Of a DNA stretch of 64,000 bases, positions 1 through 64,000 are shown piece by piece (the first letter of the stretch is position 1; every line of letters begins with the position of its first letter). Below the pieces are notes generated by a model. The model did no database searches, was not told the DNA's origin, and saw only the letters and a list, made by a program, of their open reading frames with translations. The stretch comes from Patescibacteria group bacterium (GTDB taxonomy: Bacteria; Patescibacteriota; Microgenomatia; UBA8517): contig DASZQR010000010.1 of assembly GCA_035549555.1 (NCBI GenBank), forward strand, positions 124,001 through 188,000, in the 5' to 3' direction. A program made the position numbers and the translations under genes.

Positions 1-446
1 TCAATTAATTTAGGGACATGAGAAGGTGGAGGAGTGTGATAAATCATTACGCCTCCTGCTGCAAACACTCCTTCGTGTTTTTTTCTAAATCTCCCAAGCT
101 CTTCATATTCGATTCCTTTCATGGTTATAGAATGCAGATTTAAAATATCCTTTACTGTGATATCCCTGCCACTTCGCTCAAAAATCCAGTTAATTGCTCT
201 TAAAATATTATTTACTTCAACTCTTTTCTGGTCTTTTGAAGGAAGGTGTGCAAAATCTTCAAGCGTTGTTGGATTTCCCTCAATTCGCGCAGAAAAAACA
301 GAGCTTGCAAGCGTAGATTTGCGCCTTAAGTTTTGTTCTATTTCAATTGGAACCGGGATCGAATCTACGACTTCTTTGTTGGCTTCAATCTCAGCAAGCA
401 GTTTGCTTATTTGTGGGGTCAAGAAATATTTTGGAGGAATAATCAT
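1..446 (-). CDS. Fic family protein, N-terminal part (runs off the window)
   Basis: Reading leftward from the ATG at 446, an open frame of 148 codons continues past the window edge. The peptide begins MIIPPKYFLTP. Around residues 45-57 it has SSVFSARIEGN, which matches the Fic/DOC N-terminal region and the (S/T)xxxE(G/N) inhibitory-helix motif (SARIEG). It continues with a Fic-like helical region containing NLHSITMKG and GRFRKKHEG, typical of the stretch before the catalytic HPFxxGNGR loop. That loop lies outside the window, so activity cannot be judged. Fic enzymes usually transfer AMP from ATP to a hydroxyl side chain of a target protein, and the inhibitory Glu in the N-terminal helix blocks productive ATP binding. 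No partner gene is visible next to it; the next gene is divergent. Confidence 0.85.
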   Translation of the reverse strand, partial: MIIPPKYFLTPQISKLLAEIEANKEVVDSIPVPIEIEQNLRRKSTLASSVFSARIEGNPTTLEDFAHLPSKDQKRVEVNNILRAINWIFERSGRDITVKDILNLHSITMKGIEYEELGRFRKKHEGVFAAGGVMIYHTPPPSHVPKLI

Positions 447-550
447 TACCTAATGCTACCAGATCTTGCCAAATATTGCCATATATCGCCAGATATAACA
501 CATAAATTTATTATCTTGTGACTACAAAAAATATAAGTTATTATTCTTTT

Positions 551-1081
551 ATGAAGGTTTCAGCGAAAGTGGTGTTCGCAATAATTGCAATAATTGCAGT
601 GCTTGCAATTGTTGTTCGAAATGTTAAAGTTGGTGGAGACGAAGGTGTAAATAATTCACCAAGTCCTACAATTACAACAATGAACGATAATTCAAATCAA
701 ACACCAAGTGCTACAAGTTCGGCAACTCCAAACGGATTGCAAATCACAGACGAGGTGGTTGGAACAGGCGATACCGCAGTTGCCGGTAAAATGGTTACGG
801 TAAATTATTCAGGTACATTAACAGACGGTACTGTATTTGATTCAAATACAGATCCAAAATTTCAACACGTAACTCCCTTTAGTTTTGATCTTGGAGCAGG
901 TGAAGTAATAAAAGGCTGGGATGAAGGCGTTGCCGGCATGAAAGTTGGAGGAAAACGAAAATTAGTTATCCCTCCAGATTTGGGTTATGGAGCATATGGT
1001 GCTCCTCCATCTATTCCAGGAAATGCAACGTTAGTCTTTGAGGTTGAACTTCTCAAAGTTGAGCAAATTCTAGGCAATTAA
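551..1081 (+). CDS. Membrane-anchored FKBP-type peptidyl-prolyl isomerase
   Basis: The 176-aa product has an N-terminal hydrophobic segment (residues about 4-23, [13 protein letters not shown]), a low-complexity Ser/Thr/Pro/Asn linker, and a complete C-terminal FKBP domain with [29 protein letters not shown] and the [11 protein letters not shown] loop. It should catalyse proline cis-trans isomerisation outside the cytoplasmic membrane, assisting folding of exported proteins. The ATG at 551 is chosen because the hydrophobic anchor starts right after it; a GTG at 518 would add 11 residues. No clear ribosome binding site is present. The gene is followed 14 nt later by a small coiled-coil protein. 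Confidence 0.9.
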
Positions 1082-1095
1082 TGCTAGAATAAATC

Positions 1096-1335
1096 ATGAC
1101 CAATAATCAAATGCTCCAGGCAATCTTTGACACAGTTTCTAGCTTACGAAATGAAATAAAAGACTTAAGAAACGAAATGAACGACAAATTTAAAAAAGTC
1201 GATGAAAACTTTAAAAAAGTAAATCAAAGACTCAATAAAATCGGTGAATCTGTCGCATATCTTGAAGATGATACTCCAACTCGTAAAGAATTTGAAAACC
1301 TAGAAAATAGAGTTAATAAACTTATTAATAACTAA
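1096..1335 (+). CDS. Small coiled-coil protein of the PT(K/R)xEF family
   Basis: A 79-aa, highly charged protein, nearly all predicted coiled coil: a heptad-rich region (NEIKDLRNEMNDKFKKVDEN) followed by TPTRKEFENLENRVNKL. The last motif recurs in two other small proteins of the window, at 33952-34254 (LPTKEEF) and 48864-49118 (VPTKEEFKKLENKVDTL), so these look like a dispersed family. Function is unknown; the proteins could oligomerise or act as small scaffolds. A TAGAAT hexamer lies 7 nt before the ATG, consistent with a leaderless transcript. No enzymatic motif is visible. Confidence 0.75.
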   Translation: MTNNQMLQAIFDTVSSLRNEIKDLRNEMNDKFKKVDENFKKVNQRLNKIGESVAYLEDDTPTRKEFENLENRVNKLINN

Positions 1336-1336
1336 T

Positions 1337-3256
1337 TTATTTGTATTTCAAAAACTTCCTGTAACTTTGATTAACTAAATAATCAAGTAAGTCTGAGAAT
1401 TTTACTCTGGCAACTCCAATGTTTTTATCTGCAGCACCATAATACACATATAAATAGTCTCCAATTTCAACCACGCCGCAAGGAAAAACAATTCCTCGTC
1501 CGTTTACCTTTTCCCATTCCTCGCTTGGCTCAAGAATTGGATATTTTGTACGTGCATCAACTAATTGTGGATTTTTTATATCAAGAAGCATTGCTCCAGC
1601 TCGGTACCAGTGATCAATTGTCGAAATTCCATGATAAATAAGAAGCCACCCTTTTGTTGTCTTTATTGGCGTTGGTCCGATTCCAATTTTTTCATCATCC
1701 CACATTCCTTTGCGAGGAATTATATAAGACTTTGTCGCAAGCCACTTTCCTTCGCCAAAAGTTAAAGATTCGCTTTTATCAATTGAAATTCCAGGCGTTA
1801 TGCGATGAAAAAACACATATTTGTCAGAAATTTTATCAGGAAGAAGGCATGCATCTTTATCATAAATTCCTGGAGCTGTCACAAGTTCTGGTTTAGTCCA
1901 GGCGTCCCATTTCCGATTTAAAAAATCTTCTACAGTTATTGAAGTGAGCGCGACTCGCACAGTATTGTCTCCTTCGTAAGCTGTGTAACACATATAAATT
2001 TTATTATCCATCAAGGTAACTCTTGGATCTTCGCAGCCCATTTTCTCCTCAGGTTCGCGAGGAGAATAAATAGGGTCAGGAAGCCTCTCATCAATTTTTA
2101 CTCCATCAGTTGAGATGGCAAGCCCCATCCGGGAAACACTATTTTTATCAACTGCTCGATAAATTAAATATGTTTTGCCATCAAGAAGTATTGCTGCAGG
2201 GTTAAGTACACCGTTTGCCTCCCATTCTTTCCCTCCCTCCGGAGTTAGTATTGGATTTCCAGTAAGTTTTTCCATATGTATTGGGACAACATTATTTATT
2301 CGGATACGGGAATAAAGTTCTTCCATTGCAACAGTCGCTAAGCAAATTGTTGTATCAGCTCCGCTGTAATAAATAGATAAAGTCCCGTTTTCTATAATTA
2401 CAGAAGTTGGAAAAATAGTATTTGGCGCATTACCATTTAATTCATAGTCAGTTTCTGGAACGAGAAAAGCATCTTTTACTGCTCCAACTATTTTTTGTGG
2501 ATCATTCAAATCAAGAAGTACTCCTTTTATTTGAAATTGCCGCCTGGGGGAAAAATAATCCAAAACATAACAATAAATCAAAAGCCAACCGTATGGAGTT
2601 TTAATTGGCGTTGAGCCAACTTCAACCTGGTCCATATTACTCCAAAGAAGTGGAAGTGTATGTTCATCAATATTTTTATACCAGTCTTTCCATTTTTCGT
2701 GGTCCCAAATATCTTCTTTTTTGTCAAAATACGCGATAGCGATCTTCGAAGGAGGTAAATCTGTATTTGTCGCAAGTATTACAGCATATTTATCATTTAT
2801 TTTTTCAGGAAACAAAGCACACGCCTTTGCATTAAACGGCGTCACTAAATGTTTTTCTTTTACTGTTTTCAAATCATCTGAAATTGCAAGCCCGGCTTTT
2901 ATCCCGTTTGCATTAAAAGGAAATTCGCTTAAAGCTGTATAAAAAGTAAAATATTCGCCGTCAATTTCTGTGACGCGAGGGTCTTCGCATCCAAACTGAT
3001 CCCAGTCTTCGCTGCCTCTTATAAAAATCTGGTTTTTACTAAAATTTATTCCATCAGATCCTTCCGCTTTTCCGATAACAGAGATTGAAAGTTCAGCTCC
3101 TTTTACAAAAATCTTTTTACCTTGAGCTCTGTAAAGAATGTTGTAATTATCATTTATTTTGCAAATGCTTCCGTTAAAAACTGCGCTTGATTCCCATGGG
3201 TTTGTCGGGTTTGGTTTCAAAATTGGATTATCTGGATATCTTGAAACTGTAATCAT
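1337..3256 (-). CDS. Tandem-domain GH130 glycoside phosphorylase
   Basis: The 639-aa protein consists of two GH130 five-blade propeller domains in one chain (about residues 1-320 and 330-639). Each half starts with an NPIL(K/T)P motif (residues about 10 and 335) and carries its own catalytic-type GCEDPRVT motif followed by a YTAL/YTAY strand. GH130 enzymes reversibly phosphorolyse beta-mannosides, using the Asp of the EDPRV region as proton donor. Typical members are single-domain, about 300-400 aa, so the duplication is unusual. No signal peptide is visible, so it probably acts in the cytoplasm on short mannosides. Its ATG overlaps the stop of the upstream membrane-protein gene (ATGA), so the two are probably cotranscribed. 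The substrate cannot be fixed from sequence alone. Confidence 0.88.
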   Translation of the reverse strand: MITVSRYPDNPILKPNPTNPWESSAVFNGSICKINDNYNILYRAQGKKIFVKGAELSISVIGKAEGSDGINFSKNQIFIRGSEDWDQFGCEDPRVTEIDGEYFTFYTALSEFPFNANGIKAGLAISDDLKTVKEKHLVTPFNAKACALFPEKINDKYAVILATNTDLPPSKIAIAYFDKKEDIWDHEKWKDWYKNIDEHTLPLLWSNMDQVEVGSTPIKTPYGWLLIYCYVLDYFSPRRQFQIKGVLLDLNDPQKIVGAVKDAFLVPETDYELNGNAPNTIFPTSVIIENGTLSIYYSGADTTICLATVAMEELYSRIRINNVVPIHMEKLTGNPILTPEGGKEWEANGVLNPAAILLDGKTYLIYRAVDKNSVSRMGLAISTDGVKIDERLPDPIYSPREPEEKMGCEDPRVTLMDNKIYMCYTAYEGDNTVRVALTSITVEDFLNRKWDAWTKPELVTAPGIYDKDACLLPDKISDKYVFFHRITPGISIDKSESLTFGEGKWLATKSYIIPRKGMWDDEKIGIGPTPIKTTKGWLLIYHGISTIDHWYRAGAMLLDIKNPQLVDARTKYPILEPSEEWEKVNGRGIVFPCGVVEIGDYLYVYYGAADKNIGVARVKFSDLLDYLVNQSYRKFLKYK

Positions 3257-3537
3257 TCTAATTTAATTGGATTTATTCGCCCGCTCCACAAATACTTTGT
3301 GCCAAGAAAAGCTCCCGTTAAAACTATTCCTGCAATTTCAATATTTCTTGATAATTCGAAAGTTCTTATTTCGCTTTGGTAGGGAAGTAAACATGCATCA
3401 ATCCAGACTTTTTCCGTATATTGTGAATGGCAGATCGTATCAAATTCATTTGTTTCATAACGAGAATTGTGGAAAAAAATTAAACCTACTGTAAAAATAA
3501 AAAGTACTATAAAGAAAAAAAGAATCTGTTTTGCCAT
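3253..3537 (-). CDS. Small membrane protein, unknown function
   Basis: A 94-aa protein with an N-terminal hydrophobic segment (residues about 4-22), a middle part with two Cys (CHSQYTEKVWIDACL), and a second hydrophobic stretch near residues 67-80. No family is recognised. It overlaps the GH130 gene by ATGA and follows the SHOCT gene by only a few bases, so the three minus-strand genes 3795-1337 probably form one transcript. The Cys pair, if exported, could form a disulfide. Confidence 0.6.
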   Translation of the reverse strand: MAKQILFFFIVLFIFTVGLIFFHNSRYETNEFDTICHSQYTEKVWIDACLLPYQSEIRTFELSRNIEIAGIVLTGAFLGTKYLWSGRINPIKLE

Positions 3538-3795
3538 CTATGAAATATGTTTCCGCATTTCATCAAATTCTTTTTTTGTAATCTCTCCTTTTGCGTAGCG
3601 CTTCTTTAAAATTTCAAGCGCAGTGTCGCTTGTAAATCCATGTCTTGCTTTTATTCTTTCCATTCGTTCGATATGTCGATTTGGATGAAATATGCGAACG
3701 ATAATAAAAACAAAAGCAAAAATTAAAATTATCCAAATAAATGGAGTAAAAAATCCCGTAAATGGGGAATAATTATAGTAAGGATAATTCAACAT
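3538..3795 (-). CDS. SHOCT-domain membrane protein
   Basis: An 85-aa protein with one transmembrane segment (about residues 13-35, FFTPFIWIILIFAFVFIIV), a basic stretch, and a C-terminal SHOCT motif (ALEILKKRYAKGEITKKEF). SHOCT is a short C-terminal helix pair common in small bacterial membrane proteins and linked to oligomerisation; no enzymatic role is known. It is probably the first gene of a three-gene minus-strand unit ending with the tandem GH130 gene. Confidence 0.8.
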   Translation of the reverse strand: MLNYPYYNYSPFTGFFTPFIWIILIFAFVFIIVRIFHPNRHIERMERIKARHGFTSDTALEILKKRYAKGEITKKEFDEMRKHIS

Positions 3796-3810
3796 AATTT
3801 ATTATAACAC

Positions 3811-4356
3811 TTACTGTGTAATAGGGGACGAAGAAAGAGGCCAGATTTCTATTGCAGTATTTTCATTAGCCGCAGAACAAGCTTGAATTGTTATACTTCC
3901 AACGGTTTGATTATTATAAATAAAATCAACTTTTTGCTGGGAAATGGTACTTTGGCATTGTGGGCCATTAGGAACACGGACCTGCGAATAAGCGCTTGTA
4001 TTTGGCTGCAATATAAAATTTTGCTGCACTGGGCTTTGATTTTCATAATTTACAGAAATATTACTTGCGCTATATTTTGCTGAAATAGAATTTCCCAAAA
4101 TTACATTGCAGGCGATCGCTGATGTATTTGTCGCTTTTATATTTGAATAAATGCTTCCTGCAGCTCCTTCAGTTTGAATATCAACTTTTAATTCGCTAGT
4201 TGTACAATCTGGAACTGCGCTAGTTGTCGGTACAGTGCTGGCAGATGGAAAAACAGTTGGCGCAGTAATTGAATTATTTTGTTCTCGCCAAAATAAAAAT
4301 CCGCCAGTAATAATCAACAAAATAATTAATACTAAAACAATTTTAAAACCCTTCAT
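3811..4356 (-). CDS. Exported DUF4232-like protein
   Basis: A 181-aa protein with an N-terminal anchor or uncleaved signal (residues about 5-22), a Ser/Thr/Pro spacer, and a beta-rich domain beginning near residue 50 with DCTTSELKVDIQTEGAAGS, followed by the TNTSAIACNV stretch. The spacing of the first Cys, GAAGS and N-T-x-x-C resembles DUF4232 domains of exported actinobacterial and other proteins; this is pattern recognition, not a computed match. Four Cys could make two disulfides outside the membrane. Function is unknown. Confidence 0.6.
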   Translation of the reverse strand: MKGFKIVLVLIILLIITGGFLFWREQNNSITAPTVFPSASTVPTTSAVPDCTTSELKVDIQTEGAAGSIYSNIKATNTSAIACNVILGNSISAKYSASNISVNYENQSPVQQNFILQPNTSAYSQVRVPNGPQCQSTISQQKVDFIYNNQTVGSITIQACSAANENTAIEIWPLSSSPITQ

Positions 4357-4441
4357 ACATATATTTTAATCCGCAAAGTCAAATATTTAGCAAATCAAAA
4401 TAACTATTCCAAATTACCTTTATGTAATATGGCAAATTTTT

Positions 4442-4525
4442 CTAGTGCAAGTCAGAAATTCCTAATATTTCTTCTTTAGATAAAATTCTTGGCTCAGAAC
4501 TAAAGCGGTAGGCCGACTCAGACAT
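4442..4525 (-). CDS. Possible 27-aa small ORF after the 115-aa gene
   Basis: The ATG lies 2 nt after the stop codon of the upstream 115-aa gene (TAATTATG), and a 27-codon frame ends in TAG. The sequence contains ILSKEEILGISD. It could be a translationally coupled small protein or the tail of a decayed gene. Nothing else is visible in 4357-4527, so this is offered with low confidence. Confidence 0.22.
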   Translation of the reverse strand: MSESAYRFSSEPRILSKEEILGISDLH

Positions 4526-4527
4526 AA

Positions 4528-4875
4528 TTATTCTTCTTGTTGGAGAATTGGAGAATAATAAATTATATGTCTTGTAGTATCTCCTGATTTTTCGTTTTTT
4601 GCCTCACAATTGATATTACCTTTGTCTGCAAGTTCTGATAATTTGCCTTCTAAAAATCTTGCAAATCCTCGCTCGTCATCTAAGTATTCTATGGGTACTA
4701 GTTCAGAAATTGTAGGTCTTGGAAATTCCTGTCTTAAAGCTAGTAGGCCCTTAGCTAAAAATTTGCTTGTCATTCCTGGATTTTTATTAGCTCGAGGAAT
4801 ACCAGAAAATCTTTCTTCTTGCATGGCTCGCGTCTGAACAAATTTTAATGCTTTAATAATGTTTTCAAATTCCAT
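4528..4875 (-). CDS. Hypothetical protein (115 aa)
   Basis: Starting at the ATG at 4875 (MEFENIIKALKFV), the product is a soluble, mixed-charge protein with no signal peptide. The middle part includes RPTISELVPIEYLDDERGFA and a Glu-rich C-terminus. I recognise no family. A longer frame upstream would add a hydrophobic leader of 12 residues, but ATG at 4875 gives the more usual soluble start. It is followed at once by a 27-aa ORF; the next gene rightward is divergent. Confidence 0.5.
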   Translation of the reverse strand: MEFENIIKALKFVQTRAMQEERFSGIPRANKNPGMTSKFLAKGLLALRQEFPRPTISELVPIEYLDDERGFARFLEGKLSELADKGNINCEAKNEKSGDTTRHIIYYSPILQQEE

Positions 4876-4926
4876 ATTAAGTAATATAAAGCCAGAAACT
4901 AATCTCAACAAGTGCTAAAATGGTTC

Positions 4927-5073
4927 ATGAAGAAAAATGGCAGATTAACATATATTGCTCTCGGCCTTGCTATTGGTTTAGCCCTCGGCGCAGCTTTAAA
5001 AAATATCGGCGCAGGGATTACTATAGGAATTGCAATCGGTCTTGCCCTGGATTCTTCAAAGAAAAATAAATGA
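4927..5073 (+). CDS. Glycine-zipper-like 48-aa membrane peptide
   Basis: A 48-codon ORF starting at ATG 4927 and ending in a TGA that overlaps the next ATG (ATGA at 5070-5073). The peptide is two repeats of small/hydrophobic residues (IALGLAIGLALGAALKNIGA and ITIGIAIGLALDS) with Gly spaced every four residues, as in glycine-zipper membrane helices, and a basic tail. The tight coupling to the YdeI-like gene supports that it is real and translated. It may sit in the membrane as an oligomer or hairpin; function is unknown. Confidence 0.65.
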   Translation: MKKNGRLTYIALGLAIGLALGAALKNIGAGITIGIAIGLALDSSKKNK

Positions 5074-5552
5074 AATTTCAAGCAAAAATAGAAATCATTA
5101 GTGTAAATCTATATGTAATCCCGCCGCAAAAAGCTTTAGAAGAAATCTTTAAAGATTCAGGCAAATCAAAAGGCCCAATTCAAATCAAAGGCAAAATAAA
5201 CAGCCATAAATTTATTCAAACCCTTGTTAGATATCAAAATGCCTGGAGACTGTACATAAATACTCCGATAATAAAGGCAACAGGAGTAAAAGTAGGGGAC
5301 ACTGCCGATTTCTCAATTGAGTTTGATAATGTGGCAAGAACTGTTCCCATAAATCCCAAATTAAAATTAGCTTTTGATAAAAATAAAAAAGCAAAAGAAG
5401 AATTTGAAAAATTAATTCCTTCAAGGCAAAAAGAAATTAATAGATATTTAAATAATATAAAAAGCGAAGAAGTGTTAGAAAAAAATGTAGACAAAGTTAT
5501 CAGGTACTTAAATGGAGAAAAAGTTGATTATTTTGTGATATTAAGAAATTAG
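5070..5552 (+). CDS. DUF1905/YdeI (OmdA)-like protein
   Basis: A 160-aa protein with an N-terminal beta-barrel-like DUF1905 domain (residues about 1-85, with ATGVKVGDTADFSIEFD) followed by a helical region with KAKEEFEKLIPSRQKEINRY and a terminal helix. This is the typical order of DUF1905 plus the bacteriocin-protection YdeI/OmpD-associated (OmdA) helical domain. The family is widespread and biochemically poorly defined; some members have been linked to protection from peptides. Translation is coupled to the preceding 48-aa peptide by ATGA. Confidence 0.75.
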   Translation: MKFQAKIEIISVNLYVIPPQKALEEIFKDSGKSKGPIQIKGKINSHKFIQTLVRYQNAWRLYINTPIIKATGVKVGDTADFSIEFDNVARTVPINPKLKLAFDKNKKAKEEFEKLIPSRQKEINRYLNNIKSEEVLEKNVDKVIRYLNGEKVDYFVILRN

Positions 5553-5559
5553 AGTATTA

Positions 5560-6372
5560 TTACAAATTCAAATCGGGCAGACACTCAACTTTGTTTCCTG
5601 AATAATCAACTCCATAAACTTTTACAATTTCTTTCGGATCTAAACCTGTAAGCGTTGCCCAATATCTGTTGCGTCTTCCATATGTATCCGGAACTAAATA
5701 TTCTTTTTGGTGTGTTATTTGGCTTTCGCAATAGCTTTTAGAAAGATTAATAACACCACCTGTGACTTCCATATCGCAGCCAATATATCCAAAACCCTTA
5801 GGATCAATAACCATCTCTGTATTTAAAGTTTTGCATGTAAGCAGCTCGTTTGGTATCAAACTTTCTGGGGATTGAGTAGTAAACTTTTGTGCAACTAAAT
5901 TAAAGCAATCAAAACCTACTTTGTGCACAAGAACGCTTGAGGTTATACCTTCTGTAATATTTGTTTTAAAAGTAGCACATATTTTGTATGTATTAACGCC
6001 TGTAATACTATATTGATAACCTTCCAAATTATTAAAGTAATTCGCGTCAGATAGCGCAGTTAAATCATATGGAAGTTTTTTAAATTTATAATAATATCCC
6101 TGGATACTATCTTCCAAACTTTCTATCTCGCTAGTTTTTGCATCATCTTCTTGGATATATCTACCAATCCACGGTGGACCAATTTTCACAAAAATAAAAA
6201 GTGAAATACAGATCGCAACAGCCAAATAAAAAAATACAATAATCATTCGATAAAGAAAAGTTCTCTTAGTTTGAGCTACAAAAGTTCTTAAAAGTAAGAT
6301 AAAAGGTACAGAAATCAGTAGCAGTATACCAAAATCAACCACTAGTTTAGGATCAATATTTCCTGAAGACAA
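5560..6372 (-). CDS. Membrane protein with extracytoplasmic pseudopilin-like domain
   Basis: A 270-aa protein with two N-terminal transmembrane segments (about residues 9-28 and 40-66) and a long external domain containing DSIQGYYYKFKKLPYDLTAL, reminiscent of the region after the first helix in pseudopilin-like CPR proteins, plus several Cys. The start is uncertain: TTG at 6372 is the first possible start and overlaps the upstream gene by 31 nt. Together with the 6342-6671 gene it forms a two-gene membrane unit. No firm family assignment. Confidence 0.6.
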   Translation of the reverse strand: MSSGNIDPKLVVDFGILLLISVPFILLLRTFVAQTKRTFLYRMIIVFFYLAVAICISLFIFVKIGPPWIGRYIQEDDAKTSEIESLEDSIQGYYYKFKKLPYDLTALSDANYFNNLEGYQYSITGVNTYKICATFKTNITEGITSSVLVHKVGFDCFNLVAQKFTTQSPESLIPNELLTCKTLNTEMVIDPKGFGYIGCDMEVTGGVINLSKSYCESQITHQKEYLVPDTYGRRNRYWATLTGLDPKEIVKVYGVDYSGNKVECLPDLNL

Positions 6373-6671
6373 AAACGATGAAATAAAAATAATAAAATAA
6401 ATAATACCGCAGGAAAAATTAATCCTAAATAATAAAATGTCTTACTAATTATGTCCCGTTTACCCAAAATCACAAAAATAAACCCGATAACAAACGATAC
6501 GAGCATCACGGAAACAAAACTATCCATCAAATTATTTAAATAAGGGCTGATTGCAATTAATGTAGAGCTAGAAGAGTTTTGACCGGTTGCAAGAGACACA
6601 ACGAAAAAAAGAAGTAGAGAAAAGACCACAAACGAGGCAAAAACAACCAAGAATCTTAATTTCATCCCCAT
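6342..6671 (-). CDS. Small polytopic membrane protein
   Basis: About 109 aa with three hydrophobic segments (roughly residues 6-25, 44-62 and 76-96) and no recognised motif. ATG at 6671 is preferred; a second ATG at 6665 is possible. The 3' end overlaps the 5' end of the next minus-strand gene by 31 nt, indicating coupled expression. Its three-helix layout resembles many uncharacterised CPR membrane proteins that come in pairs. Confidence 0.6.
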   Translation of the reverse strand: MGMKLRFLVVFASFVVFSLLLFFVVSLATGQNSSSSTLIAISPYLNNLMDSFVSVMLVSFVIGFIFVILGKRDIISKTFYYLGLIFPAVLFILLFLFHRFCLQEILILN

Positions 6672-6722
6672 GAGCAATTATATCATTTAAATTAAAACCA
6701 TCCGAAAGTGCTAAAATAACTC

Positions 6723-6845
6723 ACGTCTTACGTCGATGGCATTGGCGGTTTTTTATTTCGCTCCAAAAATCCAGAAGAATTAAAGAAATGGTATGTTGAA
6801 GTTCTTGGTACTGTAATTACTTATTACAGCTTGACTCAAATTTAG
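6723..6845 (+). pseudogene. Remnant of a VOC (glyoxalase/bleomycin-resistance) protein
   Basis: In frame 6723-6845 the translation contains GIGGFLFRSKNPEELKKWY then VEVLG, which is the N-terminal signature of VOC-fold glyoxalase-like proteins (phe-phe-x-arg-ser-lys-asp-pro plus trp-tyr). There is no start codon: an in-frame TAA lies just upstream at 6717-6719. The frame stops at TAG 6843 after about 40 codons, whereas the family is about 115-130 aa. The similarity is clear enough to call a gene fragment left after deletion, between two intact operons. Confidence 0.65.
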
Positions 6846-6885
6846 TATTTGCTCAAACTATTGGGAAGATATATATTAATTATAA

Positions 6886-8070
6886 ATGGAAGAGCTACAT
6901 ACTCAACATGTGCACTCAATAGATTTAAACACTCGCCCTTACCCTTACGTTATATCGATCAAAAAGCTTGTAATCATGTCCATCTGTACCTTTGGTATAT
7001 ATGATATATATTGGTTTTATAAGCAATGGAAATCTTTTAAATCAGATAAAAACCTCAAAATTTCTCCGTTTTGGCGATCAATATTCTCTCCCATATTTTC
7101 ATACTCACTATTCAAAACGATTTCGAATGCATCTAAAGAAATTGATGGAAATAAAGGACTTGAAGCAGGAGCTTGGGCTCTAATATATTTCTTCCTTTGT
7201 AGAGTTTGGCCCCTCAGCTCGCTCAGTCTCATACAAGCTCAAAGATCCATTAATTTCTATTGGAAGAAAAAATTAGGTAATCAATTGGTCAGGTCAAAAT
7301 TTGGTGCTTGGAACTGGATTGTTTTATCAGGTTTCTTGGGATTATTTATTTTTGGATTTGGTGATTCATCAAATTCTACAACTACACCAACAACCAGTAT
7401 TCCAAATAATGCTGTAACCATAAATTCTCCGAGTCCAACACCAACACTTGAAAGCAATGTTTCGTATGTTGTAGTAGATATACTTTGTAATAATCAAAGT
7501 GCTGGTTCGGGAACTATACTAACAAGTGATGGGTTGGTATTGACCAATAATCACGTTATAGATCAAGCAACATCATGTATAGTTACTTTACCAGATAGTA
7601 CAACAGGCTCCCCAAAAGAAATTTATGTAGGTACCCCTCAAAGTGTTCCGGGTTTAAGTAAGTTGTACGATATTGCAACAGTTCAGATAAATAAACCTTA
7701 TACAGACTCATCTGGAAAGACATGGGGAATGGATCCTCTAAATTTTGCAACATATAAAAGTCCAGACACATGTAAAACTTATACGCCACATCTAGGTGAT
7801 TCAATTAGGATTTACGGTTACCCGGTCACGAGCGGAGGATATAATCTTACAATAACAGAGGGTATTATAAGTAGCTTCTCGAATGACGGTTATATACTTA
7901 CTTCCGCAAAGGTTGATAGTGGAAACTCAGGGGGTTTTGCAACAAGTCAAGATGGATGTTGGATTGGAATACCGTCAGCAGTTGTGTCAGGTAACTTTCA
8001 AAATCTTGGTGTAATAATACCTGCAAGTACGATAGAAGATTTTGCAAGTCGTATCCCAACTTCTCAGTAA
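6886..8070 (+). CDS. DUF4234 membrane domain fused to trypsin-like serine protease
   Basis: The 394-aa protein starts with a DUF4234-like membrane module (residues about 18-160, with SICTFGIYDIYWFYKQWKSF and three to four hydrophobic segments), then a Ser/Thr/Pro linker, then a trypsin-fold protease (about 190-394). The catalytic triad is visible: His in TNNHVI (about 225), Asp in YDIATVQI (about 265), and Ser in DSGNSGGF (about 345). The topology suggests an external protease tethered by a multi-pass membrane domain. Three Cys pairs may form disulfides. There is no PDZ domain, unlike the HtrA-type gene at 11682. This domain combination is unusual. Confidence 0.85.
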   Translation: MEELHTQHVHSIDLNTRPYPYVISIKKLVIMSICTFGIYDIYWFYKQWKSFKSDKNLKISPFWRSIFSPIFSYSLFKTISNASKEIDGNKGLEAGAWALIYFFLCRVWPLSSLSLIQAQRSINFYWKKKLGNQLVRSKFGAWNWIVLSGFLGLFIFGFGDSSNSTTTPTTSIPNNAVTINSPSPTPTLESNVSYVVVDILCNNQSAGSGTILTSDGLVLTNNHVIDQATSCIVTLPDSTTGSPKEIYVGTPQSVPGLSKLYDIATVQINKPYTDSSGKTWGMDPLNFATYKSPDTCKTYTPHLGDSIRIYGYPVTSGGYNLTITEGIISSFSNDGYILTSAKVDSGNSGGFATSQDGCWIGIPSAVVSGNFQNLGVIIPASTIEDFASRIPTSQ

Positions 8071-8094
8071 ATTTAAATCTGTTAAAATACAGCA

Positions 8095-9090
8095 ATGTCA
8101 TCCTTAAAGGTAGGAATAGTTGGTCTGCCAAATGTAGGGAAGTCTACACTCTTTAACGCATTGATGAAAAGGCAGGTTGCTTATGCTGCAAACTTTCCTT
8201 TTGCGACGATCGAACCAAACATAGGGGTCGTACCCGTGCCTGACGAAAGATTAACTAAGCTTGCAGAAGTTACAGCTTTAGAAACAAAAGGAGCAACCCC
8301 TCCAATAGTGAACGCTACAGTTGAGTTTGTAGACATTGCAGGAATTGTTAAAGGCGCAAGTACTGGAGCAGGGTTAGGAAATAAATTTTTGGCAAACATT
8401 CGCGAAGTCGATGCAATTTGTTTTTGCCTTCGTGCTTTTACTGATAACGATATTATTCGAGAGGGAAGTACCAATCCAAAAGACGACTTTGAAATTTTAA
8501 AAACAGAATTAGACTTGGCTGATCTTGAAACTGTAGAAAATCATTCTAAGAAAAAAAATCAGGACGTTGAAAATTTGCCCTTATTTAATAAAAAACCATT
8601 TTTAGTTGTAATTAATGTCGACGAAAATGCTCTTCATGAAGCTCAAGGATTGGAAGTAAAATATGCAGAAGAATTAGGGTTAAAAGTAGAACAAATTGTT
8701 GTAATTTCAGCTAAAATTGAATCAGAACTTTCAGACTTAAGTGAATCTGACCAGAAAAATTATTTAGAAGATTTGGGAGTAAAAGAATCAGGACTAGAAA
8801 GGCTTGCCAAAAAAGCTTTTGAGACTCTGGGTTTGATTACATTTTTGACAGCTGGAGAAAAGGAAGTCCACGCCTGGACTATTAATAAGGGAATTGATGC
8901 TCAAAACGCGGCTGGAGCAATCCACACAGACTTCATCAAAAAGTTTATCAAAGCAGACGTTTGTGATTTTAAGGATTTTGTCGAGCTTGGAGGATGGAAA
9001 AATTCAAGAGAAAACGGAAAAGTCAGAAGCGAAGGAAGAGATTATATTATGCAAGATGGAGATGTTGTGGAATTTAAGATTGGCGCATAA
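8095..9090 (+). CDS. ychF: YchF/OLA1 family ATPase
   Basis: The 331-aa Obg-like P-loop protein has G1 GLPNVGKST (residues about 9-17), a DIAGIVKGAS G3 region, and the NVDE variant of the G4 motif that marks YchF and its preference for ATP over GTP. The C-terminal TGS-like domain (YIMQDGDVVEFKIGA) is intact. The family is usually about 360 aa, so this version is compact. YchF binds ribosomes and is involved in stress and translation control. A TAAAAT hexamer sits 6 nt before the ATG. Its end overlaps a minus-strand ORF by 17 nt. Confidence 0.95.
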   Translation: MSSLKVGIVGLPNVGKSTLFNALMKRQVAYAANFPFATIEPNIGVVPVPDERLTKLAEVTALETKGATPPIVNATVEFVDIAGIVKGASTGAGLGNKFLANIREVDAICFCLRAFTDNDIIREGSTNPKDDFEILKTELDLADLETVENHSKKKNQDVENLPLFNKKPFLVVINVDENALHEAQGLEVKYAEELGLKVEQIVVISAKIESELSDLSESDQKNYLEDLGVKESGLERLAKKAFETLGLITFLTAGEKEVHAWTINKGIDAQNAAGAIHTDFIKKFIKADVCDFKDFVELGGWKNSRENGKVRSEGRDYIMQDGDVVEFKIGA

Positions 9091-9361
9091 TAATTTCCTC
9101 GCCGCCAACAATTTGCCCAATTATTTCATGACGTGTTTCTTCAGCGACTACAAGTACTCTTTGATCTGCAATTCCCGGAATAACGATTACTTTTCCAGTT
9201 TTAGCCTGCTTTTTAATATCTTCTACCCCTTTATTAATATTTTCCACACAAATCTGGGTACCGCGTTCAAGGTTTTTCCCGCAGCGGTTTCCAAAAAAGC
9301 AGTGCTCTTTACATTCCAATCCCACAAAACCAATGGTAGTCTTACGGTCTAGAAATTTCAA
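9074..9361 (-). CDS. Cys-rich small protein, UPF0179-like N-terminus
   Basis: A 95-codon frame fills the gap between ychF and rpsF on the opposite strand, starting at TTG 9361. The N-terminal half has ECKEHCFFGNRCGKNLERG (C17, C21, C27, C38, plus H20), a pattern like the Cys cluster of UPF0179-type proteins that may bind a metal or Fe-S centre. The second half has PGIADQRVLVVAEETRHE. Nothing on the plus strand fills the interval. It ends 17 nt inside the ychF 3' end. TTG start and divergent overlap with the rpsF promoter region keep confidence moderate. Confidence 0.55.
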   Translation of the reverse strand: MKFLDRKTTIGFVGLECKEHCFFGNRCGKNLERGTQICVENINKGVEDIKKQAKTGKVIVIPGIADQRVLVVAEETRHEIIGQIVGGEEIIMRQS

Positions 9362-9384
9362 TACACATTTGATATACTACATCC

Positions 9385-9672
9385 ATGCGTAAATATGAAT
9401 TAACTATTGTCTTGGATGGCAAAGCAACAGCTGCAAAGAAAAAATCAGTCCAAGAAAGAATAGAGAAATTAATTAAAGAAGCTAAGGGAAAGACAGATAA
9501 AGTCAAAGATCTTGGAACAAAAGATCTTGCATACAAAATTGGTAAAAGCGAAACTGGAGCATATTTAATGTTTCCTTTGGAACTTGAATCAGAAAGCGCA
9601 AAAGAAATAAACAGTAAAATGAGAGTCGACACTGAAGTTATCAGATATCTTTTAATTAATACAGAAAAATAA
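9385..9672 (+). CDS. rpsF: 30S ribosomal protein S6
   Basis: A 95-aa protein with the S6 start MRKYELTIVL and YLMFPLELES strands of the ferredoxin-like fold; normal length is about 95-130. S6 binds S18 and 16S rRNA in the 30S platform. It begins the conserved rpsF-ssb-rpsR unit (2-nt and 5-nt gaps). A TATACT hexamer at 9373-9378 lies 6 nt before the ATG with no Shine-Dalgarno sequence, so the mRNA may be leaderless. Confidence 0.96.
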   Translation: MRKYELTIVLDGKATAAKKKSVQERIEKLIKEAKGKTDKVKDLGTKDLAYKIGKSETGAYLMFPLELESESAKEINSKMRVDTEVIRYLLINTEK

Positions 9673-9674
9673 AT

Positions 9675-10154
9675 ATGGCAAGAAGTTTAAATAAAGTTTT
9701 ACTTATCGGAAATTTAACTCGAGATCCAGAATTAAGATACACACCGCAGGGAACTGCAGTAGTTACTTTTTCTATTGCAACCAATCGTCAGTGGAAAACT
9801 GAGAGTGGGGAAATGAAAGATCAGGCAGAATTTCATCGAGTTGTCGCCTGGGATAAATTAGCAGAAATCTGCGGCAAGATGCTTAAAAAGGGGACAAGAT
9901 GTTATGTTGAAGGAAGATTGCAAACTCGTTCTTGGCAGGCTCAGGACGGAGCACAAAAACAAACAACAGAAATTGTTATTTCTGATATGATTGTCCTTGA
10001 TAATAAAAGTTCAAATACAACTTCTGATGTGAATATTCCAGATGATTTTAATCAGGAGCCACAAGAAAAAGCAGAACCAAAAAAGGAAGTTAAAAAGGAA
10101 GAACCAAAAGTTGAAGAAGAGCCAGAAGTAAATGAAGACGATATACCATTTTAA
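9675..10154 (+). CDS. ssb: Single-stranded DNA-binding protein
   Basis: The 159-aa protein has an OB fold at residues 1-110 (NKVLLIGNLTRDPELRYTPQ, FHRVVAWDKLAEICG, YVEGRLQTRSW) and an acidic, Glu/Lys-rich tail ending in DDIPF, the conserved tip that docks replication and repair proteins. It coats single-stranded DNA during replication, repair and possibly competence uptake. Location between rpsF and rpsR is the usual bacterial arrangement. Confidence 0.97.
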   Translation: MARSLNKVLLIGNLTRDPELRYTPQGTAVVTFSIATNRQWKTESGEMKDQAEFHRVVAWDKLAEICGKMLKKGTRCYVEGRLQTRSWQAQDGAQKQTTEIVISDMIVLDNKSSNTTSDVNIPDDFNQEPQEKAEPKKEVKKEEPKVEEEPEVNEDDIPF

Positions 10155-10159
10155 AAAAT

Positions 10160-10402
10160 ATGCCAAAACAAAAATCTAAACCAAGAAGAAAAGTTCCAAC
10201 AAATTTAAAGTGTTACTTTTGCGAAAACAAAAAAACACCTAATTATTTGGAAACCGACGAGCTTAAAAGATTTGTAACCGAGCGTGGAAAGATTGCAAGC
10301 CGAGAATACACAGGAACTTGTAGCAAGCATCAAAAACAGGTTGCTCAGGCAGTTAAGCGCGCAAGGCATTTAGCTCTTCTTCCTTTCAAGGCTTCTGTGT
10401 AA
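10160..10402 (+). CDS. rpsR: 30S ribosomal protein S18
   Basis: An 80-aa S18 with a basic N-terminus, the NLKCYFCENKKTPNY segment and CSKHQKQVAQAVKRARHLAL C-terminal signature. Two Cys early (C-x-x-C) and a later C-x-x-H suggest a zinc-binding S18 variant. It closes the rpsF-ssb-rpsR unit. In most bacteria rplI (L9) would follow; here a protease gene follows 25 nt later, matching the loss of L9 described for Microgenomates. Confidence 0.96.
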   Translation: MPKQKSKPRRKVPTNLKCYFCENKKTPNYLETDELKRFVTERGKIASREYTGTCSKHQKQVAQAVKRARHLALLPFKASV

Positions 10403-10427
10403 TATACTTTAGTATTGTCGATTTATC

Positions 10428-11651
10428 ATGAAGTCTACAAATTTTAAAAATTTAATTGTCGTTGCAGTCCTTATGATTTTTTGCCTTGCCTTAGGCTATG
10501 GTATTGGTGCAAAAGGTTTTGAAGTAAATTATGTAAAAGGCGGAAATGTAACCATTAGCCGCGTTACTCCAGAGCCAAATGTGGATTTTTCTCTTTTCTG
10601 GAAAGTTTGGGACGATATTAATAGCACTTACTACGACAAATCAAAAATAATTCCTTCTCAAATGGTTTACGGCGCGATTCAAGGAATGGTAAATAGTTTG
10701 GGTGATCCTTATACAATGTTCTTGCCGCCTTCTGAAAATCAGGTCACAAATCAGGATCTTCAGGGAAACTTTAGCGGTGTAGGAATTGAATTAGGTTATA
10801 AAGGACAAAACCTCGCAGTTGAAGCGCCGCTTCCTGGAAGCCCTGCAGAAAAAGCTGGCGTAAAGCCGGGAGATTTAATTGTTGGTATTAAAGATGCCGC
10901 AAAAAATGTGAATATCACAAATACACAAAATATTACTTTGGGGCAGGCGGTTGAAGATATACGAGGAAATACTGGGACAAAAGTTACTTTAACTTTAGTT
11001 CGAGACGGAACAAGTCAGCCAATCACAGTTGATATAATCAGAGAAAATATTAATGTCCCATCTGTCACTCTTGAATATGTTGGCGACAATAAAGACATTG
11101 CTCACATTTCTATTTTAAAGTTTGGCGCAGATACTTATACAGAATGGCAAAAGGAAGTTGCAGACATTCAGACCCATCAAAACATAAAGGGTGTAATTTT
11201 AGATTTACGAAATAATCCAGGAGGATATCTTCAAGATGCTGTTGATATTGCAGGAGAATTTTTGCCGGAAGGATCGACAGTTGTTATTCAGCAGGATGGA
11301 AACGGAAATAAAGAACCATTACTAACAAATCGTGAAGGAGCTTTTGTAAATACCAAAACAGTTGTCTTGATAAATGGCGGAAGTGCAAGTGCTTCAGAAA
11401 TTTTATCAGGAGCGCTTCGCGATGACAGAAAAATTCAATTGGTTGGAGAAAAATCTTTTGGTAAAGGAACTGTGCAGGAGCCTCTTGATCTTGACGGAGG
11501 AGCAGGAATTCATATCACAGTTGCCAAATGGCTTACTCCAAACGGTACCTGGGTCCACGGAGTTGGTCTTACTCCAGATGTAAAAGTTACACAAAGTGCA
11601 ACAAGCACAAGCGATGATCAGTTGAATGCTGCAGTTAAATTATTTCAGTAA
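10428..11651 (+). CDS. S41 family C-terminal processing protease (CtpA-like)
   Basis: The 407-aa protein has an N-terminal membrane anchor (residues about 8-26), the S41 N-terminal domain (YGAIQGMVNSLGDPYT), a PDZ domain (about 115-200, SPAEKAGVKPGD) and the catalytic domain with LRNNPGGYL, nucleophile Ser in GGSASASEIL and the Lys of GEKSFGKGTVQ, the Ser-Lys dyad. It should cleave exported proteins near their C-termini at the outer face of the membrane. An HtrA-type protease follows directly, making a two-protease envelope quality-control pair. Confidence 0.94.
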   Translation: MKSTNFKNLIVVAVLMIFCLALGYGIGAKGFEVNYVKGGNVTISRVTPEPNVDFSLFWKVWDDINSTYYDKSKIIPSQMVYGAIQGMVNSLGDPYTMFLPPSENQVTNQDLQGNFSGVGIELGYKGQNLAVEAPLPGSPAEKAGVKPGDLIVGIKDAAKNVNITNTQNITLGQAVEDIRGNTGTKVTLTLVRDGTSQPITVDIIRENINVPSVTLEYVGDNKDIAHISILKFGADTYTEWQKEVADIQTHQNIKGVILDLRNNPGGYLQDAVDIAGEFLPEGSTVVIQQDGNGNKEPLLTNREGAFVNTKTVVLINGGSASASEILSGALRDDRKIQLVGEKSFGKGTVQEPLDLDGGAGIHITVAKWLTPNGTWVHGVGLTPDVKVTQSATSTSDDQLNAAVKLFQ

Positions 11652-11681
11652 CCTTTCAGGATTTGATAATATATTTTAAGT

Positions 11682-12878
11682 ATGAGGAAATTAGATCTTC
11701 GTAAAGTATTAATAATCGGCGCTTTGATAATTGTAGTTTTGGTTGCAATTGGCGGCGGTGCAGTTGCTGACCGCGTTTTTGGTTTTAAACCTCTGGATTC
11801 GCTTTTTCCATCGTCGATTGGCAATGGAAGTACCGTTGGGCCGACAGTTGTCACAAGCGAAGAGCAGGATGTTGAAAATGTTGTTGCCAAATCTTCTCCT
11901 TCCGTCGTTACAGTTTCAGGAACCGCAACAAGTCAGCCTTCAATTCAATTTGATCCATTCGGAGGAGGATTTAGCCAAACTCCTGGCGGAAGCCAGTCTC
12001 AAGATATTGGAAGCGGTTTCATAGTTTCGGCAAATGGTTTAATTGTGACTAATAAACATGTTGTAAGTGATACTACGATGACTTACAAAGTCATTACAGA
12101 AGATAATAAAGAATATCCAGTCCAAACAATTTCCCGCGATCCAAATAACGATATTGCAGTCTTAAAAATTAATGCAAACGGATTGACTCCAATTACTTTA
12201 GGCGATTCAACAAATCTTAAAGTTGGCCAATCAGTTATCGCAATAGGGACAGCTCTTGGGCAATTTAGGCATTCTGTCACAACAGGCGTTGTCTCAGGGC
12301 TTGGCCGGGGAATTCAGGCTGGCGATCCTTATCAGGGTTATGTTGAAGAGCTTGATAATATTATTCAAACAGATGCAGCAATTAACCCTGGAAATTCGGG
12401 CGGTCCATTAATTAATTCTTCAAATCAGGTAATTGGTATTAATGTTGCAGTAGCCCAAGGTGCTCAAAATATTGGCTTTGCAATTCCAATTAATGTTGTC
12501 AAAGATGCTCTAAATACCTTCACCAAAAACGGCGGTTTTCCTGGAAAAGCATTTTTAGGAGTCCAATATCAAATGATCAGCCAGCAAGCAGCAATTCTAA
12601 ACGATGTTCCTCAAGGAGCTTATGTAACCGATGTTGTCACAGGAAGTGCAGCTGATAAAGCCGGAGTTCAGACAGGAGATATTATTACAAAAGCAGACGG
12701 ACAGACTTTAAATGATAATTCATCAAGTAATAGTTCATCTGATAGCACACAAACAAGCAAACTTGCACAAATAATAAATGGTAAAAAAGTAGGGGATAGT
12801 TTGTCTATGGAAGTTTGGAGAAACGGCCAGACCTTAAATCTCACAGCAACTCTTGCAGCTGATACTTCAAATCAGTAA
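11682..12878 (+). CDS. HtrA/DegP-type serine protease with PDZ domain
   Basis: A 398-aa protein with an N-terminal membrane segment (residues about 8-28), a Ser/Gly-rich linker, a trypsin-like domain and one PDZ domain. Catalytic residues: His in TNKHVV (about 126), Asp in NNDIAVLKI (about 158), Ser in NPGNSGGPL (about 241). PDZ at about 295-398 with GSAADKAGVQTGD. It likely degrades or chaperones misfolded exported proteins. A TAATAT hexamer lies 10 nt upstream of the ATG. It follows the CtpA-like gene by 30 nt. Confidence 0.94.
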   Translation: MRKLDLRKVLIIGALIIVVLVAIGGGAVADRVFGFKPLDSLFPSSIGNGSTVGPTVVTSEEQDVENVVAKSSPSVVTVSGTATSQPSIQFDPFGGGFSQTPGGSQSQDIGSGFIVSANGLIVTNKHVVSDTTMTYKVITEDNKEYPVQTISRDPNNDIAVLKINANGLTPITLGDSTNLKVGQSVIAIGTALGQFRHSVTTGVVSGLGRGIQAGDPYQGYVEELDNIIQTDAAINPGNSGGPLINSSNQVIGINVAVAQGAQNIGFAIPINVVKDALNTFTKNGGFPGKAFLGVQYQMISQQAAILNDVPQGAYVTDVVTGSAADKAGVQTGDIITKADGQTLNDNSSSNSSSDSTQTSKLAQIINGKKVGDSLSMEVWRNGQTLNLTATLAADTSNQ

Positions 12879-12966
12879 TTTAAGCCGACTATCCTAATTA
12901 TAATCACCCTGTCAATATTAAAAAATTCTTGAAAATTTCATCAGCAGTTCTAAAATTTGATTAATT

Positions 12967-13188
12967 ATGAGTGAATATGATTTTTTAGGTAAAGGTGAGC
13001 GTGTACCGTCAGATGAATTTATTGGTGATGATCATGATTGTGGTCCAAATGGCCATTTTACTCAAATCATTGTACGCAAAGATGGGAAAAATATTATTTT
13101 TACAGAAAATCTTACAGGTGGAGATCGTGTCATACCAGAACGAGAAATTGCTAGAGTTGAAGAAAAAATAAAACCAAAAACTTCTTGA
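12967..13188 (+). CDS. Hypothetical protein (73 aa)
   Basis: A small soluble acidic protein with a DDHDCGPNGHFTQIIVRKDG stretch and a basic end. One Cys and three His give a possible metal site, but no family is recognised. It stands alone between htrA and the 123-aa gene with intergenic spaces of about 90-110 nt on each side and no visible Shine-Dalgarno sequence. Confidence 0.5.
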   Translation: MSEYDFLGKGERVPSDEFIGDDHDCGPNGHFTQIIVRKDGKNIIFTENLTGGDRVIPEREIARVEEKIKPKTS

Positions 13189-13285
13189 CAATTCACTTTA
13201 TAAATTTAATTCCTCGTTAATTAATACATAAAATTTAAAAATCTTTGTAATGACTCACTTGTAAAATAGATAAGGAGAATATATA

Positions 13286-13315
13286 ATGAAAACATATGGA
13301 AGATTACAGTTTTAA
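13286..13315 (+). other. Nine-codon upstream ORF with strong Shine-Dalgarno, overlapping the 13296 gene
   Basis: AAGGAG at 13272-13277 sits 8 nt before ATG 13286, which opens a nine-codon frame (MKTYGRLQF) ending at TAA 13313-13315. The next gene's ATG at 13296 lies inside it in another frame. Strong Shine-Dalgarno sequences are rare here, so a leader or translational-coupling device is possible; a single-base indel that split a longer start is the alternative. Confidence 0.35.
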
Positions 13316-13667
13316 AAAATTTGAAGGTGTAGGTCAAAGATTAGAAAACAGAATAACTATTACTAGCAATAAGTCTTTCGGACTTCCTACCAAGTTTTAT
13401 ATTGATGAACAAGTAGGAAACAATAATTACTTAGTAATATATTATGACGAAAATAAAAAAGTCGTGGCGCTACACTTCACAAACTTAGAAGAAGAACCTA
13501 ATAAATTTACGATTATGAAGAATCCTGAAGGGAAAGGCGCCTCAGTTATCGCCACGAGTTTTTTCAAAACATACAATATAGATACAAAGGCTATCAAAGG
13601 AAGATACACTTGGGAAAAAAGAGAGCTAGAAGGGATAGGAGTAGTCTATATAATCAAACTCCCGTAA
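13296..13667 (+). CDS. Hypothetical soluble protein (123 aa)
   Basis: A 123-aa protein without signal peptide; strands with NNYLVIYYDENKKVVALHF and a C-terminal TWEKRELEGIGVVYIIKL suggest a compact alpha/beta or beta fold. No family is recognised. The ATG at 13296 lies within a nine-codon upstream ORF that has the good Shine-Dalgarno sequence, so translation may be coupled. It precedes a membrane-anchored gene by 7 nt and probably shares its transcript. Confidence 0.6.
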   Translation: MEDYSFKKFEGVGQRLENRITITSNKSFGLPTKFYIDEQVGNNNYLVIYYDENKKVVALHFTNLEEEPNKFTIMKNPEGKGASVIATSFFKTYNIDTKAIKGRYTWEKRELEGIGVVYIIKLP

Positions 13668-13674
13668 GTATGCC

Positions 13675-14505
13675 ATGCAAAACTTCAAGCCTCCCTCGAT
13701 GTTCTCCAAACTAATTAAAATAATTTGCAACTTTCTGATTGAGGAAATCCACGATCTTGCGCATACTATATTCAAAGCGACAATAGGTGCTTTTCTTGGC
13801 ACGTTTTTAATAAGTTATGGTGGATTTACTGCATTTTTTCATTCACTTAATCCTCAAATTGATATTGCAAAAACTTCAACAGTCGAGTCAGTACCAACTC
13901 AAAATACCATAGCAAATAAAACAAATAATGAAATATTACATGAAGGCTATAGCTTAGAAAATAATCAGTACTGCAGAAAACCTACGTCATCTATTTTTTA
14001 TTGGCTCCCAATTTATTCTACAAAAAAATACAATATTACAACTGAAAAATTCCAAACAATCATACAAGTTACTGATCCGCAATTAATTAATCCACCCCAT
14101 GCTGTAATTTTTCTGTTAAAAGACAACAATCCAGTAATACATTTTATAATGCCAACAGTAAATAAAGCTCGTTCTCAGCAGCTTGTTCAATTTGAATATT
14201 TATCTACAGATTCGAATGGGAATCCACAGTGGATTCCCCAACAAGGACAAGTACTCAAGGCACCAATAGATCTTTCCCAAGACACTTCTGTTGCCGCTAG
14301 TATTATTACGGTAAATGAAACAGACGTTCGTTTTGAAATAGATTTAACGTATTACGATTCAATAAGTGGAGCTAAGCATTTCCAATCAATAACTTCAGAA
14401 ACTATCCCAAATATAATTTCATTATATTCACAAAATGATTTTACTTTCGGCACTGGATCTCTAAAGGGTCAATGTATTCTAATTAAAGAAGGATTTAATT
14501 CTTAG
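13675..14505 (+). CDS. Membrane-anchored hypothetical protein (276 aa)
   Basis: The N-terminus has an amphipathic helix followed by one transmembrane segment (residues about 38-60, [20 protein letters not shown]), then a Ser/Thr/Asn linker and an external beta-rich domain of about 180 residues. No known motif is visible; two Cys (NNQYCRKP and KGQCIL) near the ends of the external domain may be bridged. It overlaps the convergent prfA 3' end by 11 nt. Confidence 0.55.
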
Positions 14506-15181
14506 TAAGTTCCACAACTCTATCTAATTCTCCATCCATAATTTTCTCTAAATTTCCCCAATTTTTATGAATTCTGTGATCTGTTACTCTGTCTTGTGGA
14601 AAATTATAAGTTCTGATTTTTTCAGCTCTCATTCCTCGCCCAATCGCGCTACGATATCCTGCAACTGTTCTTTCTTTCTCAAGTTCTGCTTTTTCCCAAA
14701 GCTTAGCGCGAAGCAAATCCATCGCAATAATTCTATTTTGTTGCTGAAATCGCTCTTCTCTTGCAACAATCATAATTCCAGTTGGTTTGTGTGTTAGTCG
14801 TACAGCTGTCGAAACCTTATTAACATTTTGCCCTCCATGTCCGCCAGCTCTAATAAATTGCCAATCAAGGTCTTGCGGGTTTATTTTAATGTCTGTTTCT
14901 GTTAATTGAGGAAGAACAGCAACAGTTGCAGTTGACGTATGAATGCGTCCTCGCTTTTCAGTGGAAGGGACTCGCTGCACTCTATGAACTCCGCTTTCAT
15001 TTTTTAATAATGCAAAAACATTTTCGCCAGTAATCTTCAAAGTTGCCTCATCTATAAGTTCAAATTTCCAGAGCTTACGTGTGGCAAATCGGGAATACAT
15101 ACGAAGGAGATCTTGCCCCCAAAGTTTGGCTTCGTCTCCGCCTGTAGCTCCGCGGATTTCAAGATAAATTGTTTCAACCAT
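14495..15181 (-). CDS. prfA: Peptide chain release factor 1, short form without N-terminal domain
   Basis: The 228-aa product begins at the core of class-I release factors: [20 protein letters not shown], then [20 protein letters not shown]. The PST matches the PxT codon-recognition motif of RF1 (UAA/UAG), and [13 protein letters not shown] contains the catalytic GGQ. The C-terminal [13 protein letters not shown] is intact. Typical RF1 is about 355-360 aa, so the N-terminal domain 1 (about 110-130 residues) is missing. The upstream gene rpmE ends inside its first codons, and no missing domain is visible in other frames. The start is ATG 15181. Confidence 0.92.
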
Positions 15182-15479
15182 TTCGAAGTGCGCTCAAAGT
15201 TTCTGGTCTTGCAGATTCTTCTTTCAATTTCTTTTCGCGCTTCAAGCGTCTCTTTTCAGTCTTGCTGATTTTCTTTTCATTTACTTTTTGCATACGGGCG
15301 TTAAACGCATCAACTCGTCCTGCTGTATCTACAAATTTCATTTGCCCTGTGTAAAAAGGATGGCAAACAGAACAAACTTCAACATGAATTTCAGGCACAG
15401 TTGCGCCAACTGTAAATGTATTGCCACAAGCGCAAATTACAGTCGCATCAAAATATTTTGGGTGAATCTTCGCTTTCAT
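15174..15479 (-). CDS. rpmE: 50S ribosomal protein L31 with basic C-terminal extension
   Basis: Starting at ATG 15479 ([20 protein letters not shown]), the first about 70 residues are L31 with the C-x-C and C-x-x-C zinc ligands (CACG, CSVC) and the [20 protein letters not shown] signature. A Lys/Arg/Glu-rich tail of about 30 residues follows ([20 protein letters not shown]). The gene overlaps prfA by 8 nt, the common rpmE-prfA pairing. The ATG at 15479 gives the normal L31 N-terminus. Confidence 0.94.
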
Positions 15480-15486
15480 AATGAAA

Positions 15487-16392
15487 TTATACCACCTTGT
15501 GCCTAGTTTCAGCAAGATATACTCCTGCAAAAGTAATTATTGTTCCAATTATCACATAAACCGTTATTGCATCGCCCAGAAGAATGACAGCAAGAATCGC
15601 AGAAATTACAGACGGGACATATCCAAATACTGCAGCTTCGCTAACGCTAAGCGTTTTTTGAGCTGAATTCCCAAGATAATAAGCAATGCTGCCACTAAAA
15701 ATTGCCATGTATAAAACCCCAAGATGATATTGTATTGGCAGACTTTGAATTGTTTCAAAAGTATTCACGAGCTTCCCGTTAAACAAAATAATAATTAAAA
15801 AGCTAAAAAAACCAATAACCCAGGAAAAATTGCTTAAGCTCAGAGGGTCTTCTCCTTGGCGCAGTAAATTTTTAACAATTATGGTGCTTGCAGCTCCTGC
15901 GATCATGGAAATAACCACAAAAATATTTCCAGACACTTCGCCGACATTGTCTCCAGTGGTTATAAACGGTCCGATTAAAATTATAAAAGCTCCCAAAAAG
16001 GTAATTAAAATTCCCATTTTAAGCTTTCTGGAAATGCGGTCATGCAGCATAATATATCCTGCAAGGATTGTAAGAATTGGAGAAATAAGTGTAATCAAGC
16101 TCCAGTTGAGAAGTGTTGTTTTATTTGCCCCCAGAAATAAAAATCCAAGTGCAACTGTCGAGTTTAAAAATCCGTACAAAATAAAATTTAACAATATCGA
16201 AGGCTTTTTGGGAATTTTTAACTTTGCAAAAGGCAAAAGCAAAATTACAATTACGCTTGATATAAAAAATCTGTAAAAAAGAAACGTATCAACAGGTACA
16301 TTTTTTAAAGTAAGTTTTATAACAGGCCCTGCAATTCCGCTAATAAGAGCGCTAATAATTAAAAAAACAAAAGCGCGAAATCTGTATTTCAT
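15487..16392 (-). CDS. EamA/DMT family transporter
   Basis: From ATG 16392 a 301-aa protein with ten hydrophobic segments arranged as two EamA halves; the first half starts with [17 protein letters not shown], the second with [23 protein letters not shown] transporters of this size export small metabolites such as amino acids or nucleotide derivatives. An upstream in-frame ATG at 16428 would add 12 residues. It lies immediately upstream of rpmE-prfA (7-nt gap) and is divergent from the P-type ATPase. Confidence 0.88.
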
Positions 16393-16439
16393 ATATTTTA
16401 GTTTTGCAATTTTTATCAAAAAAAGCAAAAATGTAAATC

Positions 16440-18785
16440 ATGGATCAAGGTTTATCTTCAATCGCCGCAAAAGAGCTTCTCGCCAAAAACGGATTTAATG
16501 AAATCCCGCAAAAACACATAAGTATCTTTAAAAAAATCTTAAAAAATTTAATTTCTCCGATTGCTGTAATGCTTCTTTTGGCGTCATTTTTATCTTTTAT
16601 TCTGCAAAAAACTTTCGACGGTTATTTTATTTTATTGTTATTGTTTCTAAATACAGGAATAACTCTCTGGCAGGAGAATAAGGCTGACAATGCAATTCAA
16701 AAATTAAATGAGCATCTCAATCAAAAAGTAAAAGTTTTGCGGGATAATGTCTGGGTTCAAATTGATTCCAGGTTTTTGGTAATTGGAGATGTTGTCAAAT
16801 TGGCTTCAGGCGAAGTAATTCCTGCTGATGCAAAAATTGTGGGAGAAGAACATCTATCGATTAACGAATCAGCTCTAACGGGAGAATCTCTTCCCAAAGA
16901 CAAAAAAATAAACGATGAAGTTTTTTCAGGGTCTTTTGTCGCATCAGGAATTGCAACTATAAAAGTTACAGCAGTTGGGACAAATACTCATTTTGGGAAA
17001 ACTCTTTTCTCTGTCGAAAATATCAAAAAGCAAAGTTCACTTGAAAAAGATATTTTAAGCATTTCAAAATTTTTGACCCTCCTAAGTCTTACTGCAGTAG
17101 TAGTTTTGTCAGTTTATTTTATCATTCATAAAGCCCCGATTCTTGAGCTTTTAACCCTTGATTTAAGCCTCGTTATCGCAGGAATTCCCATCAGTCTTCC
17201 CACAGTTATGACATTGATTATCGAGTTTGGAGTTATTAATCTCGCCAAAAAAAACGTAATCATTCGCCGTCTTTCAGCTCTTGAAGATTTAGCAAATGTA
17301 AATTTTTTACTAACAGATAAAACAGGAACATTAACAAAAAATAAAATTGTTGTTTCTGATATTTACGCCTACGACGGCTTTACTCACAATGATGTCTTGT
17401 CTCTTTCAAGTATTATTTCCGGTCTTGAAAGTGATAATCCAATCGATATTGCGATAAACGAAAAATTAAAAGAACTTCATTTAAATATTCCCAAATTTAT
17501 TAAAAAAGATTTTATTCCAGCAGACTCAAAAAGAAAAAGAAGTACAGTTTTTATTCAAAAAGAAAATAAAGATCAGGTTATAAGCATTGGTGCTCCCCAA
17601 ATTATCATTAGTCTTTGCAAAATTGATAAAAAGACCCTAGACAAATTTAATAGAGAAGTGGAAACGCTCGCTCAAAAAGGTTTTCGCACTTTAGCAATTG
17701 CATCAGGAGACGGCAAAAAAGAAAATAACTTGAAAATAGTTGGCCTGATAGCTTTATCTGACGAGCTTCGTCCGGATGCAAAATCAGTTTTAAATTTTCT
17801 AAAACAAAACGGAATTAATTCTTCAATTGTGACAGGGGATAATCGTGCAATTGCCGAAAACATTTCTCGTGAACTAGAGCTAAACGGAGAAATAATTACA
17901 AAAGACAAATTAGATAAAACCAATTTTGATGCAATAAGCCCAGCTTTTTTTGAAAATACAGCAGCTTTTGCAGAAATTTTGCCTGAAGACAAACTTGATC
18001 TTGTTGAAAAAGCCAAAAAATTCTTTACAGTTGCAGCAAACGGCGACGGAGTGAATGATTTGCCGGCAGTCAAAGCTGCAAGCGTTGGCATGGCTGTTTC
18101 CAATGCAGTAAGCGTCTTAAAGGCCACAGCCGATATTGTTTTATTATCAGCTGGGATTAGTGTCATAAAAGATGCAATTTTAGAAAGCCGCAAAATTTTT
18201 GAAAGGCTTTATACTTATTCTCTTTATAGGATTTCAGAAAGCCTTCGTTTGATTGTAACAATTGCAGTTCTTGGAATTTCATATGGAGTTTATCCGCTTA
18301 CTGCTTTGCAGTTAATTTTGGCCGCGCTTTTAAACGATATTCCTATCATTTCTCTCGCCTTTGATAACGTTGAAATTGCTAATAGTCCAGCAAAAATTGA
18401 TGTTAAAAAAAGATTTACATTAAGCTCAGCCTTCGGTTTAGTAGGCGTATTAAACAGTCTTATTTTATTTTTCATTATGAAAAATGTTTGGAATCTCTCC
18501 TGGCCTGTTATTCAAACAATGTATTTTCTAAAGCTCACAGTTTCAGGCCATATGTTAATTTACGTTGCTCATACAAAAAAACACTGGTGGAATTTTTTGC
18601 CAAGTAAGCAAGTTGTTATTGCGACATCTCTGACGCAGTTAGTTGCAACTCTTTTCGCATTCTTTGGTTTTTTAATGCCAGGGAAAATTTCTCTAACTCA
18701 AATTCTTTTTGTCTGGGTATGGGCGCTTTTATGGATGCAAGTAGGGGAGATTGTAAAATTTATTCAGGAAAAATCTTTTAAATAA
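16440..18785 (+). CDS. P-type H+-transporting ATPase (P3A-like)
   Basis: A 781-aa P-type ATPase with cation-ATPase N-terminus, actuator-domain TGES motif (LTGESLPKD), DKTGTLTKN phosphorylation site (Asp about 292), and TGDN and GDGVND hinge motifs. The M4 stretch GIPISLPTVMTLI and the M6 stretch LNDIPIISLAFD match plasma-membrane H+-ATPases (P3A) better than Ca2+ or heavy-metal pumps; no CPC motif is present. It should pump protons outward using ATP, useful in a cell with reduced respiration. It ends 8 nt inside the convergent hisS gene. Confidence 0.88.
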   Translation: MDQGLSSIAAKELLAKNGFNEIPQKHISIFKKILKNLISPIAVMLLLASFLSFILQKTFDGYFILLLLFLNTGITLWQENKADNAIQKLNEHLNQKVKVLRDNVWVQIDSRFLVIGDVVKLASGEVIPADAKIVGEEHLSINESALTGESLPKDKKINDEVFSGSFVASGIATIKVTAVGTNTHFGKTLFSVENIKKQSSLEKDILSISKFLTLLSLTAVVVLSVYFIIHKAPILELLTLDLSLVIAGIPISLPTVMTLIIEFGVINLAKKNVIIRRLSALEDLANVNFLLTDKTGTLTKNKIVVSDIYAYDGFTHNDVLSLSSIISGLESDNPIDIAINEKLKELHLNIPKFIKKDFIPADSKRKRSTVFIQKENKDQVISIGAPQIIISLCKIDKKTLDKFNREVETLAQKGFRTLAIASGDGKKENNLKIVGLIALSDELRPDAKSVLNFLKQNGINSSIVTGDNRAIAENISRELELNGEIITKDKLDKTNFDAISPAFFENTAAFAEILPEDKLDLVEKAKKFFTVAANGDGVNDLPAVKAASVGMAVSNAVSVLKATADIVLLSAGISVIKDAILESRKIFERLYTYSLYRISESLRLIVTIAVLGISYGVYPLTALQLILAALLNDIPIISLAFDNVEIANSPAKIDVKKRFTLSSAFGLVGVLNSLILFFIMKNVWNLSWPVIQTMYFLKLTVSGHMLIYVAHTKKHWWNFLPSKQVVIATSLTQLVATLFAFFGFLMPGKISLTQILFVWVWALLWMQVGEIVKFIQEKSFK

Positions 18786-19650
18786 GTTCCATTATTCGGT
18801 CAATTCCAAAGGAGAAGCCAACAGCAGGAATTTTTCGCTCTGCAAACATTCCAATAAGTTCATCATATCGTCCACCTCCGCCAATTGATTGTTCTTCAGG
18901 GCGTCCGTTTGGTTTTAATTCCAAAATAGTTGAAGTGTAATAATCTAATCCTCTTGCAAGTGTCGGGTCAAAGAAAAAGTCTTTTCCTTCTTTTAATTCA
19001 AATTCTTTTTCTAAAATATCAAAAATATTCTTAAGATTATCAGTTAATGTAGTTTGTTCTACGAATTCTAATAAATCTTTTCTAATATTTTCTTTGCCGA
19101 TTTTATACATCTTATCGATTTCTCTGATATCTTCAATTTTTAAATCTTTAAAGTTTTTCCTGTCATTAACTGCCATCTTTGCATCAGTTAGTCCAATTTT
19201 TCTCGCAGCTTTAATTGCCGCAGCAATTACTTTTGCATCTTCTCGTTTCTCAGTTGATCCAATAGTATCCATGTCAAATTGTGTAAATTCTCTATAACGC
19301 CCTTTTTGTGTATTTTCTCCCCGAAAAACATTCCCAGTTTGATATCTCCTAAATGGACCATTTGCAATTACATTCAAATTGTTGGCAATATATCTTGCAA
19401 GGGGAACAGTAAGGTCATAGCGTAGAGCTAGTTCGCGTCCGCCGCGGTCTGTAAATTTATAAATTAATTTTTCTTCATCTCCATATTTTCCAGTTAAAGT
19501 CTCTGCAAATTCAACTGTTGGAGTTTCAAGTGGTACAAAATCAAATCCTTCCAAGACATCAGCGATCATATTCATCGTAGCTCGTCGTTTCTTTGCAAGC
19601 TCTGGGTTAATATCGCGAAATCCTTTTGGTGTTGTTGGCCCTTTTTGCAT
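18778..19650 (-). CDS. hisS: Histidyl-tRNA synthetase lacking the anticodon-binding domain
   Basis: The 290-aa protein has all class-II HisRS catalytic motifs: motif 1 region (PKGFRDINPELAKKR), motif 2 (GNVFRGENTQKGRYREFTQF), the HisA motif ARGLDYYTSTILE, GGGGRYDELIG and motif 3 (AVGFSFGIDRIMEL). It ends there, whereas HisRS normally continues about 95-110 residues into an anticodon-binding domain. The 3' end meets the P-type ATPase, so the missing domain is not nearby. HisZ (the HisG regulatory subunit) also lacks this domain, but no his genes are visible and the histidine-binding HisA motif is intact. Confidence 0.88.
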   Translation of the reverse strand: MQKGPTTPKGFRDINPELAKKRRATMNMIADVLEGFDFVPLETPTVEFAETLTGKYGDEEKLIYKFTDRGGRELALRYDLTVPLARYIANNLNVIANGPFRRYQTGNVFRGENTQKGRYREFTQFDMDTIGSTEKREDAKVIAAAIKAARKIGLTDAKMAVNDRKNFKDLKIEDIREIDKMYKIGKENIRKDLLEFVEQTTLTDNLKNIFDILEKEFELKEGKDFFFDPTLARGLDYYTSTILELKPNGRPEEQSIGGGGRYDELIGMFAERKIPAVGFSFGIDRIMELI

Positions 19651-19662
19651 ATAGTTATTGTA

Positions 19663-20595
19663 TCATTTTAAAACCTGAATACTTCTTGCATCAATATTTC
19701 CTTCTTTAAATTCTCCAGCAGCAATTATTTTGTCTCCTGTCTTAATTTGTGAAAAAGTATCATCTCCTGCAATTGTTGCATCAGTATTTGGTGTAACAGT
19801 AACTGTTGTATTACTATTTGGATTTTTGACTGTAACAGTTCCAGTTTCTGTATCGATCACAATTCCATAAAATGCAACTCTATCTGTTTTAATTACGGCA
19901 TCAGATACAACGACTCTTGTTGCCTGCAAAATGTTATTTGCATCTTTATAACCCATCGCGATCAAATAATCTCCAATTGCAACATCAGTTTGCTTAATAA
20001 TTTTTGTATCATTATTACGGGTATCAATAAAATTAGCGCTTGCGGTTGGATTTATTTGTTCAATATCTCCAGCATCATTTTTAATTTGTATTACAGAATT
20101 TGTGATATCTGTAATTGTCCCAACATATGAAAGTGCTTCTCCTTGTTGTGTTGGATCTTTTTGAAATTGGCTTGAAAAAACAAGGTTTAAATTTGCATCA
20201 GCTTCATTTCCGTTTTCATCAAATCCGCTAACGATGATTTGATTAACTCCGCCTTCAAGATCTGTGTTTGCACTAAAGCCTCCTGAAGTACTTGCATCAA
20301 TAATGGAATCTCCATCTTCTCCGGAAATAACAACCCATGTGTTTGGATTTGTAGTTCCAGAAATTGCAATTGGTGTATCAGTTGCAAGTTGATTATTAAC
20401 CAAATTTTGCAAAACAATTTTAAATTCCTGATTTGTACTGCTTGTTGCGGTTGGGATATTGCTTGCTAACGGAGTAGAAGAGGATGAAGGAGTTGATTTA
20501 GATTTTAAAATTGCATTAGCTTTCCATGCTCCAAAAGCTATTAAAAGCCCGAAAGCTCCGCCTGCAATAATGGCAAACAATATTTCTTTGCGCAT
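19663..20595 (-). CDS. Exported protein with Ig-like and DUF5666-type domains
   Basis: From ATG 20595 (MRKEILFAIIAGGAFGLLIA) a 310-aa protein with an N-terminal membrane segment, a Ser/Thr/Pro linker, a bacterial Ig-like region (about 65-150, AISGTTNPNTWVVISGEDGD) and C-terminal OB-like strands with GTITDITNSVIQIKNDAGD and FYGIVIDTETGTVTVKNPNS, resembling DUF5666 repeats. Probably cell-surface exposed; function unknown. It precedes hisS by 12 nt and may share its transcript. Confidence 0.65.
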   Translation of the reverse strand: MRKEILFAIIAGGAFGLLIAFGAWKANAILKSKSTPSSSSTPLASNIPTATSSTNQEFKIVLQNLVNNQLATDTPIAISGTTNPNTWVVISGEDGDSIIDASTSGGFSANTDLEGGVNQIIVSGFDENGNEADANLNLVFSSQFQKDPTQQGEALSYVGTITDITNSVIQIKNDAGDIEQINPTASANFIDTRNNDTKIIKQTDVAIGDYLIAMGYKDANNILQATRVVVSDAVIKTDRVAFYGIVIDTETGTVTVKNPNSNTTVTVTPNTDATIAGDDTFSQIKTGDKIIAAGEFKEGNIDARSIQVLK

Positions 20596-20661
20596 CGAAT
20601 ATGAGAATTTTTGCAAAGTTGGCCTTGAAAGTCAAGCTGGATGATGATATTTTAATCCTAC

Positions 20662-21312
20662 ATGGATATTACTTTTTTTGGCCAGGCTTCTTTTAAAATC
20701 AAAGGCAAAAATGCATCAGTCGTTACAGATCCGTTTGATGGCAAAATGCTTGGAATTAAATATCCGAAAGTAGATGCAGACATTGTTACAGTTTCTCATC
20801 ACCACGGCGATCACGACAAAGTAGAAAACGTCGAAAATGTGAAACGCGTCGTCGATGGCCCGGGCGAATATGAAATAAACGGCGTTTCAATAATTGGTTT
20901 GCCAACTTTCCATGATGCGGTAAAGGGAGCAGAGCGCGGCAAAAATACTATTTATGTAATTGAAATCGATGGCTTAAGATTGCTTCATCTTGGAGATCTT
21001 GGGCATACATTACCTGATGAAACAGTAAAAGAAATTGGTCCAATTGATATTATGATGATTCCAGTTGGCGGAAGCTTTACAATTGATGCAGAAAAAGCAA
21101 CCCAAGTGCAAAAGCAAGTCGGCGCATCAATTGTCGTCCCGATGCATTATCGTCTTGATGGACTAACTCCAGAGCTATCAGAAAAGCTTGCTCCGGTTGA
21201 AGATTTTATAACTGCATCAAGTTTAAGAACAGAAAAACTACCAAAGCTTTCTGTCAAGTTTGGTGATATAAATAACGAAGAAGAATATGCCGTTATCCTC
21301 GAAAAAAAGTGA
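20662..21312 (+). CDS. Metallo-beta-lactamase-fold hydrolase (UPF0173/UlaG-like)
   Basis: A 216-aa MBL-fold protein with the SHHHGDHD metal motif (residues about 45-52), GPGEYEINGVSI, HLGDLGH and the terminal PMHYRLD. The short length and the GPGEYE motif match UPF0173/UlaG-like hydrolases. It likely hydrolyses a phosphorylated or cyclic small molecule; the substrate is unknown. It overlaps dnaB by 26 nt, so the two are cotranscribed. Confidence 0.9.
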   Translation: MDITFFGQASFKIKGKNASVVTDPFDGKMLGIKYPKVDADIVTVSHHHGDHDKVENVENVKRVVDGPGEYEINGVSIIGLPTFHDAVKGAERGKNTIYVIEIDGLRLLHLGDLGHTLPDETVKEIGPIDIMMIPVGGSFTIDAEKATQVQKQVGASIVVPMHYRLDGLTPELSEKLAPVEDFITASSLRTEKLPKLSVKFGDINNEEEYAVILEKK

Positions 21313-22639
21313 TTTACATGTCCCGCCCCACAGTAACGATGCCGAAATTTCAGTTTTAGGCGCATTACTTCTTGATAAAGATGCAATTATAGAAGTCGCC
21401 GAAATAATAAGAGGCGAGCATTTTTATGACGATCGCCATAAAGAAATTTTTGAAGCAATAGTTGCTTTATATGAAGAGCGCGCTCCTATAGATATTATTA
21501 CTGTCGGGGAAAATTTAAAAAAAAGAAAAACTTTAAAAGAAGTTGGCGGTCAAAATTATCTTCGTGAGCTTTTAGGAAGCGTCCCAACCGCAGCCCATGT
21601 TGCTCAATATGCAAAGATTGTAAAAAATCTGGCAACAAAAAGATTATTAATGGCCAAGGCAACCAAGTTGGTTGATTTAAGTTTTGATGAAAGTTTGGAA
21701 GCAGAAGATCTTCTTGATAAAGCAGAAAGCGAAATCTTTTCTCTTACTCAAAGTTCTTTAGGCGGAAGTTTCACTCCGGTTCGCGCCGCTCTTGCAGATT
21801 CTTTTGATCGCCTCGATGAATTACATAAGATGGATAGCGGGCTTCGCGGAATCCCCACAAGTTTTAAAGAATTAGATGATCTGACAGCAGGATTACAAAA
21901 ATCAAATTTAATTATTCTTGCAGCGCGCCCTGGAGTTGGAAAAACTTCTTTTGCATTAAATATTGCCCAAAACCTAGCAGTTAATGAAAAAAGATCTGTC
22001 GGAATGTTTTCACTTGAAATGAGCAAAGAAGAATTAGTTGATAGATTATTAACTGCCCAAGCAGATATTGATGCATGGAAATTAAAAACTGGAAAATTAA
22101 ATGATGAAGATTTTACAAATCTTAGTAATGCGATGGGGGAATTAGCAGAGGCGCCTTTTTATATTGACGATACGCCAGCCTTATCAATTTTGGAGATGAG
22201 AACAAAAGCGCGAAGGCTTCAAGTTGAATATGGAATCGATTTATTAATTATCGATTATCTTCAGTTGGCCAAGTCTCGTAATTTGGAAAACCGCGTCCAG
22301 GAAGTTTCAGAAATTTCTCAAGGGTTTAAAAATATTGCAAGGGAATTAAAAATTCCGGTTCTTGCCCTTTCTCAGTTATCAAGATCTGTTGAGCAGCGCG
22401 GTGTAAAACGCCCTCAGCTTTCAGATCTGAGAGAGTCGGGAAGCATTGAGCAGGATGCAGATGTTGTTATGTTTTTATGGCGTGAAGATGATGCAGAAGA
22501 TCAGGAGCCAGGAAAGCCATTAAATATCACTCTTGATATTGCAAAACACCGTAACGGTGCACTAGGAAGTATAAAGTTATCATTCCATGGGGACAGAACA
22601 AGATTTTATCCTCGCGACACAAAACATTCTAAGGAATAA
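21287..22639 (+). CDS. dnaB: Replicative DNA helicase DnaB
   Basis: The 450-aa protein has the N-terminal helical domain (about 12-120, PPHSNDAEISVLGALLLDKD), linker, and RecA-like C-terminal domain with Walker A ARPGVGKTS (about 213-221), Walker B-type LLIIDYLQL, and the DnaB motif LSQLSRSVEQR and LRESGSIEQDADVVMFL. It is the ring helicase of the replisome and recruits primase. No intein is present. ATG 21287 overlaps the MBL gene and gives the usual N-terminus. Confidence 0.97.
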   Translation: MPLSSKKSDLHVPPHSNDAEISVLGALLLDKDAIIEVAEIIRGEHFYDDRHKEIFEAIVALYEERAPIDIITVGENLKKRKTLKEVGGQNYLRELLGSVPTAAHVAQYAKIVKNLATKRLLMAKATKLVDLSFDESLEAEDLLDKAESEIFSLTQSSLGGSFTPVRAALADSFDRLDELHKMDSGLRGIPTSFKELDDLTAGLQKSNLIILAARPGVGKTSFALNIAQNLAVNEKRSVGMFSLEMSKEELVDRLLTAQADIDAWKLKTGKLNDEDFTNLSNAMGELAEAPFYIDDTPALSILEMRTKARRLQVEYGIDLLIIDYLQLAKSRNLENRVQEVSEISQGFKNIARELKIPVLALSQLSRSVEQRGVKRPQLSDLRESGSIEQDADVVMFLWREDDAEDQEPGKPLNITLDIAKHRNGALGSIKLSFHGDRTRFYPRDTKHSKE

Positions 22640-22642
22640 ATA

Positions 22643-22852
22643 TTAATTATTATGAAGTTCATCTTCAAACGGAATACCTGCTCCTAAAGGTTGTACAATA
22701 GAATTATGTTCGCGATCAATTGCTAGCTTAAGTTCTGCTTCATCTTCTTTACTTAATTTTCCTTCATAAAATGCACGCAAAAAGTAGTCATGATGTCTTT
22801 GTTTTGCTCTTTGGAATATTTCTCCAAAATCTAGATTATTATCGAATTCCAT
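22643..22852 (-). CDS. Hypothetical small acidic protein (69 aa)
   Basis: From ATG 22852 (MEFDNNLDFGEIFQRAKQRH) a 69-aa soluble protein with a helical middle (EGKLSKEDEAELKLAIDREH). A longer in-frame start would run into tRNA-Leu and is rejected. No family is recognised. It lies between convergent dnaB and the tRNA, possibly cotranscribed with the tRNA. Confidence 0.5.
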   Translation of the reverse strand: MEFDNNLDFGEIFQRAKQRHHDYFLRAFYEGKLSKEDEAELKLAIDREHNSIVQPLGAGIPFEDELHNN

Positions 22853-22864
22853 TTTATTAGTAAG

Positions 22865-22949
22865 TGCCGGAGGAGGGAGTCGAACCCTCACGAGGTGTTA
22901 TCCCCATAGGTTTTTGAGACCTACGCGTCTGCCATTCCGCCACCCCGGC
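22865..22949 (-). tRNA. tRNA-Leu (anticodon CAA)
   Basis: The minus strand folds as a complete class-II tRNA of 85 nt: acceptor GCCGGGG/CTCCGGC (one G-U pair), D-arm GGCGGAATGGCAGACGC, anticodon stem TAGGT/ACCTA around loop CTCAAAA giving anticodon CAA, a long variable arm, and T-arm GAGGGTTCGACTCCCTC. It decodes UUG. The 3' CCA is not encoded. Discriminator is A, as required for leucyl-tRNA synthetase. Confidence 0.96.
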
Positions 22950-22972
22950 AATTACGCATATTATCTCACGTA

Positions 22973-23182
22973 TTAGTCCAAAAATTCAAAAAAATCCCTT
23001 CCGAAAGGATCTCTTTCGTTTAGCCCGACATGTCTTGCTATTTTTCTGACCTCTCGTTGTTTCAAACCTCGGCCAATCATTTGAAAAAACAACTCTGTTG
23101 ATTTATCTTCAGCATGTCTGACATTATCTTCAGCCAACAATTGTCTTGGTAAATTTGGGTGTGTAATTTCTTTTAGCGACAT
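22973..23182 (-). CDS. Hypothetical small protein (69 aa)
   Basis: From ATG 23182 (MSLKEITHPNLPRQLLAEDN) a 69-aa soluble basic/acidic protein with a helix-turn-helix-like stretch (RGLKQREVRKIARHVGLNER) that could bind nucleic acid; this is inference only. It is divergent from efp and upstream of tRNA-Leu on the same strand. Confidence 0.5.
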   Translation of the reverse strand: MSLKEITHPNLPRQLLAEDNVRHAEDKSTELFFQMIGRGLKQREVRKIARHVGLNERDPFGRDFFEFLD

Positions 23183-23204
23183 GAGCATTAATTTTATCAT
23201 AGTG

Positions 23205-23220
23205 ACAAGCTTCGCTTATT
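23205..23220. repeat. Copy 1 of the ACAAGCTTCGCTTAT repeat
   Basis: ACAAGCTTCGCTTAT recurs exactly at 51263-51277 and with one change at 38812-38826. Each copy lies just upstream of a minus-strand start codon (here the 69-aa gene). The core AAGCTTCGCTT can form a four-base stem. Confidence 0.5.
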
Positions 23221-23246
23221 AAAAACTAGCTAAATGAGCTAACTGC

Positions 23247-23261
23247 GAGGTATAATACCTC
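23247..23261 (+). promoter_or_regulatory. Palindromic -10 region of efp
   Basis: GAGGTATAATACCTC is a 7+7 palindrome whose centre is the perfect -10 box TATAAT (23251-23256), ending 10 nt before the efp ATG. A dimeric regulator could bind exactly over the -10, or the symmetry may allow divergent initiation toward the minus-strand gene at 23182. Confidence 0.6.
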
Positions 23262-23266
23262 TGCAA

Positions 23267-23830
23267 ATGATAAATTCAACAGATCTTAAAAACGGCAAAA
23301 CATTTATTTATTACGATAAACCTTTCAAAGTCGTAAATTATTCATTAATCAAAATGGGTCGTGGAGCTGCAACTGTAAAACTCATGGTTAAAAACATGGA
23401 AACAGGTACAACTCAGCCTCTTTCTCTAGGCACTGAAAATAAATTTGATGAATTAATTACCACAAAGCGCCGCCTTCAATATTTATTTAAAGATGCAACC
23501 ACAGCAACTTTCATGGATCCACAAACTTTTGATCAAGTAGAAGTTCCTGTCGCAGTTATTAGCGAAGAATTACCTTTTGTAAAAGAAGGGGATAATGTTG
23601 ATTTACTTTTTTGGAATGAAAAAGTTTTATCAATTGATATTGCTCCAAAAGTAGTTTTGACAGTTGTCGAGACAGATCCAGGAGTCAAAGGAAATACAGT
23701 AAGCAATTTATATAAGCCGGCAAAATTAAGTAACGGCATAATCATCAAAGTGCCACTTTTTATAAATGTCGGTGAAGAAATTAGAGTTGATACAAGAACT
23801 TCCTCTTATGTCGAACGAGCAAATAAATGA
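23267..23830 (+). CDS. efp: Elongation factor P with Arg at the tip position
   Basis: A 187-aa EF-P with the three OB/KOW domains: N-terminal KOW (to about 65), central OB (about 67-130, VPVAVISEELPFVKEGD) and C-terminal OB with GNTVSNLYKPAKLSNG and PLFINVGEEIRVDTRT. EF-P rescues ribosomes stalled at proline stretches. The domain-I loop is KMGRGAATV, placing Arg where lysine-type EF-Ps have the modified Lys; an Arg at this site is rhamnosylated by EarP in some bacteria. It is coupled (ATGA) to the next gene. Confidence 0.95.
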   Translation: MINSTDLKNGKTFIYYDKPFKVVNYSLIKMGRGAATVKLMVKNMETGTTQPLSLGTENKFDELITTKRRLQYLFKDATTATFMDPQTFDQVEVPVAVISEELPFVKEGDNVDLLFWNEKVLSIDIAPKVVLTVVETDPGVKGNTVSNLYKPAKLSNGIIIKVPLFINVGEEIRVDTRTSSYVERANK

Positions 23831-24309
23831 AAACAAAAGAAAAATTTCATAAACTTCACTGGATTATTACAATTATTCTTGGACTTTTGGCATTAATATT
23901 GATAATTTACATACTAATTAAAAATAATGACGCTACTGTTTATCTCCAATATCAACCGCATAATATAGAAAACTTCACAACTCTAAACTGTAATGAATTT
24001 ATAGAAAACGACTTTAATCCCTACACGCCGGATAGTTCATATTATGCAATCGGTTCAACAAGAGGAAATTACAAGTCTACAATAACTGTTTCTCGAGCTG
24101 GTCAAACAATATCTCTTAATTTTGCTAATAGTGATAGTAAACCTGAAATAGTCCAAATTGATAATGAAACAAACCAAGATATTAGTGAGTATGATCGGTA
24201 TGGAAGTTTATACATTTCAAAAATAAATGGCTATCTAGTCCAAACTACAAATGCATCCGCAGGGCCAGTTCAAGAAACAACTGTATATTCTTGTAAGAAA
24301 ATTAACTAA
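23827..24309 (+). CDS. Membrane-anchored hypothetical protein (160 aa)
   Basis: One N-terminal transmembrane segment (residues about 11-33, IITIILGLLALILIIYILI) and an external domain with two Cys (LNCNEF and YSCKKIN) that could be bridged. No family is recognised. It overlaps efp by ATGA and is followed 2 nt later by a gene of the same layout, so they may be paralogous or a functional pair. Confidence 0.55.
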   Translation: MKTKEKFHKLHWIITIILGLLALILIIYILIKNNDATVYLQYQPHNIENFTTLNCNEFIENDFNPYTPDSSYYAIGSTRGNYKSTITVSRAGQTISLNFANSDSKPEIVQIDNETNQDISEYDRYGSLYISKINGYLVQTTNASAGPVQETTVYSCKKIN

Positions 24310-24311
24310 AT

Positions 24312-24875
24312 ATGTCTGATGAGCAAATAAGTAAAAAACATAATCATATTAAATACATGATTTTTTTATTTATTTTTGGCGCAATAATTTCTTTTATCAC
24401 TTGGTTTATAACTTCATTTAGCTATGAAGACTATACATATGCAAGTTATGTTCCGCCATTAGAGTCAAGTTATTTCACAATGAGTACAGACTCAAACCCT
24501 TCTTATATATTTGATAGTAGCCTTATTGAAGGCAACAATTGCTCAATTAGCCCGCAAACTATTATTAAAGAACTATCAAATATTACCCAAGTAAGAGGAG
24601 TTGATCCAAAGACCGAAATATCATCAGGTTATATTATAGAATGCAAAGAATTCACTCTTTCGAAGGGTAATGCTTACTTTATTGCTTCTATTAATCATGA
24701 TTTACTAATATTTGTTCCAACAAATAAAATGCCCGAGATTGTTGTGCAAACTTCAGGGAACTATCCAGCACAAGGAATTGACGAAGTGAAATTCAATCCT
24801 CAATATAACGAACTTTTTGCCTATATTAGTGGCTATGATGACCCTCCAAAGTTACTTGATTTGAAATTAAAATAA
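24312..24875 (+). CDS. Membrane-anchored hypothetical protein (187 aa)
   Basis: One N-terminal transmembrane segment (residues about 14-34, MIFLFIFGAIISFITWFIT) and an external domain with two Cys (NNCSISP, IIECKEF). Same design as the preceding gene, and probably the last gene of the efp transcript. Unknown function. It ends next to a convergent gene. Confidence 0.55.
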   Translation: MSDEQISKKHNHIKYMIFLFIFGAIISFITWFITSFSYEDYTYASYVPPLESSYFTMSTDSNPSYIFDSSLIEGNNCSISPQTIIKELSNITQVRGVDPKTEISSGYIIECKEFTLSKGNAYFIASINHDLLIFVPTNKMPEIVVQTSGNYPAQGIDEVKFNPQYNELFAYISGYDDPPKLLDLKLK

Positions 24876-25334
24876 TTAACTGAATATCCAAAACAAAGCA
24901 ACTAAAACAATAATAAATTGTGTGGCAAGCCCAATGACTGGCTCAGCATCAGCCTGAATAGATTTTTGCCAGGCAATCCATTTTTCAAGAACAGTATATT
25001 TTTTATGCAAAAAATAATATGGAATTTCAACAACATCAGGAGTAACTGCTACAAAACTGCAGGCTAAAACATTTGCCGCTTGCATCGGCGTACCAGCATG
25101 AAGAGCAAGTGCACTTCCCAGAACCAAAGCAACAGCCGAATCTATCCTGATTATATTAATACTTTGTTTCGTTGGATGTCCATACTTTTTAATTTCGCGA
25201 TTGATATGTGGATTCCAGTGTGGAGTAATATCCAAAATAAAATGTGAAGCAAATGCAAGGGGAATTGCAATAAACGGGTTTGGGATTTTACTTGCAATCG
25301 CAGCGCCAACTGCGACATGAGGCGTTTCAAGCAT
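24876..25334 (-). CDS. Integral membrane protein, YdjM/DUF457-like
   Basis: From ATG 25334 a 152-aa polytopic membrane protein with an N-terminal TPHVAVGAAIASKI and a FASHFILDITPHWNPHI motif. The His/Asp spacing (H-x-x-x-D-x-x-P-H) resembles membrane-bound metal-dependent hydrolases of the YdjM/DUF457 type. Four membrane segments are likely. The substrate is unknown. Confidence 0.6.
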   Translation of the reverse strand: MLETPHVAVGAAIASKIPNPFIAIPLAFASHFILDITPHWNPHINREIKKYGHPTKQSINIIRIDSAVALVLGSALALHAGTPMQAANVLACSFVAVTPDVVEIPYYFLHKKYTVLEKWIAWQKSIQADAEPVIGLATQFIIVLVALFWIFS

Positions 25335-25368
25335 AAAGTACATAAATGATATAATTTGGTGAGTTTAC

Positions 25369-26010
25369 ATGTCAAACGTAAGTATTTTTATTAGCTTTCC
25401 TGTCGGAATTTTAGGCTTTTTATATTTTTTCTGGAAAAGCCTCAAAGAAGATTACACATCAGATCAGATCTTCTCTGGCGCGTTTATTGTAATTGGCTTT
25501 CTTCTTTTTGGTTTTATTTTAGGCTTTCTTGGAAGAAGCTTATCCATTAATGGTCTAAAAAATATTTTTAATTTTTCTGGTATATGGTTTTGGACTGCTG
25601 TTATTTTTTCATGTATCGGTTTTTGTGTTGCCTTTTATAAATTAAACTTGCGCCTATTTGAAACTCTTGAAGCTGTAACTCTTGGTTCTTTGTTTCTACT
25701 TTTTACTATTTTTATCGTGAATGCAGTGCTTACAAAAGATGTTTATCTTTTAATTTTTTCCCTTCTTACTGTTGCCCTGATTCCTTTTTTCTCTTTTTTG
25801 ACCAAAAAATACAAATTATTTAATTGGTATAAATCTGGCAAGCTCGGCTTTGCTGGGCTTGTTTGTTTAGCTGCCTTTTTTCTTTTTAGGGTTGTGTTTG
25901 CATTAATAGATCCAATGATGCTATCCTTTGTAGGCAAATTTGATGCAATATTAAGTAGTATTACATCTTTTCTGTTTTTCATAGTGTTGTATAATTTGTC
26001 AGGGAGCTAA
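25369..26010 (+). CDS. Polytopic membrane protein, unknown
   Basis: A 213-aa protein with six to seven hydrophobic segments, rich in Phe and Leu, without recognised motif. It begins a run of plus-strand genes (DksA-like, RluA-like). The gap to the DksA-like gene is 1 nt, so it is probably cotranscribed with it. Confidence 0.55.
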   Translation: MSNVSIFISFPVGILGFLYFFWKSLKEDYTSDQIFSGAFIVIGFLLFGFILGFLGRSLSINGLKNIFNFSGIWFWTAVIFSCIGFCVAFYKLNLRLFETLEAVTLGSLFLLFTIFIVNAVLTKDVYLLIFSLLTVALIPFFSFLTKKYKLFNWYKSGKLGFAGLVCLAAFFLFRVVFALIDPMMLSFVGKFDAILSSITSFLFFIVLYNLSGS

Positions 26011-26011
26011 A

Positions 26012-26401
26012 ATGGCAAAAACAAAAGTAACTAAAAAAGAAGAACCAATAAAATTTCCGTCGTCAGTCTTGCGCCCAGTACAGACTTTCTTGCAAGATCA
26101 ATTGCATGTCTTAGATCGCCAAAAGAAAAATCTTAAAGAAGAAGATCCCTTTTCAAATCATGCAAGAGCAGATGATAATGCAGCACTGGACACTGAAGCA
26201 GAGGAGCAATTTGGCCATGCGACAACATCAGCTCTTCGTGAACAGATTGATAAAAAAAGAATTGAAATTCGTAAAGCTCTAACAAGAATTAAATTGGGTA
26301 AATACGGAATCTGCGAAAACTGTGGTAAGATGATTGACACAGATCGCTTGATGGTTTATCCGCAAGCTTCGCTTTGTGTATCCTGCGAAAAGAAAAAATA
26401 A
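26012..26401 (+). CDS. TraR/DksA-family zinc-finger protein
   Basis: A 129-aa protein with a helical N-terminal coiled-coil part and a C-terminal C4 zinc finger (YGICENCGKMIDTDRLMVYP then CVSCEKKK; Cys pairs at about 104/107 and 122/125). TraR/DksA proteins enter the RNA polymerase secondary channel to modulate transcription, in some cases with ppGpp. The N-terminal part has DDNAALDTEAEEQFGH, with acidic residues where DksA has its tip. TAATG coupling joins it to the pseudouridine synthase. Confidence 0.88.
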   Translation: MAKTKVTKKEEPIKFPSSVLRPVQTFLQDQLHVLDRQKKNLKEEDPFSNHARADDNAALDTEAEEQFGHATTSALREQIDKKRIEIRKALTRIKLGKYGICENCGKMIDTDRLMVYPQASLCVSCEKKK

Positions 26402-27102
26402 TGGACAATCCTCAAGTAATCTTCGAAGATGATTACATTCTCGCTCTAAATAAACCAGCTGGCTTTGTTGTAAACGATTCAAATACTATTTCAGATGCGC
26501 CAAGTCTCCAGGATTGGATTGATAAAAATTATGATTTTGAAATTGCCCACAATAAAATGTTACGAAACGGAATAGTACACAGATTAGATAAGCCAACTTC
26601 CGGAATTATTTTAGTTGCCAAAAATGAAAATATTTTTCATGAATTACAAAAAGAATTTTTTGATCGCGAAGTAAATAAGGTTTATGTTGCATTGGTTCAT
26701 GGAGAAATGCAGGGCATTGGTGAAATTAATGCAAAAATTGGCAGACTTCCTTGGAAGAGAAGCAAATTTGGAGTAATTGATAATGGCCGCGATGCACTAA
26801 CAAAATATAAAGTGGCACGAAGTGTCACCCTGAGCGAAGTCGAAGGGTCTAAAGAATATAGTTTGCTCGAATTATATCCAAAAACAGGCCGCACTCACCA
26901 ATTAAGAGTTCACTTAAAACATATAGGGCATCCAATAGTGGGGGATTTTTTGTATGCAGGCAGAAAAGTTTCAAAAAAAGATTTACAAATTTTTGGCCGC
27001 TTAATGCTTCATGCCAAAGAAATTGAATTTATTCATCCAGTTACAAAAAAGAAAATAAAATTAGAAACCAATTTACCAAAAGAATTTGAAAAATTTTTGT
27101 AA
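26401..27102 (+). CDS. RluA-family pseudouridine synthase with repeat-derived insert
   Basis: A 233-aa RluA-type enzyme: start MDNPQVIFEDDYILALNKPA, catalytic HRLDKPTSGIIL (Asp about 61), LYPKTGRTHQLRVHL and GDFLYAGRK. It converts uridine to pseudouridine in rRNA or tRNA. Around residues 140-151 the chain has RSVTLSEVEGSKE, which replaces a short loop before the YSLLEL strand. Its DNA is a palindromic repeat word (26827-26848) also seen in the ABC transporter at 54682-54703. Start at ATG 26401 overlaps the DksA-like stop (TAATG). Confidence 0.9.
   Translation: MDNPQVIFEDDYILALNKPAGFVVNDSNTISDAPSLQDWIDKNYDFEIAHNKMLRNGIVHRLDKPTSGIILVAKNENIFHELQKEFFDREVNKVYVALVHGEMQGIGEINAKIGRLPWKRSKFGVIDNGRDALTKYKVARSVTLSEVEGSKEYSLLELYPKTGRTHQLRVHLKHIGHPIVGDFLYAGRKVSKKDLQIFGRLMLHAKEIEFIHPVTKKKIKLETNLPKEFEKFL
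26827..26848. repeat. Palindromic repeat inside the RluA-type gene
   Basis: A 22-bp imperfect inverted repeat beginning ACCCTGAGCG and ending GTCGAAGGGT. Arms ACCCT/AGGGT and inner CGA/TCG pair. It contributes codons T-L-S-E-V-E-G. A near-identical word at 54682-54703 sits in the same codon phase of an unrelated gene. Confidence 0.75.
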
Positions 27103-27131
27103 ATATCAAAACATGTATTATAATAATTAAC

Positions 27132-27440
27132 ATGGCAAGTCCTTTTATTGAACATGAGCTTCGTAATTCTGAACACACCATGGATATGGTAATTCATGAA
27201 ATTAAGCAAAAATATGAAAATAGAATATTACCTCAAGAAACTGCAAAGTTAGATGCATTAAGATTAATGATGGCAATAGATTTATCAGCATATGGTGAAC
27301 TTATGGAACCTTCGGTTGTTAGAGCAGTAGCTGGCGATTTTAAGGATTTAAAAGAGATTGTATTTCGTATTGGTTTGGGAAATGAAGAAGAAGGACTTCC
27401 ACCAACACAATCAATTCTCAATTTAGCCAATTCTCTTTAA
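27132..27440 (+). CDS. Hypothetical soluble protein (102 aa)
   Basis: A soluble, acidic, mostly helical protein (HTMDMVIHEIKQKYENR, ETAKLDALRLMMAIDL). No family recognised. A TATAAT hexamer lies about 8 nt before the ATG (TATTATAATAATTAAC), fitting a leaderless transcript. It stands between the pseudouridine synthase and the antiporter. Confidence 0.55.
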   Translation: MASPFIEHELRNSEHTMDMVIHEIKQKYENRILPQETAKLDALRLMMAIDLSAYGELMEPSVVRAVAGDFKDLKEIVFRIGLGNEEEGLPPTQSILNLANSL

Positions 27441-27468
27441 ATCTCTTCTTTGCTACACTGAAAAATAA

Positions 27469-29154
27469 ATGATTACCACATTATTTTTCATACTTCTCGC
27501 GGCTTTAATCGGTGGTCTTATTGCTAAAGCTCTAAAAATCCCTTCATTAGTTGGTTATATTTTAGCTGGAAGTATTGGTGGTTTAATTTTTTCTTTTGAT
27601 AATTCAACTAGTCAAAATATTGCCCAGATTGGTGTTATTTTATTAATGTTTTCAGTTGGCCTCGAAATTTCTCTGGAAAAATTAATTAAAGTCGGAAAAA
27701 TAGCTATTGTTGGCAGCATTTTGCAAATTATTATTGTTACTGCAATATTATTCTTTTGTCTTGTAACTTTTGCGAACATAGCTCCAGCTGCAAGTTTGGT
27801 TTTATCGCTTGCATTTTCAATGTCATCAACTGCTTTAATAGTAAAAATTCTTTCTGACCGCCAGGAAGAGGGGACAATTCATTATGAAATTCTTACCAGC
27901 TGGGCTTTAGTTCAAGATTTAGCAGTTATTCCAATAGTTGTTTTATTACCAACTTTGACTTTACAAAATAACTCCTGGGGAAGTGTTGCATTAAGTTCTC
28001 TGCTTACTACAGTTTTGATTTTAGGGTTGGTTTTATTGATTGGAAAATTAGTTGCTCCCTATCTTACCCATCTTGTAGCTAAAACCAACAATCGTGAATT
28101 TTTATTATTACTTGCAATTGTTTTAGCGCTTGGTGTTGCAAGTTTGGTAACTCTTTTTGGAATTTCTGCAAGCTTTGGCGCATTTTTGGCCGGAGTCGTT
28201 ATTTCCAAAACTCAGGAGAATCATGCCATTTTTAGCGAAACCCGCCCACTTCGCGACATTTTTGTAACTTTATTTTTTGTATCGCTTGGGTTTTTAGTCT
28301 CTCCAATTTTTGTCTTTACACATTTTTTCACAATTTTAATTTTGACAGTCTTTATTATTTTTATAAAAGCGCTCGTTACTTTTTTATTAAATCTTTTATT
28401 TGGAGTTCGCGGCAAAACTGCGATCGCCGTTTCAATTGGAATTGCACAAGTAGGGGAATTTGCTTTTGTGTTGTTTTTGCTTGCCCAAGCGCTTGGAATT
28501 TTAGATTCAAATCTAACTCAAATTGCAATTTCAACAACGCTTGTCACTCTTCTTGTTTCCTCAGTTTTATTTAAAGAGCTTACTCCAATTTGGAATTTTA
28601 TTAAAGAAAAAACTAAAAATAGTCCTATTCATAAATTTTTTGTAGGAGGAACAAGGCAAAGCGAAGATAATAAACCTGAATTAAAAGATCATATTATTCT
28701 TGCTGGTTTTGGCAGAATGGGGAAATGGATTGGAAAAGCTTTAAAAGAAATTGGAGTCGATTTTATTATTATTGATTACAATCATAAAGTAATTCATGAA
28801 GCAAAACTAAAAGGCGACAATGCGCTTTATGGTGATGCTTCCGTTCCAGAGATGCTTGAAGAAGCGCAGGTCAAGAATGCAAAAGCTGTCATAATTAGTA
28901 TTCCTGATCCAGTTGCTCAGGAAGAAATTGTTGCATATTGTAAGAAAAATTATCCAGATTTAAAAATTATGGTTCGTGCGCATCTTGATAGTGATATTAA
29001 AAAATTACTTGATCTTAAAGTTCAAAAAGTTGTTCAGCCAGAATTTGAAGCAGCTATTTCAATTGTTAAAAGTATCTTGATTAACTCTGGTAGAAACAAA
29101 GAAGAGGTAAATAAAAAATTAAAATCACTTCGCCTTTCTCATGCTAATATGTAA
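27469..29154 (+). CDS. CPA2-type K+/H+ antiporter with RCK (TrkA-N) domain
   Basis: A 561-aa protein with about 12 membrane segments (residues 1-385), including the CPA2 features GYILAGSIGGLI and FGISASFGAFLAGVVIS, followed by a cytoplasmic TrkA-N/RCK Rossmann domain (about 405-520) with GFGRMGKWIG and YGDASVPEMLEEAQ. KefB/YbaL-like antiporters exchange K+ for H+ under control of a nucleotide. No TrkA-C domain follows. It precedes the LCP-like gene by 6 nt. Confidence 0.9.
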   Translation: MITTLFFILLAALIGGLIAKALKIPSLVGYILAGSIGGLIFSFDNSTSQNIAQIGVILLMFSVGLEISLEKLIKVGKIAIVGSILQIIIVTAILFFCLVTFANIAPAASLVLSLAFSMSSTALIVKILSDRQEEGTIHYEILTSWALVQDLAVIPIVVLLPTLTLQNNSWGSVALSSLLTTVLILGLVLLIGKLVAPYLTHLVAKTNNREFLLLLAIVLALGVASLVTLFGISASFGAFLAGVVISKTQENHAIFSETRPLRDIFVTLFFVSLGFLVSPIFVFTHFFTILILTVFIIFIKALVTFLLNLLFGVRGKTAIAVSIGIAQVGEFAFVLFLLAQALGILDSNLTQIAISTTLVTLLVSSVLFKELTPIWNFIKEKTKNSPIHKFFVGGTRQSEDNKPELKDHIILAGFGRMGKWIGKALKEIGVDFIIIDYNHKVIHEAKLKGDNALYGDASVPEMLEEAQVKNAKAVIISIPDPVAQEEIVAYCKKNYPDLKIMVRAHLDSDIKKLLDLKVQKVVQPEFEAAISIVKSILINSGRNKEEVNKKLKSLRLSHANM

Positions 29155-29160
29155 GTTGCC

Positions 29161-30108
29161 ATGCAGGACCTCCATCATCTTAAAACTTCCAAAAAGGCCA
29201 TAGTCGAAGAACCGCCAAAAAAATCTCATTTAAAATTATTTTTTATCGTTTTTGCAATCCTTTTCACTATTGTTGCTATTTTTTATTTTTTGCTATCAGC
29301 TAATTCTTCTTGGGATGGCAAATCAAAAATTCTAGTTGCAAGCGAAGATTCTGCAGGAATTGTAACTATAACTGTTTTAGATCCAGGAACATCTTCAATC
29401 AGTTATTTGGTAGCTCCGGCAGAAGTTGAAGTAAATGCTGCAAATAATTTAGGGACATGGAAATTGGGAAGCATCTCAAAGTTGGGGAATGATAAAAATT
29501 TAGGAGGAATTTTTTTAAAAAATACTCTTATAAAGTCTTTTAATTTTCCAATTACAGATTGGTCTGGTCCTGATTTTATAAAATTAACAAATGGCAATAT
29601 TTTATCTGAATTAAGTACCTTTTTTAAGCCAGACATTTCTAATTTATCTGTATTTGATAAATTACGCATGGCAAATTTTGCGATAGCAGTCAATGCAAAT
29701 GGAAAAATCACGACCAGCCTTGAAGATACAAGTGAGCTTTCTCGCGCGAAATTAACAGACGGATCTTTGGGCTGGACAATTACAGATAACATTCCCACAA
29801 GTGTTGAATCTTTTTTGGTAGATACAAATTTAGCAAGTAAAAATCTAAATGTTTTGATAAACGATTACACTTCAACTTCAGTTGCATCGGGAATTGTCAC
29901 AAAGACAGTTGAAGCTTTAGGTGCAAACGTTGCATCAATCCAAAATATGGATGTCAACAAATCGCTTGATTGCAAAATAACAGGGCAAACTCAGGCTGCA
30001 GTCGATAAAATTGCAAAAATTTTCTCATGTGACAAAAGCTATTCCAAAGCACCAAATAATTTTGACATTCAAATAGATATTGGGGAAATTTTTAGAAACC
30101 GTTTTTAA
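29161..30108 (+). CDS. LCP/LytR_C-like envelope protein, divergent
   Basis: A 315-aa protein with one N-terminal transmembrane segment (residues about 22-45) and an external part. The first half (KILVASEDSAGIVTITVLDP) has the strand order of LytR-CpsA-Psr domains, but the conserved Arg/Asp motifs are not clear. The second half (NVLINDYTSTSVASGIVTKT) resembles the LytR_C domain. LCP proteins attach glycopolymers to peptidoglycan; here a catalytic role is uncertain. The 3' end overlaps the convergent TPR gene by 17 nt. Confidence 0.6.
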   Translation: MQDLHHLKTSKKAIVEEPPKKSHLKLFFIVFAILFTIVAIFYFLLSANSSWDGKSKILVASEDSAGIVTITVLDPGTSSISYLVAPAEVEVNAANNLGTWKLGSISKLGNDKNLGGIFLKNTLIKSFNFPITDWSGPDFIKLTNGNILSELSTFFKPDISNLSVFDKLRMANFAIAVNANGKITTSLEDTSELSRAKLTDGSLGWTITDNIPTSVESFLVDTNLASKNLNVLINDYTSTSVASGIVTKTVEALGANVASIQNMDVNKSLDCKITGQTQAAVDKIAKIFSCDKSYSKAPNNFDIQIDIGEIFRNRF

Positions 30109-30664
30109 GTGCGCGCACAAATATTTTTACACTGCTTCGGTCAGCCGTTTTAACTGACGCTTCGTATTCGCCGCCAAGTTTAAATAAACTTATAAATTTC
30201 AAAGCAATATTATCAGGAAATCTCCCGATATATTTATCGTCAAAAGTAGCAACGCTTACTTTATGAAGGCTCGCATCAATTTTAACGGCGTCTCCGCAGC
30301 TTAGTTCCATAATTGTCTCTTTATCTCCCAAATTAGTTAAACTAACAATTTTTGTTCTTGCAGGTTCTTCTATAAAACTAATTTTTGCAATTTTATGATT
30401 AGTCCCGTTTCCTGGCTTGAAATTTTTCCATTTTTCAACACACTTTAAAGCAATTGTGTTATTCGCATCAATTTTCAATACTTTTTCGCTTAGTTCTGTA
30501 GCTTTTTTTATATTTCCGCTTTCAGCATAAGCTCTAGCAAGTCTATTCATTGCATCAATATCTTCTGGTCTGCTTTTTAAAATTTCTAAATTAAGAAGTG
30601 TAGCTTTTTCCCAGTCGCAACAAAGTGCTGCGCTTATGGCTTCATGGGCAAGATCTGATTCCAT
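30092..30664 (-). CDS. TPR-repeat protein with C-terminal beta domain
   Basis: A 190-aa soluble protein: two to three TPR helices (AISAALCCDWEKATLLNLEI, AMNRLARAYAESGNIKKATE) and a C-terminal beta domain of about 90 residues (CGDAVKIDASLHKVSVATFD, KYIGRFPD) reminiscent of an SH3-like or HIRAN-like fold. Probably a protein-interaction adaptor. It is divergent from yebC. Confidence 0.65.
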   Translation of the reverse strand: MESDLAHEAISAALCCDWEKATLLNLEILKSRPEDIDAMNRLARAYAESGNIKKATELSEKVLKIDANNTIALKCVEKWKNFKPGNGTNHKIAKISFIEEPARTKIVSLTNLGDKETIMELSCGDAVKIDASLHKVSVATFDDKYIGRFPDNIALKFISLFKLGGEYEASVKTADRSSVKIFVRALKNGF

Positions 30665-30694
30665 TTTTATGTTGTCAACTTGATTGAGTATAAA

Positions 30695-30723
30695 TTGTCT
30701 ATTATTTATGTCAAGAGTATAAT
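30695..30723 (+). promoter_or_regulatory. Promoter of yebC
   Basis: TTGTCT (30695-30700), a 17-nt spacer and TATAAT (30718-30723) form a clear sigma-70-type promoter; the -10 ends 8 nt before the yebC ATG at 30732, so transcription would start at or next to the start codon. Confidence 0.7.
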
Positions 30724-30731
30724 AAGTAAAA

Positions 30732-31433
30732 ATGTCAGGTCATTCTCATTACGCTACAACTAAACGTCAAAAAGAATTAAAAGATAACGCTCGTGGTCAA
30801 GTTTTCTCAAAACTTTCCCGAGCTATTACAATTGCAGCAAAAGGCGGAGCTGATCCAGATGCAAATTTCAAATTAAGAATCGCAATAGAAAAAGCGCGTG
30901 AAGCAAGTATGCCTAAAGAAAATATCGATCGTGCAATTTCTAAAGCAAGTAGTGGGGGAGAACTGGAAGAAGTTTTATATGAAGGTTTTGCTCCAGGAGG
31001 TGCTGCGGTTTTAGTTGAAGTAGCAACTGATAATAGAAATAGAACAAACGCAGAAATAAAAAATCTTTTTGAAAAAAATGGGGGAAAGATGGGAAATCCT
31101 GGTTCTGTTTCCTTTAACTTTGCTCCAAAGGGATTACTTGTAATTAAAAAAACTGCTTCAGATGATGACCTATTAAAATTAATTGATTTAGGAGCAGAGG
31201 ATTTTGAAGATGTTGGTGAAGAATTGGAAATTTATGTCGAACCAAATAAATTAAATGAAATGCAAAAAAAGCTAACAGAAAATAGTTTTCAAGTAACCTC
31301 AGCAGAGTTGATGCAAAAGCCAATAAACTTCTCAGATGTTACACCGGATAAAAGTGCACAAGTAACACAATTTTTAGAGAATTTTGACAATCACGACGAC
31401 GTCCAAAAAGTCTTCACAAATGCGAATTTCTAA
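30732..31433 (+). CDS. yebC: YebC/PmpR-family protein
   Basis: A 233-aa YebC/TACO1-family protein: start SGHSHYATTKRQKELKDNAR, AKGGADPDANFKLRIAIEKA, EGFAPGGAAVLVEVATDNRN and the GKMGNPGSVSF motif. The family acts in translation of polyproline tracts and in transcription regulation. It has a strong upstream promoter (TTGTCT-N17-TATAAT). The 3' end overlaps the next membrane-protein gene by 14 nt. Confidence 0.96.
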   Translation: MSGHSHYATTKRQKELKDNARGQVFSKLSRAITIAAKGGADPDANFKLRIAIEKAREASMPKENIDRAISKASSGGELEEVLYEGFAPGGAAVLVEVATDNRNRTNAEIKNLFEKNGGKMGNPGSVSFNFAPKGLLVIKKTASDDDLLKLIDLGAEDFEDVGEELEIYVEPNKLNEMQKKLTENSFQVTSAELMQKPINFSDVTPDKSAQVTQFLENFDNHDDVQKVFTNANF

Positions 31434-32199
31434 GGAAGTAAGATTTATTATCACCTCAATTGTTTTGTCACTTGGATTTTTAGGTATTAATTTTGTTCCT
31501 GACCAATCCCGTCTCTTATCAATTTTCTTTTTGACTTTTGCAACAATCATTTTATTTGTTTTTTCTCTTTGGGAAGGGTTGGGGATTAATGAAAGTTTAT
31601 TGTCGCTTATTTTGCCTCCGCTTTTTACTCTTGGAGTTGGTATTTTTTGGTTTTTAATCCCGACAAGCATATTTGCCAGGCTTCCTGTCGTTATTCTTTT
31701 TGGTTTAGGGATTTATGTATTATGTAGAACTGAAAATATTTTTACAGTTTCAATGCGAAAAACTATTCCGCTTTTTCGTGGTGCTCGTTCTGTTGGTTTT
31801 ATCTTAACTTATGTAACAAGCTTTCTTTTATACAACGCTCTTATTTCTATTAAGGCAAATATTTTTATCACAGCCCTTGGTGTTGCTTTAATTTCAATGT
31901 TTCTTTTTCTTCAAGGCCTTTGGATAAGTTCGATAGAAATCAAAAATCTGAATTTAAATAAAATGTTTTTATACGCAGGAGTTTTTACCCTAGCTTTGAC
32001 AGAAGTGGGGATTATACTTTATTTTTGGCCCGTAACTGTGGTTGTAGGCTCGGTTTTTCTTACAATTGGTATTTATGTCCTCTTGGGCCTAGGCCAGGCT
32101 GAGCTTGAAGATCGGCTTTTCAAATTAACAGTTCGAGATCATTTGATCGTAGGCGTAATCGTATTCTTTATTATGTTTTTAGCGACCCACTGGGGTTGA
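31420..32199 (+). CDS. Polytopic membrane protein, unknown (259 aa)
   Basis: From ATG 31420 (MRISKEVRFIITSIVLSLGF), 259 aa with about eight hydrophobic segments and no recognised motif. The start overlaps the yebC end, so it is probably cotranscribed with it. It is the last gene before the long gene-free stretch. Confidence 0.6.
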   Translation: MRISKEVRFIITSIVLSLGFLGINFVPDQSRLLSIFFLTFATIILFVFSLWEGLGINESLLSLILPPLFTLGVGIFWFLIPTSIFARLPVVILFGLGIYVLCRTENIFTVSMRKTIPLFRGARSVGFILTYVTSFLLYNALISIKANIFITALGVALISMFLFLQGLWISSIEIKNLNLNKMFLYAGVFTLALTEVGIILYFWPVTVVVGSVFLTIGIYVLLGLGQAELEDRLFKLTVRDHLIVGVIVFFIMFLATHWG

Positions 32200-32986
32200 A
32201 GTAGAGGAGTGTAATTATACTGTTTAAGAAATATTATAGGTAATTATAGGACATATTTTCACACAAAGTAGAGAAGAGTTTTCATGAAATGATATAGTTT
32301 GTACATAGTTAAATATTTGTATTTAAACTCCTCTTGGAGAAGTGAGGTAAATTAATATCTAAAAATTATTTTAATTTTGCTTCATTATTTTGAGTAAGTA
32401 TATATAAGCAATTGCGACACTAACCCGAACGATATGTGTTCAATTAAACATAGTCGTACAATAATACTTTTGCGACGTATTATATATACTATATAGAGAA
32501 GTGCTGTATTTATCATTTAAGTTTGCTTAGGCATCACAGTTATAATCATGATCATAAATTAATTTTTTCTTTAAATTCTCTCCAGTTTGAATCTCTAAAA
32601 ATTTTTATATTTATCAGGCTTAATTAATCAATTAATCCCGATAATTTGGGAAACTATTTTTATCCCCATTGTTAATAAAGGATACTAATATCGTCCTTAA
32701 AATATGACAGGTCTTAAATCGCATTATATGAAGTCTCTTTTGAGCGAATTGTTTATCATCTATTATCTATAAAAGACTTTATTAAAGTTTGTTTGTATAG
32801 CTTAAATTTTTAAAATTTTAAATTTGTGAATATGTAAATATTAAACAATAAATTACAAAAAATAATTAATATATTTTGTAAAATAATTTTTGAATTTATA
32901 TAAATAAACTAAATTTATTTTAATAATTTAAAAAATACTTTGTGTCGCACATTGACAAATATTTCACGTCGTGTTAATTTTACTTA
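32200..32986. other. Long AT-rich non-coding region before the Xer-type gene
   Basis: No ORF of plausible composition is present in 787 nt; A+T is well over 75% by eye. Visible structure: an 8-bp inverted repeat AGAGGAGT/ACTCCTCT (32203-32210, 32327-32334); tandem ATTATAGG copies near 32240; ATAATAC-N9-GTATTAT near 32461-32483; TTGCGAC at 32412-32418 and 32470-32476, with GTCGCA near 32943; a near-consensus DnaA box TTATCCCCA (32660-32668); and AAATTT-rich palindromes near 32805-32825. It could be an origin-like, dif-like or structured RNA region; none is proven. Confidence 0.5.
32952..32980 (+). promoter_or_regulatory. Promoter of the Xer-type gene with palindrome in the spacer
   Basis: TTGACA (32952-32957), a 17-nt spacer, and TAATTT (32975-32980), with ATG 6 nt downstream. 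The spacer contains the palindrome CACGTCGTG (32965-32973), and a second one, TGTGTCGCACA, lies at 32941-32951. These could be operator sites for the recombinase or another regulator. Confidence 0.7.
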
Positions 32987-33922
32987 ATGCCTGCAGTTTT
33001 AGAAAAAATTGATCTTCCTAAAAAAATAGATCAATTTTTAGATTATCTCCAAATAGAAAAAGGCAGCTCTCCCCTAACCCTTCGCAATTATCGCCATTAT
33101 TTGACTCGTTTTAATAATTGGATGGCTGGAACAACCTCAGATGAAATAACTTCAAGATTGATTTCTGATTATCGTTTATTTTTATCAAACTTTGCTGATC
33201 CAAAAGGCCACCATCTCACCAAGCGTACTCAAAGCTATCATATGATTGCGATGAGAAGTTTTTTAAAGTGGCTTATCAAAAACGATTATCAGGTATTAAC
33301 TCCGGAAAAAATTGATTTACCAAAAGTCGAAGATCGCCAGGTAAAGTTTCTAAATGCCGAGCAAGTCGAAAGACTTTTAAATGCACCTTCTTTAAGTTCT
33401 ATTCAAGGAAAACGTGATAAAGCAATTCTAGAAGTTTTATTTTCAACAGGTCTTCGCGTGAGTGAACTTATTAAATTAAATCGCGACAAAATAGATTTAG
33501 ACCGCAGGGAATTTGGAATTATTGGCAAAGGCGGACATGCAAGAGTTGTCTTTTTAAGCCCCCGCGCTGCTGACTGGCTTGCGATTTATATCAAAGCTCG
33601 TGATGATATGTATAAGCCTTTATTCATTCATCACAAAGGCAAAAAAGATATAACTCTTCCTGATGAAAAAATGCGTTTAACTCCAAGAAGTGTTCAGCGA
33701 ATTGTCAAAAAATATTCCCATAAAGTAAAACTTCCAGTTGAAGCAACACCGCACACATTAAGGCATAGTTTTGCAACCGATTTATTAATTGCAGGAGCTG
33801 ATATGCGAAGTGTCCAGGAAATGCTCGGCCACAAAAATATTTCTACAACTCAAATCTATACTCATGTGACAAATAAACAAATGAAAGATGTCCACGAAGC
33901 TTTCCATGGAAAAAGTCATTGA
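32987..33922 (+). CDS. Tyrosine recombinase, XerC/XerD type
   Basis: A 311-aa phage-integrase-type recombinase. N-terminal SAM-like DNA-binding domain (about 10-105) and catalytic domain with Arg in STGLRVSEL, HTLRHSFAT (His-x-x-Arg), LGHKNISTTQ and nucleophile Tyr in QIYTHV. The size and motifs match XerC/XerD, which resolve chromosome dimers at dif, rather than a phage integrase. A consensus promoter ends 6 nt before the ATG. No phage genes are nearby. Confidence 0.92.
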   Translation: MPAVLEKIDLPKKIDQFLDYLQIEKGSSPLTLRNYRHYLTRFNNWMAGTTSDEITSRLISDYRLFLSNFADPKGHHLTKRTQSYHMIAMRSFLKWLIKNDYQVLTPEKIDLPKVEDRQVKFLNAEQVERLLNAPSLSSIQGKRDKAILEVLFSTGLRVSELIKLNRDKIDLDRREFGIIGKGGHARVVFLSPRAADWLAIYIKARDDMYKPLFIHHKGKKDITLPDEKMRLTPRSVQRIVKKYSHKVKLPVEATPHTLRHSFATDLLIAGADMRSVQEMLGHKNISTTQIYTHVTNKQMKDVHEAFHGKSH

Positions 33923-33951
33923 CAATAAAAGATATAATATATAATTAAGTT

Positions 33952-34254
33952 ATGAAAACCAAGAAAATAATTCAACAACAAGTAATCTTCAATGAAGAAT
34001 TTTGGAAAAATTTCGATCAACATTTAGATATAATGCTTGACAAGAAAATTGACGAAAAAGGCTTGATAACTCTAAAAAATATAAATCATTTACCGACCAA
34101 AGAAGAATTTTATGCAAAAGAAGATGAACTCTTAAGTGAACTAAAAACCGTTCGTGAAGAAATAACAACCTTAAGCGGTCTTCATCAAAAAATAAATTCT
34201 CATGAAGATCGAATTGAAAAGCTGGAAAAATTTACGAAGATAAAAACTCTTTAA
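33952..34254 (+). CDS. Small coiled-coil protein of the PTKEEF family
   Basis: A 100-aa charged protein with a basic start, LPTKEEFYAKEDELLSELKT, and a coiled-coil C-terminus (SHEDRIEKLEKFTKI). It shares the PT-K/R-x-EF motif and following coiled coil with the proteins at 1096 and 48864. TATAAT-like sequences lie just before the ATG. Unknown function. Its end overlaps the convergent hydrolase by 23 nt. Confidence 0.7.
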   Translation: MKTKKIIQQQVIFNEEFWKNFDQHLDIMLDKKIDEKGLITLKNINHLPTKEEFYAKEDELLSELKTVREEITTLSGLHQKINSHEDRIEKLEKFTKIKTL

Positions 34255-34729
34255 ATTCATCAAAATAAGGATAATCATGAGTACTTCCAGGCTTTTCAAT
34301 TATTTTTATATTTGGATTAATCTCATTTAAAAATCTTCTGGTTTTTTCAAACTGCCCGTGTTCATCTTCGCTGTTTTGAAAAACTAAAATATCTTCAGCT
34401 TTTACATCAGCAAGAATTTTATAGAAGCTCAAATCATTTTCATCAATATCATTTACTGGCACGCCGCACATTATTATCTTCCCTACCACATCTTTATTTT
34501 TAGTCAGCATTCGCACTAAAACTAAAGTTCCAATAGACTTTGCAGCGATATTAACTTTTTCACTACTAATTTTCTCAATCAATCTTTCAGCTTCTTTTTG
34601 TGCATTAAATTTTACAATTGGTTCATTCCAATGCTGCCACTCAAATATCTCCCCGCCAACTTCTTTTGCGGCGTCAATTGCCCACTCTTTATTTTTTGTA
34701 GAATATCCAGGTAATACGAAAGTTTTCAT
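34232..34729 (-). CDS. Alpha/beta-hydrolase-like protein
   Basis: A 165-aa small alpha/beta hydrolase: MKTFVLPGYSTKNKEWAIDA start, nucleophile-elbow-like AAKSIGTLVLVRM (Ser about 83), an acidic stretch FQNSEDEHG where the catalytic Asp would be, and a terminal His in STHDYPYF. The elbow is AxSxG rather than GxSxG. It may hydrolyse an ester or amide; the substrate is unknown. Confidence 0.7.
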   Translation of the reverse strand: MKTFVLPGYSTKNKEWAIDAAKEVGGEIFEWQHWNEPIVKFNAQKEAERLIEKISSEKVNIAAKSIGTLVLVRMLTKNKDVVGKIIMCGVPVNDIDENDLSFYKILADVKAEDILVFQNSEDEHGQFEKTRRFLNEINPNIKIIEKPGSTHDYPYFDEFKEFLSS

Positions 34730-34778
34730 TTCTAGGCAAATTCTAGCACAAATCCTCTATTTTTGATAAAATATACAT

Positions 34779-35792
34779 ATGAAAACAGCTTATGAGATTC
34801 TTGGCATACATAAAAATGCAGCAGCAGACGAAATACGCGAAGCATTTAGAAAAACTGCAAAAGAGTTGCACCCAGACTCTGACGAGGGAGATAAAGAAAA
34901 ATTTCAAGCTCTAAATAATGCATATGAACAACTCGGCAAAGGCAGAACTGACGATAAGAATTTGGAAATACGAAGAAGATATGATGAGTCATTAATCTCG
35001 TTTAAGCCAAAAAATATTGAAGGACGCCAATCTCAAACACCTGCATCTAGTTGGCCACAAACAAACGATCTAAACGATTTTTTAGGGAGGCAAAATCCTT
35101 TTGGTTTTGGAAATACAGATTTCTTTGGTCAGCCAATTCAACAAAAACAAGATGAATTTAGACTTGCTGAAAATGATATTGCTTTGCTTGCAGGCTTAAC
35201 AGAAGCTTATAAATCAAAAGAGCCAGGAACGTGGCTTATTAAAAAATCAGAAAAAGACACTAGGCAGTGGATGCCAAACATTGTCTGGAGTATTAAAAGA
35301 GAAGAAGATGGAAGAGTTTCAATATACAGGACAATCAAGGATTGGCGGCGATATTGGGAAAGAGATAATGAAATTGTTCTATACAAAAAGGACAAACCTT
35401 GGGAAAAAGATTTAGAAAACTCACTGTCAGCAAATGCTAGATTAAGTGAGGATTATATTTACGGTGCGGGCAGCCGCAGAATAGCAGGGCTAGGGGTTGA
35501 TCACCCTTACGATGTGGGTGGGTATCTTAATGCAATGAGAAGTTTAGCAATTAAATTTGCAAAAGGTACTGATCAAAACAAAAACTATGATGTTTCTAAA
35601 GAAGTCGGTGTTTTAGATTTATATTCCAGAAACTCAAGCAAATTTAGATTTGAAAATGAAAAACCGATGCAATTTACTTTAGATGAACGAGAAGTTGTGA
35701 AAATAATCCCTTTTAATCAATTTTGGAAAGAATTTGAAACCGCTAAATCAAGAATCGAAAAGCCTAATTTCGGAAATCCCGAAAGAAAATAA
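34779..35792 (+). CDS. DnaJ-domain protein with a novel C-terminal domain
   Basis: The 337-aa product has an N-terminal J domain (residues 1-70) with the HPD motif (HPDSDEGDKEKFQALNNAYE), a Gln/Asn/Pro-rich linker (about 80-125), and a C-terminal part (about 130-337) that is not a DnaJ substrate domain: no zinc Cys repeats, but aromatic, charged segments such as KDWRRYWERDNEIVLYKKDK. It would stimulate an Hsp70 (DnaK) while the C-terminal part recruits a specific client. A TAAAAT hexamer lies 6 nt before the ATG. Confidence 0.85.
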   Translation: MKTAYEILGIHKNAAADEIREAFRKTAKELHPDSDEGDKEKFQALNNAYEQLGKGRTDDKNLEIRRRYDESLISFKPKNIEGRQSQTPASSWPQTNDLNDFLGRQNPFGFGNTDFFGQPIQQKQDEFRLAENDIALLAGLTEAYKSKEPGTWLIKKSEKDTRQWMPNIVWSIKREEDGRVSIYRTIKDWRRYWERDNEIVLYKKDKPWEKDLENSLSANARLSEDYIYGAGSRRIAGLGVDHPYDVGGYLNAMRSLAIKFAKGTDQNKNYDVSKEVGVLDLYSRNSSKFRFENEKPMQFTLDEREVVKIIPFNQFWKEFETAKSRIEKPNFGNPERK

Positions 35793-35793
35793 T

Positions 35794-38418
35794 TTATTCC
35801 TCTTCTTCCCCACTCTTACTTATTGTAGTAACTGCAGCAACACAATCTCCCTTTTTAGCAAATCTCATTAAAATTACTCCTTGAGTTGCTCTCCCCAATT
35901 CTGGAATATCTTTTAGAGAAAGTCTTACAACTTGCCCATGTTTACTTGTAATAATCACTTGAGAAATTTCATTTGTAACAAGCCTTGCTGTTGCCAGTTG
36001 TCCTGTTTTTGCTGTAACAACTACTGCTTTTACTCCGCTTCCTCCTCGTTTTTGAGTTGGGAATAAGTCAACCCTTGTTCGTTTCCCAAGTCCATTATCA
36101 GATACTGTCAAAATATGTCTAAAAATTTTGCGTCTTCCGTCTTCCACTTTTGCCTCGCGCATGGGGAATACTTCCATTCCAATTACTGCATCTCCTGCAG
36201 CAAGTTTCATTCCTCGCACTCCAGTTGTAGCTCTTCCCATGCTTCTTGCATTTGCTTCAGGAAACTTAATAGATTTTCCATTTTTAGTAAGCATCAAAAT
36301 AAAATCTTCGCCGCTTGTTGCGTGAACTGATACTAGCTGATCATCTTTATCGAGTTTTATTGCAATAAGCCCATTGGTGCGCAAATTCGCAAATTCACTA
36401 ACGGAAGTTTTCTTAATTACTCCTTTTGCTGTTGCCATAATTAAATGTTTTGCCGTTCCGTCAAGCGCAAGAATTGATCTAATTTGTTCTCCTTGCTCTA
36501 AATTAATTAAGTTCACAAGAGCTTGTCCTTTTGATTGTCTTGTTCCCTCCGTTATATCCCAGGCTTTAGTGCCAAAAACTCTTCCTTTGTCTGTGAAAAA
36601 CAAAATCATGTCGTGAGTTGTCGCGCTAAGTAAATGATCAATTTCATCCTCTTCTTTCATTGCCATTCCGTTTACTCCCTTTCCTCCTCTGTGTTGTGAT
36701 TTGAAAGAGCTTGAAGACAATCTTTTGATATAACCTGTTTTTGTAATTGTAATTAAAGTTTCTTCTTTGGCGATCAAGTCTTCCTCAGATATTTCTCCAA
36801 TTTTTTGCTTATAAATTTTAGTTTTTCTTTTGTCTGCAAATTTTTCTTTAACTTCTCCTAATTCTTTTTCAATAATTCCCAAAATTTTCTTTGGATCTTT
36901 CAAAATCGCAGTTAACTTATCGATTAATTCCATCATTTCCTTGTATTCCTGTTCAATTTTTTCTCGCTCAAGAGCTGCAAGGCGACGGAGTTGCATATCA
37001 AGAATTGCAGTTGCTTGAATTTCGCTAAATCCAAATCTTTCCATCAAATTCTGTTTTGCTTCATCTTGAGTTTTGCTTTGTCGAATGATTTTTATTACTT
37101 CATCCAAGTTATCAAGAGCGATTTTAAGCCCTTCCAAAATATGAGCACGGCGCTTTGCAGAAGTTAATTCAAAAATAGTGCGACGAACAATTACTCTTTG
37201 TCTATGCCTTATATACTCAACTAAAATTTGTTTTAGGGTAACTGTGTATGGAGTCCCATCAACTAAGGCAACAAAGTTTGCTGGAAAAGTCGTTTGCAGT
37301 CTTGTGTATTTGTATAAATTATTTAAAACAGATTTTGGTTTTGCATCACGCTTAAGATCAGCAACAACTCGAAGCCCGTCTTTGTCAGATTCATCACGAA
37401 GCCCTGAAATTCCTACAATTCTTTTATTTTTAACCAAGTCTGCAATCTGCTCAACCAAGCTAGCTTTATTTACTTGATATGGAATTTCAGTAATAACTAT
37501 CTGTGTTTTTCCTTTGGCGCCCTCCACAATATCAGCAATTCCTCGCACAACTATTCTTCCTCGGCCTGTTTCATAAACATCAACTAGGCTTTTTGCATCA
37601 TATATTGCTCCGCCAGTTGGAAAATCCGGCCCTAAAATATATTCTGTAAGCTCAGCTGTAGTAATATCGCTATCAAACCCAAGGTGTTTAGGTCGAAGTT
37701 CTTCCTCAGTAAACTTTTCGTTTAAGTTTCCAGCCATCAAATTAATTTTATTTATAAAAAATTCAGCTTCTTTTTGATGCTCTTCTATGGCAACAGTCTG
37801 CTTTCCTTTCTTAATTGTTGCAATTACTCCGTCAATTACTTCGCTAAGATTATGAGTTGGAATTTTTGTTGCCATACCTACAGCAATTCCTTCAGAGCCC
37901 ATCAACAAAAGATTTGGCAAAAGTGCTGGCAAAAAAGCCGGTTCTTTCATTGTCGCATCAAAATTATCTGTGAAATCGACTGTGTCTTTATCAATATCGG
38001 CAAGCATTGGCTCGGCAATCTTTGGAAGTTTGACCTCTGTGTACCTCATCGCAGCTGCCGGGTCGCCGTCGACGCTTCCAAAATTCCCCTGCCCGTCAAC
38101 AAGCATATATCGCATAGAAAAATTCTGAGCCATACGAACCAAAGCATCATAAACTGCCATATCTCCGTGTGGATGATATTTACCTAAAACTTCTCCTACA
38201 ACTGTTGCAGATTTACGATATCCGCTAGTTAATAAGCCCATATCATACATTGCATATAAAATTCTTCTATGAACTGGTTTAAGTCCGTCTCGAATATCAG
38301 GAAGTGCGCGAGCGACGATGACGCTCATCGCATAATCAAGGTAATTTTTCGAAAGCTCTTCTGTAATATCGACGTCGCGTATTTCTCCGATATTATTTTT
38401 TGAAGGTTCGTCTGGCAT
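35794..38418 (-). CDS. gyrA: DNA gyrase subunit A
   Basis: An 874-aa GyrA with breakage-reunion domain (catalytic Tyr in MRYTEVKL, about 128), the [14 protein letters not shown] start region, and a six-blade C-terminal domain with a GyrA-box-like [10 protein letters not shown] around residue 570. At the quinolone-contact position (E. coli Ser83) it has Met in [10 protein letters not shown], with Asp kept at the 87 equivalent. It introduces negative supercoils with GyrB (51291). It is preceded by PCD on the same strand. Confidence 0.97.
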
Positions 38419-38463
38419 AAAAATAAGGCTAATTAGCCTTGAATAACTATACCCTATTACTCA

Positions 38464-38799
38464 TCAAGAAGCAACTAAATCCTCAATTTTAGAAGCCAAA
38501 ATAAAGTCATTTTTAAATAAACCGTTAATTGCATGAGTCCAAAGCTCTATTCGAACAACATTATAAAAAATATAAATATCAGGATGATGTCCTTCGGTGT
38601 TTGCAATGTCTGCAATTTTATTTACAAATTCCATTGCTTCTTTAAAATCTTTAAATTTGAATTCATATGATAACTTTTTGTTGTCAATCACTTTCCAATC
38701 AAGCTTTAATTCTTTTTTGTAATCCTCTATTTCTTTAGGAATCATGCAGGAAACATTTCCTTCGCAAGGGACGCAGTGCTGTGTTGATAAATTATTCAT
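38464..38799 (-). CDS. Pterin-4a-carbinolamine dehydratase
   Basis: A 111-aa PCD/DCoH-family protein with the catalytic NTEGHHPDIYIFYNVVRIEL and WTHAINGLFKNDFILASKI segments, intact His-His-Pro and later His. The N-terminus has CVPCEGNVSC, three Cys. The enzyme regenerates dihydrobiopterin-type cofactor; in bacteria it may serve pterin recycling or moonlight. No pterin or aromatic hydroxylase gene is near, so its role here is unclear. Confidence 0.9.
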   Translation of the reverse strand: MNNLSTQHCVPCEGNVSCMIPKEIEDYKKELKLDWKVIDNKKLSYEFKFKDFKEAMEFVNKIADIANTEGHHPDIYIFYNVVRIELWTHAINGLFKNDFILASKIEDLVAS

Positions 38800-38811
38800 G
38801 ATGTAATCGTC

Positions 38812-38826
38812 ACAAGCTTTGCTTAT
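38812..38826. repeat. Copy 2 of the ACAAGCTTCGCTTAT repeat (one change)
   Basis: ACAAGCTTTGCTTAT, just upstream of the PCD start and overlapping the end of the EamA-like gene. It differs from the copies at 23205 and 51263 by one base. Confidence 0.45.
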
Positions 38827-39242
38827 ACTGTAATTAATATAGCGCCAATTGTCATAATAACTGCTCCAAGAATTATTTTTGTATTAATCCCCTCACCCAA
38901 AAAAAGAATCGATAAAACTACAATAAAAACTAAACTTAGTCTATCAATTGCGGCAACATGTGATGCAAGCCCCATTTTTAAAGCTGCAAAATAACAAAGC
39001 CACGATAAAGCTCCTGCAATTCCGGATAAAACAATCAAAATCCAGTCGCGAGTTTCCAGCGAATTTAAAGAAAATCCTTCAAATTTCTTCAGGATTAAAG
39101 AAAGCCCAATCAAAAAAACTGCCATTATAAAAGCACGAATTGTTGTTGCAAAAGTTGAATCAATATTTTGTAATCCAATTTTCCCAAAAATAGCAACAAG
39201 TGCTGCAAAAAATGCTGATCCAAAAGCCAAAGTAAGCCACAT
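38823..39242 (-). CDS. Half-size EamA/DMT membrane protein
   Basis: A 139-aa protein with one EamA repeat (about five membrane segments; WLTLAFGSAFFAALVAIFGK, LSILFLGEGINTKIILGAVI). Normal DMT transporters have two such halves, so it probably forms a homodimer or works with another half. It is the upstream gene of PCD on the same strand. Confidence 0.8.
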   Translation of the reverse strand: MWLTLAFGSAFFAALVAIFGKIGLQNIDSTFATTIRAFIMAVFLIGLSLILKKFEGFSLNSLETRDWILIVLSGIAGALSWLCYFAALKMGLASHVAAIDRLSLVFIVVLSILFLGEGINTKIILGAVIMTIGAILITV

Positions 39243-39305
39243 TCTTATTAATATTAATTCTAATCCCCTCTTGACACAATACTTTAAAAAGATAAATACT
39301 GAATT

Positions 39306-39782
39306 ATGGCTAAAAGCAAAAAGAAAAAGTTTGGTAAATCAAACGACACAGCTTTGATGCTTCTTGCCGCAGCTGCTGCTTTAATCGTTGGTTTCTTTGC
39401 TATTTTTGCTTATAAAAATCAACCAATAATGCCTCTTCCATCCCCAACTCCTTCAGTTGTCACAGTTGCTCTTGATACCCAAAATAAATCTGGCGAAAGC
39501 GGAACTGCAACACTTCAAGAAGTAAATGGTCAGGTTGTTGTTACCTTAAATATGGCAGGTTTCCCAAAAGGAATTGAACAGCCAGCTCATATTCACCTCG
39601 GAAGTTGTCCAAATCCAGGAGCAATTAAATATCCATTAACCTCGGTTATGAATGGAACTTCCACAACTACTCTAAATGTTACTATGGATCAATTAAAATC
39701 CATGATGCCGCTTGCAATTAATGTCCACAAATCAGTCGCTCAATCCTCTACATACTACTCCTGCGGGGATGTGACTTTCTAA
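39306..39782 (+). CDS. Membrane-anchored CHRD-domain protein
   Basis: A 158-aa protein with a basic N-terminus and one transmembrane segment (residues about 16-37), a short Pro/Thr spacer and a CHRD-like beta domain (about 45-158) with QPAHIHLGSCPNPGAI, a typical CHRD His motif. CHRD domains are found in exported bacterial proteins; function unknown, possibly metal binding through His and Cys. TAAATA lies 8 nt before the ATG. Confidence 0.75.
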   Translation: MAKSKKKKFGKSNDTALMLLAAAAALIVGFFAIFAYKNQPIMPLPSPTPSVVTVALDTQNKSGESGTATLQEVNGQVVVTLNMAGFPKGIEQPAHIHLGSCPNPGAIKYPLTSVMNGTSTTTLNVTMDQLKSMMPLAINVHKSVAQSSTYYSCGDVTF

Positions 39783-39835
39783 AGTCAACAAACTCATTTC
39801 ATATTTTTTAATTTAATTTTTAATCCTCAAAATGC

Positions 39836-39889
39836 TATACTATAGGCGTAGCACATTAACAGCTATGTTTTAGTTATTGTCCAAGGAGG
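39836..39889 (+). promoter_or_regulatory. Promoter/leader of the Thr/Pro-rich secreted protein
   Basis: TGCTATACT (extended -10, box 39836-39841), the leader word TAGCACATTAACAG (39849-39862), and the Shine-Dalgarno AAGGAGG (39883-39889) 5 nt before ATG 39895. The same 14-nt word occurs in the leader of the 568-aa secreted protein (46904-46917, minus). Confidence 0.7.
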
Positions 39890-39894
39890 ACAAG

Positions 39895-41226
39895 ATGAAC
39901 CAGAAGGTTCGAAAGCAAAGAGCAACATGGTTGGGAGGTTTCCTTGTAGGATTCCTTGTTGTATTTAGTTTGTTTGTGTTCGCAATTGCGCGACCGCAAC
40001 CAAAACCAGATTATGGACATAACCATTCAGCGACACCTTCATGTTCTGGGGTACAGTTAACGTTGAGCAGCTATCCGAACAGTGGGAACGTTATCCACTA
40101 CTCCATCGACGGAGTGAGTCAAACAGACATTAATTTCGGGTCGTCTTACTCTCACTTTTTCAGTGTTCCAGATGATGGATTGTCTCATACGGTGCATATT
40201 CACGTTGTGAGCAGTGACGACCTGAATGATGTTCAAGGGTATTCGCCAACGTACGATTTCACGGTTGGTCCGTGCCACACGGCAACGCCGACCGCGACAT
40301 CCACGCGCACTCCATCGAATACGCCGACGAATACGGCAACCAGCACATCTACGGATACAGCGACAAATACGGCAACAGATACGCCGTCACCAACTGTTAC
40401 GCCAAGTGACACGCCGACGAACACAGTTACACCGAGCGATACGCCCAGTGACACAGCAACAAGTTCGTTGACGCCAAGCGATACATCAACATTGACGCTG
40501 ACACCGACAAACACGCAGCAACCGTCTGATACGCCAACGAACACGTTGACGCCATCAGATACAGCGACATCGGTACCAAGCGCGACGATTACATCATTTC
40601 CGACCGCTAGTGACACGTTATCACCAAGTGTCACGCCGACAGTTGCGCCTAGTGTAACGTCAACAATGACCGCAACGAGGAAATGGACGCCGGGAGCTGA
40701 TGGATGCGAAGTTTATAACGCTGCTTTTGGAGTACCTGTTGCGCTAGCGTTTGGCGTATACGATGGTCAAACGTATTGGATGGCAGGATATGTGCCATTT
40801 GATTCATTTACGCCGGATAAACGTGGGTTAGTTTTCGATACCCACAAGTTGCAAACTGGAATGGAGGTGTTCATTCAACTGACGGACGGTTCCTTTAAGG
40901 TTTACGATGTAACTGTCGTAAACGGAATCGACTATTGCAACGAACACGGTGTTCAGCCGACGCCAATACCGTCACCAACGTTGCACCCGGAATGTGTGAG
41001 TGGTGATATTGCAGCTTCGCGTAGCAGTGATGGTACGAAAATCTTCGCTGAAGCGAGCTGTGATCCGCCGCATATGCGTGTTCTTGTTAACGGAGAAGTT
41101 GTCTTTGACAGCGATTTCGATGGAAGCACTCTCTTCAGAGTCAAACCGTCCGATACTGTCGAAGTAGACATTCTCGGTAATAACGGAACGCTCGAACATT
41201 CATACATTTTCACTCCGAAGAGCTAG
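39895..41226 (+). CDS. Secreted/anchored Thr-Pro-rich mucin-like protein, likely imported
   Basis: From ATG 39895 with a strong Shine-Dalgarno sequence, a 443-aa protein: N-terminal membrane segment (about 11-30), beta domain with two Cys (about 45-130), a long Thr/Ser/Pro/Asp repeat (about 135-260, units like TPSDTPTNT) and a C-terminal domain with several Cys. G+C is far higher than neighbours (over 50% in the repeat) and codons such as ACG and CCG dominate. Such TPT/SDT linkers are common in Chloroflexi secreted proteins, suggesting transfer. The linker probably projects the ends from the cell. Confidence 0.8.
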   Translation: MNQKVRKQRATWLGGFLVGFLVVFSLFVFAIARPQPKPDYGHNHSATPSCSGVQLTLSSYPNSGNVIHYSIDGVSQTDINFGSSYSHFFSVPDDGLSHTVHIHVVSSDDLNDVQGYSPTYDFTVGPCHTATPTATSTRTPSNTPTNTATSTSTDTATNTATDTPSPTVTPSDTPTNTVTPSDTPSDTATSSLTPSDTSTLTLTPTNTQQPSDTPTNTLTPSDTATSVPSATITSFPTASDTLSPSVTPTVAPSVTSTMTATRKWTPGADGCEVYNAAFGVPVALAFGVYDGQTYWMAGYVPFDSFTPDKRGLVFDTHKLQTGMEVFIQLTDGSFKVYDVTVVNGIDYCNEHGVQPTPIPSPTLHPECVSGDIAASRSSDGTKIFAEASCDPPHMRVLVNGEVVFDSDFDGSTLFRVKPSDTVEVDILGNNGTLEHSYIFTPKS

Positions 41227-41406
41227 TCTAGTCCTCCCACTCCAGCTCTATTCGAAGGAATATCTTAGTGCAGAATGCAAGCACAAAAGATGTTCTGGAG
41301 AATGGCGCTGGACTGTAAAGAGCAGTTATTAAATTTTTAAGAAATGAATAATTTGCAAGTCATTAATCTTGAAGTTTAATTCTCTCTTTGCTGGGCAAAT
41401 TTATTT

Positions 41407-41958
41407 TTATTTAGATGCAGGCTCAGGGCTTGCAACTCCCAAAACGATAATAATAGAAGTTTGATTGTTCAATGTTTCAATTGTCATGTATCCGCTTAAA
41501 TCGTTTTTGCTTACTACCCAATTTGTCCCGACTCCAGATCCAGTCGTGTCCTGATAGCTCCATCCGTTTGTTTGCAAGTTTGTTTTATAGTAAGAAATCA
41601 CTTGATCGACACTATCTTTGGTGTTTAAAGTAAGCCAGTATCCGTTCCCTTGTCCGTTTTGATTTCCAGAAAGCGATGTAGTGACGCTGCTGCCTGGATA
41701 TATAGGAAAATCCTTAGGAAAGTTATCTGGAATTTTATTATTGCCAATTGAAAGGGTTTGCCCAGTTTTTGGATCTGTATAAGTCAAGCTCTTGTTATTA
41801 TTATCCACATTTACAGAAACTCCAGTTTTTTGCTGAATTGCTCCAGTTATTACTTTTTTAATAATTACTCCGCTAAAAATTAATCCTAAAATAATTAGGA
41901 TGACCACAATTAATAAACACCCAACCAAAAATCTTTTAATGCTTCTAAAAATAAACAT
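41407..41958 (-). CDS. Membrane-anchored hypothetical protein (183 aa)
   Basis: One N-terminal transmembrane segment (about 10-33) and an external domain with PDNFPKDFPIYPGSSV and VISYYKTNLQTNGWSY, a pattern seen in many uncharacterised CPR and Chloroflexi exported proteins (phe-pro-x-tyr-pro-gly then tyr-tyr and gly-trp). Function unknown. AT-rich like the rest of the chromosome, unlike the secreted genes on either side. Confidence 0.6.
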   Translation of the reverse strand: MFIFRSIKRFLVGCLLIVVILIILGLIFSGVIIKKVITGAIQQKTGVSVNVDNNNKSLTYTDPKTGQTLSIGNNKIPDNFPKDFPIYPGSSVTTSLSGNQNGQGNGYWLTLNTKDSVDQVISYYKTNLQTNGWSYQDTTGSGVGTNWVVSKNDLSGYMTIETLNNQTSIIIVLGVASPEPASK

Positions 41959-41993
41959 ATAATAAATATTATACTATATAATGAATCATTATC

Positions 41994-42260
41994 ATGGCTG
42001 AATCTGTAGTTTATAATCTAAAACTTCCCAGAAATACTGAAATCACGCCTGATGCAGCGCTTACTTTTCTTTCATCAATTCTTTCGACCAAATCCCCCAT
42101 TTCTTTAATTATTTTTCTCGCCAGTAAACAAATAAATTTTAAAATTGTCTGTCATAAAAGCCAGTCAGATTTTGTAGAGTCATCTCTTTTTTCAGCCTAC
42201 CCAACAATTACAGTCGAAAAACTAAACATCAGGAGTCTTTGCAGTTTAAGAAAAATTTAA
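41994..42260 (+). pseudogene. N-terminal fragment of the coupling ATPase, out of frame with 42239-43984
   Basis: An 88-codon frame with LPRNTEITPDAALTFLSSIL and SAYPTITVEKLN, the N-terminal domain that precedes the ATPase in CPR TraG/HerA-like proteins. It stops at TAA 42258-42260, just after the following frame begins. A one-base change would join the two frames, so this is the 5' part of one gene split by a frameshift; whether it is real, programmed or a sequencing error is open. Confidence 0.65.
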
Positions 42261-43984
42261 TTTTAAAATACGGCAGTTATTATCCTATTAAAATTTTCGC
42301 AGATTTCAAAGAATCTGATTCTCTTGCAACTCTTTTAACTCTTTTATCCAAAGCCTCAGACAAAGACACTGCTGAAATTAAATATGAATTAAAAAGCACA
42401 GGCGACTCATGGGTCGCCAAAGCTCAAAAATATATTGCCGATAACCCAGAAACAAACAAGACTCCAATTTTTAATAAAACTGAAAGCCCGGCCTTTCAAG
42501 TAAAAATTCAAATTTCATCAAATAACAAAACTCTTTTAAGTTCTTTAATTGATTCATTTAGCGTTTTTACTCGCGCCGATGGAAATTCTTTTGTTACTAA
42601 AAATTTCTTAAAATTATCAAGTTTTTCGATTTTAAATATCAAAGAATTGGCAACTCTCTGGCATTTGCCTTCCAATTTAGTTAAAACTTCTGGCCTTTCC
42701 TGGGGCACAGAAATTTTGTCTGACCCGCCTCTAAATTTGCCAACAGAAAATGTAAATTTCTTTGCTAAAACTACATTTAAAAATAAAGAAACAGTTTTTG
42801 GGATAAAAGATGACGACCGTCGCCGCCACATTTGGGCAATCGGAAAAACAGGTACAGGCAAATCAACTCTTATTGCCAATCTTGCAATTGATGATATTCG
42901 AAAAGGTAAAGGAATTGCCGTCATTGATCCGCATGGAGATTTGGCAGATATTTTATTAAATCACATTCCCGCTTCTCGCATTAATGATGTCATTTATTTA
43001 AACCCGGCAGACCGAGAATTTCCTATTTCTATTAATCCTTTGGAGGTTACCGATAAAGACGAAGCAGAGTTTGTTGTTTCCGGAATTATCGCCATTTTCA
43101 GCAAAATCTTTGGACAATTCTGGGGTCCGCGTTTGGAATATGTTTTAAGAAATGCACTTTTAACTTTGACTGAAGTCCCAGACGCTACTTTAGCAGATGT
43201 CCCAAGAATATTAACAGATAGAAATTTTAGGTTAGAAATTACTCAAAACCTAAACGACAAAGTTTTAAAAAGTTTCTGGGAAAATGAATTTGAAAATTTA
43301 CCGCCCAATCTTCAAAAAGAAGTTGTTTTTCCTATTCTTAATAAAATTGGCCAGTTTGTTACCTCTCCCCTTCTTCGTAATGTCATAGATAAGCCCAAAA
43401 GCACCATTAATTTGGAAGAAGTAATCGAATCAGGAAAAATTCTTATTGCCAATCTTTCTCAAGGAAAAATCGGCGAAGATAATGGAAAACTTCTTGGAGC
43501 AATGCTTATCACTAAGCTTCAGCTTGCAGCGATGAAGCGCGTAAATATAAATGAAAACGAAAGAAAAGATTTTTATCTGTATGTTGATGAATTTCAAAAT
43601 TTTGCCACAGATTCTTTTATCAAAATTCTCTCTGAAGCCCGCAAATATCATCTAAATTTAATGCTTGCTAATCAATATATCGACCAAATTCCTCCTCAAG
43701 TCCAAAAAGCAATTTTAGGAAATGCCGGGACTTTAATTGCCTTCTCTGCAGGAGCAAGCGATGCAAGAATTTTAGCTAGTGAATTTGCCAACGTTTTTAC
43801 CCAGGACAATTTAATTAATATGCAAAATTATCAGATAGCCCTAAGGATGATGATCGATGGCCACAGCGAAAGGCCATTCCTGGCAACTACGTTGCCATTG
43901 CCAAGTTTAGTAAACGGAAATAAAGAAAAAATAATCAAAGTTTCCCGCGAAAGATGGGGCAAAAAAGCTAAAGAGGTGGTATAA
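42239..43984 (+). CDS. Type IV secretion/coupling-like ATPase (TraG/DUF87-HerA type)
   Basis: A 581-codon frame with an N-terminal domain continuing from the previous fragment, then a P-loop ATPase: Walker A GKTGTGKSTL (about 200), Walker B-type FYLYVDEFQNF (about 440), and a terminal GHSERPF. Such proteins resemble VirD4/TraG coupling ATPases and HerA translocases and are common in CPR, often without a full secretion system. The TTG at 42239 is only the first possible start in this frame; the real protein probably begins at 41994 through a frameshift near 42215-42255. Confidence 0.8.
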   Translation: MQFKKNLILKYGSYYPIKIFADFKESDSLATLLTLLSKASDKDTAEIKYELKSTGDSWVAKAQKYIADNPETNKTPIFNKTESPAFQVKIQISSNNKTLLSSLIDSFSVFTRADGNSFVTKNFLKLSSFSILNIKELATLWHLPSNLVKTSGLSWGTEILSDPPLNLPTENVNFFAKTTFKNKETVFGIKDDDRRRHIWAIGKTGTGKSTLIANLAIDDIRKGKGIAVIDPHGDLADILLNHIPASRINDVIYLNPADREFPISINPLEVTDKDEAEFVVSGIIAIFSKIFGQFWGPRLEYVLRNALLTLTEVPDATLADVPRILTDRNFRLEITQNLNDKVLKSFWENEFENLPPNLQKEVVFPILNKIGQFVTSPLLRNVIDKPKSTINLEEVIESGKILIANLSQGKIGEDNGKLLGAMLITKLQLAAMKRVNINENERKDFYLYVDEFQNFATDSFIKILSEARKYHLNLMLANQYIDQIPPQVQKAILGNAGTLIAFSAGASDARILASEFANVFTQDNLINMQNYQIALRMMIDGHSERPFLATTLPLPSLVNGNKEKIIKVSRERWGKKAKEVV

Positions 43985-43991
43985 TATTCAT

Positions 43992-44540
43992 ATGAAAAAG
44001 CTTAAAAAGAACTGGAAGAAAATATTATCAATAGTTGTTGGAACAACTCTTGGTTTAATTCTAATTGTTGGGATAGGAGTCTTTTTGTGGATGCAAACAT
44101 GGAAAACATTTAGATTTCCCAGTAACGAAATATCAATCAAGTATCCACAGTCGGATTCTGTTTTGTACACACCTAGCGTTGAAAACTTCGGAGAGTTAAA
44201 TGTGAATAGTGGAAATAACGACTTTAATTTAACAATTGATACAACCGAGACTGATAGAGGGTGTAAAAATAGTTTAGAAACCTGTGTTAATAGCCAAGAC
44301 ATAGTATATCTACAGGCGGTTCACGGACTAACAGAAAAAAGCATAATAAAATTCCATGGATTAGATGCATATTTACTTGATGGATATACTACAGCTGGAT
44401 ATGAAAAACTTTTAATCCTTTATTTTAAAAATACAGTTTACACATTTCTTTGGACAAATAATCCGCAAAACATACTGGAGAATATTTTTAATCAAATTAA
44501 AATAAATTTAATATTTTCTTTCGTAAATTTTAATAACTGA
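43992..44540 (+). CDS. Membrane-anchored hypothetical protein (182 aa)
   Basis: One N-terminal transmembrane segment (about 11-33) and an external domain with two Cys (RGCKNSLETC) and aromatic-rich ends. No family recognised; similar in design to the anchored proteins at 23827 and 24312. A TATAAT (43980-43985) ends 6 nt before the ATG, inside the end of the ATPase gene. Confidence 0.55.
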   Translation: MKKLKKNWKKILSIVVGTTLGLILIVGIGVFLWMQTWKTFRFPSNEISIKYPQSDSVLYTPSVENFGELNVNSGNNDFNLTIDTTETDRGCKNSLETCVNSQDIVYLQAVHGLTEKSIIKFHGLDAYLLDGYTTAGYEKLLILYFKNTVYTFLWTNNPQNILENIFNQIKINLIFSFVNFNN

Positions 44541-44576
44541 ATATTTTTATATTATTAATTTTGTTATTATATTAAT

Positions 44577-44963
44577 ATGCAAGTCGGTGTAATAGGAACT
44601 TTTATAGCAGTCATTGCAGTGATGGTAGTGCTGGATATATTTGTAAAATTACTATATAAAAATAAAAAAAGACCAAGCGAGATTGTAGTTGTAGGGATAT
44701 TACTTGTTTCAGGATTTATCGAGAAAATCTTTACTTTCATAAACGGAAAGCAAATTGATCCACTTTTATTGATTTTGTATACAATCAATTTAATATGGCT
44801 TTACGGTTTTTGGAATATGAAGAGATGGGGTGCAATTGGATATGTTGCAACTTTAATCATTTTTCAAATCGTACTATTTGCTCAACATAAACTTACGCCG
44901 AACTCGATACTTGTTGTGATCGGACCTTCTATAGTACTGTACTTTTATCCTAAAATGCAATAA
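44577..44963 (+). CDS. Small polytopic membrane protein (128 aa)
   Basis: Four hydrophobic segments, basic loops, no recognised motif. Preceded by TATTAA just before the ATG. It is the last native gene before the imported secreted protein on the other strand. Confidence 0.55.
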   Translation: MQVGVIGTFIAVIAVMVVLDIFVKLLYKNKKRPSEIVVVGILLVSGFIEKIFTFINGKQIDPLLLILYTINLIWLYGFWNMKRWGAIGYVATLIIFQIVLFAQHKLTPNSILVVIGPSIVLYFYPKMQ

Positions 44964-44964
44964 A

Positions 44965-45027
44965 AAGCGGCAAGTATGTGCTTATATTCCAAGCTTTTAT
45001 GAATAAAACAATTTATACTTACCGCTT
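44965..45027. repeat. 63-bp element bounded by 13-bp inverted repeats
   Basis: AAGCGGCAAGTAT (44965-44977) and ATACTTACCGCTT (45015-45027) are inverted copies with one mismatch, separated by 37 nt. The shape suggests a MITE-like element or a strong hairpin that terminates the preceding gene; no U-run follows, which argues against a simple terminator. Confidence 0.5.
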
Positions 45028-45129
45028 AATTATCTAAAATCAATTTTTGATCTATTAACAATTATTTTACTTTGCAAAAATTAATAAATATTATTAATAA
45101 ATCTCGAATCAGTTAGTTCAAAAAGGAAT

Positions 45130-45165
45130 TATATGGGAAATCTCAAAAAAGGGATTCCCCATATA
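45130..45165 (-). terminator. Candidate terminator of the 568-aa secreted protein gene
   Basis: TATATGGG-type arms flank a six-A spacer (45130-45165), 12 nt after the stop of the minus-strand gene; on the minus strand the hairpin is followed by T-rich sequence. Arms are imperfect (two mismatches). Position and shape fit a rho-independent terminator. Confidence 0.6.
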
Positions 45166-45177
45166 TTGATACCCGTA

Positions 45178-46884
45178 TTACCCCACGTCTCCGATTACGC
45201 CTCCAATTGTGTTAATGGCGTTTTGTAACTGGGATTGAATCGATGGCCATTCTGCACCCACAATATCCATCAGATCCGAAAAACTTCCGGAACAAGAATC
45301 GGAAATACCGGCGGGCATAAGAAGCTGTACTGACAAATCACCATGAGCCACAGCTCCAGCTACAACACTTGCGTTACCGATCAATTCTTGAAAGTCATCT
45401 GAACACAGCAATACATTCTGTGCTCGAGACAAGTCGGTGACTAACCGAAACGCAATATCGGGTTGCAAATTAGGAAAACCCTGAATTACCCGTTGAAAAC
45501 TTTGCTCCTGCCCCGACGGAATGTTTGGATAACATTTCCAAGTACTCGCATCGTTGGAATTGGTGAACAAAGCTGCGTCGAATGGTACTCCGTAGTATTG
45601 CCAAGCACATGCTTTATCCATATCAATTCCAACAAACTGCCCGTTGGAGTCAACACATTTCCAGCCGTCAATATTATCGACTACAAGCTTCAAGTCCACA
45701 TATCCCAGCGACTTGCAATACTGATAGAGATCGATTCCTCCAGCTGCTGTCGAAGGAAGGTTTTGATTACCCCCAGATCCATTGTCAGTACTGTTTCCGG
45801 ATCCTCCATTCCCGCTGTTTCCCGAAGGATTCGACGGATTGCTTAGTGGATTTTGAACTGGCGGATTGGGAGGCTGCGGAACTGCTGTCGGTTGAGCGGT
45901 AGTCAGATTATTGGTAATCCAATAGTATCCGCTCCCTGATTCTGCCACCCAACCAGTCTCGTTTCCGAACTGCAACTCAAACCAAGTGTAGCCGTCGCGG
46001 CATTGATATTGACCGCCGACAACTACTCCGATGGTTCCCGGTTGCAAAACCTCAATGAGGTCGTTGCTAACTCCAGGGCCGGTTCGAAGATTCAACGACT
46101 TACCGTTTTGGGTAACCATTGCCTGTTGTCCAGCTTTTAATTGTGGCGCCAAAGCACCGCAATTGTTATTACTAACCACAGGATTTACTTGATTAGGTGT
46201 TGGTGTGACATATATCACCGGCGGTTGTCCAACTGCACCTTGCGCACAACGCCAGCCATCAATATTGTTTGAGATCCTTTCTGGATGCCAATCATCCCCG
46301 TAGACATTGTGACATATTAAATTCCAATCCAATGTCCCTAGTGTATTACCACTTTTGCATCTCCAACCATCTGCGTCAGCAGGATTGTCGATGTTTACTG
46401 CTCCGTCGCGATAATTAGCGTCATAACAAACAACGCTAAGATTGACACCACCAGGAACATTAGGTTGTTGTGCTCCAGCCAATCTGGGCATTGTTCCGTT
46501 TGTTGCAGGTTGCGGATTTGGGTTCCCTGGTGTTGCTGTCGGAGGAATACCTGTTATTGTAGTAGTATTCCCTTGTTGTATCATCACTCCATTACTGAAA
46601 AGATAGAACTTGTATGTTCCAGGATTCGTGGGAGGATCGATATAAACAACTCCGCTGGAACCAGATACTGAAATGTGTTGAACTGGATTTCCAGGATATG
46701 TACCCTGCAAAAACAATCCGATCCATTCGTCACTTGATTGTTCCGATGGTGCTAGCCCCCACACAACTTGAAGTTTCCCATTCTCAGGTAATGGACCAGT
46801 TGCGATGATGGCTCCCGCATCTACTCCTTGTACTACGAAAAGCAGAACGAAAATTGCAATTGCAATTACACGTTTGGTAACCAT
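45178..46884 (-). CDS. Secreted SH3b/DGWxC-repeat protein, likely imported
   Basis: A 568-aa protein with an N-terminal signal (about 5-23), an Ig-like domain (about 30-110), Pro-rich linkers, three Cys-bearing units ending in DGW(R/K)C (about 172-176, 209-213, 404-408), and an SH3b domain (about 250-325, SLNLRTGPGVSNDLIEVLQP). G+C and codon use are clearly higher than neighbours. The DGWxC units with later W-Q-Y resemble repeats in Chloroflexi secreted proteins. It probably binds cell-wall or glycan material. It starts at ATG 46884 after AAAGGAGAGAG. Confidence 0.8.
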   Translation of the reverse strand: MVTKRVIAIAIFVLLFVVQGVDAGAIIATGPLPENGKLQVVWGLAPSEQSSDEWIGLFLQGTYPGNPVQHISVSGSSGVVYIDPPTNPGTYKFYLFSNGVMIQQGNTTTITGIPPTATPGNPNPQPATNGTMPRLAGAQQPNVPGGVNLSVVCYDANYRDGAVNIDNPADADGWRCKSGNTLGTLDWNLICHNVYGDDWHPERISNNIDGWRCAQGAVGQPPVIYVTPTPNQVNPVVSNNNCGALAPQLKAGQQAMVTQNGKSLNLRTGPGVSNDLIEVLQPGTIGVVVGGQYQCRDGYTWFELQFGNETGWVAESGSGYYWITNNLTTAQPTAVPQPPNPPVQNPLSNPSNPSGNSGNGGSGNSTDNGSGGNQNLPSTAAGGIDLYQYCKSLGYVDLKLVVDNIDGWKCVDSNGQFVGIDMDKACAWQYYGVPFDAALFTNSNDASTWKCYPNIPSGQEQSFQRVIQGFPNLQPDIAFRLVTDLSRAQNVLLCSDDFQELIGNASVVAGAVAHGDLSVQLLMPAGISDSCSGSFSDLMDIVGAEWPSIQSQLQNAINTIGGVIGDVG

Positions 46885-46903
46885 GGTACTCTCTCCTTTT
46901 GAA

Positions 46904-46954
46904 CTGTTAATGTGCTATTCAACGAAATGTTGAACAGATATTATATCACAAAAT
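46904..46954 (-). promoter_or_regulatory. Promoter and leader of the 568-aa gene, copied from typA
   Basis: On the minus strand: TGATATAAT (extended -10, box 46940-46945), a GTTCAAC-N4/5-GTTGAA inverted repeat (about 46917-46936) and the 14-nt leader word TAGCACATTAACAG (46904-46917). A 21-nt block at 46934-46954 (core GATATTATATCAC) is identical to 48816-48836, the typA promoter. Confidence 0.7.
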
Positions 46955-46982
46955 GAAGTACTATAGGGTTTAGAAGTTTAAT

Positions 46983-48788
46983 TTATTTTATTAACTTTGC
47001 AAGTCTTTTTGCTTCAACTTGGTCCAAAATAATTTTTCGGACACGAATATTTTGTGGAGTCACTTCAACTAATTCTGTATCATCAATATATTCCAATGCT
47101 TCCTCCAAACTCATTTTCTTTGGTGTGTTAAAATGCCCTTGAGGCCCATCTCCCTTACTTCTCATATTTGAAAGTTTCTTTTCTTTACAAACATTTACGT
47201 CAATATCTTCCTCGCGAGCATTTTGCCCAACAACTTCGCCTTTATAAACATTTTCATTTGGCCCGACAAAAAGCTCTCCCCGGTCCTGTACATTAATTAA
47301 TCCATAAAGTCTTGTAATTCCAGTTTCAAAGGCAACTAAGCTTCCATGATCTCGAGCAAGTACTACTCCGTCATCTTTACGGAATTCCATAAAACTATTA
47401 TTTAAAATTCCGTTTCCTTTTGTAGTTGTTAATAAATCAGATCGCATTCCAAATAAATTTTTTGTAGCAATATCAAACTCTAAATAAGTGATTCCCTGCT
47501 CGCTTTTCATATCAACCATATTTGCATGTCTTTTATTCATATTTTGAATGACCGATCCTGCATATTCATCAGGTGACTCGATATAAACTTTTTCCCAAGG
47601 AGTCATCTTTTCACCATTTTCAGTTTTTGTAATCGCAGTTGGGCGTCCTACTTCAAATTCATAACCTTCTCTTCTCATGCGTTCAATCAAAATTGCCAAA
47701 TGAAGTTCCCCTCGCCCTGATACAATCCATTTTCCTCCCGCTTCTTCAACTTTAAGAGCAACGTCAGACTCAAGCTCACGGTAAAGTCTTGCTTTAAGTT
47801 GGCTTCCAGTTTTAAATTCTCCTTCTTTGCCTCCAAAAGGCGAAGTGTTTATATTAAAAGTCATTTTAATTGTCGGCTCTTCAATGGAAAGAACAGGGAG
47901 CGCAATTGGAGTTATCGGGTCAGCTATTGTTTCTCCAATTGTAATATCAGGAATTCCAGAAACTGCGACAATATCGCCTGCTTCTGCCTCTTTGATATCC
48001 ACTTTTTCAAGCCCTTGAAATCCGGTAAGTGTCACGATTCTGTATTTCTTTTGCACTCTTTCACGATTTATATGCATCACATCTTGGCCAAATTTTATTC
48101 TGCCGTTATAAATGCGTCCTGTTACCATTCTGCCTTTAAAGCTGTCATAGCTTAAAGTTGTTGCAAGCATCTGAAGTGGTTTATCTGGATCTCCGGACGG
48201 GGCTGGGACTTCTTTTATAATAGCTTCAAAAAGAGGAGTAATATCTTTCATTTCAGAAAAGTTTGGAGTGAGTCCTGCAACTCCGTTTTTGGCAGATGCA
48301 TAAACAATTGGAAAGTTTGTTGCCTCATCAGAAGCTCCAAGCTCTAAAAATAAATCAAATGTTTTTCCCAAAACCCAATCAGGTCGTGCTTCTGGAATAT
48401 CAATTTTATTAACAACAACAATGATTTTTAGTCCCAATTTAAGTGCATTCTTCAAAACGAATCTGGTTTGCGGCATTGGTCCGTCTTTTGCATCAATAAG
48501 AAGCAATACTCCGTCTGCCATTTTAAGCACGCGTTCTACTTCTCCTCCGAAATCAGCGTGCCCTGGTGTATCAATAATATTTATTTTTGTATCTTTATAA
48601 GTAACTGAGGCATTTTTGGAAAAAATGGTAATTCCCCGTTCTCGTTCAAGTTCATTATTATCCATAATAAGCCCTGCCTGTTCAATCTCTTTTTTGATTT
48701 TAGTGTGAGATTGGCGAAGCATTGCATCGACCAAAGTTGTTTTTCCGTGATCAACGTGAGCAATAATAGCAATATTTCTAATATCCAT
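46983..48788 (-). CDS. typA: GTP-binding translation factor TypA/BipA
   Basis: A 601-aa translational GTPase: G1 AHVDHGKTT (about 10-18), G3 DTPGHADFGG, G4 NKID, domains II-III, and the BipA-specific C-terminal domain with KEKKLSNMRSKGDG. It binds the 70S ribosome and acts in 50S assembly or stress translation. It is preceded by a TATAAT (48822-48827) and GGGCGG leader, divergent from the coiled-coil gene at 48864. Confidence 0.96.
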   Translation of the reverse strand: MDIRNIAIIAHVDHGKTTLVDAMLRQSHTKIKKEIEQAGLIMDNNELERERGITIFSKNASVTYKDTKINIIDTPGHADFGGEVERVLKMADGVLLLIDAKDGPMPQTRFVLKNALKLGLKIIVVVNKIDIPEARPDWVLGKTFDLFLELGASDEATNFPIVYASAKNGVAGLTPNFSEMKDITPLFEAIIKEVPAPSGDPDKPLQMLATTLSYDSFKGRMVTGRIYNGRIKFGQDVMHINRERVQKKYRIVTLTGFQGLEKVDIKEAEAGDIVAVSGIPDITIGETIADPITPIALPVLSIEEPTIKMTFNINTSPFGGKEGEFKTGSQLKARLYRELESDVALKVEEAGGKWIVSGRGELHLAILIERMRREGYEFEVGRPTAITKTENGEKMTPWEKVYIESPDEYAGSVIQNMNKRHANMVDMKSEQGITYLEFDIATKNLFGMRSDLLTTTKGNGILNNSFMEFRKDDGVVLARDHGSLVAFETGITRLYGLINVQDRGELFVGPNENVYKGEVVGQNAREEDIDVNVCKEKKLSNMRSKGDGPQGHFNTPKKMSLEEALEYIDDTELVEVTPQNIRVRKIILDQVEAKRLAKLIK

Positions 48789-48815
48789 TAAAAAACCCGC
48801 CCTTTCAGCGGATAT

Positions 48816-48858
48816 ACAGATATTATATCACAAAATATTTGTAAACTTGTGATATTAT
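48816..48858. promoter_or_regulatory. Divergent promoter between typA and the coiled-coil gene
   Basis: Leftward -10 TATAAT (48822-48827) in TGATATAAT context and rightward -10 TATTAT (48853-48858) in TTGTGATATTAT context form a nearly perfect 12-bp inverted pair (TTGTGATAT-A/T-AT), suggesting coordinated divergent transcription. The left 21 nt are repeated at 46934-46954. Confidence 0.65.
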
Positions 48859-48863
48859 GAATT

Positions 48864-49118
48864 ATGACAAATAAAAAACCTAACTATGCCACAAAAGACG
48901 ATGTGCGAGAAATTGTGACTGATATCGTCCAACAAGCTACTGATGCAATAGTTACTGGAATGCAAAAAATGTTTGATAATGTTCCAACTAAAGAAGAATT
49001 CAAAAAACTTGAAAATAAAGTTGATACTTTAACAGTCGAAGTCCACTATATTAAAGACGAAATTAAAAACATTAACGCAGATATTTCTACAATGCCCAGG
49101 TATAAAGCCATATCATGA
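48864..49118 (+). CDS. Small coiled-coil protein of the PTKEEF family
   Basis: An 84-aa charged protein: NYATKDDVREIVTDIVQQAT, then VPTKEEFKKLENKVDTLTVE and a coiled-coil C-terminus. Third member of the family with 1096 and 33952. The stop overlaps the next ATG (ATGA at 49115-49118), coupling it to the SIMPL gene, which may hint at an envelope role. Confidence 0.75.
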   Translation: MTNKKPNYATKDDVREIVTDIVQQATDAIVTGMQKMFDNVPTKEEFKKLENKVDTLTVEVHYIKDEIKNINADISTMPRYKAIS

Positions 49119-49855
49119 AAAATATTTTTTTTGCTCTAGGAACGTTAATTGTTTTAGTTTTAGCTGCAAACTTTCTACCAATCTCTAGAATTAATTGGGG
49201 AAAAATTTCTATACAACCGGCTGGAACTATTACAGTAACTGGAACAGCTCAGGAAGATGTAACTAATCAAGTTGCAACTTTTAATGCTACAGTTACAGCA
49301 ACTAATGCAGATAAACAAACTGCTGTAAATAAAGTTAATACCCAAATGACTGCATTACTTGCAGCTCTTAAAAATTTTGGTATTGCCGATGCCGATATTA
49401 CGACTCAAAGTGTAAATACTTATCAAAACCAAGCTCAAACTTTGATCTATCCAGTTCCACCACAGCAAACAAATAATAACGACTGGACAGCAAGCAATTC
49501 GATTTCTATAACTCTACGTGATGTCTCAAAAGCTTCAAGCCTTACTGATTTATTAAATAATTCAGGAGCAACCAATGTATATGGTCCAAATTTATCAGTT
49601 GATCAAAATACAAACACTGATAGTGATCTACTAACCAAAGCTGTAGCAGATGCCAAAACAAAAGCACAAAACATCGCCAAAGCTTCAGGCCAAACTCTTG
49701 GAAAAATAATCACCTTAAACGAAGATGGGACATCTTCTCCCATATCGCCATTATTTGCAACTAAAGATCAGTCAGCTAGTTCTGTCCCAGCTCCGATTCA
49801 GCCAGGAACAACTACAATGAGTAAGTCAGTTACAGTCACATGGGAACTCAATTAA
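49115..49855 (+). CDS. SIMPL-domain (DUF541) exported protein
   Basis: A 246-aa protein with an N-terminal membrane segment (about 4-22) and a SIMPL domain: ISIQPAGTITVTGTAQEDVT, then DADITTQSVNTYQNQ and KTKAQNIAKASGQTLGKIIT. SIMPL/DUF541 proteins (BP26, YggE relatives) form channel-like or ring oligomers in the periplasm or envelope. Coupled to the coiled-coil gene and to the next Thr-rich gene (16-nt overlap). Confidence 0.88.
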   Translation: MKNIFFALGTLIVLVLAANFLPISRINWGKISIQPAGTITVTGTAQEDVTNQVATFNATVTATNADKQTAVNKVNTQMTALLAALKNFGIADADITTQSVNTYQNQAQTLIYPVPPQQTNNNDWTASNSISITLRDVSKASSLTDLLNNSGATNVYGPNLSVDQNTNTDSDLLTKAVADAKTKAQNIAKASGQTLGKIITLNEDGTSSPISPLFATKDQSASSVPAPIQPGTTTMSKSVTVTWELN

Positions 49856-50226
49856 TAACAGTTATAGCTATTGCAGTGCTTGGAATTTTTGCGGTTCCTG
49901 TTGTACAAAATTTAGACAATCCAACTCCAACACCAACTGTTTTAGAGTCACCTACTCCAACGCCAACTGATTCTCCCACCCCAGAGCCCTCAGATACTCC
50001 AATTCCAAATGCAACTTCCACAACACTCCCTGATAATGGAACTTTTGAGCAAAAAGATGGCAATTCAGATGTTAAAGTATCAAACAACAATGGCTCAACA
50101 AACGTAAACGTTAGTGTTGAAGGAAATGGCAGTGCAGATGTTCATGTAAATAGCAATTCTTCCTCATCATCAACTTCCACTTCTTATTCAAAAACAACTG
50201 TCGAATCTTCAGTAAATCAAGAATGA
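49840..50226 (+). CDS. Exported low-complexity Thr/Pro/Ser-rich protein (128 aa)
   Basis: An N-terminal hydrophobic segment (about 5-20) followed by a TPTPT-type linker and an Asn/Ser/Val-rich end. Short, intrinsically disordered, probably anchored. Start ATG 49840 overlaps the SIMPL gene by 16 nt; its stop overlaps the next ATG (ATGA at 50223-50226). Similar disordered linkers occur in the surface proteins of this window. Confidence 0.6.
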
Positions 50227-50714
50227 AATATATAGCTTTTCTTCGTGGAGTTAATGTTGGCGGCAATTCTCTTATCAAAATGTCAGACCTTAAAAAAATT
50301 TTTGAAGATCTCGGATTTACAAACGTCCAAACTTACATCAATAGCGGCAATGTAATTTTTGAAGGAGACAGGAAATATTTTTCTAAAATTCCCTATAAAT
50401 CTTTTATTATTTCAGAAAAAGAATTAAATAACGTAATAGAAAATGCACCAAATTCCTGGAAAGAAAATGATTTAAGAAAATATGTAGCTTTTGTTATGGA
50501 TGATTTAAGTCCAAAAGATTTAGCAAAAGAAATCAAATTAAAAGAAAATATAGATTATCTCGACGCTGGTAAAAATTGGCTATATCTGACAACAAAATTA
50601 GATGGACTTACAAAAAGCAGTTTCAAAGATTTAATTAAATTAAAATTTTATAAAAGCCTAACAATCAGAAATTACAATACAATTTTGAAGATAAATAAAA
50701 TTATCACTTCTTAA
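50223..50714 (+). CDS. DUF1697 family protein
   Basis: A 163-aa protein starting [20 protein letters not shown], then [20 protein letters not shown] and NVIFEGD, the classic DUF1697 signature. Function unknown; the family is widespread and cytoplasmic. ATGA overlap with the preceding gene; the 3' end overlaps convergent ppa by 11 nt. Confidence 0.88.
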
Positions 50715-51240
50715 ATTCTTTTTTATATCTTTGAATTCCTTTTTCAATTTCTTCTTGCGCTTCTTCTCTTGTTTTCCATCCAGTCACTTTAACCCATTTT
50801 CCAGGTTCTATGGATTTATAATTTTCATAAAAATGCTTAATTTTATTAACCAAACTTTCCGGTAAATCATCAATTTTCTCTACACTTTTATAAACTGGGT
50901 CAACCTTTCCCTTAGGAACTGCAAGCAACTTTGCGTCCTTCCCTTCTTCATCTTCTGTTGCAAGCATTCCGATAACTTTACATTCTATTAATGTACCAGT
51001 GGTAACTGCTTCAGAGGAAACAACAATAATATCAAGTGGATCTTCGTCTTCGCTCCAAGTGCCTGGGATAAAACCATAATTGAATGGATATTTAAAAGCT
51101 GTATATAAAAACCTATCAGCTCTAATTACTTGCAAATCTTTATCGTACTCATATTTAATTCCGCTTCCAATTGGGATTTCAATGATTACATTTACGGTAG
51201 TCTTTGGATCTCCAGCTGGTATGTCATGAAGTAAATTCAT
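50704..51240 (-). CDS. ppa: Inorganic pyrophosphatase, family I
   Basis: A 178-aa soluble pyrophosphatase with the [11 protein letters not shown] signature (metal-binding Asp residues), [14 protein letters not shown], and [20 protein letters not shown]. It hydrolyses PPi from nucleotide polymerisation. It is preceded by gyrB on the same strand, with the ACAAGCTTCGCTTAT repeat and a TATAAT between them. Confidence 0.96.
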
Positions 51241-51262
51241 ATAAGTATTATAACAGAATGTT

Positions 51263-51277
51263 ACAAGCTTCGCTTAT
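51263..51277. repeat. Copy 3 of the ACAAGCTTCGCTTAT repeat
   Basis: ACAAGCTTCGCTTAT, identical to 23205-23219, lies between the gyrB stop and the ppa start, upstream of the ppa -10. Confidence 0.5.
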
Positions 51278-51290
51278 AAATAAAGTTAGA

Positions 51291-53249
<1,959 letters not shown>

Positions 53250-53367
53250 TCATTCTAACCTGTTTCGAAGCTAATAGCAAGCTAAATATTCACTTTTTCT
53301 TCCCTCAAGTATATAATAAATCTATCCCGTTTTTTAGACAGCGCTTTTTTGCGTCCCTAAAATTTCT

Positions 53368-55095
53368 ATGTATAAAACACTTAAAAAATATCATGAATAT
53401 TTAATGATCAGAAAATTCTGGTTTATTTTGTTTATTGTCACAACAACGATTTCGGTTGTTATTGATTTCTCGACTCCTTATTTTTCCAAACTTTTTATTG
53501 ATAAAATACAAGCCAATAATTTAAACGGAGTTCTTAGTCTTTTATTTTTATATTTAGCTATAATGATTGTCGGAAATATTTTTGGCAACATCAAAAACTT
53601 TTCCGGAGATATCTCAGCAGTTGATGGAGTAAAAAAACTAAAACTTGATGTTTTCAAACAAATTCAGGATTTAGATTTCGCTTACCACACTCAAAGAAAT
53701 ACTGGTTCTTTAATCAGTGCTTTTAAACGAGGAGAAAATGCCTTTTGGGATTTATATGATAGATTTTATTCCCGAGTTTATCCTGTTATTGTCGGCTTTG
53801 TTATTTTAGTTTGGTATTTTTTGAGAATTGATTACAGAATAATTGTTATTTTTATTGTCTCGGCAATTATTACTTTAATTATTACCAAAACCCTTTTGCC
53901 ATTAAATATTAAAAGAAGAAAGGCAGTTAATGACAAAGAAGATGAAATCTCAGGAATAATTACAGATAATTTAATTAATTATGAAACTGTCAAACTTTTT
54001 GCAAAAGAAGACTGGGAGCAAAATAGATTAGATAAAGAATTATCTGATTGGAAAAAAATAATCTGGAAATATTTTGTAACCTATCGATACATTGATACAG
54101 CTCTTGGAAATTTAATTAATCTCGGCGTCTTTCTTGTACTTTTTATGTCTTTTAATTTGGTTTCTGGAAAAACAATTGGCCTTTCAGATTTTGTATTAAT
54201 TATTTCAGCTGTTTCGTTATTTTTTCCTCAATTATTTAATATGGTTTATAGCATCAGGCAAATTTCTCAAGGTTATGCAGATATTAAAAAATATTTAGAT
54301 ATTCTCGACGAAGAAGTTCAAATTAAAGATCCCGCAAATGCAACAATATTAGATCACGTCAAAGGCGATATTAATTTTAAAAATATTTCCTTTGCATATA
54401 AATCAAGCCGTGGAAGTGCGGTCAAAAATATTAATTTGAAAATCCCAGCTGGAAAATCAATTGCTTTTGTTGGTAGGTCTGGAGTTGGCAAAACAACTTT
54501 AGTGCGATTATTAATGCGTTTTTATGATCCAACAAATGGAAAAATTACAATTGATGGAATAAATATAAAAGATTTTACAAAAAGCAATTTGAGATCTTTT
54601 ATGGGAGTTGTTCCCCAAGAGCCAATTCTTTTTAATAATACTATTCGATACAATATTGAATACGGAGCCGAAAAGTCTACGACCCTGAACGAAGTCGAAA
54701 GGGCAGCAAAAATTGCTCATATTGACGGGTTTATTAATAGTCTCCCAGAAAAATATAAAACCGAGGTTGGAGAGCGCGGAGTGAAATTGTCTGGCGGGCA
54801 AAAACAGCGCCTTGCAATTGCAAGAATGATTTTAAGTAATCCAGATATTATTATATTTGACGAAGCAACAAGCCAATTGGATAGCGAAAGTGAAAAATTA
54901 ATTCAAGATGCTTTTTGGAAGGCAGCCAAAGGTAAAACAACAATTATTATAGCTCACCGTCTTTCAACCATTATGAAAGCAGATGAAATTATCGTTATGG
55001 AAAAAGGAAGAATTGTCGAGCGTGATTCTCACAAAAATCTGCTGGCAAGAAAAGACAGTTTATATTCTAAATTCTGGAATTTACAACAAAGTTAG
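53368..55095 (+). CDS. ABC transporter, fused permease-ATPase (exporter type)
   Basis: A 575-aa type-I exporter: N-terminal six-helix transmembrane domain (about 18-300) and C-terminal NBD with Walker A GRSGVGKTT (about 372), Q-loop, signature LSGGQKQR, Walker B IIIFDEATS and switch His in IIAHRLST. A homodimer would pump a lipid, peptide or drug outward. Around residues 437-446 the chain KSTTLNEVERAAK is encoded by a near copy of the palindromic repeat seen in the RluA gene. TATAAT about 50 nt upstream. Confidence 0.93.
   Translation: MYKTLKKYHEYLMIRKFWFILFIVTTTISVVIDFSTPYFSKLFIDKIQANNLNGVLSLLFLYLAIMIVGNIFGNIKNFSGDISAVDGVKKLKLDVFKQIQDLDFAYHTQRNTGSLISAFKRGENAFWDLYDRFYSRVYPVIVGFVILVWYFLRIDYRIIVIFIVSAIITLIITKTLLPLNIKRRKAVNDKEDEISGIITDNLINYETVKLFAKEDWEQNRLDKELSDWKKIIWKYFVTYRYIDTALGNLINLGVFLVLFMSFNLVSGKTIGLSDFVLIISAVSLFFPQLFNMVYSIRQISQGYADIKKYLDILDEEVQIKDPANATILDHVKGDINFKNISFAYKSSRGSAVKNINLKIPAGKSIAFVGRSGVGKTTLVRLLMRFYDPTNGKITIDGINIKDFTKSNLRSFMGVVPQEPILFNNTIRYNIEYGAEKSTTLNEVERAAKIAHIDGFINSLPEKYKTEVGERGVKLSGGQKQRLAIARMILSNPDIIIFDEATSQLDSESEKLIQDAFWKAAKGKTTIIIAHRLSTIMKADEIIVMEKGRIVERDSHKNLLARKDSLYSKFWNLQQS
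54682..54703. repeat. Degenerate palindromic repeat inside the ABC transporter
   Basis: Begins ACCCTGAACG and reads GAAGTCGAAA then GG; near match to 26827-26848 with about three changes. Codons T-L-N-E-V-E-R, the same phase as in the RluA gene. Here it appears to replace a normal stretch rather than lengthen the protein. Confidence 0.6.
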
Positions 55096-55642
55096 TTAAT
55101 TGAAGTTGTACATTTCCATTTTTTTCTAAAGCGTTTAAAGTTTTATTTGCTTCATCAATCAATTTGTAACTTTCTATTTTACTTTCGCTTGCAGAAAAAA
55201 TTAAATTTCTAATAAACTCTATCGCCTCTTCTCTTTTATTTATCAAACTAACTTGTTTTATTTTTTGACCATCGTTTGCTTTAATAAAATTTTCCATCTT
55301 TTCTTTCTCTTCTTCAGAAAAATTTGGACCAGAACTTTCAAATTCTTTTACTTCACATCTTGAAACAATTGTTGGCAGAATGTTTAGAATATTTTGTGCA
55401 GTTAAAACGTAAGTTAGATTAATCTGAGGCTCTTCAAGCGATTTTAAAAATGCATTTTGTGCTTCTGCGGTTGCTTCATCAAACCGTTCTAAAACAATGA
55501 CAGTTTTTTCTGTCAGTTTTAATTTTGTTGTGGCTTTTAATTCGCGAACATCAGCAATTTTATTAATTACGAAATTAATTTTTCTCCCTTCAAAACTATT
55601 AATAAAATCTGAAGAATCTCCAATTATTAAATATGCGTGCAT
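55067..55642 (-). CDS. Clamp-loader small subunit (DNA polymerase III delta'-like), truncated
   Basis: A 191-aa protein with the AAA+ part that follows the Walker A in delta' or gamma: DVRELKATTKLKLTEKTVIV, AQNAFLKSLEEPQINLTYVL (sensor-1 region), NILPTIVSRCEVKEF. There is no Walker A, as in true delta', and the N-terminal and C-terminal parts are shorter than the usual 300-330 aa. It helps load the sliding clamp with other subunits encoded elsewhere. Its ATG is 3 nt from the toxin remnant. Confidence 0.8.
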   Translation of the reverse strand: MHAYLIIGDSSDFINSFEGRKINFVINKIADVRELKATTKLKLTEKTVIVLERFDEATAEAQNAFLKSLEEPQINLTYVLTAQNILNILPTIVSRCEVKEFESSGPNFSEEEKEKMENFIKANDGQKIKQVSLINKREEAIEFIRNLIFSASESKIESYKLIDEANKTLNALEKNGNVQLQLTNFVVNSRI

Positions 55643-55645
55643 AAA

Positions 55646-55906
55646 TTAATATACATCATCATGCGTACCAATTTCCAAACAATAAATAATACCACGGTCA
55701 ATGCTGACAATTATTCTTATACTTCTGTTTACTGAAATTGACCAGTTGTTTTCTCCTTCTAACTTGTGGAGACGAAGTGAAGGATAAATTATATCCGGCG
55801 CAGCTAGTTTGATGGTTTTATGGATCTGCTTTTCTAACCCCTTATCTTTACTTGAAAACTTTTTTACTTGCTGTTTAAAATCATCAGTAAAAAATATTTT
55901 ATATAT
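55646..55906 (-). CDS. RelE/ParE-superfamily toxin without a standard start codon
   Basis: An 86-codon frame with FFTDDFKQQVKKFSSKDKGL, PSLRLHKLEGENNWSISVNR, SIRIIVSIDRGIIYCLEIGT and the terminal HDDVY, typical of RelE/YafQ-type ribonuclease toxins. After an in-frame TAG, the first codons are ATA TAT AAA ATA: no ATG, GTG or TTG is available. Either ATA is used as a rare start, or the toxin has lost its start. It lies 4 nt downstream of the antitoxin frame. Confidence 0.65.
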   Translation of the reverse strand: MYKIFFTDDFKQQVKKFSSKDKGLEKQIHKTIKLAAPDIIYPSLRLHKLEGENNWSISVNRSIRIIVSIDRGIIYCLEIGTHDDVY

Positions 55907-55910
55907 CTAT

Positions 55911-56142
55911 TCAAAGATTTTTAAAAAAATCATCGATATCTTTCTGGGTTCTTAAAACAGCCCCTCTTCCCTGTTTATATTCCTCTTTGGCAATTTCAGC
56001 CATCAAATCATATCTATTTTTCTTCACAGTTTCCCTCATAGAATGTCTCACAAGATCACTAAATGAAACAAAAAAGCCTCGATCAATCAACTGCTGCGCT
56101 TCTTTTTAGTTTGTTTGGTATGGAAACATTTATCGTTGCCAC
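55911..56142 (-). pseudogene. RHH-type antitoxin with a frameshift
   Basis: GTG 56142 opens a frame encoding MATINVSIPNKLK, the beta strand start of ribbon-helix-helix antitoxins (ParD/CopG-like), which leaves frame at CTAAAAAGAAGCG. One A fewer would continue into KEAQQLIDRGFFVSFSDLVR and a C-terminal EIAKEEYKQGRG that ends at TGA 55911. So the gene carries an extra A in an A-run. TATAAT at 56149-56154 ends 6 nt before the GTG. The distal frame could restart at ATG within SMRETVKK. Confidence 0.6.
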
Positions 56143-56161
56143 ACAAAAATTATACAAGAAG

Positions 56162-58168
56162 TCAAGGAACTAATTCCTTCCAGGAAATTGAATTTTGCGC
56201 CAAGCTTGGAGGGAAAAGGAGACTTAAGGTTGGGTCAAATACAAAACTTTCTCCTGCTGTTGTAGAGTTTGCCGACTGTAAATCTCGTTGCAAAGTAACA
56301 CTGCCCCAAGCTGCAACACTTCCTTTAACAACAAGCTGGGTATTCCCGCTTCCCGTATTAAAGCCCCCATCTGTTTCAAAAATTCCATTAAGAGTTGTAG
56401 TCGTCGCATTTACATTTGTATTTCCTGAAACAACTGTCATAAAAAACCCGCTTCCCGCTGTCTGGATTATAATGTTCCCATTAATATTTAAACTCCCGCC
56501 TTTTACAAAAACAACAATCTTTTTATTTCCTGCAACCGTTAAGTTGCCATTAATCGTCAAACTCCCGCTATTAACAGTATAGTAATAATATCCATCAGGG
56601 CTTGCGGTCCCTGAGTCAAAATCAGACTGGCCTGAAACAACTGGCAAGGTATTCAAGATAAGATTTGATGGAAGATTGTTTAAAAATGCTGCAGAATTAT
56701 ATGTTTTTCCTCCATAAACAGAATTTCCTTTCCAGTTCTTGCTCGAAGTATTAATAGCTGTTAGGTTTGTCGTCGCTCCGTAAATCACGTTTCCCGGAAA
56801 ACCTCCAACACCATCTTTGCTAAATACATTACTTGTTGGGACAAGAGAAGATAAGCTTCCTTTGGAAACTGCATCTCCCCCAGTGGTTTGCCACCATCCA
56901 GGCAAATAATTATTAACTGTTATTGTTGGGCTATAAACTGTACAGGATCCTCCGTTTTGTGTTGTTGCGGTGGCAGTGAACTGTACAGTCCCGGTACTTA
57001 TCCCTGTAATGTTTGTCAAATACGGGCTTGCTGCATCGCTGGTTGGTGTTGCTGTGATTCTTCCGTTTGTAGTTGAAAAAGCCACACCTGTAATCGGCGA
57101 GCTATCATTTGAGTCAACTGATGCTGTAACAGGTATCGTTTGCCCAATGCTAATCGTATTAAATGAAGGCGAAAGGCTTATGTCACACTGTGGCGGATTA
57201 ACTTGTATTGTAAAATATTTGTTGCATACATCTCCTGAAGTCCCTGAACTGTAATGAGAAAGATAAAGAACAACATTCATTGTTGTTGTTCCAGGATTAA
57301 GGCCGTATACAGATACATTTGCATAATTTCTACCATAAAGACAACATAAATTTTGCGGATTAGCACTCATTACCTGCAAAAGGTTATCAATAATAGTTGG
57401 ACTTGGGACTCCTTGAAGACCTTGTCCTTGTTTGGCAGGAGGAGTGACTACAAAGCTTGTTGGAAGAACAGCAAGACCTGCTTGTGGATCGCTTGATCCA
57501 GAATTCCCTCCGTCTTTATCTATGCTAAGATTTGAAATTCTATTTTGATAAAGAACAATTGGTGTTGAGCTGTCTGATATACCGTTTACACTATAAACAT
57601 TGCAGGCCGCTCCGCCTCCTCCAGAAGGCTCGACACAGCAAAGCCCTCCATTAGAACACGACCCCGATCCTCCAACTTTTCCAATCTGACCACAGTTTGA
57701 TATATCAGTACGGCACTCAGGATTTGATCCTCCGCTACAACTTCCTCCAGAACCTCCTCCGCTTCCTCCTCCGCAATTGCTGCAGTTTTCAGCAGACGAA
57801 CAAGCTTGTTGTTGTGTTACCTGAATACATGAATTGTTATTGCAGACATTACACGTATAACTATTAACAGGAGGAGTGTAAACACAGGAGCCTCCCATCA
57901 CTGGACCACCACAAGCAGTATGTCCACATGCCCCGCCTGCAAAACTACAACCCAATGAATTTGTTCCGAAACAGGCATAGCCAGTACATTGGACACATCC
58001 AGGAGCACCATTACAAGGATTATTACTGTTGCAAAACTTTGGCGTTGGCTCGTAATCATTACAACAGGTCACATCTCCCGTACAAGTTTGCGCTGAAATA
58101 CTTTGAACATTTCCAAACAATATTGATATCCCTAAACTTAAAATTATAAAAAATAACAGTTTTCTCAT
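56162..58168 (-). CDS. Large secreted Cys-rich protein with polymer-forming-like C-terminus
   Basis: A 668-aa protein: signal peptide (about 1-26, ending SISAQTC), a very Cys-rich N-terminal third (over 25 Cys in about 190 residues) with Gly/Ser-rich linkers, a middle Ig-like part (about 240-420), and a C-terminal region with repeated short strands (SLTINGNLTVAGNKKIVVFV, GGSLNINGN) that looks like a right-handed beta-helix or bactofilin-like stack. Likely a surface protein. No anchor is obvious after the signal. Followed 2 nt after the 199-aa gene on the same strand. Confidence 0.75.
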   Translation of the reverse strand: MRKLLFFIILSLGISILFGNVQSISAQTCTGDVTCCNDYEPTPKFCNSNNPCNGAPGCVQCTGYACFGTNSLGCSFAGGACGHTACGGPVMGGSCVYTPPVNSYTCNVCNNNSCIQVTQQQACSSAENCSNCGGGSGGGSGGSCSGGSNPECRTDISNCGQIGKVGGSGSCSNGGLCCVEPSGGGGAACNVYSVNGISDSSTPIVLYQNRISNLSIDKDGGNSGSSDPQAGLAVLPTSFVVTPPAKQGQGLQGVPSPTIIDNLLQVMSANPQNLCCLYGRNYANVSVYGLNPGTTTMNVVLYLSHYSSGTSGDVCNKYFTIQVNPPQCDISLSPSFNTISIGQTIPVTASVDSNDSSPITGVAFSTTNGRITATPTSDAASPYLTNITGISTGTVQFTATATTQNGGSCTVYSPTITVNNYLPGWWQTTGGDAVSKGSLSSLVPTSNVFSKDGVGGFPGNVIYGATTNLTAINTSSKNWKGNSVYGGKTYNSAAFLNNLPSNLILNTLPVVSGQSDFDSGTASPDGYYYYTVNSGSLTINGNLTVAGNKKIVVFVKGGSLNINGNIIIQTAGSGFFMTVVSGNTNVNATTTTLNGIFETDGGFNTGSGNTQLVVKGSVAAWGSVTLQRDLQSANSTTAGESFVFDPTLSLLFPPSLAQNSISWKELVP

Positions 58169-58170
58169 TT

Positions 58171-58770
58171 TTAATTGAAACTAATATTAAATGGCACACT
58201 ACCATTATTAACTAACATATTTGCTTTATTCCCTGCCTCGGTAAAATGCTGGGTAATAAGACTTCCCTGATCGCCTTGAGGGGCAGTATTGTTGCTTGCT
58301 AAATTTTCCTGGTAATACTCAAGTCCCACGAAAAACTGTTGTAAGGCATCGAATTCCAGGTCTTTTTGAGTTTTATTTAATTTCTCAGCGGTATCAGTAT
58401 TAACATATAGAGTAACTGTCATTTCTGATCCATTTTGAACGAGATTATAGCCAACATATGGTAATGAGTTTCCAGCACTGTCGTTAATATGGGTCACTAT
58501 AGCAGTTGGAACTGAAGTAAACTGAAATTGTAAAGTTTTTATACCGTCATTTTTTAAAGAAGTTGCAGTTTGACTGTCAAACTTACTTAGATTAAAACCG
58601 GAATTATTATTAACTGTTAATCCCCCACTTTGAAAACTCTTTGTTTGTACTGAAACAGTAGTTGCTGAATTGTGAGAAAGATAAAACACAATTCCTCCGA
58701 GAATACAAAAAAATAATATTGCCAAAAATAAAATACCTACCAATAACTTATTTTGCTTTAAAAAATCCAT
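58171..58770 (-). CDS. Membrane-anchored hypothetical protein (199 aa)
   Basis: One N-terminal transmembrane segment (about 10-32) and an external domain with no Cys or recognised motif. It lies between the two large surface-protein genes with gaps of 2 and about 57 nt, and may be a partner of both. The size and layout recall CPR minor pilin-like or accessory exported proteins, but no pilin motif is visible. Confidence 0.55.
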   Translation of the reverse strand: MDFLKQNKLLVGILFLAILFFCILGGIVFYLSHNSATTVSVQTKSFQSGGLTVNNNSGFNLSKFDSQTATSLKNDGIKTLQFQFTSVPTAIVTHINDSAGNSLPYVGYNLVQNGSEMTVTLYVNTDTAEKLNKTQKDLEFDALQQFFVGLEYYQENLASNNTAPQGDQGSLITQHFTEAGNKANMLVNNGSVPFNISFN

Positions 58771-58827
58771 AAAATCCCAATTACTTCAGATTAGATTATC
58801 TTAAAAAGAATGTAAAGAGGATTGTGG

Positions 58828-60813
58828 TTAGGAATTTGAATTACTGGAGATGTTTTTAATTATAAATATTGCTCCAGGAAGATTACTGGCTTGTAAATAA
58901 TTATTGTATATATCATTTCCAATAGCTTGGTATTTATTGAGCGAATTATTAATTTCATTTAATGTACCCGTTGTTATTGGTGCTACTTGTCCTGCAAAAG
59001 GAGCATTCATTATATTAAATGCAGTAGCTCCGAATAGCCAGTCTGCAGCGCCTGGATACGTGTCTTGTTTACCTTCATTAGGATTCTCGACGGATCTTAT
59101 CAAAATAACATCGCCAAAATTTTGCTTACCCGCAGTTAGAGTGTCTGGCAGTACAATGTCAAAAGAACCTAGCTTTTGTGCGTCGTTTTTCGTTAAAACT
59201 GCACTTGTAGTTTCGCCAGGGTAGTTTACGTTAATAATATGTTTTCCCGTAACATCTATCCCGGTATCTTTTTTTATGGATTGAATTGTTCCATTCAAAA
59301 GGGTATCGGTACCAGGTTGGCTGAGATAAGCGCTGTTCCAATCAAAATAAAAAGAGTTATTGTTTCTTTGTGAGCCAACTGCAGTGAAAAAACTAATCTT
59401 TAGTCCACTTACTCCCTCTTTGTAATCCGAAGATTGTATTGGAGTAGCTGCATATGACCAACTTCCATTCTCTGCACTTGTTGGTTGTGTATGTCCAAAG
59501 TAACAAAGTACATGACCTTGTTGGTCTTGTCCTTGGAAACATAAGTTGTCTTTGTTCCAGGTAATATTAGTTATTCCTAAAGTTTGTGCATCTTTAACCA
59601 TTTGATCAGTATTTCTTCCTGGATAAGATTCCATTACACTATTCATTGTGGCAAGCTCAGCTGAATTTAGAGTTGATCTAACTGCATCAAAGTTAAAAAA
59701 AGTGTTTACATTTGCTTCAGGAGCACTTAATTTAGTAATTACGAGATTATTATTACTGTCAAATTGATATATTCCATTATTATCAACAAAAACAGTTCTT
59801 AATGAATTTGCATTAAATGATCCTTCTTTTACCAAATCTGCCTTTATAAAGCCGTTTTTACCATTTACGCTTACTTGGTACCAAGGTTGCTGATCGCTAC
59901 CTGTTACTTGTCCCGTTATAACCACTTCTGTTGCTTCAGGCAAAACAGCTAAGGGTTGAGAATTAGTATTACTATCAGGTCTTAAGTTTGCAGAAGTATT
60001 AACTACTCCTTGAGCCCAGCCACTTTTATCTCTTATTCCGTAAGTGGAAGTAAAATCGCTAGCCTTTTCTAACGCAAACGATGTACCTTGGTTCAGTGGA
60101 TCTTCGGTCAGGACCCAGATCCCACCTGATTTTGGATCTCGAACCCCAACGACTGGTCTCTGAAAACCACTCGCCTCGTTTCTGATAAACATTTCTAACT
60201 TCAATCCCGGAGCTAAACTAACCGGAATAACCAAGCCATCTGTTGAATCGTAAACATAATATGTATCTGTATTATCAGGATGAATTTCATGAATAATTCC
60301 GCCTACGAGATTACTTCCCGAAATAGAACCTACTTCTAAAGAAATTGTAAATTTGCCAACTTTATCCTTAGGTTCTGTTGCAGCGATAGTTTGGATAATT
60401 TTGCTATTATCCTCCATGATCGTTGAGGCATCCTGAGCCAGTAAATCTTGAATTGTAGGATCTCCAAAGTTAATCTGTGAAGGATCAATGTTAGCTAGTG
60501 TACTTTGTAAATAACTCGTCTCAAATGCTGCTGGATCTGTTGGAACCGTAAATTCAGGAACTCTTTTAGGTAGCTGCCCAAATTGTGTATCAAAATTTGT
60601 TGGCGGAGGTGTTACTCGTCTAATATGGCTTTGGTCCTTATCTACAGCCGCGGTCGTTAAACTGTTTTTTTGTGGACCCATCGTATTTTCTATCTGAGAG
60701 TTTTGTTGACCTTGAACTACTCGTGCTCCCACAAACATAGCTGTACCAAAAGCTAATGCTCCTCTTGTGATATTTTTTATTCTTTCTGACATTCTATCTT
60801 GTTTATCTGCCAT
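58828..60813 (-). CDS. Large SH3b-domain exported protein (661 aa)
   Basis: From ATG 60813 (MADKQDRMSERIKNITRGAL) a 661-aa protein with a weak N-terminal hydrophobic segment (about 20-35), an Ala/Asn/Asp-rich body, one SH3b domain (about 285-335, ANLRPDSNTNSQPLAVLPEA) and a C-terminal region with no family. SH3b domains often bind cell wall. A GTG at 60822 would add three residues. It has its own promoter with palindromic spacer and lies divergent from pilB. Confidence 0.75.
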   Translation of the reverse strand: MADKQDRMSERIKNITRGALAFGTAMFVGARVVQGQQNSQIENTMGPQKNSLTTAAVDKDQSHIRRVTPPPTNFDTQFGQLPKRVPEFTVPTDPAAFETSYLQSTLANIDPSQINFGDPTIQDLLAQDASTIMEDNSKIIQTIAATEPKDKVGKFTISLEVGSISGSNLVGGIIHEIHPDNTDTYYVYDSTDGLVIPVSLAPGLKLEMFIRNEASGFQRPVVGVRDPKSGGIWVLTEDPLNQGTSFALEKASDFTSTYGIRDKSGWAQGVVNTSANLRPDSNTNSQPLAVLPEATEVVITGQVTGSDQQPWYQVSVNGKNGFIKADLVKEGSFNANSLRTVFVDNNGIYQFDSNNNLVITKLSAPEANVNTFFNFDAVRSTLNSAELATMNSVMESYPGRNTDQMVKDAQTLGITNITWNKDNLCFQGQDQQGHVLCYFGHTQPTSAENGSWSYAATPIQSSDYKEGVSGLKISFFTAVGSQRNNNSFYFDWNSAYLSQPGTDTLLNGTIQSIKKDTGIDVTGKHIINVNYPGETTSAVLTKNDAQKLGSFDIVLPDTLTAGKQNFGDVILIRSVENPNEGKQDTYPGAADWLFGATAFNIMNAPFAGQVAPITTGTLNEINNSLNKYQAIGNDIYNNYLQASNLPGAIFIIKNISSNSNS

Positions 60814-60826
60814 AAAACTCACTGTA

Positions 60827-60994
60827 TCAAATACAAGAGCTTATAGCAATTCCTGTCCCATAGTATATTCCATCTACGTAGAAAGTCAAATTTTTATCAA
60901 AAAAAATCCCGCTAGCGATAGCGGGATGACTTCCTACCCTTTCCGTGGAAAGGGAAAAATTGAAAAACAAATAGTTAAGTAATCTCTTTAACAT
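60827..60994 (-). CDS. 55-aa leader ORF spanning a terminator hairpin
   Basis: ATG 60994 is preceded by AGAGAGGAA and a TATAAT at 61009-61014. The frame runs 55 codons through the hairpin 60906-60927 and its U-run, and stops 14 nt before the surface-protein ATG. The coded SHPAIASGIFFDK is produced by the repeat-like hairpin itself. It could be a leader peptide that opens the terminator when translated, or an accidental frame of a dispersed palindromic repeat. Confidence 0.35.
   Translation of the reverse strand: MLKRLLNYLFFNFSLSTERVGSHPAIASGIFFDKNLTFYVDGIYYGTGIAISSCI
60862..60889 (-). promoter_or_regulatory. Promoter of the 661-aa surface protein with spacer palindrome
   Basis: On the minus strand TTGACT (60884-60889), 16-nt spacer, TATACT (60862-60867). 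The spacer carries the perfect palindrome TCTACGTAGA (60873-60882). Transcription would start near 60855, giving a leader of about 40 nt. A dimeric regulator bound at the palindrome would block polymerase. Confidence 0.7.
60906..60927 (-). terminator. Perfect hairpin with U-run (minus strand), plus adjacent hairpin
   Basis: ATCCCGCTA/TAGCGGGAT stem of 9 bp with GCGA-type tetraloop, followed on the minus strand by eight T (60899-60906). A second hairpin CCCTTTCC/GGAAAGGG lies at 60937-60954. It is between divergent genes, so it is not an ordinary gene-end terminator; it may insulate the surface-protein promoter, attenuate a leader, or be a REP-like repeat. Confidence 0.7.
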
Positions 60995-61055
60995 TTCCTC
61001 TCTAATTAATTATAACAGATATTGCAAGCCGAAGTTTGACTTGTCATAATGAATC

Positions 61056-62795
61056 ATGGCTGCCCTACCAATTGCTAATGGTATTGATGATAATCAGAAT
61101 CTTGTCGATATTCTTGTTTCCCAAGGTGCTTTAAATTCAGTAATTGGAGACCGAATCAAAATGGCCCAGGTGCAGACAGGCAAAGACCCTGAAGATTTAA
61201 TAAAAGAACAAAATTTAGTAACTGAAACTGCATTAACAAAAGCAAAAGCAACTTTTTTTAATGTCCCTTATTTAGATCTTGATACTATTCCTATAAGCCC
61301 CGATGCATTATCGTTTGTCACTTCAGATATCGCTCAAAGATTTCGTGTATTTCCAGTAAACGTCGACCGCACCAAAAATGAACTCACTCTTGCGATGGCA
61401 GACCCACTAGACCTTTCTGCAATTGAATTTATTGAGCAAAAAACTAATTTACATGTACGCCCCCAGGCAGCAGATGCAAGTAAAATTGATGAGTTCACAA
61501 AGACTCGTTATGAAGCTTCGCTTTCACAAAAAGTAACTGAGGCTCTTGAAGACGTCAGTCAAGAAGGAGTGAAAACTCTGGATGCTAAACAAGAAGCAGC
61601 AGGGAATTTTGTAAGAGGCGAGAAAATCGGAGAAATTGTAAGCGATATTTTAGATTTTGCAGTGCGTTCTCGTGCAAGCGATATTCACATTGAGCCTGAA
61701 GAAAAAGCAGTTCGCGTTCGCTACCGCATTGACGGTATTTTACAAGAAAAATTAACTATTCCGAAGCGTCTCCAGGAGCCACTCCTCTCCAAAATAAAAA
61801 TTTTGGCAGGAATGAAAATTATTGAAAAAAGAATCCCTCAGGACGGTCGCTTCAATTTTCGAAGCGGTAATAATGAAGAAGTTGATCTTCGTGTCTCTAC
61901 ACTCCCTACTGCCTGGGGAGAAAAGGTAGTTATGCGACTTCTCAAAAAAACAGGAGGTATTCCCGACCTTCCTGAATTGGGGCTAAGGGGCCATGCCTTA
62001 AAAAATCTTGAAGATGCCATTCTTCGCCCGCATGGAATTATTTTAATTTGCGGTCCGACTGGTTCTGGTAAAACAACCACCCTCTATTCAATTATTCAGC
62101 GCATTAATACGCCGAAAATTAACATCATGACGCTTGAAGACCCGATTGAATATAAAATCGCAGGAGTCAATCAGGTGCAAATTAATCCCGATGTGGGTTT
62201 GACATTTGCCTCGGGATTACGCGCGTTTTTACGTCAAGATCCAAACGTAATTCTTGTCGGAGAAATTCGCGACCGCGAAACTGCAGATCTTGCGATCCAA
62301 GCATCGCTTACTGGCCATTTAGTTTTTGCAACGCTTCATACAAATGATGCCGCAGGAGCACTTCCTCGCCTTCTTGATATGGGCGCGGAGCCGTTTTTAA
62401 TCACTTCTTCTATTACTGCTATTGTTGCCCAACGTGTGTTGCGTAAAATTGACGAAAACGGCAAAGTTGCTTACGATCCGGACCTAAAGGTTTTGCAGCA
62501 AGTGAAAGACGGACTTGGGACGCTTTACCAGCCCAAATCAAATCCTGTTAAATTTTTTAAAGGCACGCCATCACCTGAAAACAATAATTCTGGATATTTA
62601 GGCCGTGTAGGAATTTATGAAGTTTTGCCAGTCACAGAAAAAATTTCCAGATTAATTTTAGAGCGGGCTCCTGCTGGGCAAATTGCAGTTGAAGCTAAAA
62701 ACGAAGGTATGATTACCCTTGAGCAAGATGGTTTTTTGAAAGTTCTTGATGGCACCACGACTGTTGAAGAGGTGTTGCGTGTCGCGCAAGAATAA
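61056..62795 (+). CDS. pilB: Type IV pilus assembly ATPase PilB
   Basis: A 579-aa GspE/PilB ATPase: N-terminal T2SSE_N domain (about 10-130, PYLDLDTIPISPDALSFV), then ASDIHIEPEEKAVRVRYRID, Walker A GPTGSGKTTT (about 335), Asp box DPIEYKI, Walker B VILVGEIRDRETA and His box LTGHLVFATLHTNDA. It powers pilus extension from the inner face of the membrane. First gene of pilB-pilT-pilC. Confidence 0.96.
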   Translation: MAALPIANGIDDNQNLVDILVSQGALNSVIGDRIKMAQVQTGKDPEDLIKEQNLVTETALTKAKATFFNVPYLDLDTIPISPDALSFVTSDIAQRFRVFPVNVDRTKNELTLAMADPLDLSAIEFIEQKTNLHVRPQAADASKIDEFTKTRYEASLSQKVTEALEDVSQEGVKTLDAKQEAAGNFVRGEKIGEIVSDILDFAVRSRASDIHIEPEEKAVRVRYRIDGILQEKLTIPKRLQEPLLSKIKILAGMKIIEKRIPQDGRFNFRSGNNEEVDLRVSTLPTAWGEKVVMRLLKKTGGIPDLPELGLRGHALKNLEDAILRPHGIILICGPTGSGKTTTLYSIIQRINTPKINIMTLEDPIEYKIAGVNQVQINPDVGLTFASGLRAFLRQDPNVILVGEIRDRETADLAIQASLTGHLVFATLHTNDAAGALPRLLDMGAEPFLITSSITAIVAQRVLRKIDENGKVAYDPDLKVLQQVKDGLGTLYQPKSNPVKFFKGTPSPENNNSGYLGRVGIYEVLPVTEKISRLILERAPAGQIAVEAKNEGMITLEQDGFLKVLDGTTTVEEVLRVAQE

Positions 62796-62810
62796 TATTA
62801 TGATTAAAAT

Positions 62811-63866
62811 ATGACAATTAGAGATTTATTGCAACTCACAGTCGACAGAAACGCTTCAGATCTTCATATAGTTGTGGGAATTGCACCGACTCTCCGCATT
62901 GATGAAGAATTAATTCCGGTTCCAAACGAACAAATATTAACTCCCGAGATAATGGAAACTTATTTAAAAGAACTTTTAAATAGCAATCAATTAGAGTCTC
63001 TTGCTACAAACAAAGAAATTGATTTTTCTATTTCATTCTCAGAGAAGGCTCGTTTTCGTGTTAACGCCTATACTCAAAAGGGCACCTGGGGTGTAGCTTT
63101 TCGTAAAATTCCTCTTATTATCCCCTCTCTCGATGAATTAAAATTGCCAAAAATAATGAATGAGTTTGTAAATATGCGCCAAGGATTTGTGCTTATTACA
63201 GGCCCAACTGGTCATGGTAAATCTACCACTCTTGCATCAGTTATAAATGAAATCAATAAAACTCGCTCTGTGCATATTGTAACCATAGAAGATCCGGTTG
63301 AATTTATATTTAATTCAGTCAAATCAATTATTAGCCAGCGCGAAATGCACGAAGATACTCATTCTTGGAGTATTGCGCTTCGAAGTGTCCTTCGTGAAGA
63401 TCCAAATGTTGTTTTGATTGGTGAAATGCGCGATTATGAAACAATTGCTGCAGCGCTAACAATTGCAGAAACTGGCCATTTAGTTTTTGCAACCCTTCAT
63501 ACAAATAGTGCGGCAGAAACAGTTGACCGTATTGTTGATGTTTTTCCTGACGAACAGCAAGATCAGGTGCGTTTGCAGCTATCAAATGTCTTAGCTGCTG
63601 TTGTTTCCCAACGTCTTATGCCGGCAATTTCTGGGGGGAGAATTGTTGCAACCGAGGTTATGACTGCAAGTAACGCCATTAAAACTGCAATTCGCGAAGG
63701 CAAGACTCATCAGATAAGATCTGTAATTCAAACCTCCGGAAATCAGGGAATGTATACCTTAGAAAGTTCTCTTGCTTCAATGGTTAAAGAAGGAAAAATA
63801 ACGGCAGAAGTAGCTACAAATTATTCAACAGAACCTGAAGAGCTTGCCAGATTAATGCGATCATGA
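62811..63866 (+). CDS. pilT: Type IV pilus retraction ATPase PilT
   Basis: A 351-aa PilT: ASDLHIVVGIAPTLRIDEEL, Walker A GPTGHGKSTT (about 130), DPVEFIF, Walker B VVLIGEMRDYETI and AETGHLVFATLHTN. It depolymerises pili to drive retraction and, in many bacteria, DNA uptake or twitching. 15 nt after pilB; TATTAT lies 9 nt before the ATG. ATGA overlap with pilC. Confidence 0.96.
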   Translation: MTIRDLLQLTVDRNASDLHIVVGIAPTLRIDEELIPVPNEQILTPEIMETYLKELLNSNQLESLATNKEIDFSISFSEKARFRVNAYTQKGTWGVAFRKIPLIIPSLDELKLPKIMNEFVNMRQGFVLITGPTGHGKSTTLASVINEINKTRSVHIVTIEDPVEFIFNSVKSIISQREMHEDTHSWSIALRSVLREDPNVVLIGEMRDYETIAAALTIAETGHLVFATLHTNSAAETVDRIVDVFPDEQQDQVRLQLSNVLAAVVSQRLMPAISGGRIVATEVMTASNAIKTAIREGKTHQIRSVIQTSGNQGMYTLESSLASMVKEGKITAEVATNYSTEPEELARLMRS

Positions 63867-64000
63867 AAAGATTTATCTACAAAGCAAAAGCTAAAGATGG
63901 GAAAATTATATCAGGAGAAGTTGAGGCATCAACTGCGGATGCTGCAGCAAAACTTGTTCGTGCAAAGGGATTTACAGTTTTAAGCATAACTCCAAAAGAA
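63863..64000 (+). CDS. pilC: Type II secretion/pilus inner membrane protein PilC (GspF), start only
   Basis: The first 46 codons are visible before the window ends: MKRFIYKAKAKDGKIISGEV, then a DAAAKLVRAKGFTVLSI segment, the typical start of PilC/GspF. It would recruit PilB and PilT to the pilus machine. ATG overlaps the pilT stop (ATGA). Confidence 0.88.
   Translation, partial: MKRFIYKAKAKDGKIISGEVEASTADAAAKLVRAKGFTVLSITPKE

Follow-up and report, generated by a model that had tools for sequence, protein, structure and literature searches.

Background

Short palindromes lying in frame inside genes are known from Rickettsia and from the CGTC and GTAG classes of REPs; in R. conorii the gene for tRNA pseudouridine synthase B carries one such element, an RPE (PMC3733652). 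The CGTC REPs, reported from Bacteroidetes, have a stem of 8-9 bp and a loop of 4-5 nt, include intragenic units and have no associated transposase (PMC3733652). Separately, loops of the GNA and GNNA type have been reported to give extraordinarily stable, nuclease-resistant DNA minihairpins (PMC4686876).

The locus described here is a short repeat in an RluA-type pseudouridine synthase gene of a Patescibacteria genome (G000), which is small and of low GC (assembly of 1.01 Mb in 16 contigs; the genomes of its relatives are of 0.4-1.5 Mb). The window is the whole stretch of 64,000 nucleotides that was analysed, C10:124001-188000; positions without a contig name in Table 1 and in the first paragraph of the results are those of the window. 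On balance, and with modest confidence, we read the repeat as one copy of a dispersed, REP- or RPE-like selfish hairpin of about 21 nt which is tolerated in genes, with patching at lagging-strand microhomologies as its probable route of spread.

The element resembles the RPEs of Rickettsia and Wolbachia in being a short palindrome that lies in frame in genes of many functions, apparently tolerated, in reduced genomes; 72 genic copies were found, in many unrelated families. The likeness to RPEs is one of description, and there are differences. RPE-1 is described as longer, whereas the present element is 21 nt with a GNA-loop core, occurs in Patescibacteria-like genomes and many phyla, and has one documented length-neutral exchange. 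With the CGTC REPs it shares the small hairpin, the intragenic units, the absence of any transposase detected in G000, and a GTC foot in most Bacteroidota copies read, in the RluA copy (TGTC) and in the copies on contig C8 (cgtc at C8:856). It differs in that most copies from the relatives have no CGTC, and in its stem of about 5-6 bp, broken by tandem G.A, with a 3-nt loop. Like the GTAG REPs associated with RAYT it is a dispersed, bulged hairpin and sometimes genic, but its feet are CTTG, TTTA, GTCA, CCTG and similar, with no GTAG class, G000 has no RAYT, and no REPtron was seen. A MITE would have the terminal inverted repeats of an IS and a fixed target-site duplication, whereas this element is a single 21-nt hairpin. 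A search of an open-access library yielded no match to the sequence itself and nothing relevant on the peptides that it encodes.

Results and Discussion

A dispersed repeat with sharp boundaries

The 20-mer ACCCTGAGCGAAGTCGAAGG is matched exactly at 26827-26846 (+) and with two mismatches at 54682-54701 (+), where shuffled sequence gives an expectation of 0.01 such matches in the window. With up to three mismatches it occurs at 10 places in the whole assembly, all of them forward, against none in the control. The repeat at 26827 is therefore real and dispersed, as the initial annotation had supposed, and the genome-wide count that it proposed shows other copies in a single orientation. A looser pattern gave 16 matches in the whole assembly (controls, 1+1). 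The element has the 21-nt consensus RYCCTGAGCGNAGYCGAAGGR, with sharp boundaries, and at least 15 copies in the 1.0 Mb of G000. A position-specific score over the 21 positions, built from other genomes, found 15 copies on contig C10 and two on C8 in the 453 kb of G000 scored; in 2 Mb of order-3 random sequence nothing exceeded 10 bits. The element itself is thus well supported. The features of the two window copies are collected in Table 1.

Table 1. Features of the two window copies and their host genes (window positions).
Feature	Position	Strand	Basis
RluA-type pseudouridine synthase gene, element as T-L-S-E-V-E-G	26401..27102	+	ORF opens at TTG 26374, ATG 26401
TGTC directly 5' of element	26823..26826	+	resembles CGTC tag of CGTC-type REPs
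Dispersed hairpin element	26827..26848	+	RYCCTGAGCGNAGYCGAAGGR at 26827-26847 plus closing T; exact match, 40.6 bits, covarying arms
Arms of RluA copy (putative pairing)	ACCCT 26827-26831, AGGGT 26844-26848	+	sequence and literature
Tandem G.A of RluA copy (putative pairing)	26832-26833/26842-26843	+	sequence and literature
GC stem of RluA copy (putative pairing)	26834-26835 with 26839 and 26841	+	sequence and literature
Loop and bulge of RluA copy (putative)	GAA loop 26836-26838; T bulge 26840	+	sequence and literature
ABC exporter (ABCB-like) gene, host of second copy	53368..55095	+	ORF and homologue alignment
Element-like 21-mer in ABC ATPase	54682..54702	+	19/21 of consensus, 28.3 bits

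Altogether 144 copies were collected from G000 and 27 relatives. Conservation among them spans positions -1 to 19 relative to the core motif (21 nt), and outside this stretch the information falls to background apart from weak preferences. A TGTC-like 5' flank is common to some copies (C10 positions 205803, 229796 and 665149, and C8) but not to most, and GTC occupies the three bases preceding the conserved purine in only 10 of the 144.

Several arrangements of the copies in G000 were seen. In the dnaX linker (C10:111500-111545) one element is nested in another, giving ATCCTGAGCGA, ACCCTGAGCGAAGTCGAACGGGG and AGTCGAAGGA in that order. At C8:787-876 two units of a GCAA-loop variant (the GNNA type) with a CGTC/TGTC foot form an inverted pair, which looks like a REP dimer. 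One hydrolase gene holds two copies 81 bp apart (C10:229715 and 229796) in the same antisense frame, as PSTSLG and PSTTLR. Two further copies, C10:698112 and 698308, lie within one short intergenic stretch, and caggttcaaatcctgcacccgccgcc, directly before the second, resembles the 3' end of a tRNA gene.

The hairpin and its core

The word had been called palindromic. It has the form of a hairpin but is not a full palindrome: two 5-bp arms, ACCCT and AGGGT, stand around GA-GC-GAA-G(T)C-GA. Evidence for pairing of the arms comes from positions 0 and 19, the outermost pair, left unfixed by the search pattern. Of 138 distinct copies, 120 have a Watson-Crick pair there, where 68 are expected and the maximum of 2000 shuffles was 84, and the pair alternates between C-G and T-A. 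Within G000 the core GAG[CT]GNAG(N)CGA occurs with other arms that are also complementary (CCCT/AGGG, TCAT/ATGA, ATGGT/ACCAT and CTCT/AGAG), and the core GAGCGTAGCGA carries the complementary arms CACATTAG/CTAATGTG; CATTAG/CTAATG is likewise among the complementary arm pairs of this genome. Because the arms covary, the element is taken to fold as DNA into a hairpin whose core is GA-GC-GNA-G(T)C-GA.

When the central five positions were left free, 94 of the 150 matches listed in the relatives had G-N-A-G, for which 1/64 is expected, and five had GNNA-G. By comparison with described hairpins the core would be a GNA-loop DNA minihairpin of the GC-GNA-GC type, with sheared G.A pairs in tandem; minihairpins of this class reportedly withstand heat and nucleases extraordinarily well. 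Judged from the sequence, the tandem G.A pairs would adjoin the arms. In the usual copy the closing C is preceded by an additional T or C (GAAGTC), a departure from the exact GCGAAGC sequence for which stability was measured, and with the nearest-neighbour DNA parameters of ViennaRNA the main variant folds in its arms only, the inner pairs not being predicted.

The two copies in the window

The RluA copy was said to lengthen a loop between beta strands, and the structures bear this out. Relatives in the PDB (1prz) show an eight-residue gap at the element, and the AlphaFold2 model places the element residues at the tip of a beta-hairpin between strands 142-153 and 160-169 (pLDDT 89 overall and 70 for the block 151-160). 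Across 29 orthologues, in an alignment of 30 sequences, the loop is free to vary in length and in sequence. Other repeat-like inserts occupy it in the orthologues, namely TTYNLQPTTYNLQPTT (rluA of G054), EEDRSKRRT, NFQFPIS and YNLQFTIYNY, so several families of repeats seem to share this loop as a hot spot.

The ABC copy fared differently. The initial annotation took it to be a repeat in a protein without shared ancestry at that site, but the same columns of distant ABC transporters read TMVEVE (plant ABCB19) and TMDEIE (P-gp, ABCB1), a T-x-x-E-[VI]-E pattern present without the repeat, and the orthologues in related genomes align through the site, mostly with one residue of difference. An inserted loop is therefore rejected here, this being an outcome that the initial annotation had itself named as refuting its reading. 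Window positions 54682-54702 may be a decayed patch, or may coincide with the normal T-x-x-E-V-E helix of the family; the likeness to the element may have been inherited or may be due to constraint on the protein. In G002 the ABC orthologue has CTGAGCGAAATCGAACAG at the orthologous position, which is also element-like.

Copies in genes and their reading frames

Both window copies do lie in codon phase 0, as T-L-S-E-V-E-G in the RluA-type protein and T-L-N-E-V-E-R in the ABC protein, as first noted. The shared phase had been offered as a signal, but it is ordinary, since the 72 genic copies use all five open frames: TLSEVEG (18), PFDFAQG (18), PSTSLR (17), LRLRSG (11) and PERSRR (8). The frame with an in-frame TGA occurs in none of the 72. 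Sense and antisense copies number 26:46, near the 2:3 ratio of the open frames. The agreement of the two window copies thus requires no selection, and selection for a single codon phase is ruled out.

By a simple longest-ORF caller, 72 of the 144 copies are genic and nine lie at gene edges. The genic share of 50-56% is far below the coding share of about 89%, so genes are avoided. Of the two options put forward at first, that the element is tolerated or selected in coding sequence, the former fits better, copies being depleted in genes.

The hosts in G000 include RluA, DnaX (in its linker), PheT, a ComF-like phosphoribosyltransferase, a secreted Asn-rich protein, a DNA methylase and the hydrolase with two copies; the names PheT, ComF-like, PQQ dehydrogenase-like and PGK-like were read from the sequences. 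Compared with orthologues, most genic copies add loop residues, exactly seven in PheT and eight to 12 in several others. The ComF-like protein gains five to eight relative to most orthologues, and the PQQ dehydrogenase-like and PGK-like proteins eight each. The element usually adds residues in variable loops, in any open frame and in both orientations relative to the gene. Two candidates were set aside: the RNase H copy at C10:665673, which shows only a one-residue gap against 3u3g and is not a clear insert, and a MviN-like match (G039 C3:117422), a loose match with one mismatch.

Distribution

The core motif was found in 45 of the 95 genomes searched, with 0-25 matches in each, while the reversed-pattern controls gave zero. 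Could unrelated proteins simply happen to encode TLSEVEG through their codon usage? The ABC copy, which matches the normal residues of its family, would suit such a coincidence. The empty controls in 95 genomes and the presence of copies in five frames and between genes speak against it, and for the element as a whole it is refuted; as an account of the repeat we regard it as extremely unlikely, and it stays in play for 54682-54702 only.

With one genome per species, the exact 21-mer is present among the matches listed in Bacteroidota, Acidobacteriota, Chloroflexota, Proteobacteria, Spirochaetes, Patescibacteria and others, and in viral contigs too. With so many phyla among the matches, the element is widespread and not peculiar to G000. 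It is missing from half of the relatives, even inside the family. The genome G086 is rich in it, with 25 exact copies, often within short tandem repeats of the GAACTGT type, and several of its copies lie inside glycosyltransferase-like linkers.

Insertion and exchange

Three comparisons at the DNA level could be made with an element-free partner of the same genus, and two of these resolved as exchanges. In a tRNA nucleotidyltransferase-like gene, 17 nt of element in G039 stand in place of 17 native nt in G008; 13 positions differ, the net change is 0, and both flanks are near identical. G039 also shows an exchange in an ATP-grasp-like gene, of net +12 nt, again with the flanks kept. In the third comparison an intergenic copy of G008 proves to be an insertion of 47 nt between 7-nt direct repeats (CTATTCT), a pattern that resembles a target duplication or deletion by slippage and weighs against the reading favoured here. 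A constant target-site duplication is absent from the three. At two further sites in G086, compared with G062, the flanks are too divergent to resolve the event.

A perfect copy in a HMG-CoA synthase-like gene of G063 reads as involving little or no change in length. In the UvrB of G006 (C8) a perfect copy, VLRLRSGL, stands at a site where a similar motif is the norm for the family, presumably with little or no change in length too; the same protein holds a second, different repeat, DPSTGSGPGG.

The mixture of net 0, +12 and 47-nt events is unlike the clean transposition of a fixed unit, and the replacement of native sequence by some copies points to spread without a dedicated transposase.

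The obvious alternative is a non-autonomous element of the REP type, moved in trans by an IS200/IS605-type transposase (Y1, TnpA-REP) that has since been lost from G000, so that the genic copies would be ordinary insertions. In its bulged base and its foot tag the hairpin does resemble REPs, and in many genes the copy is simply an insertion of about 7-10 residues. Moreover, Y1_Tnp is present in 36 of 45 carriers of the element and in 24 of 50 non-carriers (p=0.0015, an association with which genome size is confounded), which keeps this alternative alive. On the other side, Y1_Tnp (PF01797) was not found in G000, and eight of the other carriers also have none, making nine in all. A Y1 gene flanked by its repeats, as in the REP/RAYT arrangement, was not seen; one element only (G065:C19) lies within 1 kb of a Y1 gene among the matches listed. 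Nor is the length-neutral exchange in the tRNA nucleotidyltransferase-like gene a transposition. We consider a lost transposase possible, though doubtful.

Orientation and the replication strand

Contig C10 (810 kb) has mostly negative GC skew between about 156 and 710 kb and mostly positive skew elsewhere, and all 15 scored copies on it face one way, a pattern noticed after the fact. Local skew in G000 alone gave p=0.07 for orientation. Among the 48 copies in the relatives with a |skew| of at least 0.1, the structured strand was on the C-rich side in 37 (p=2e-4). A permutation over 119 sites related orientation to local GC skew with p=0.0009, or p=0.012 without G086; three genomes (G092, G039 and G042) run opposite to the trend. 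Orientation did not follow the coding strand of the gene (p=0.44), and that candidate was dropped. Copies in other phyla show no bias (58 of 112), so the skew effect may be lineage-specific. The viral contigs do show one (45 of 61), but it was set aside as evidence because phage skew mostly follows the coding strand.

Insertion of IS200/IS605 elements into the lagging-strand template would favour the strand opposite to the C-rich placement. The strand preference seen here is the reverse of that expectation and, with the net 0 and +12 exchanges, departs from the clean lagging-template insertion of that family, which again weighs against a transposase.

A strand bias could also arise after insertion. 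If insertion were unbiased, copies with the structured strand on the lagging-strand template might be lost by hairpin-directed deletion (cleavage of the SbcCD type, or slippage). Such a loss accounts for the skew association, and G016 and G042 hold one inherited copy in common, an instance of long retention. It leaves the block exchanges and the covarying arms unexplained. As it addresses the strand bias only, it is compatible with the other explanations; we think it rather unlikely.

The orientation of the 15 main-contig copies and the skew association in the relatives might instead mark a functional oriented sequence, either a KOPS- or Chi-like site of the nucleoid or replication fork or an RNA element, selected at its positions. 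Such a role fits poorly with only about 15 copies per Mb, with the lack of the element in half of the relatives, with about half of the copies being genic in any frame, and with two of the three same-genus sites compared being empty in the other species. We judge it very improbable.

How the element may spread

The reading that we favour is of a tolerated selfish hairpin spread by patching, and its mechanism may be pictured as follows. Short single strands bearing the hairpin would outlive other DNA debris. Where lagging-strand template is exposed they would anneal to it, needing a microhomology of only a few bases, and the Okazaki strand would incorporate them, so that a short patch is replaced or gained. 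Such patching would need no transposase, would vary in net length, would leave no constant target duplication, and would bring the structured strand to the C-rich side, the lagging strand. Of the patches that fall in genes, only those that are in frame and tolerated would survive. Survival there is made likelier by the five open frames and by a length of 21 nt, a multiple of three.

In its most specific form, a transposase-free selfish hairpin whose GNA loop guards its strands from nucleases, with some 17-30 nt exchanged or inserted at lagging-strand microhomologies, we put the proposal forward tentatively, as a possibility and not as a probability. Short-patch double illegitimate recombination, in which short single-strand segments reportedly substitute at microhomologies and leave clustered changes, shares the microhomology substitution but is said to involve arbitrary DNA debris, not a hairpin family.

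Significance

New here are the GNA-type core with its covarying arms, the exchange events, the association with strand and the extent of the element within the group. For annotators, LSEVEG, PFDFAQG, PSTSLR and LRLRSG in the predicted proteins of these bacteria are traces of the repeat. The element bears on the spread of REPs that have no transposase and of the Rickettsia palindromes inside genes, as it can be traced through genomes with and without it. Length-neutral exchange in a conserved gene, covarying arms on a nuclease-resistant type of loop and the link to the replication strand combine into a hypothesis concrete enough for testing with oligonucleotides. If general, transposase-free patching would explain both the REPs that have no transposase and the palindromes found inside genes, the RPEs and the CGTC REPs.
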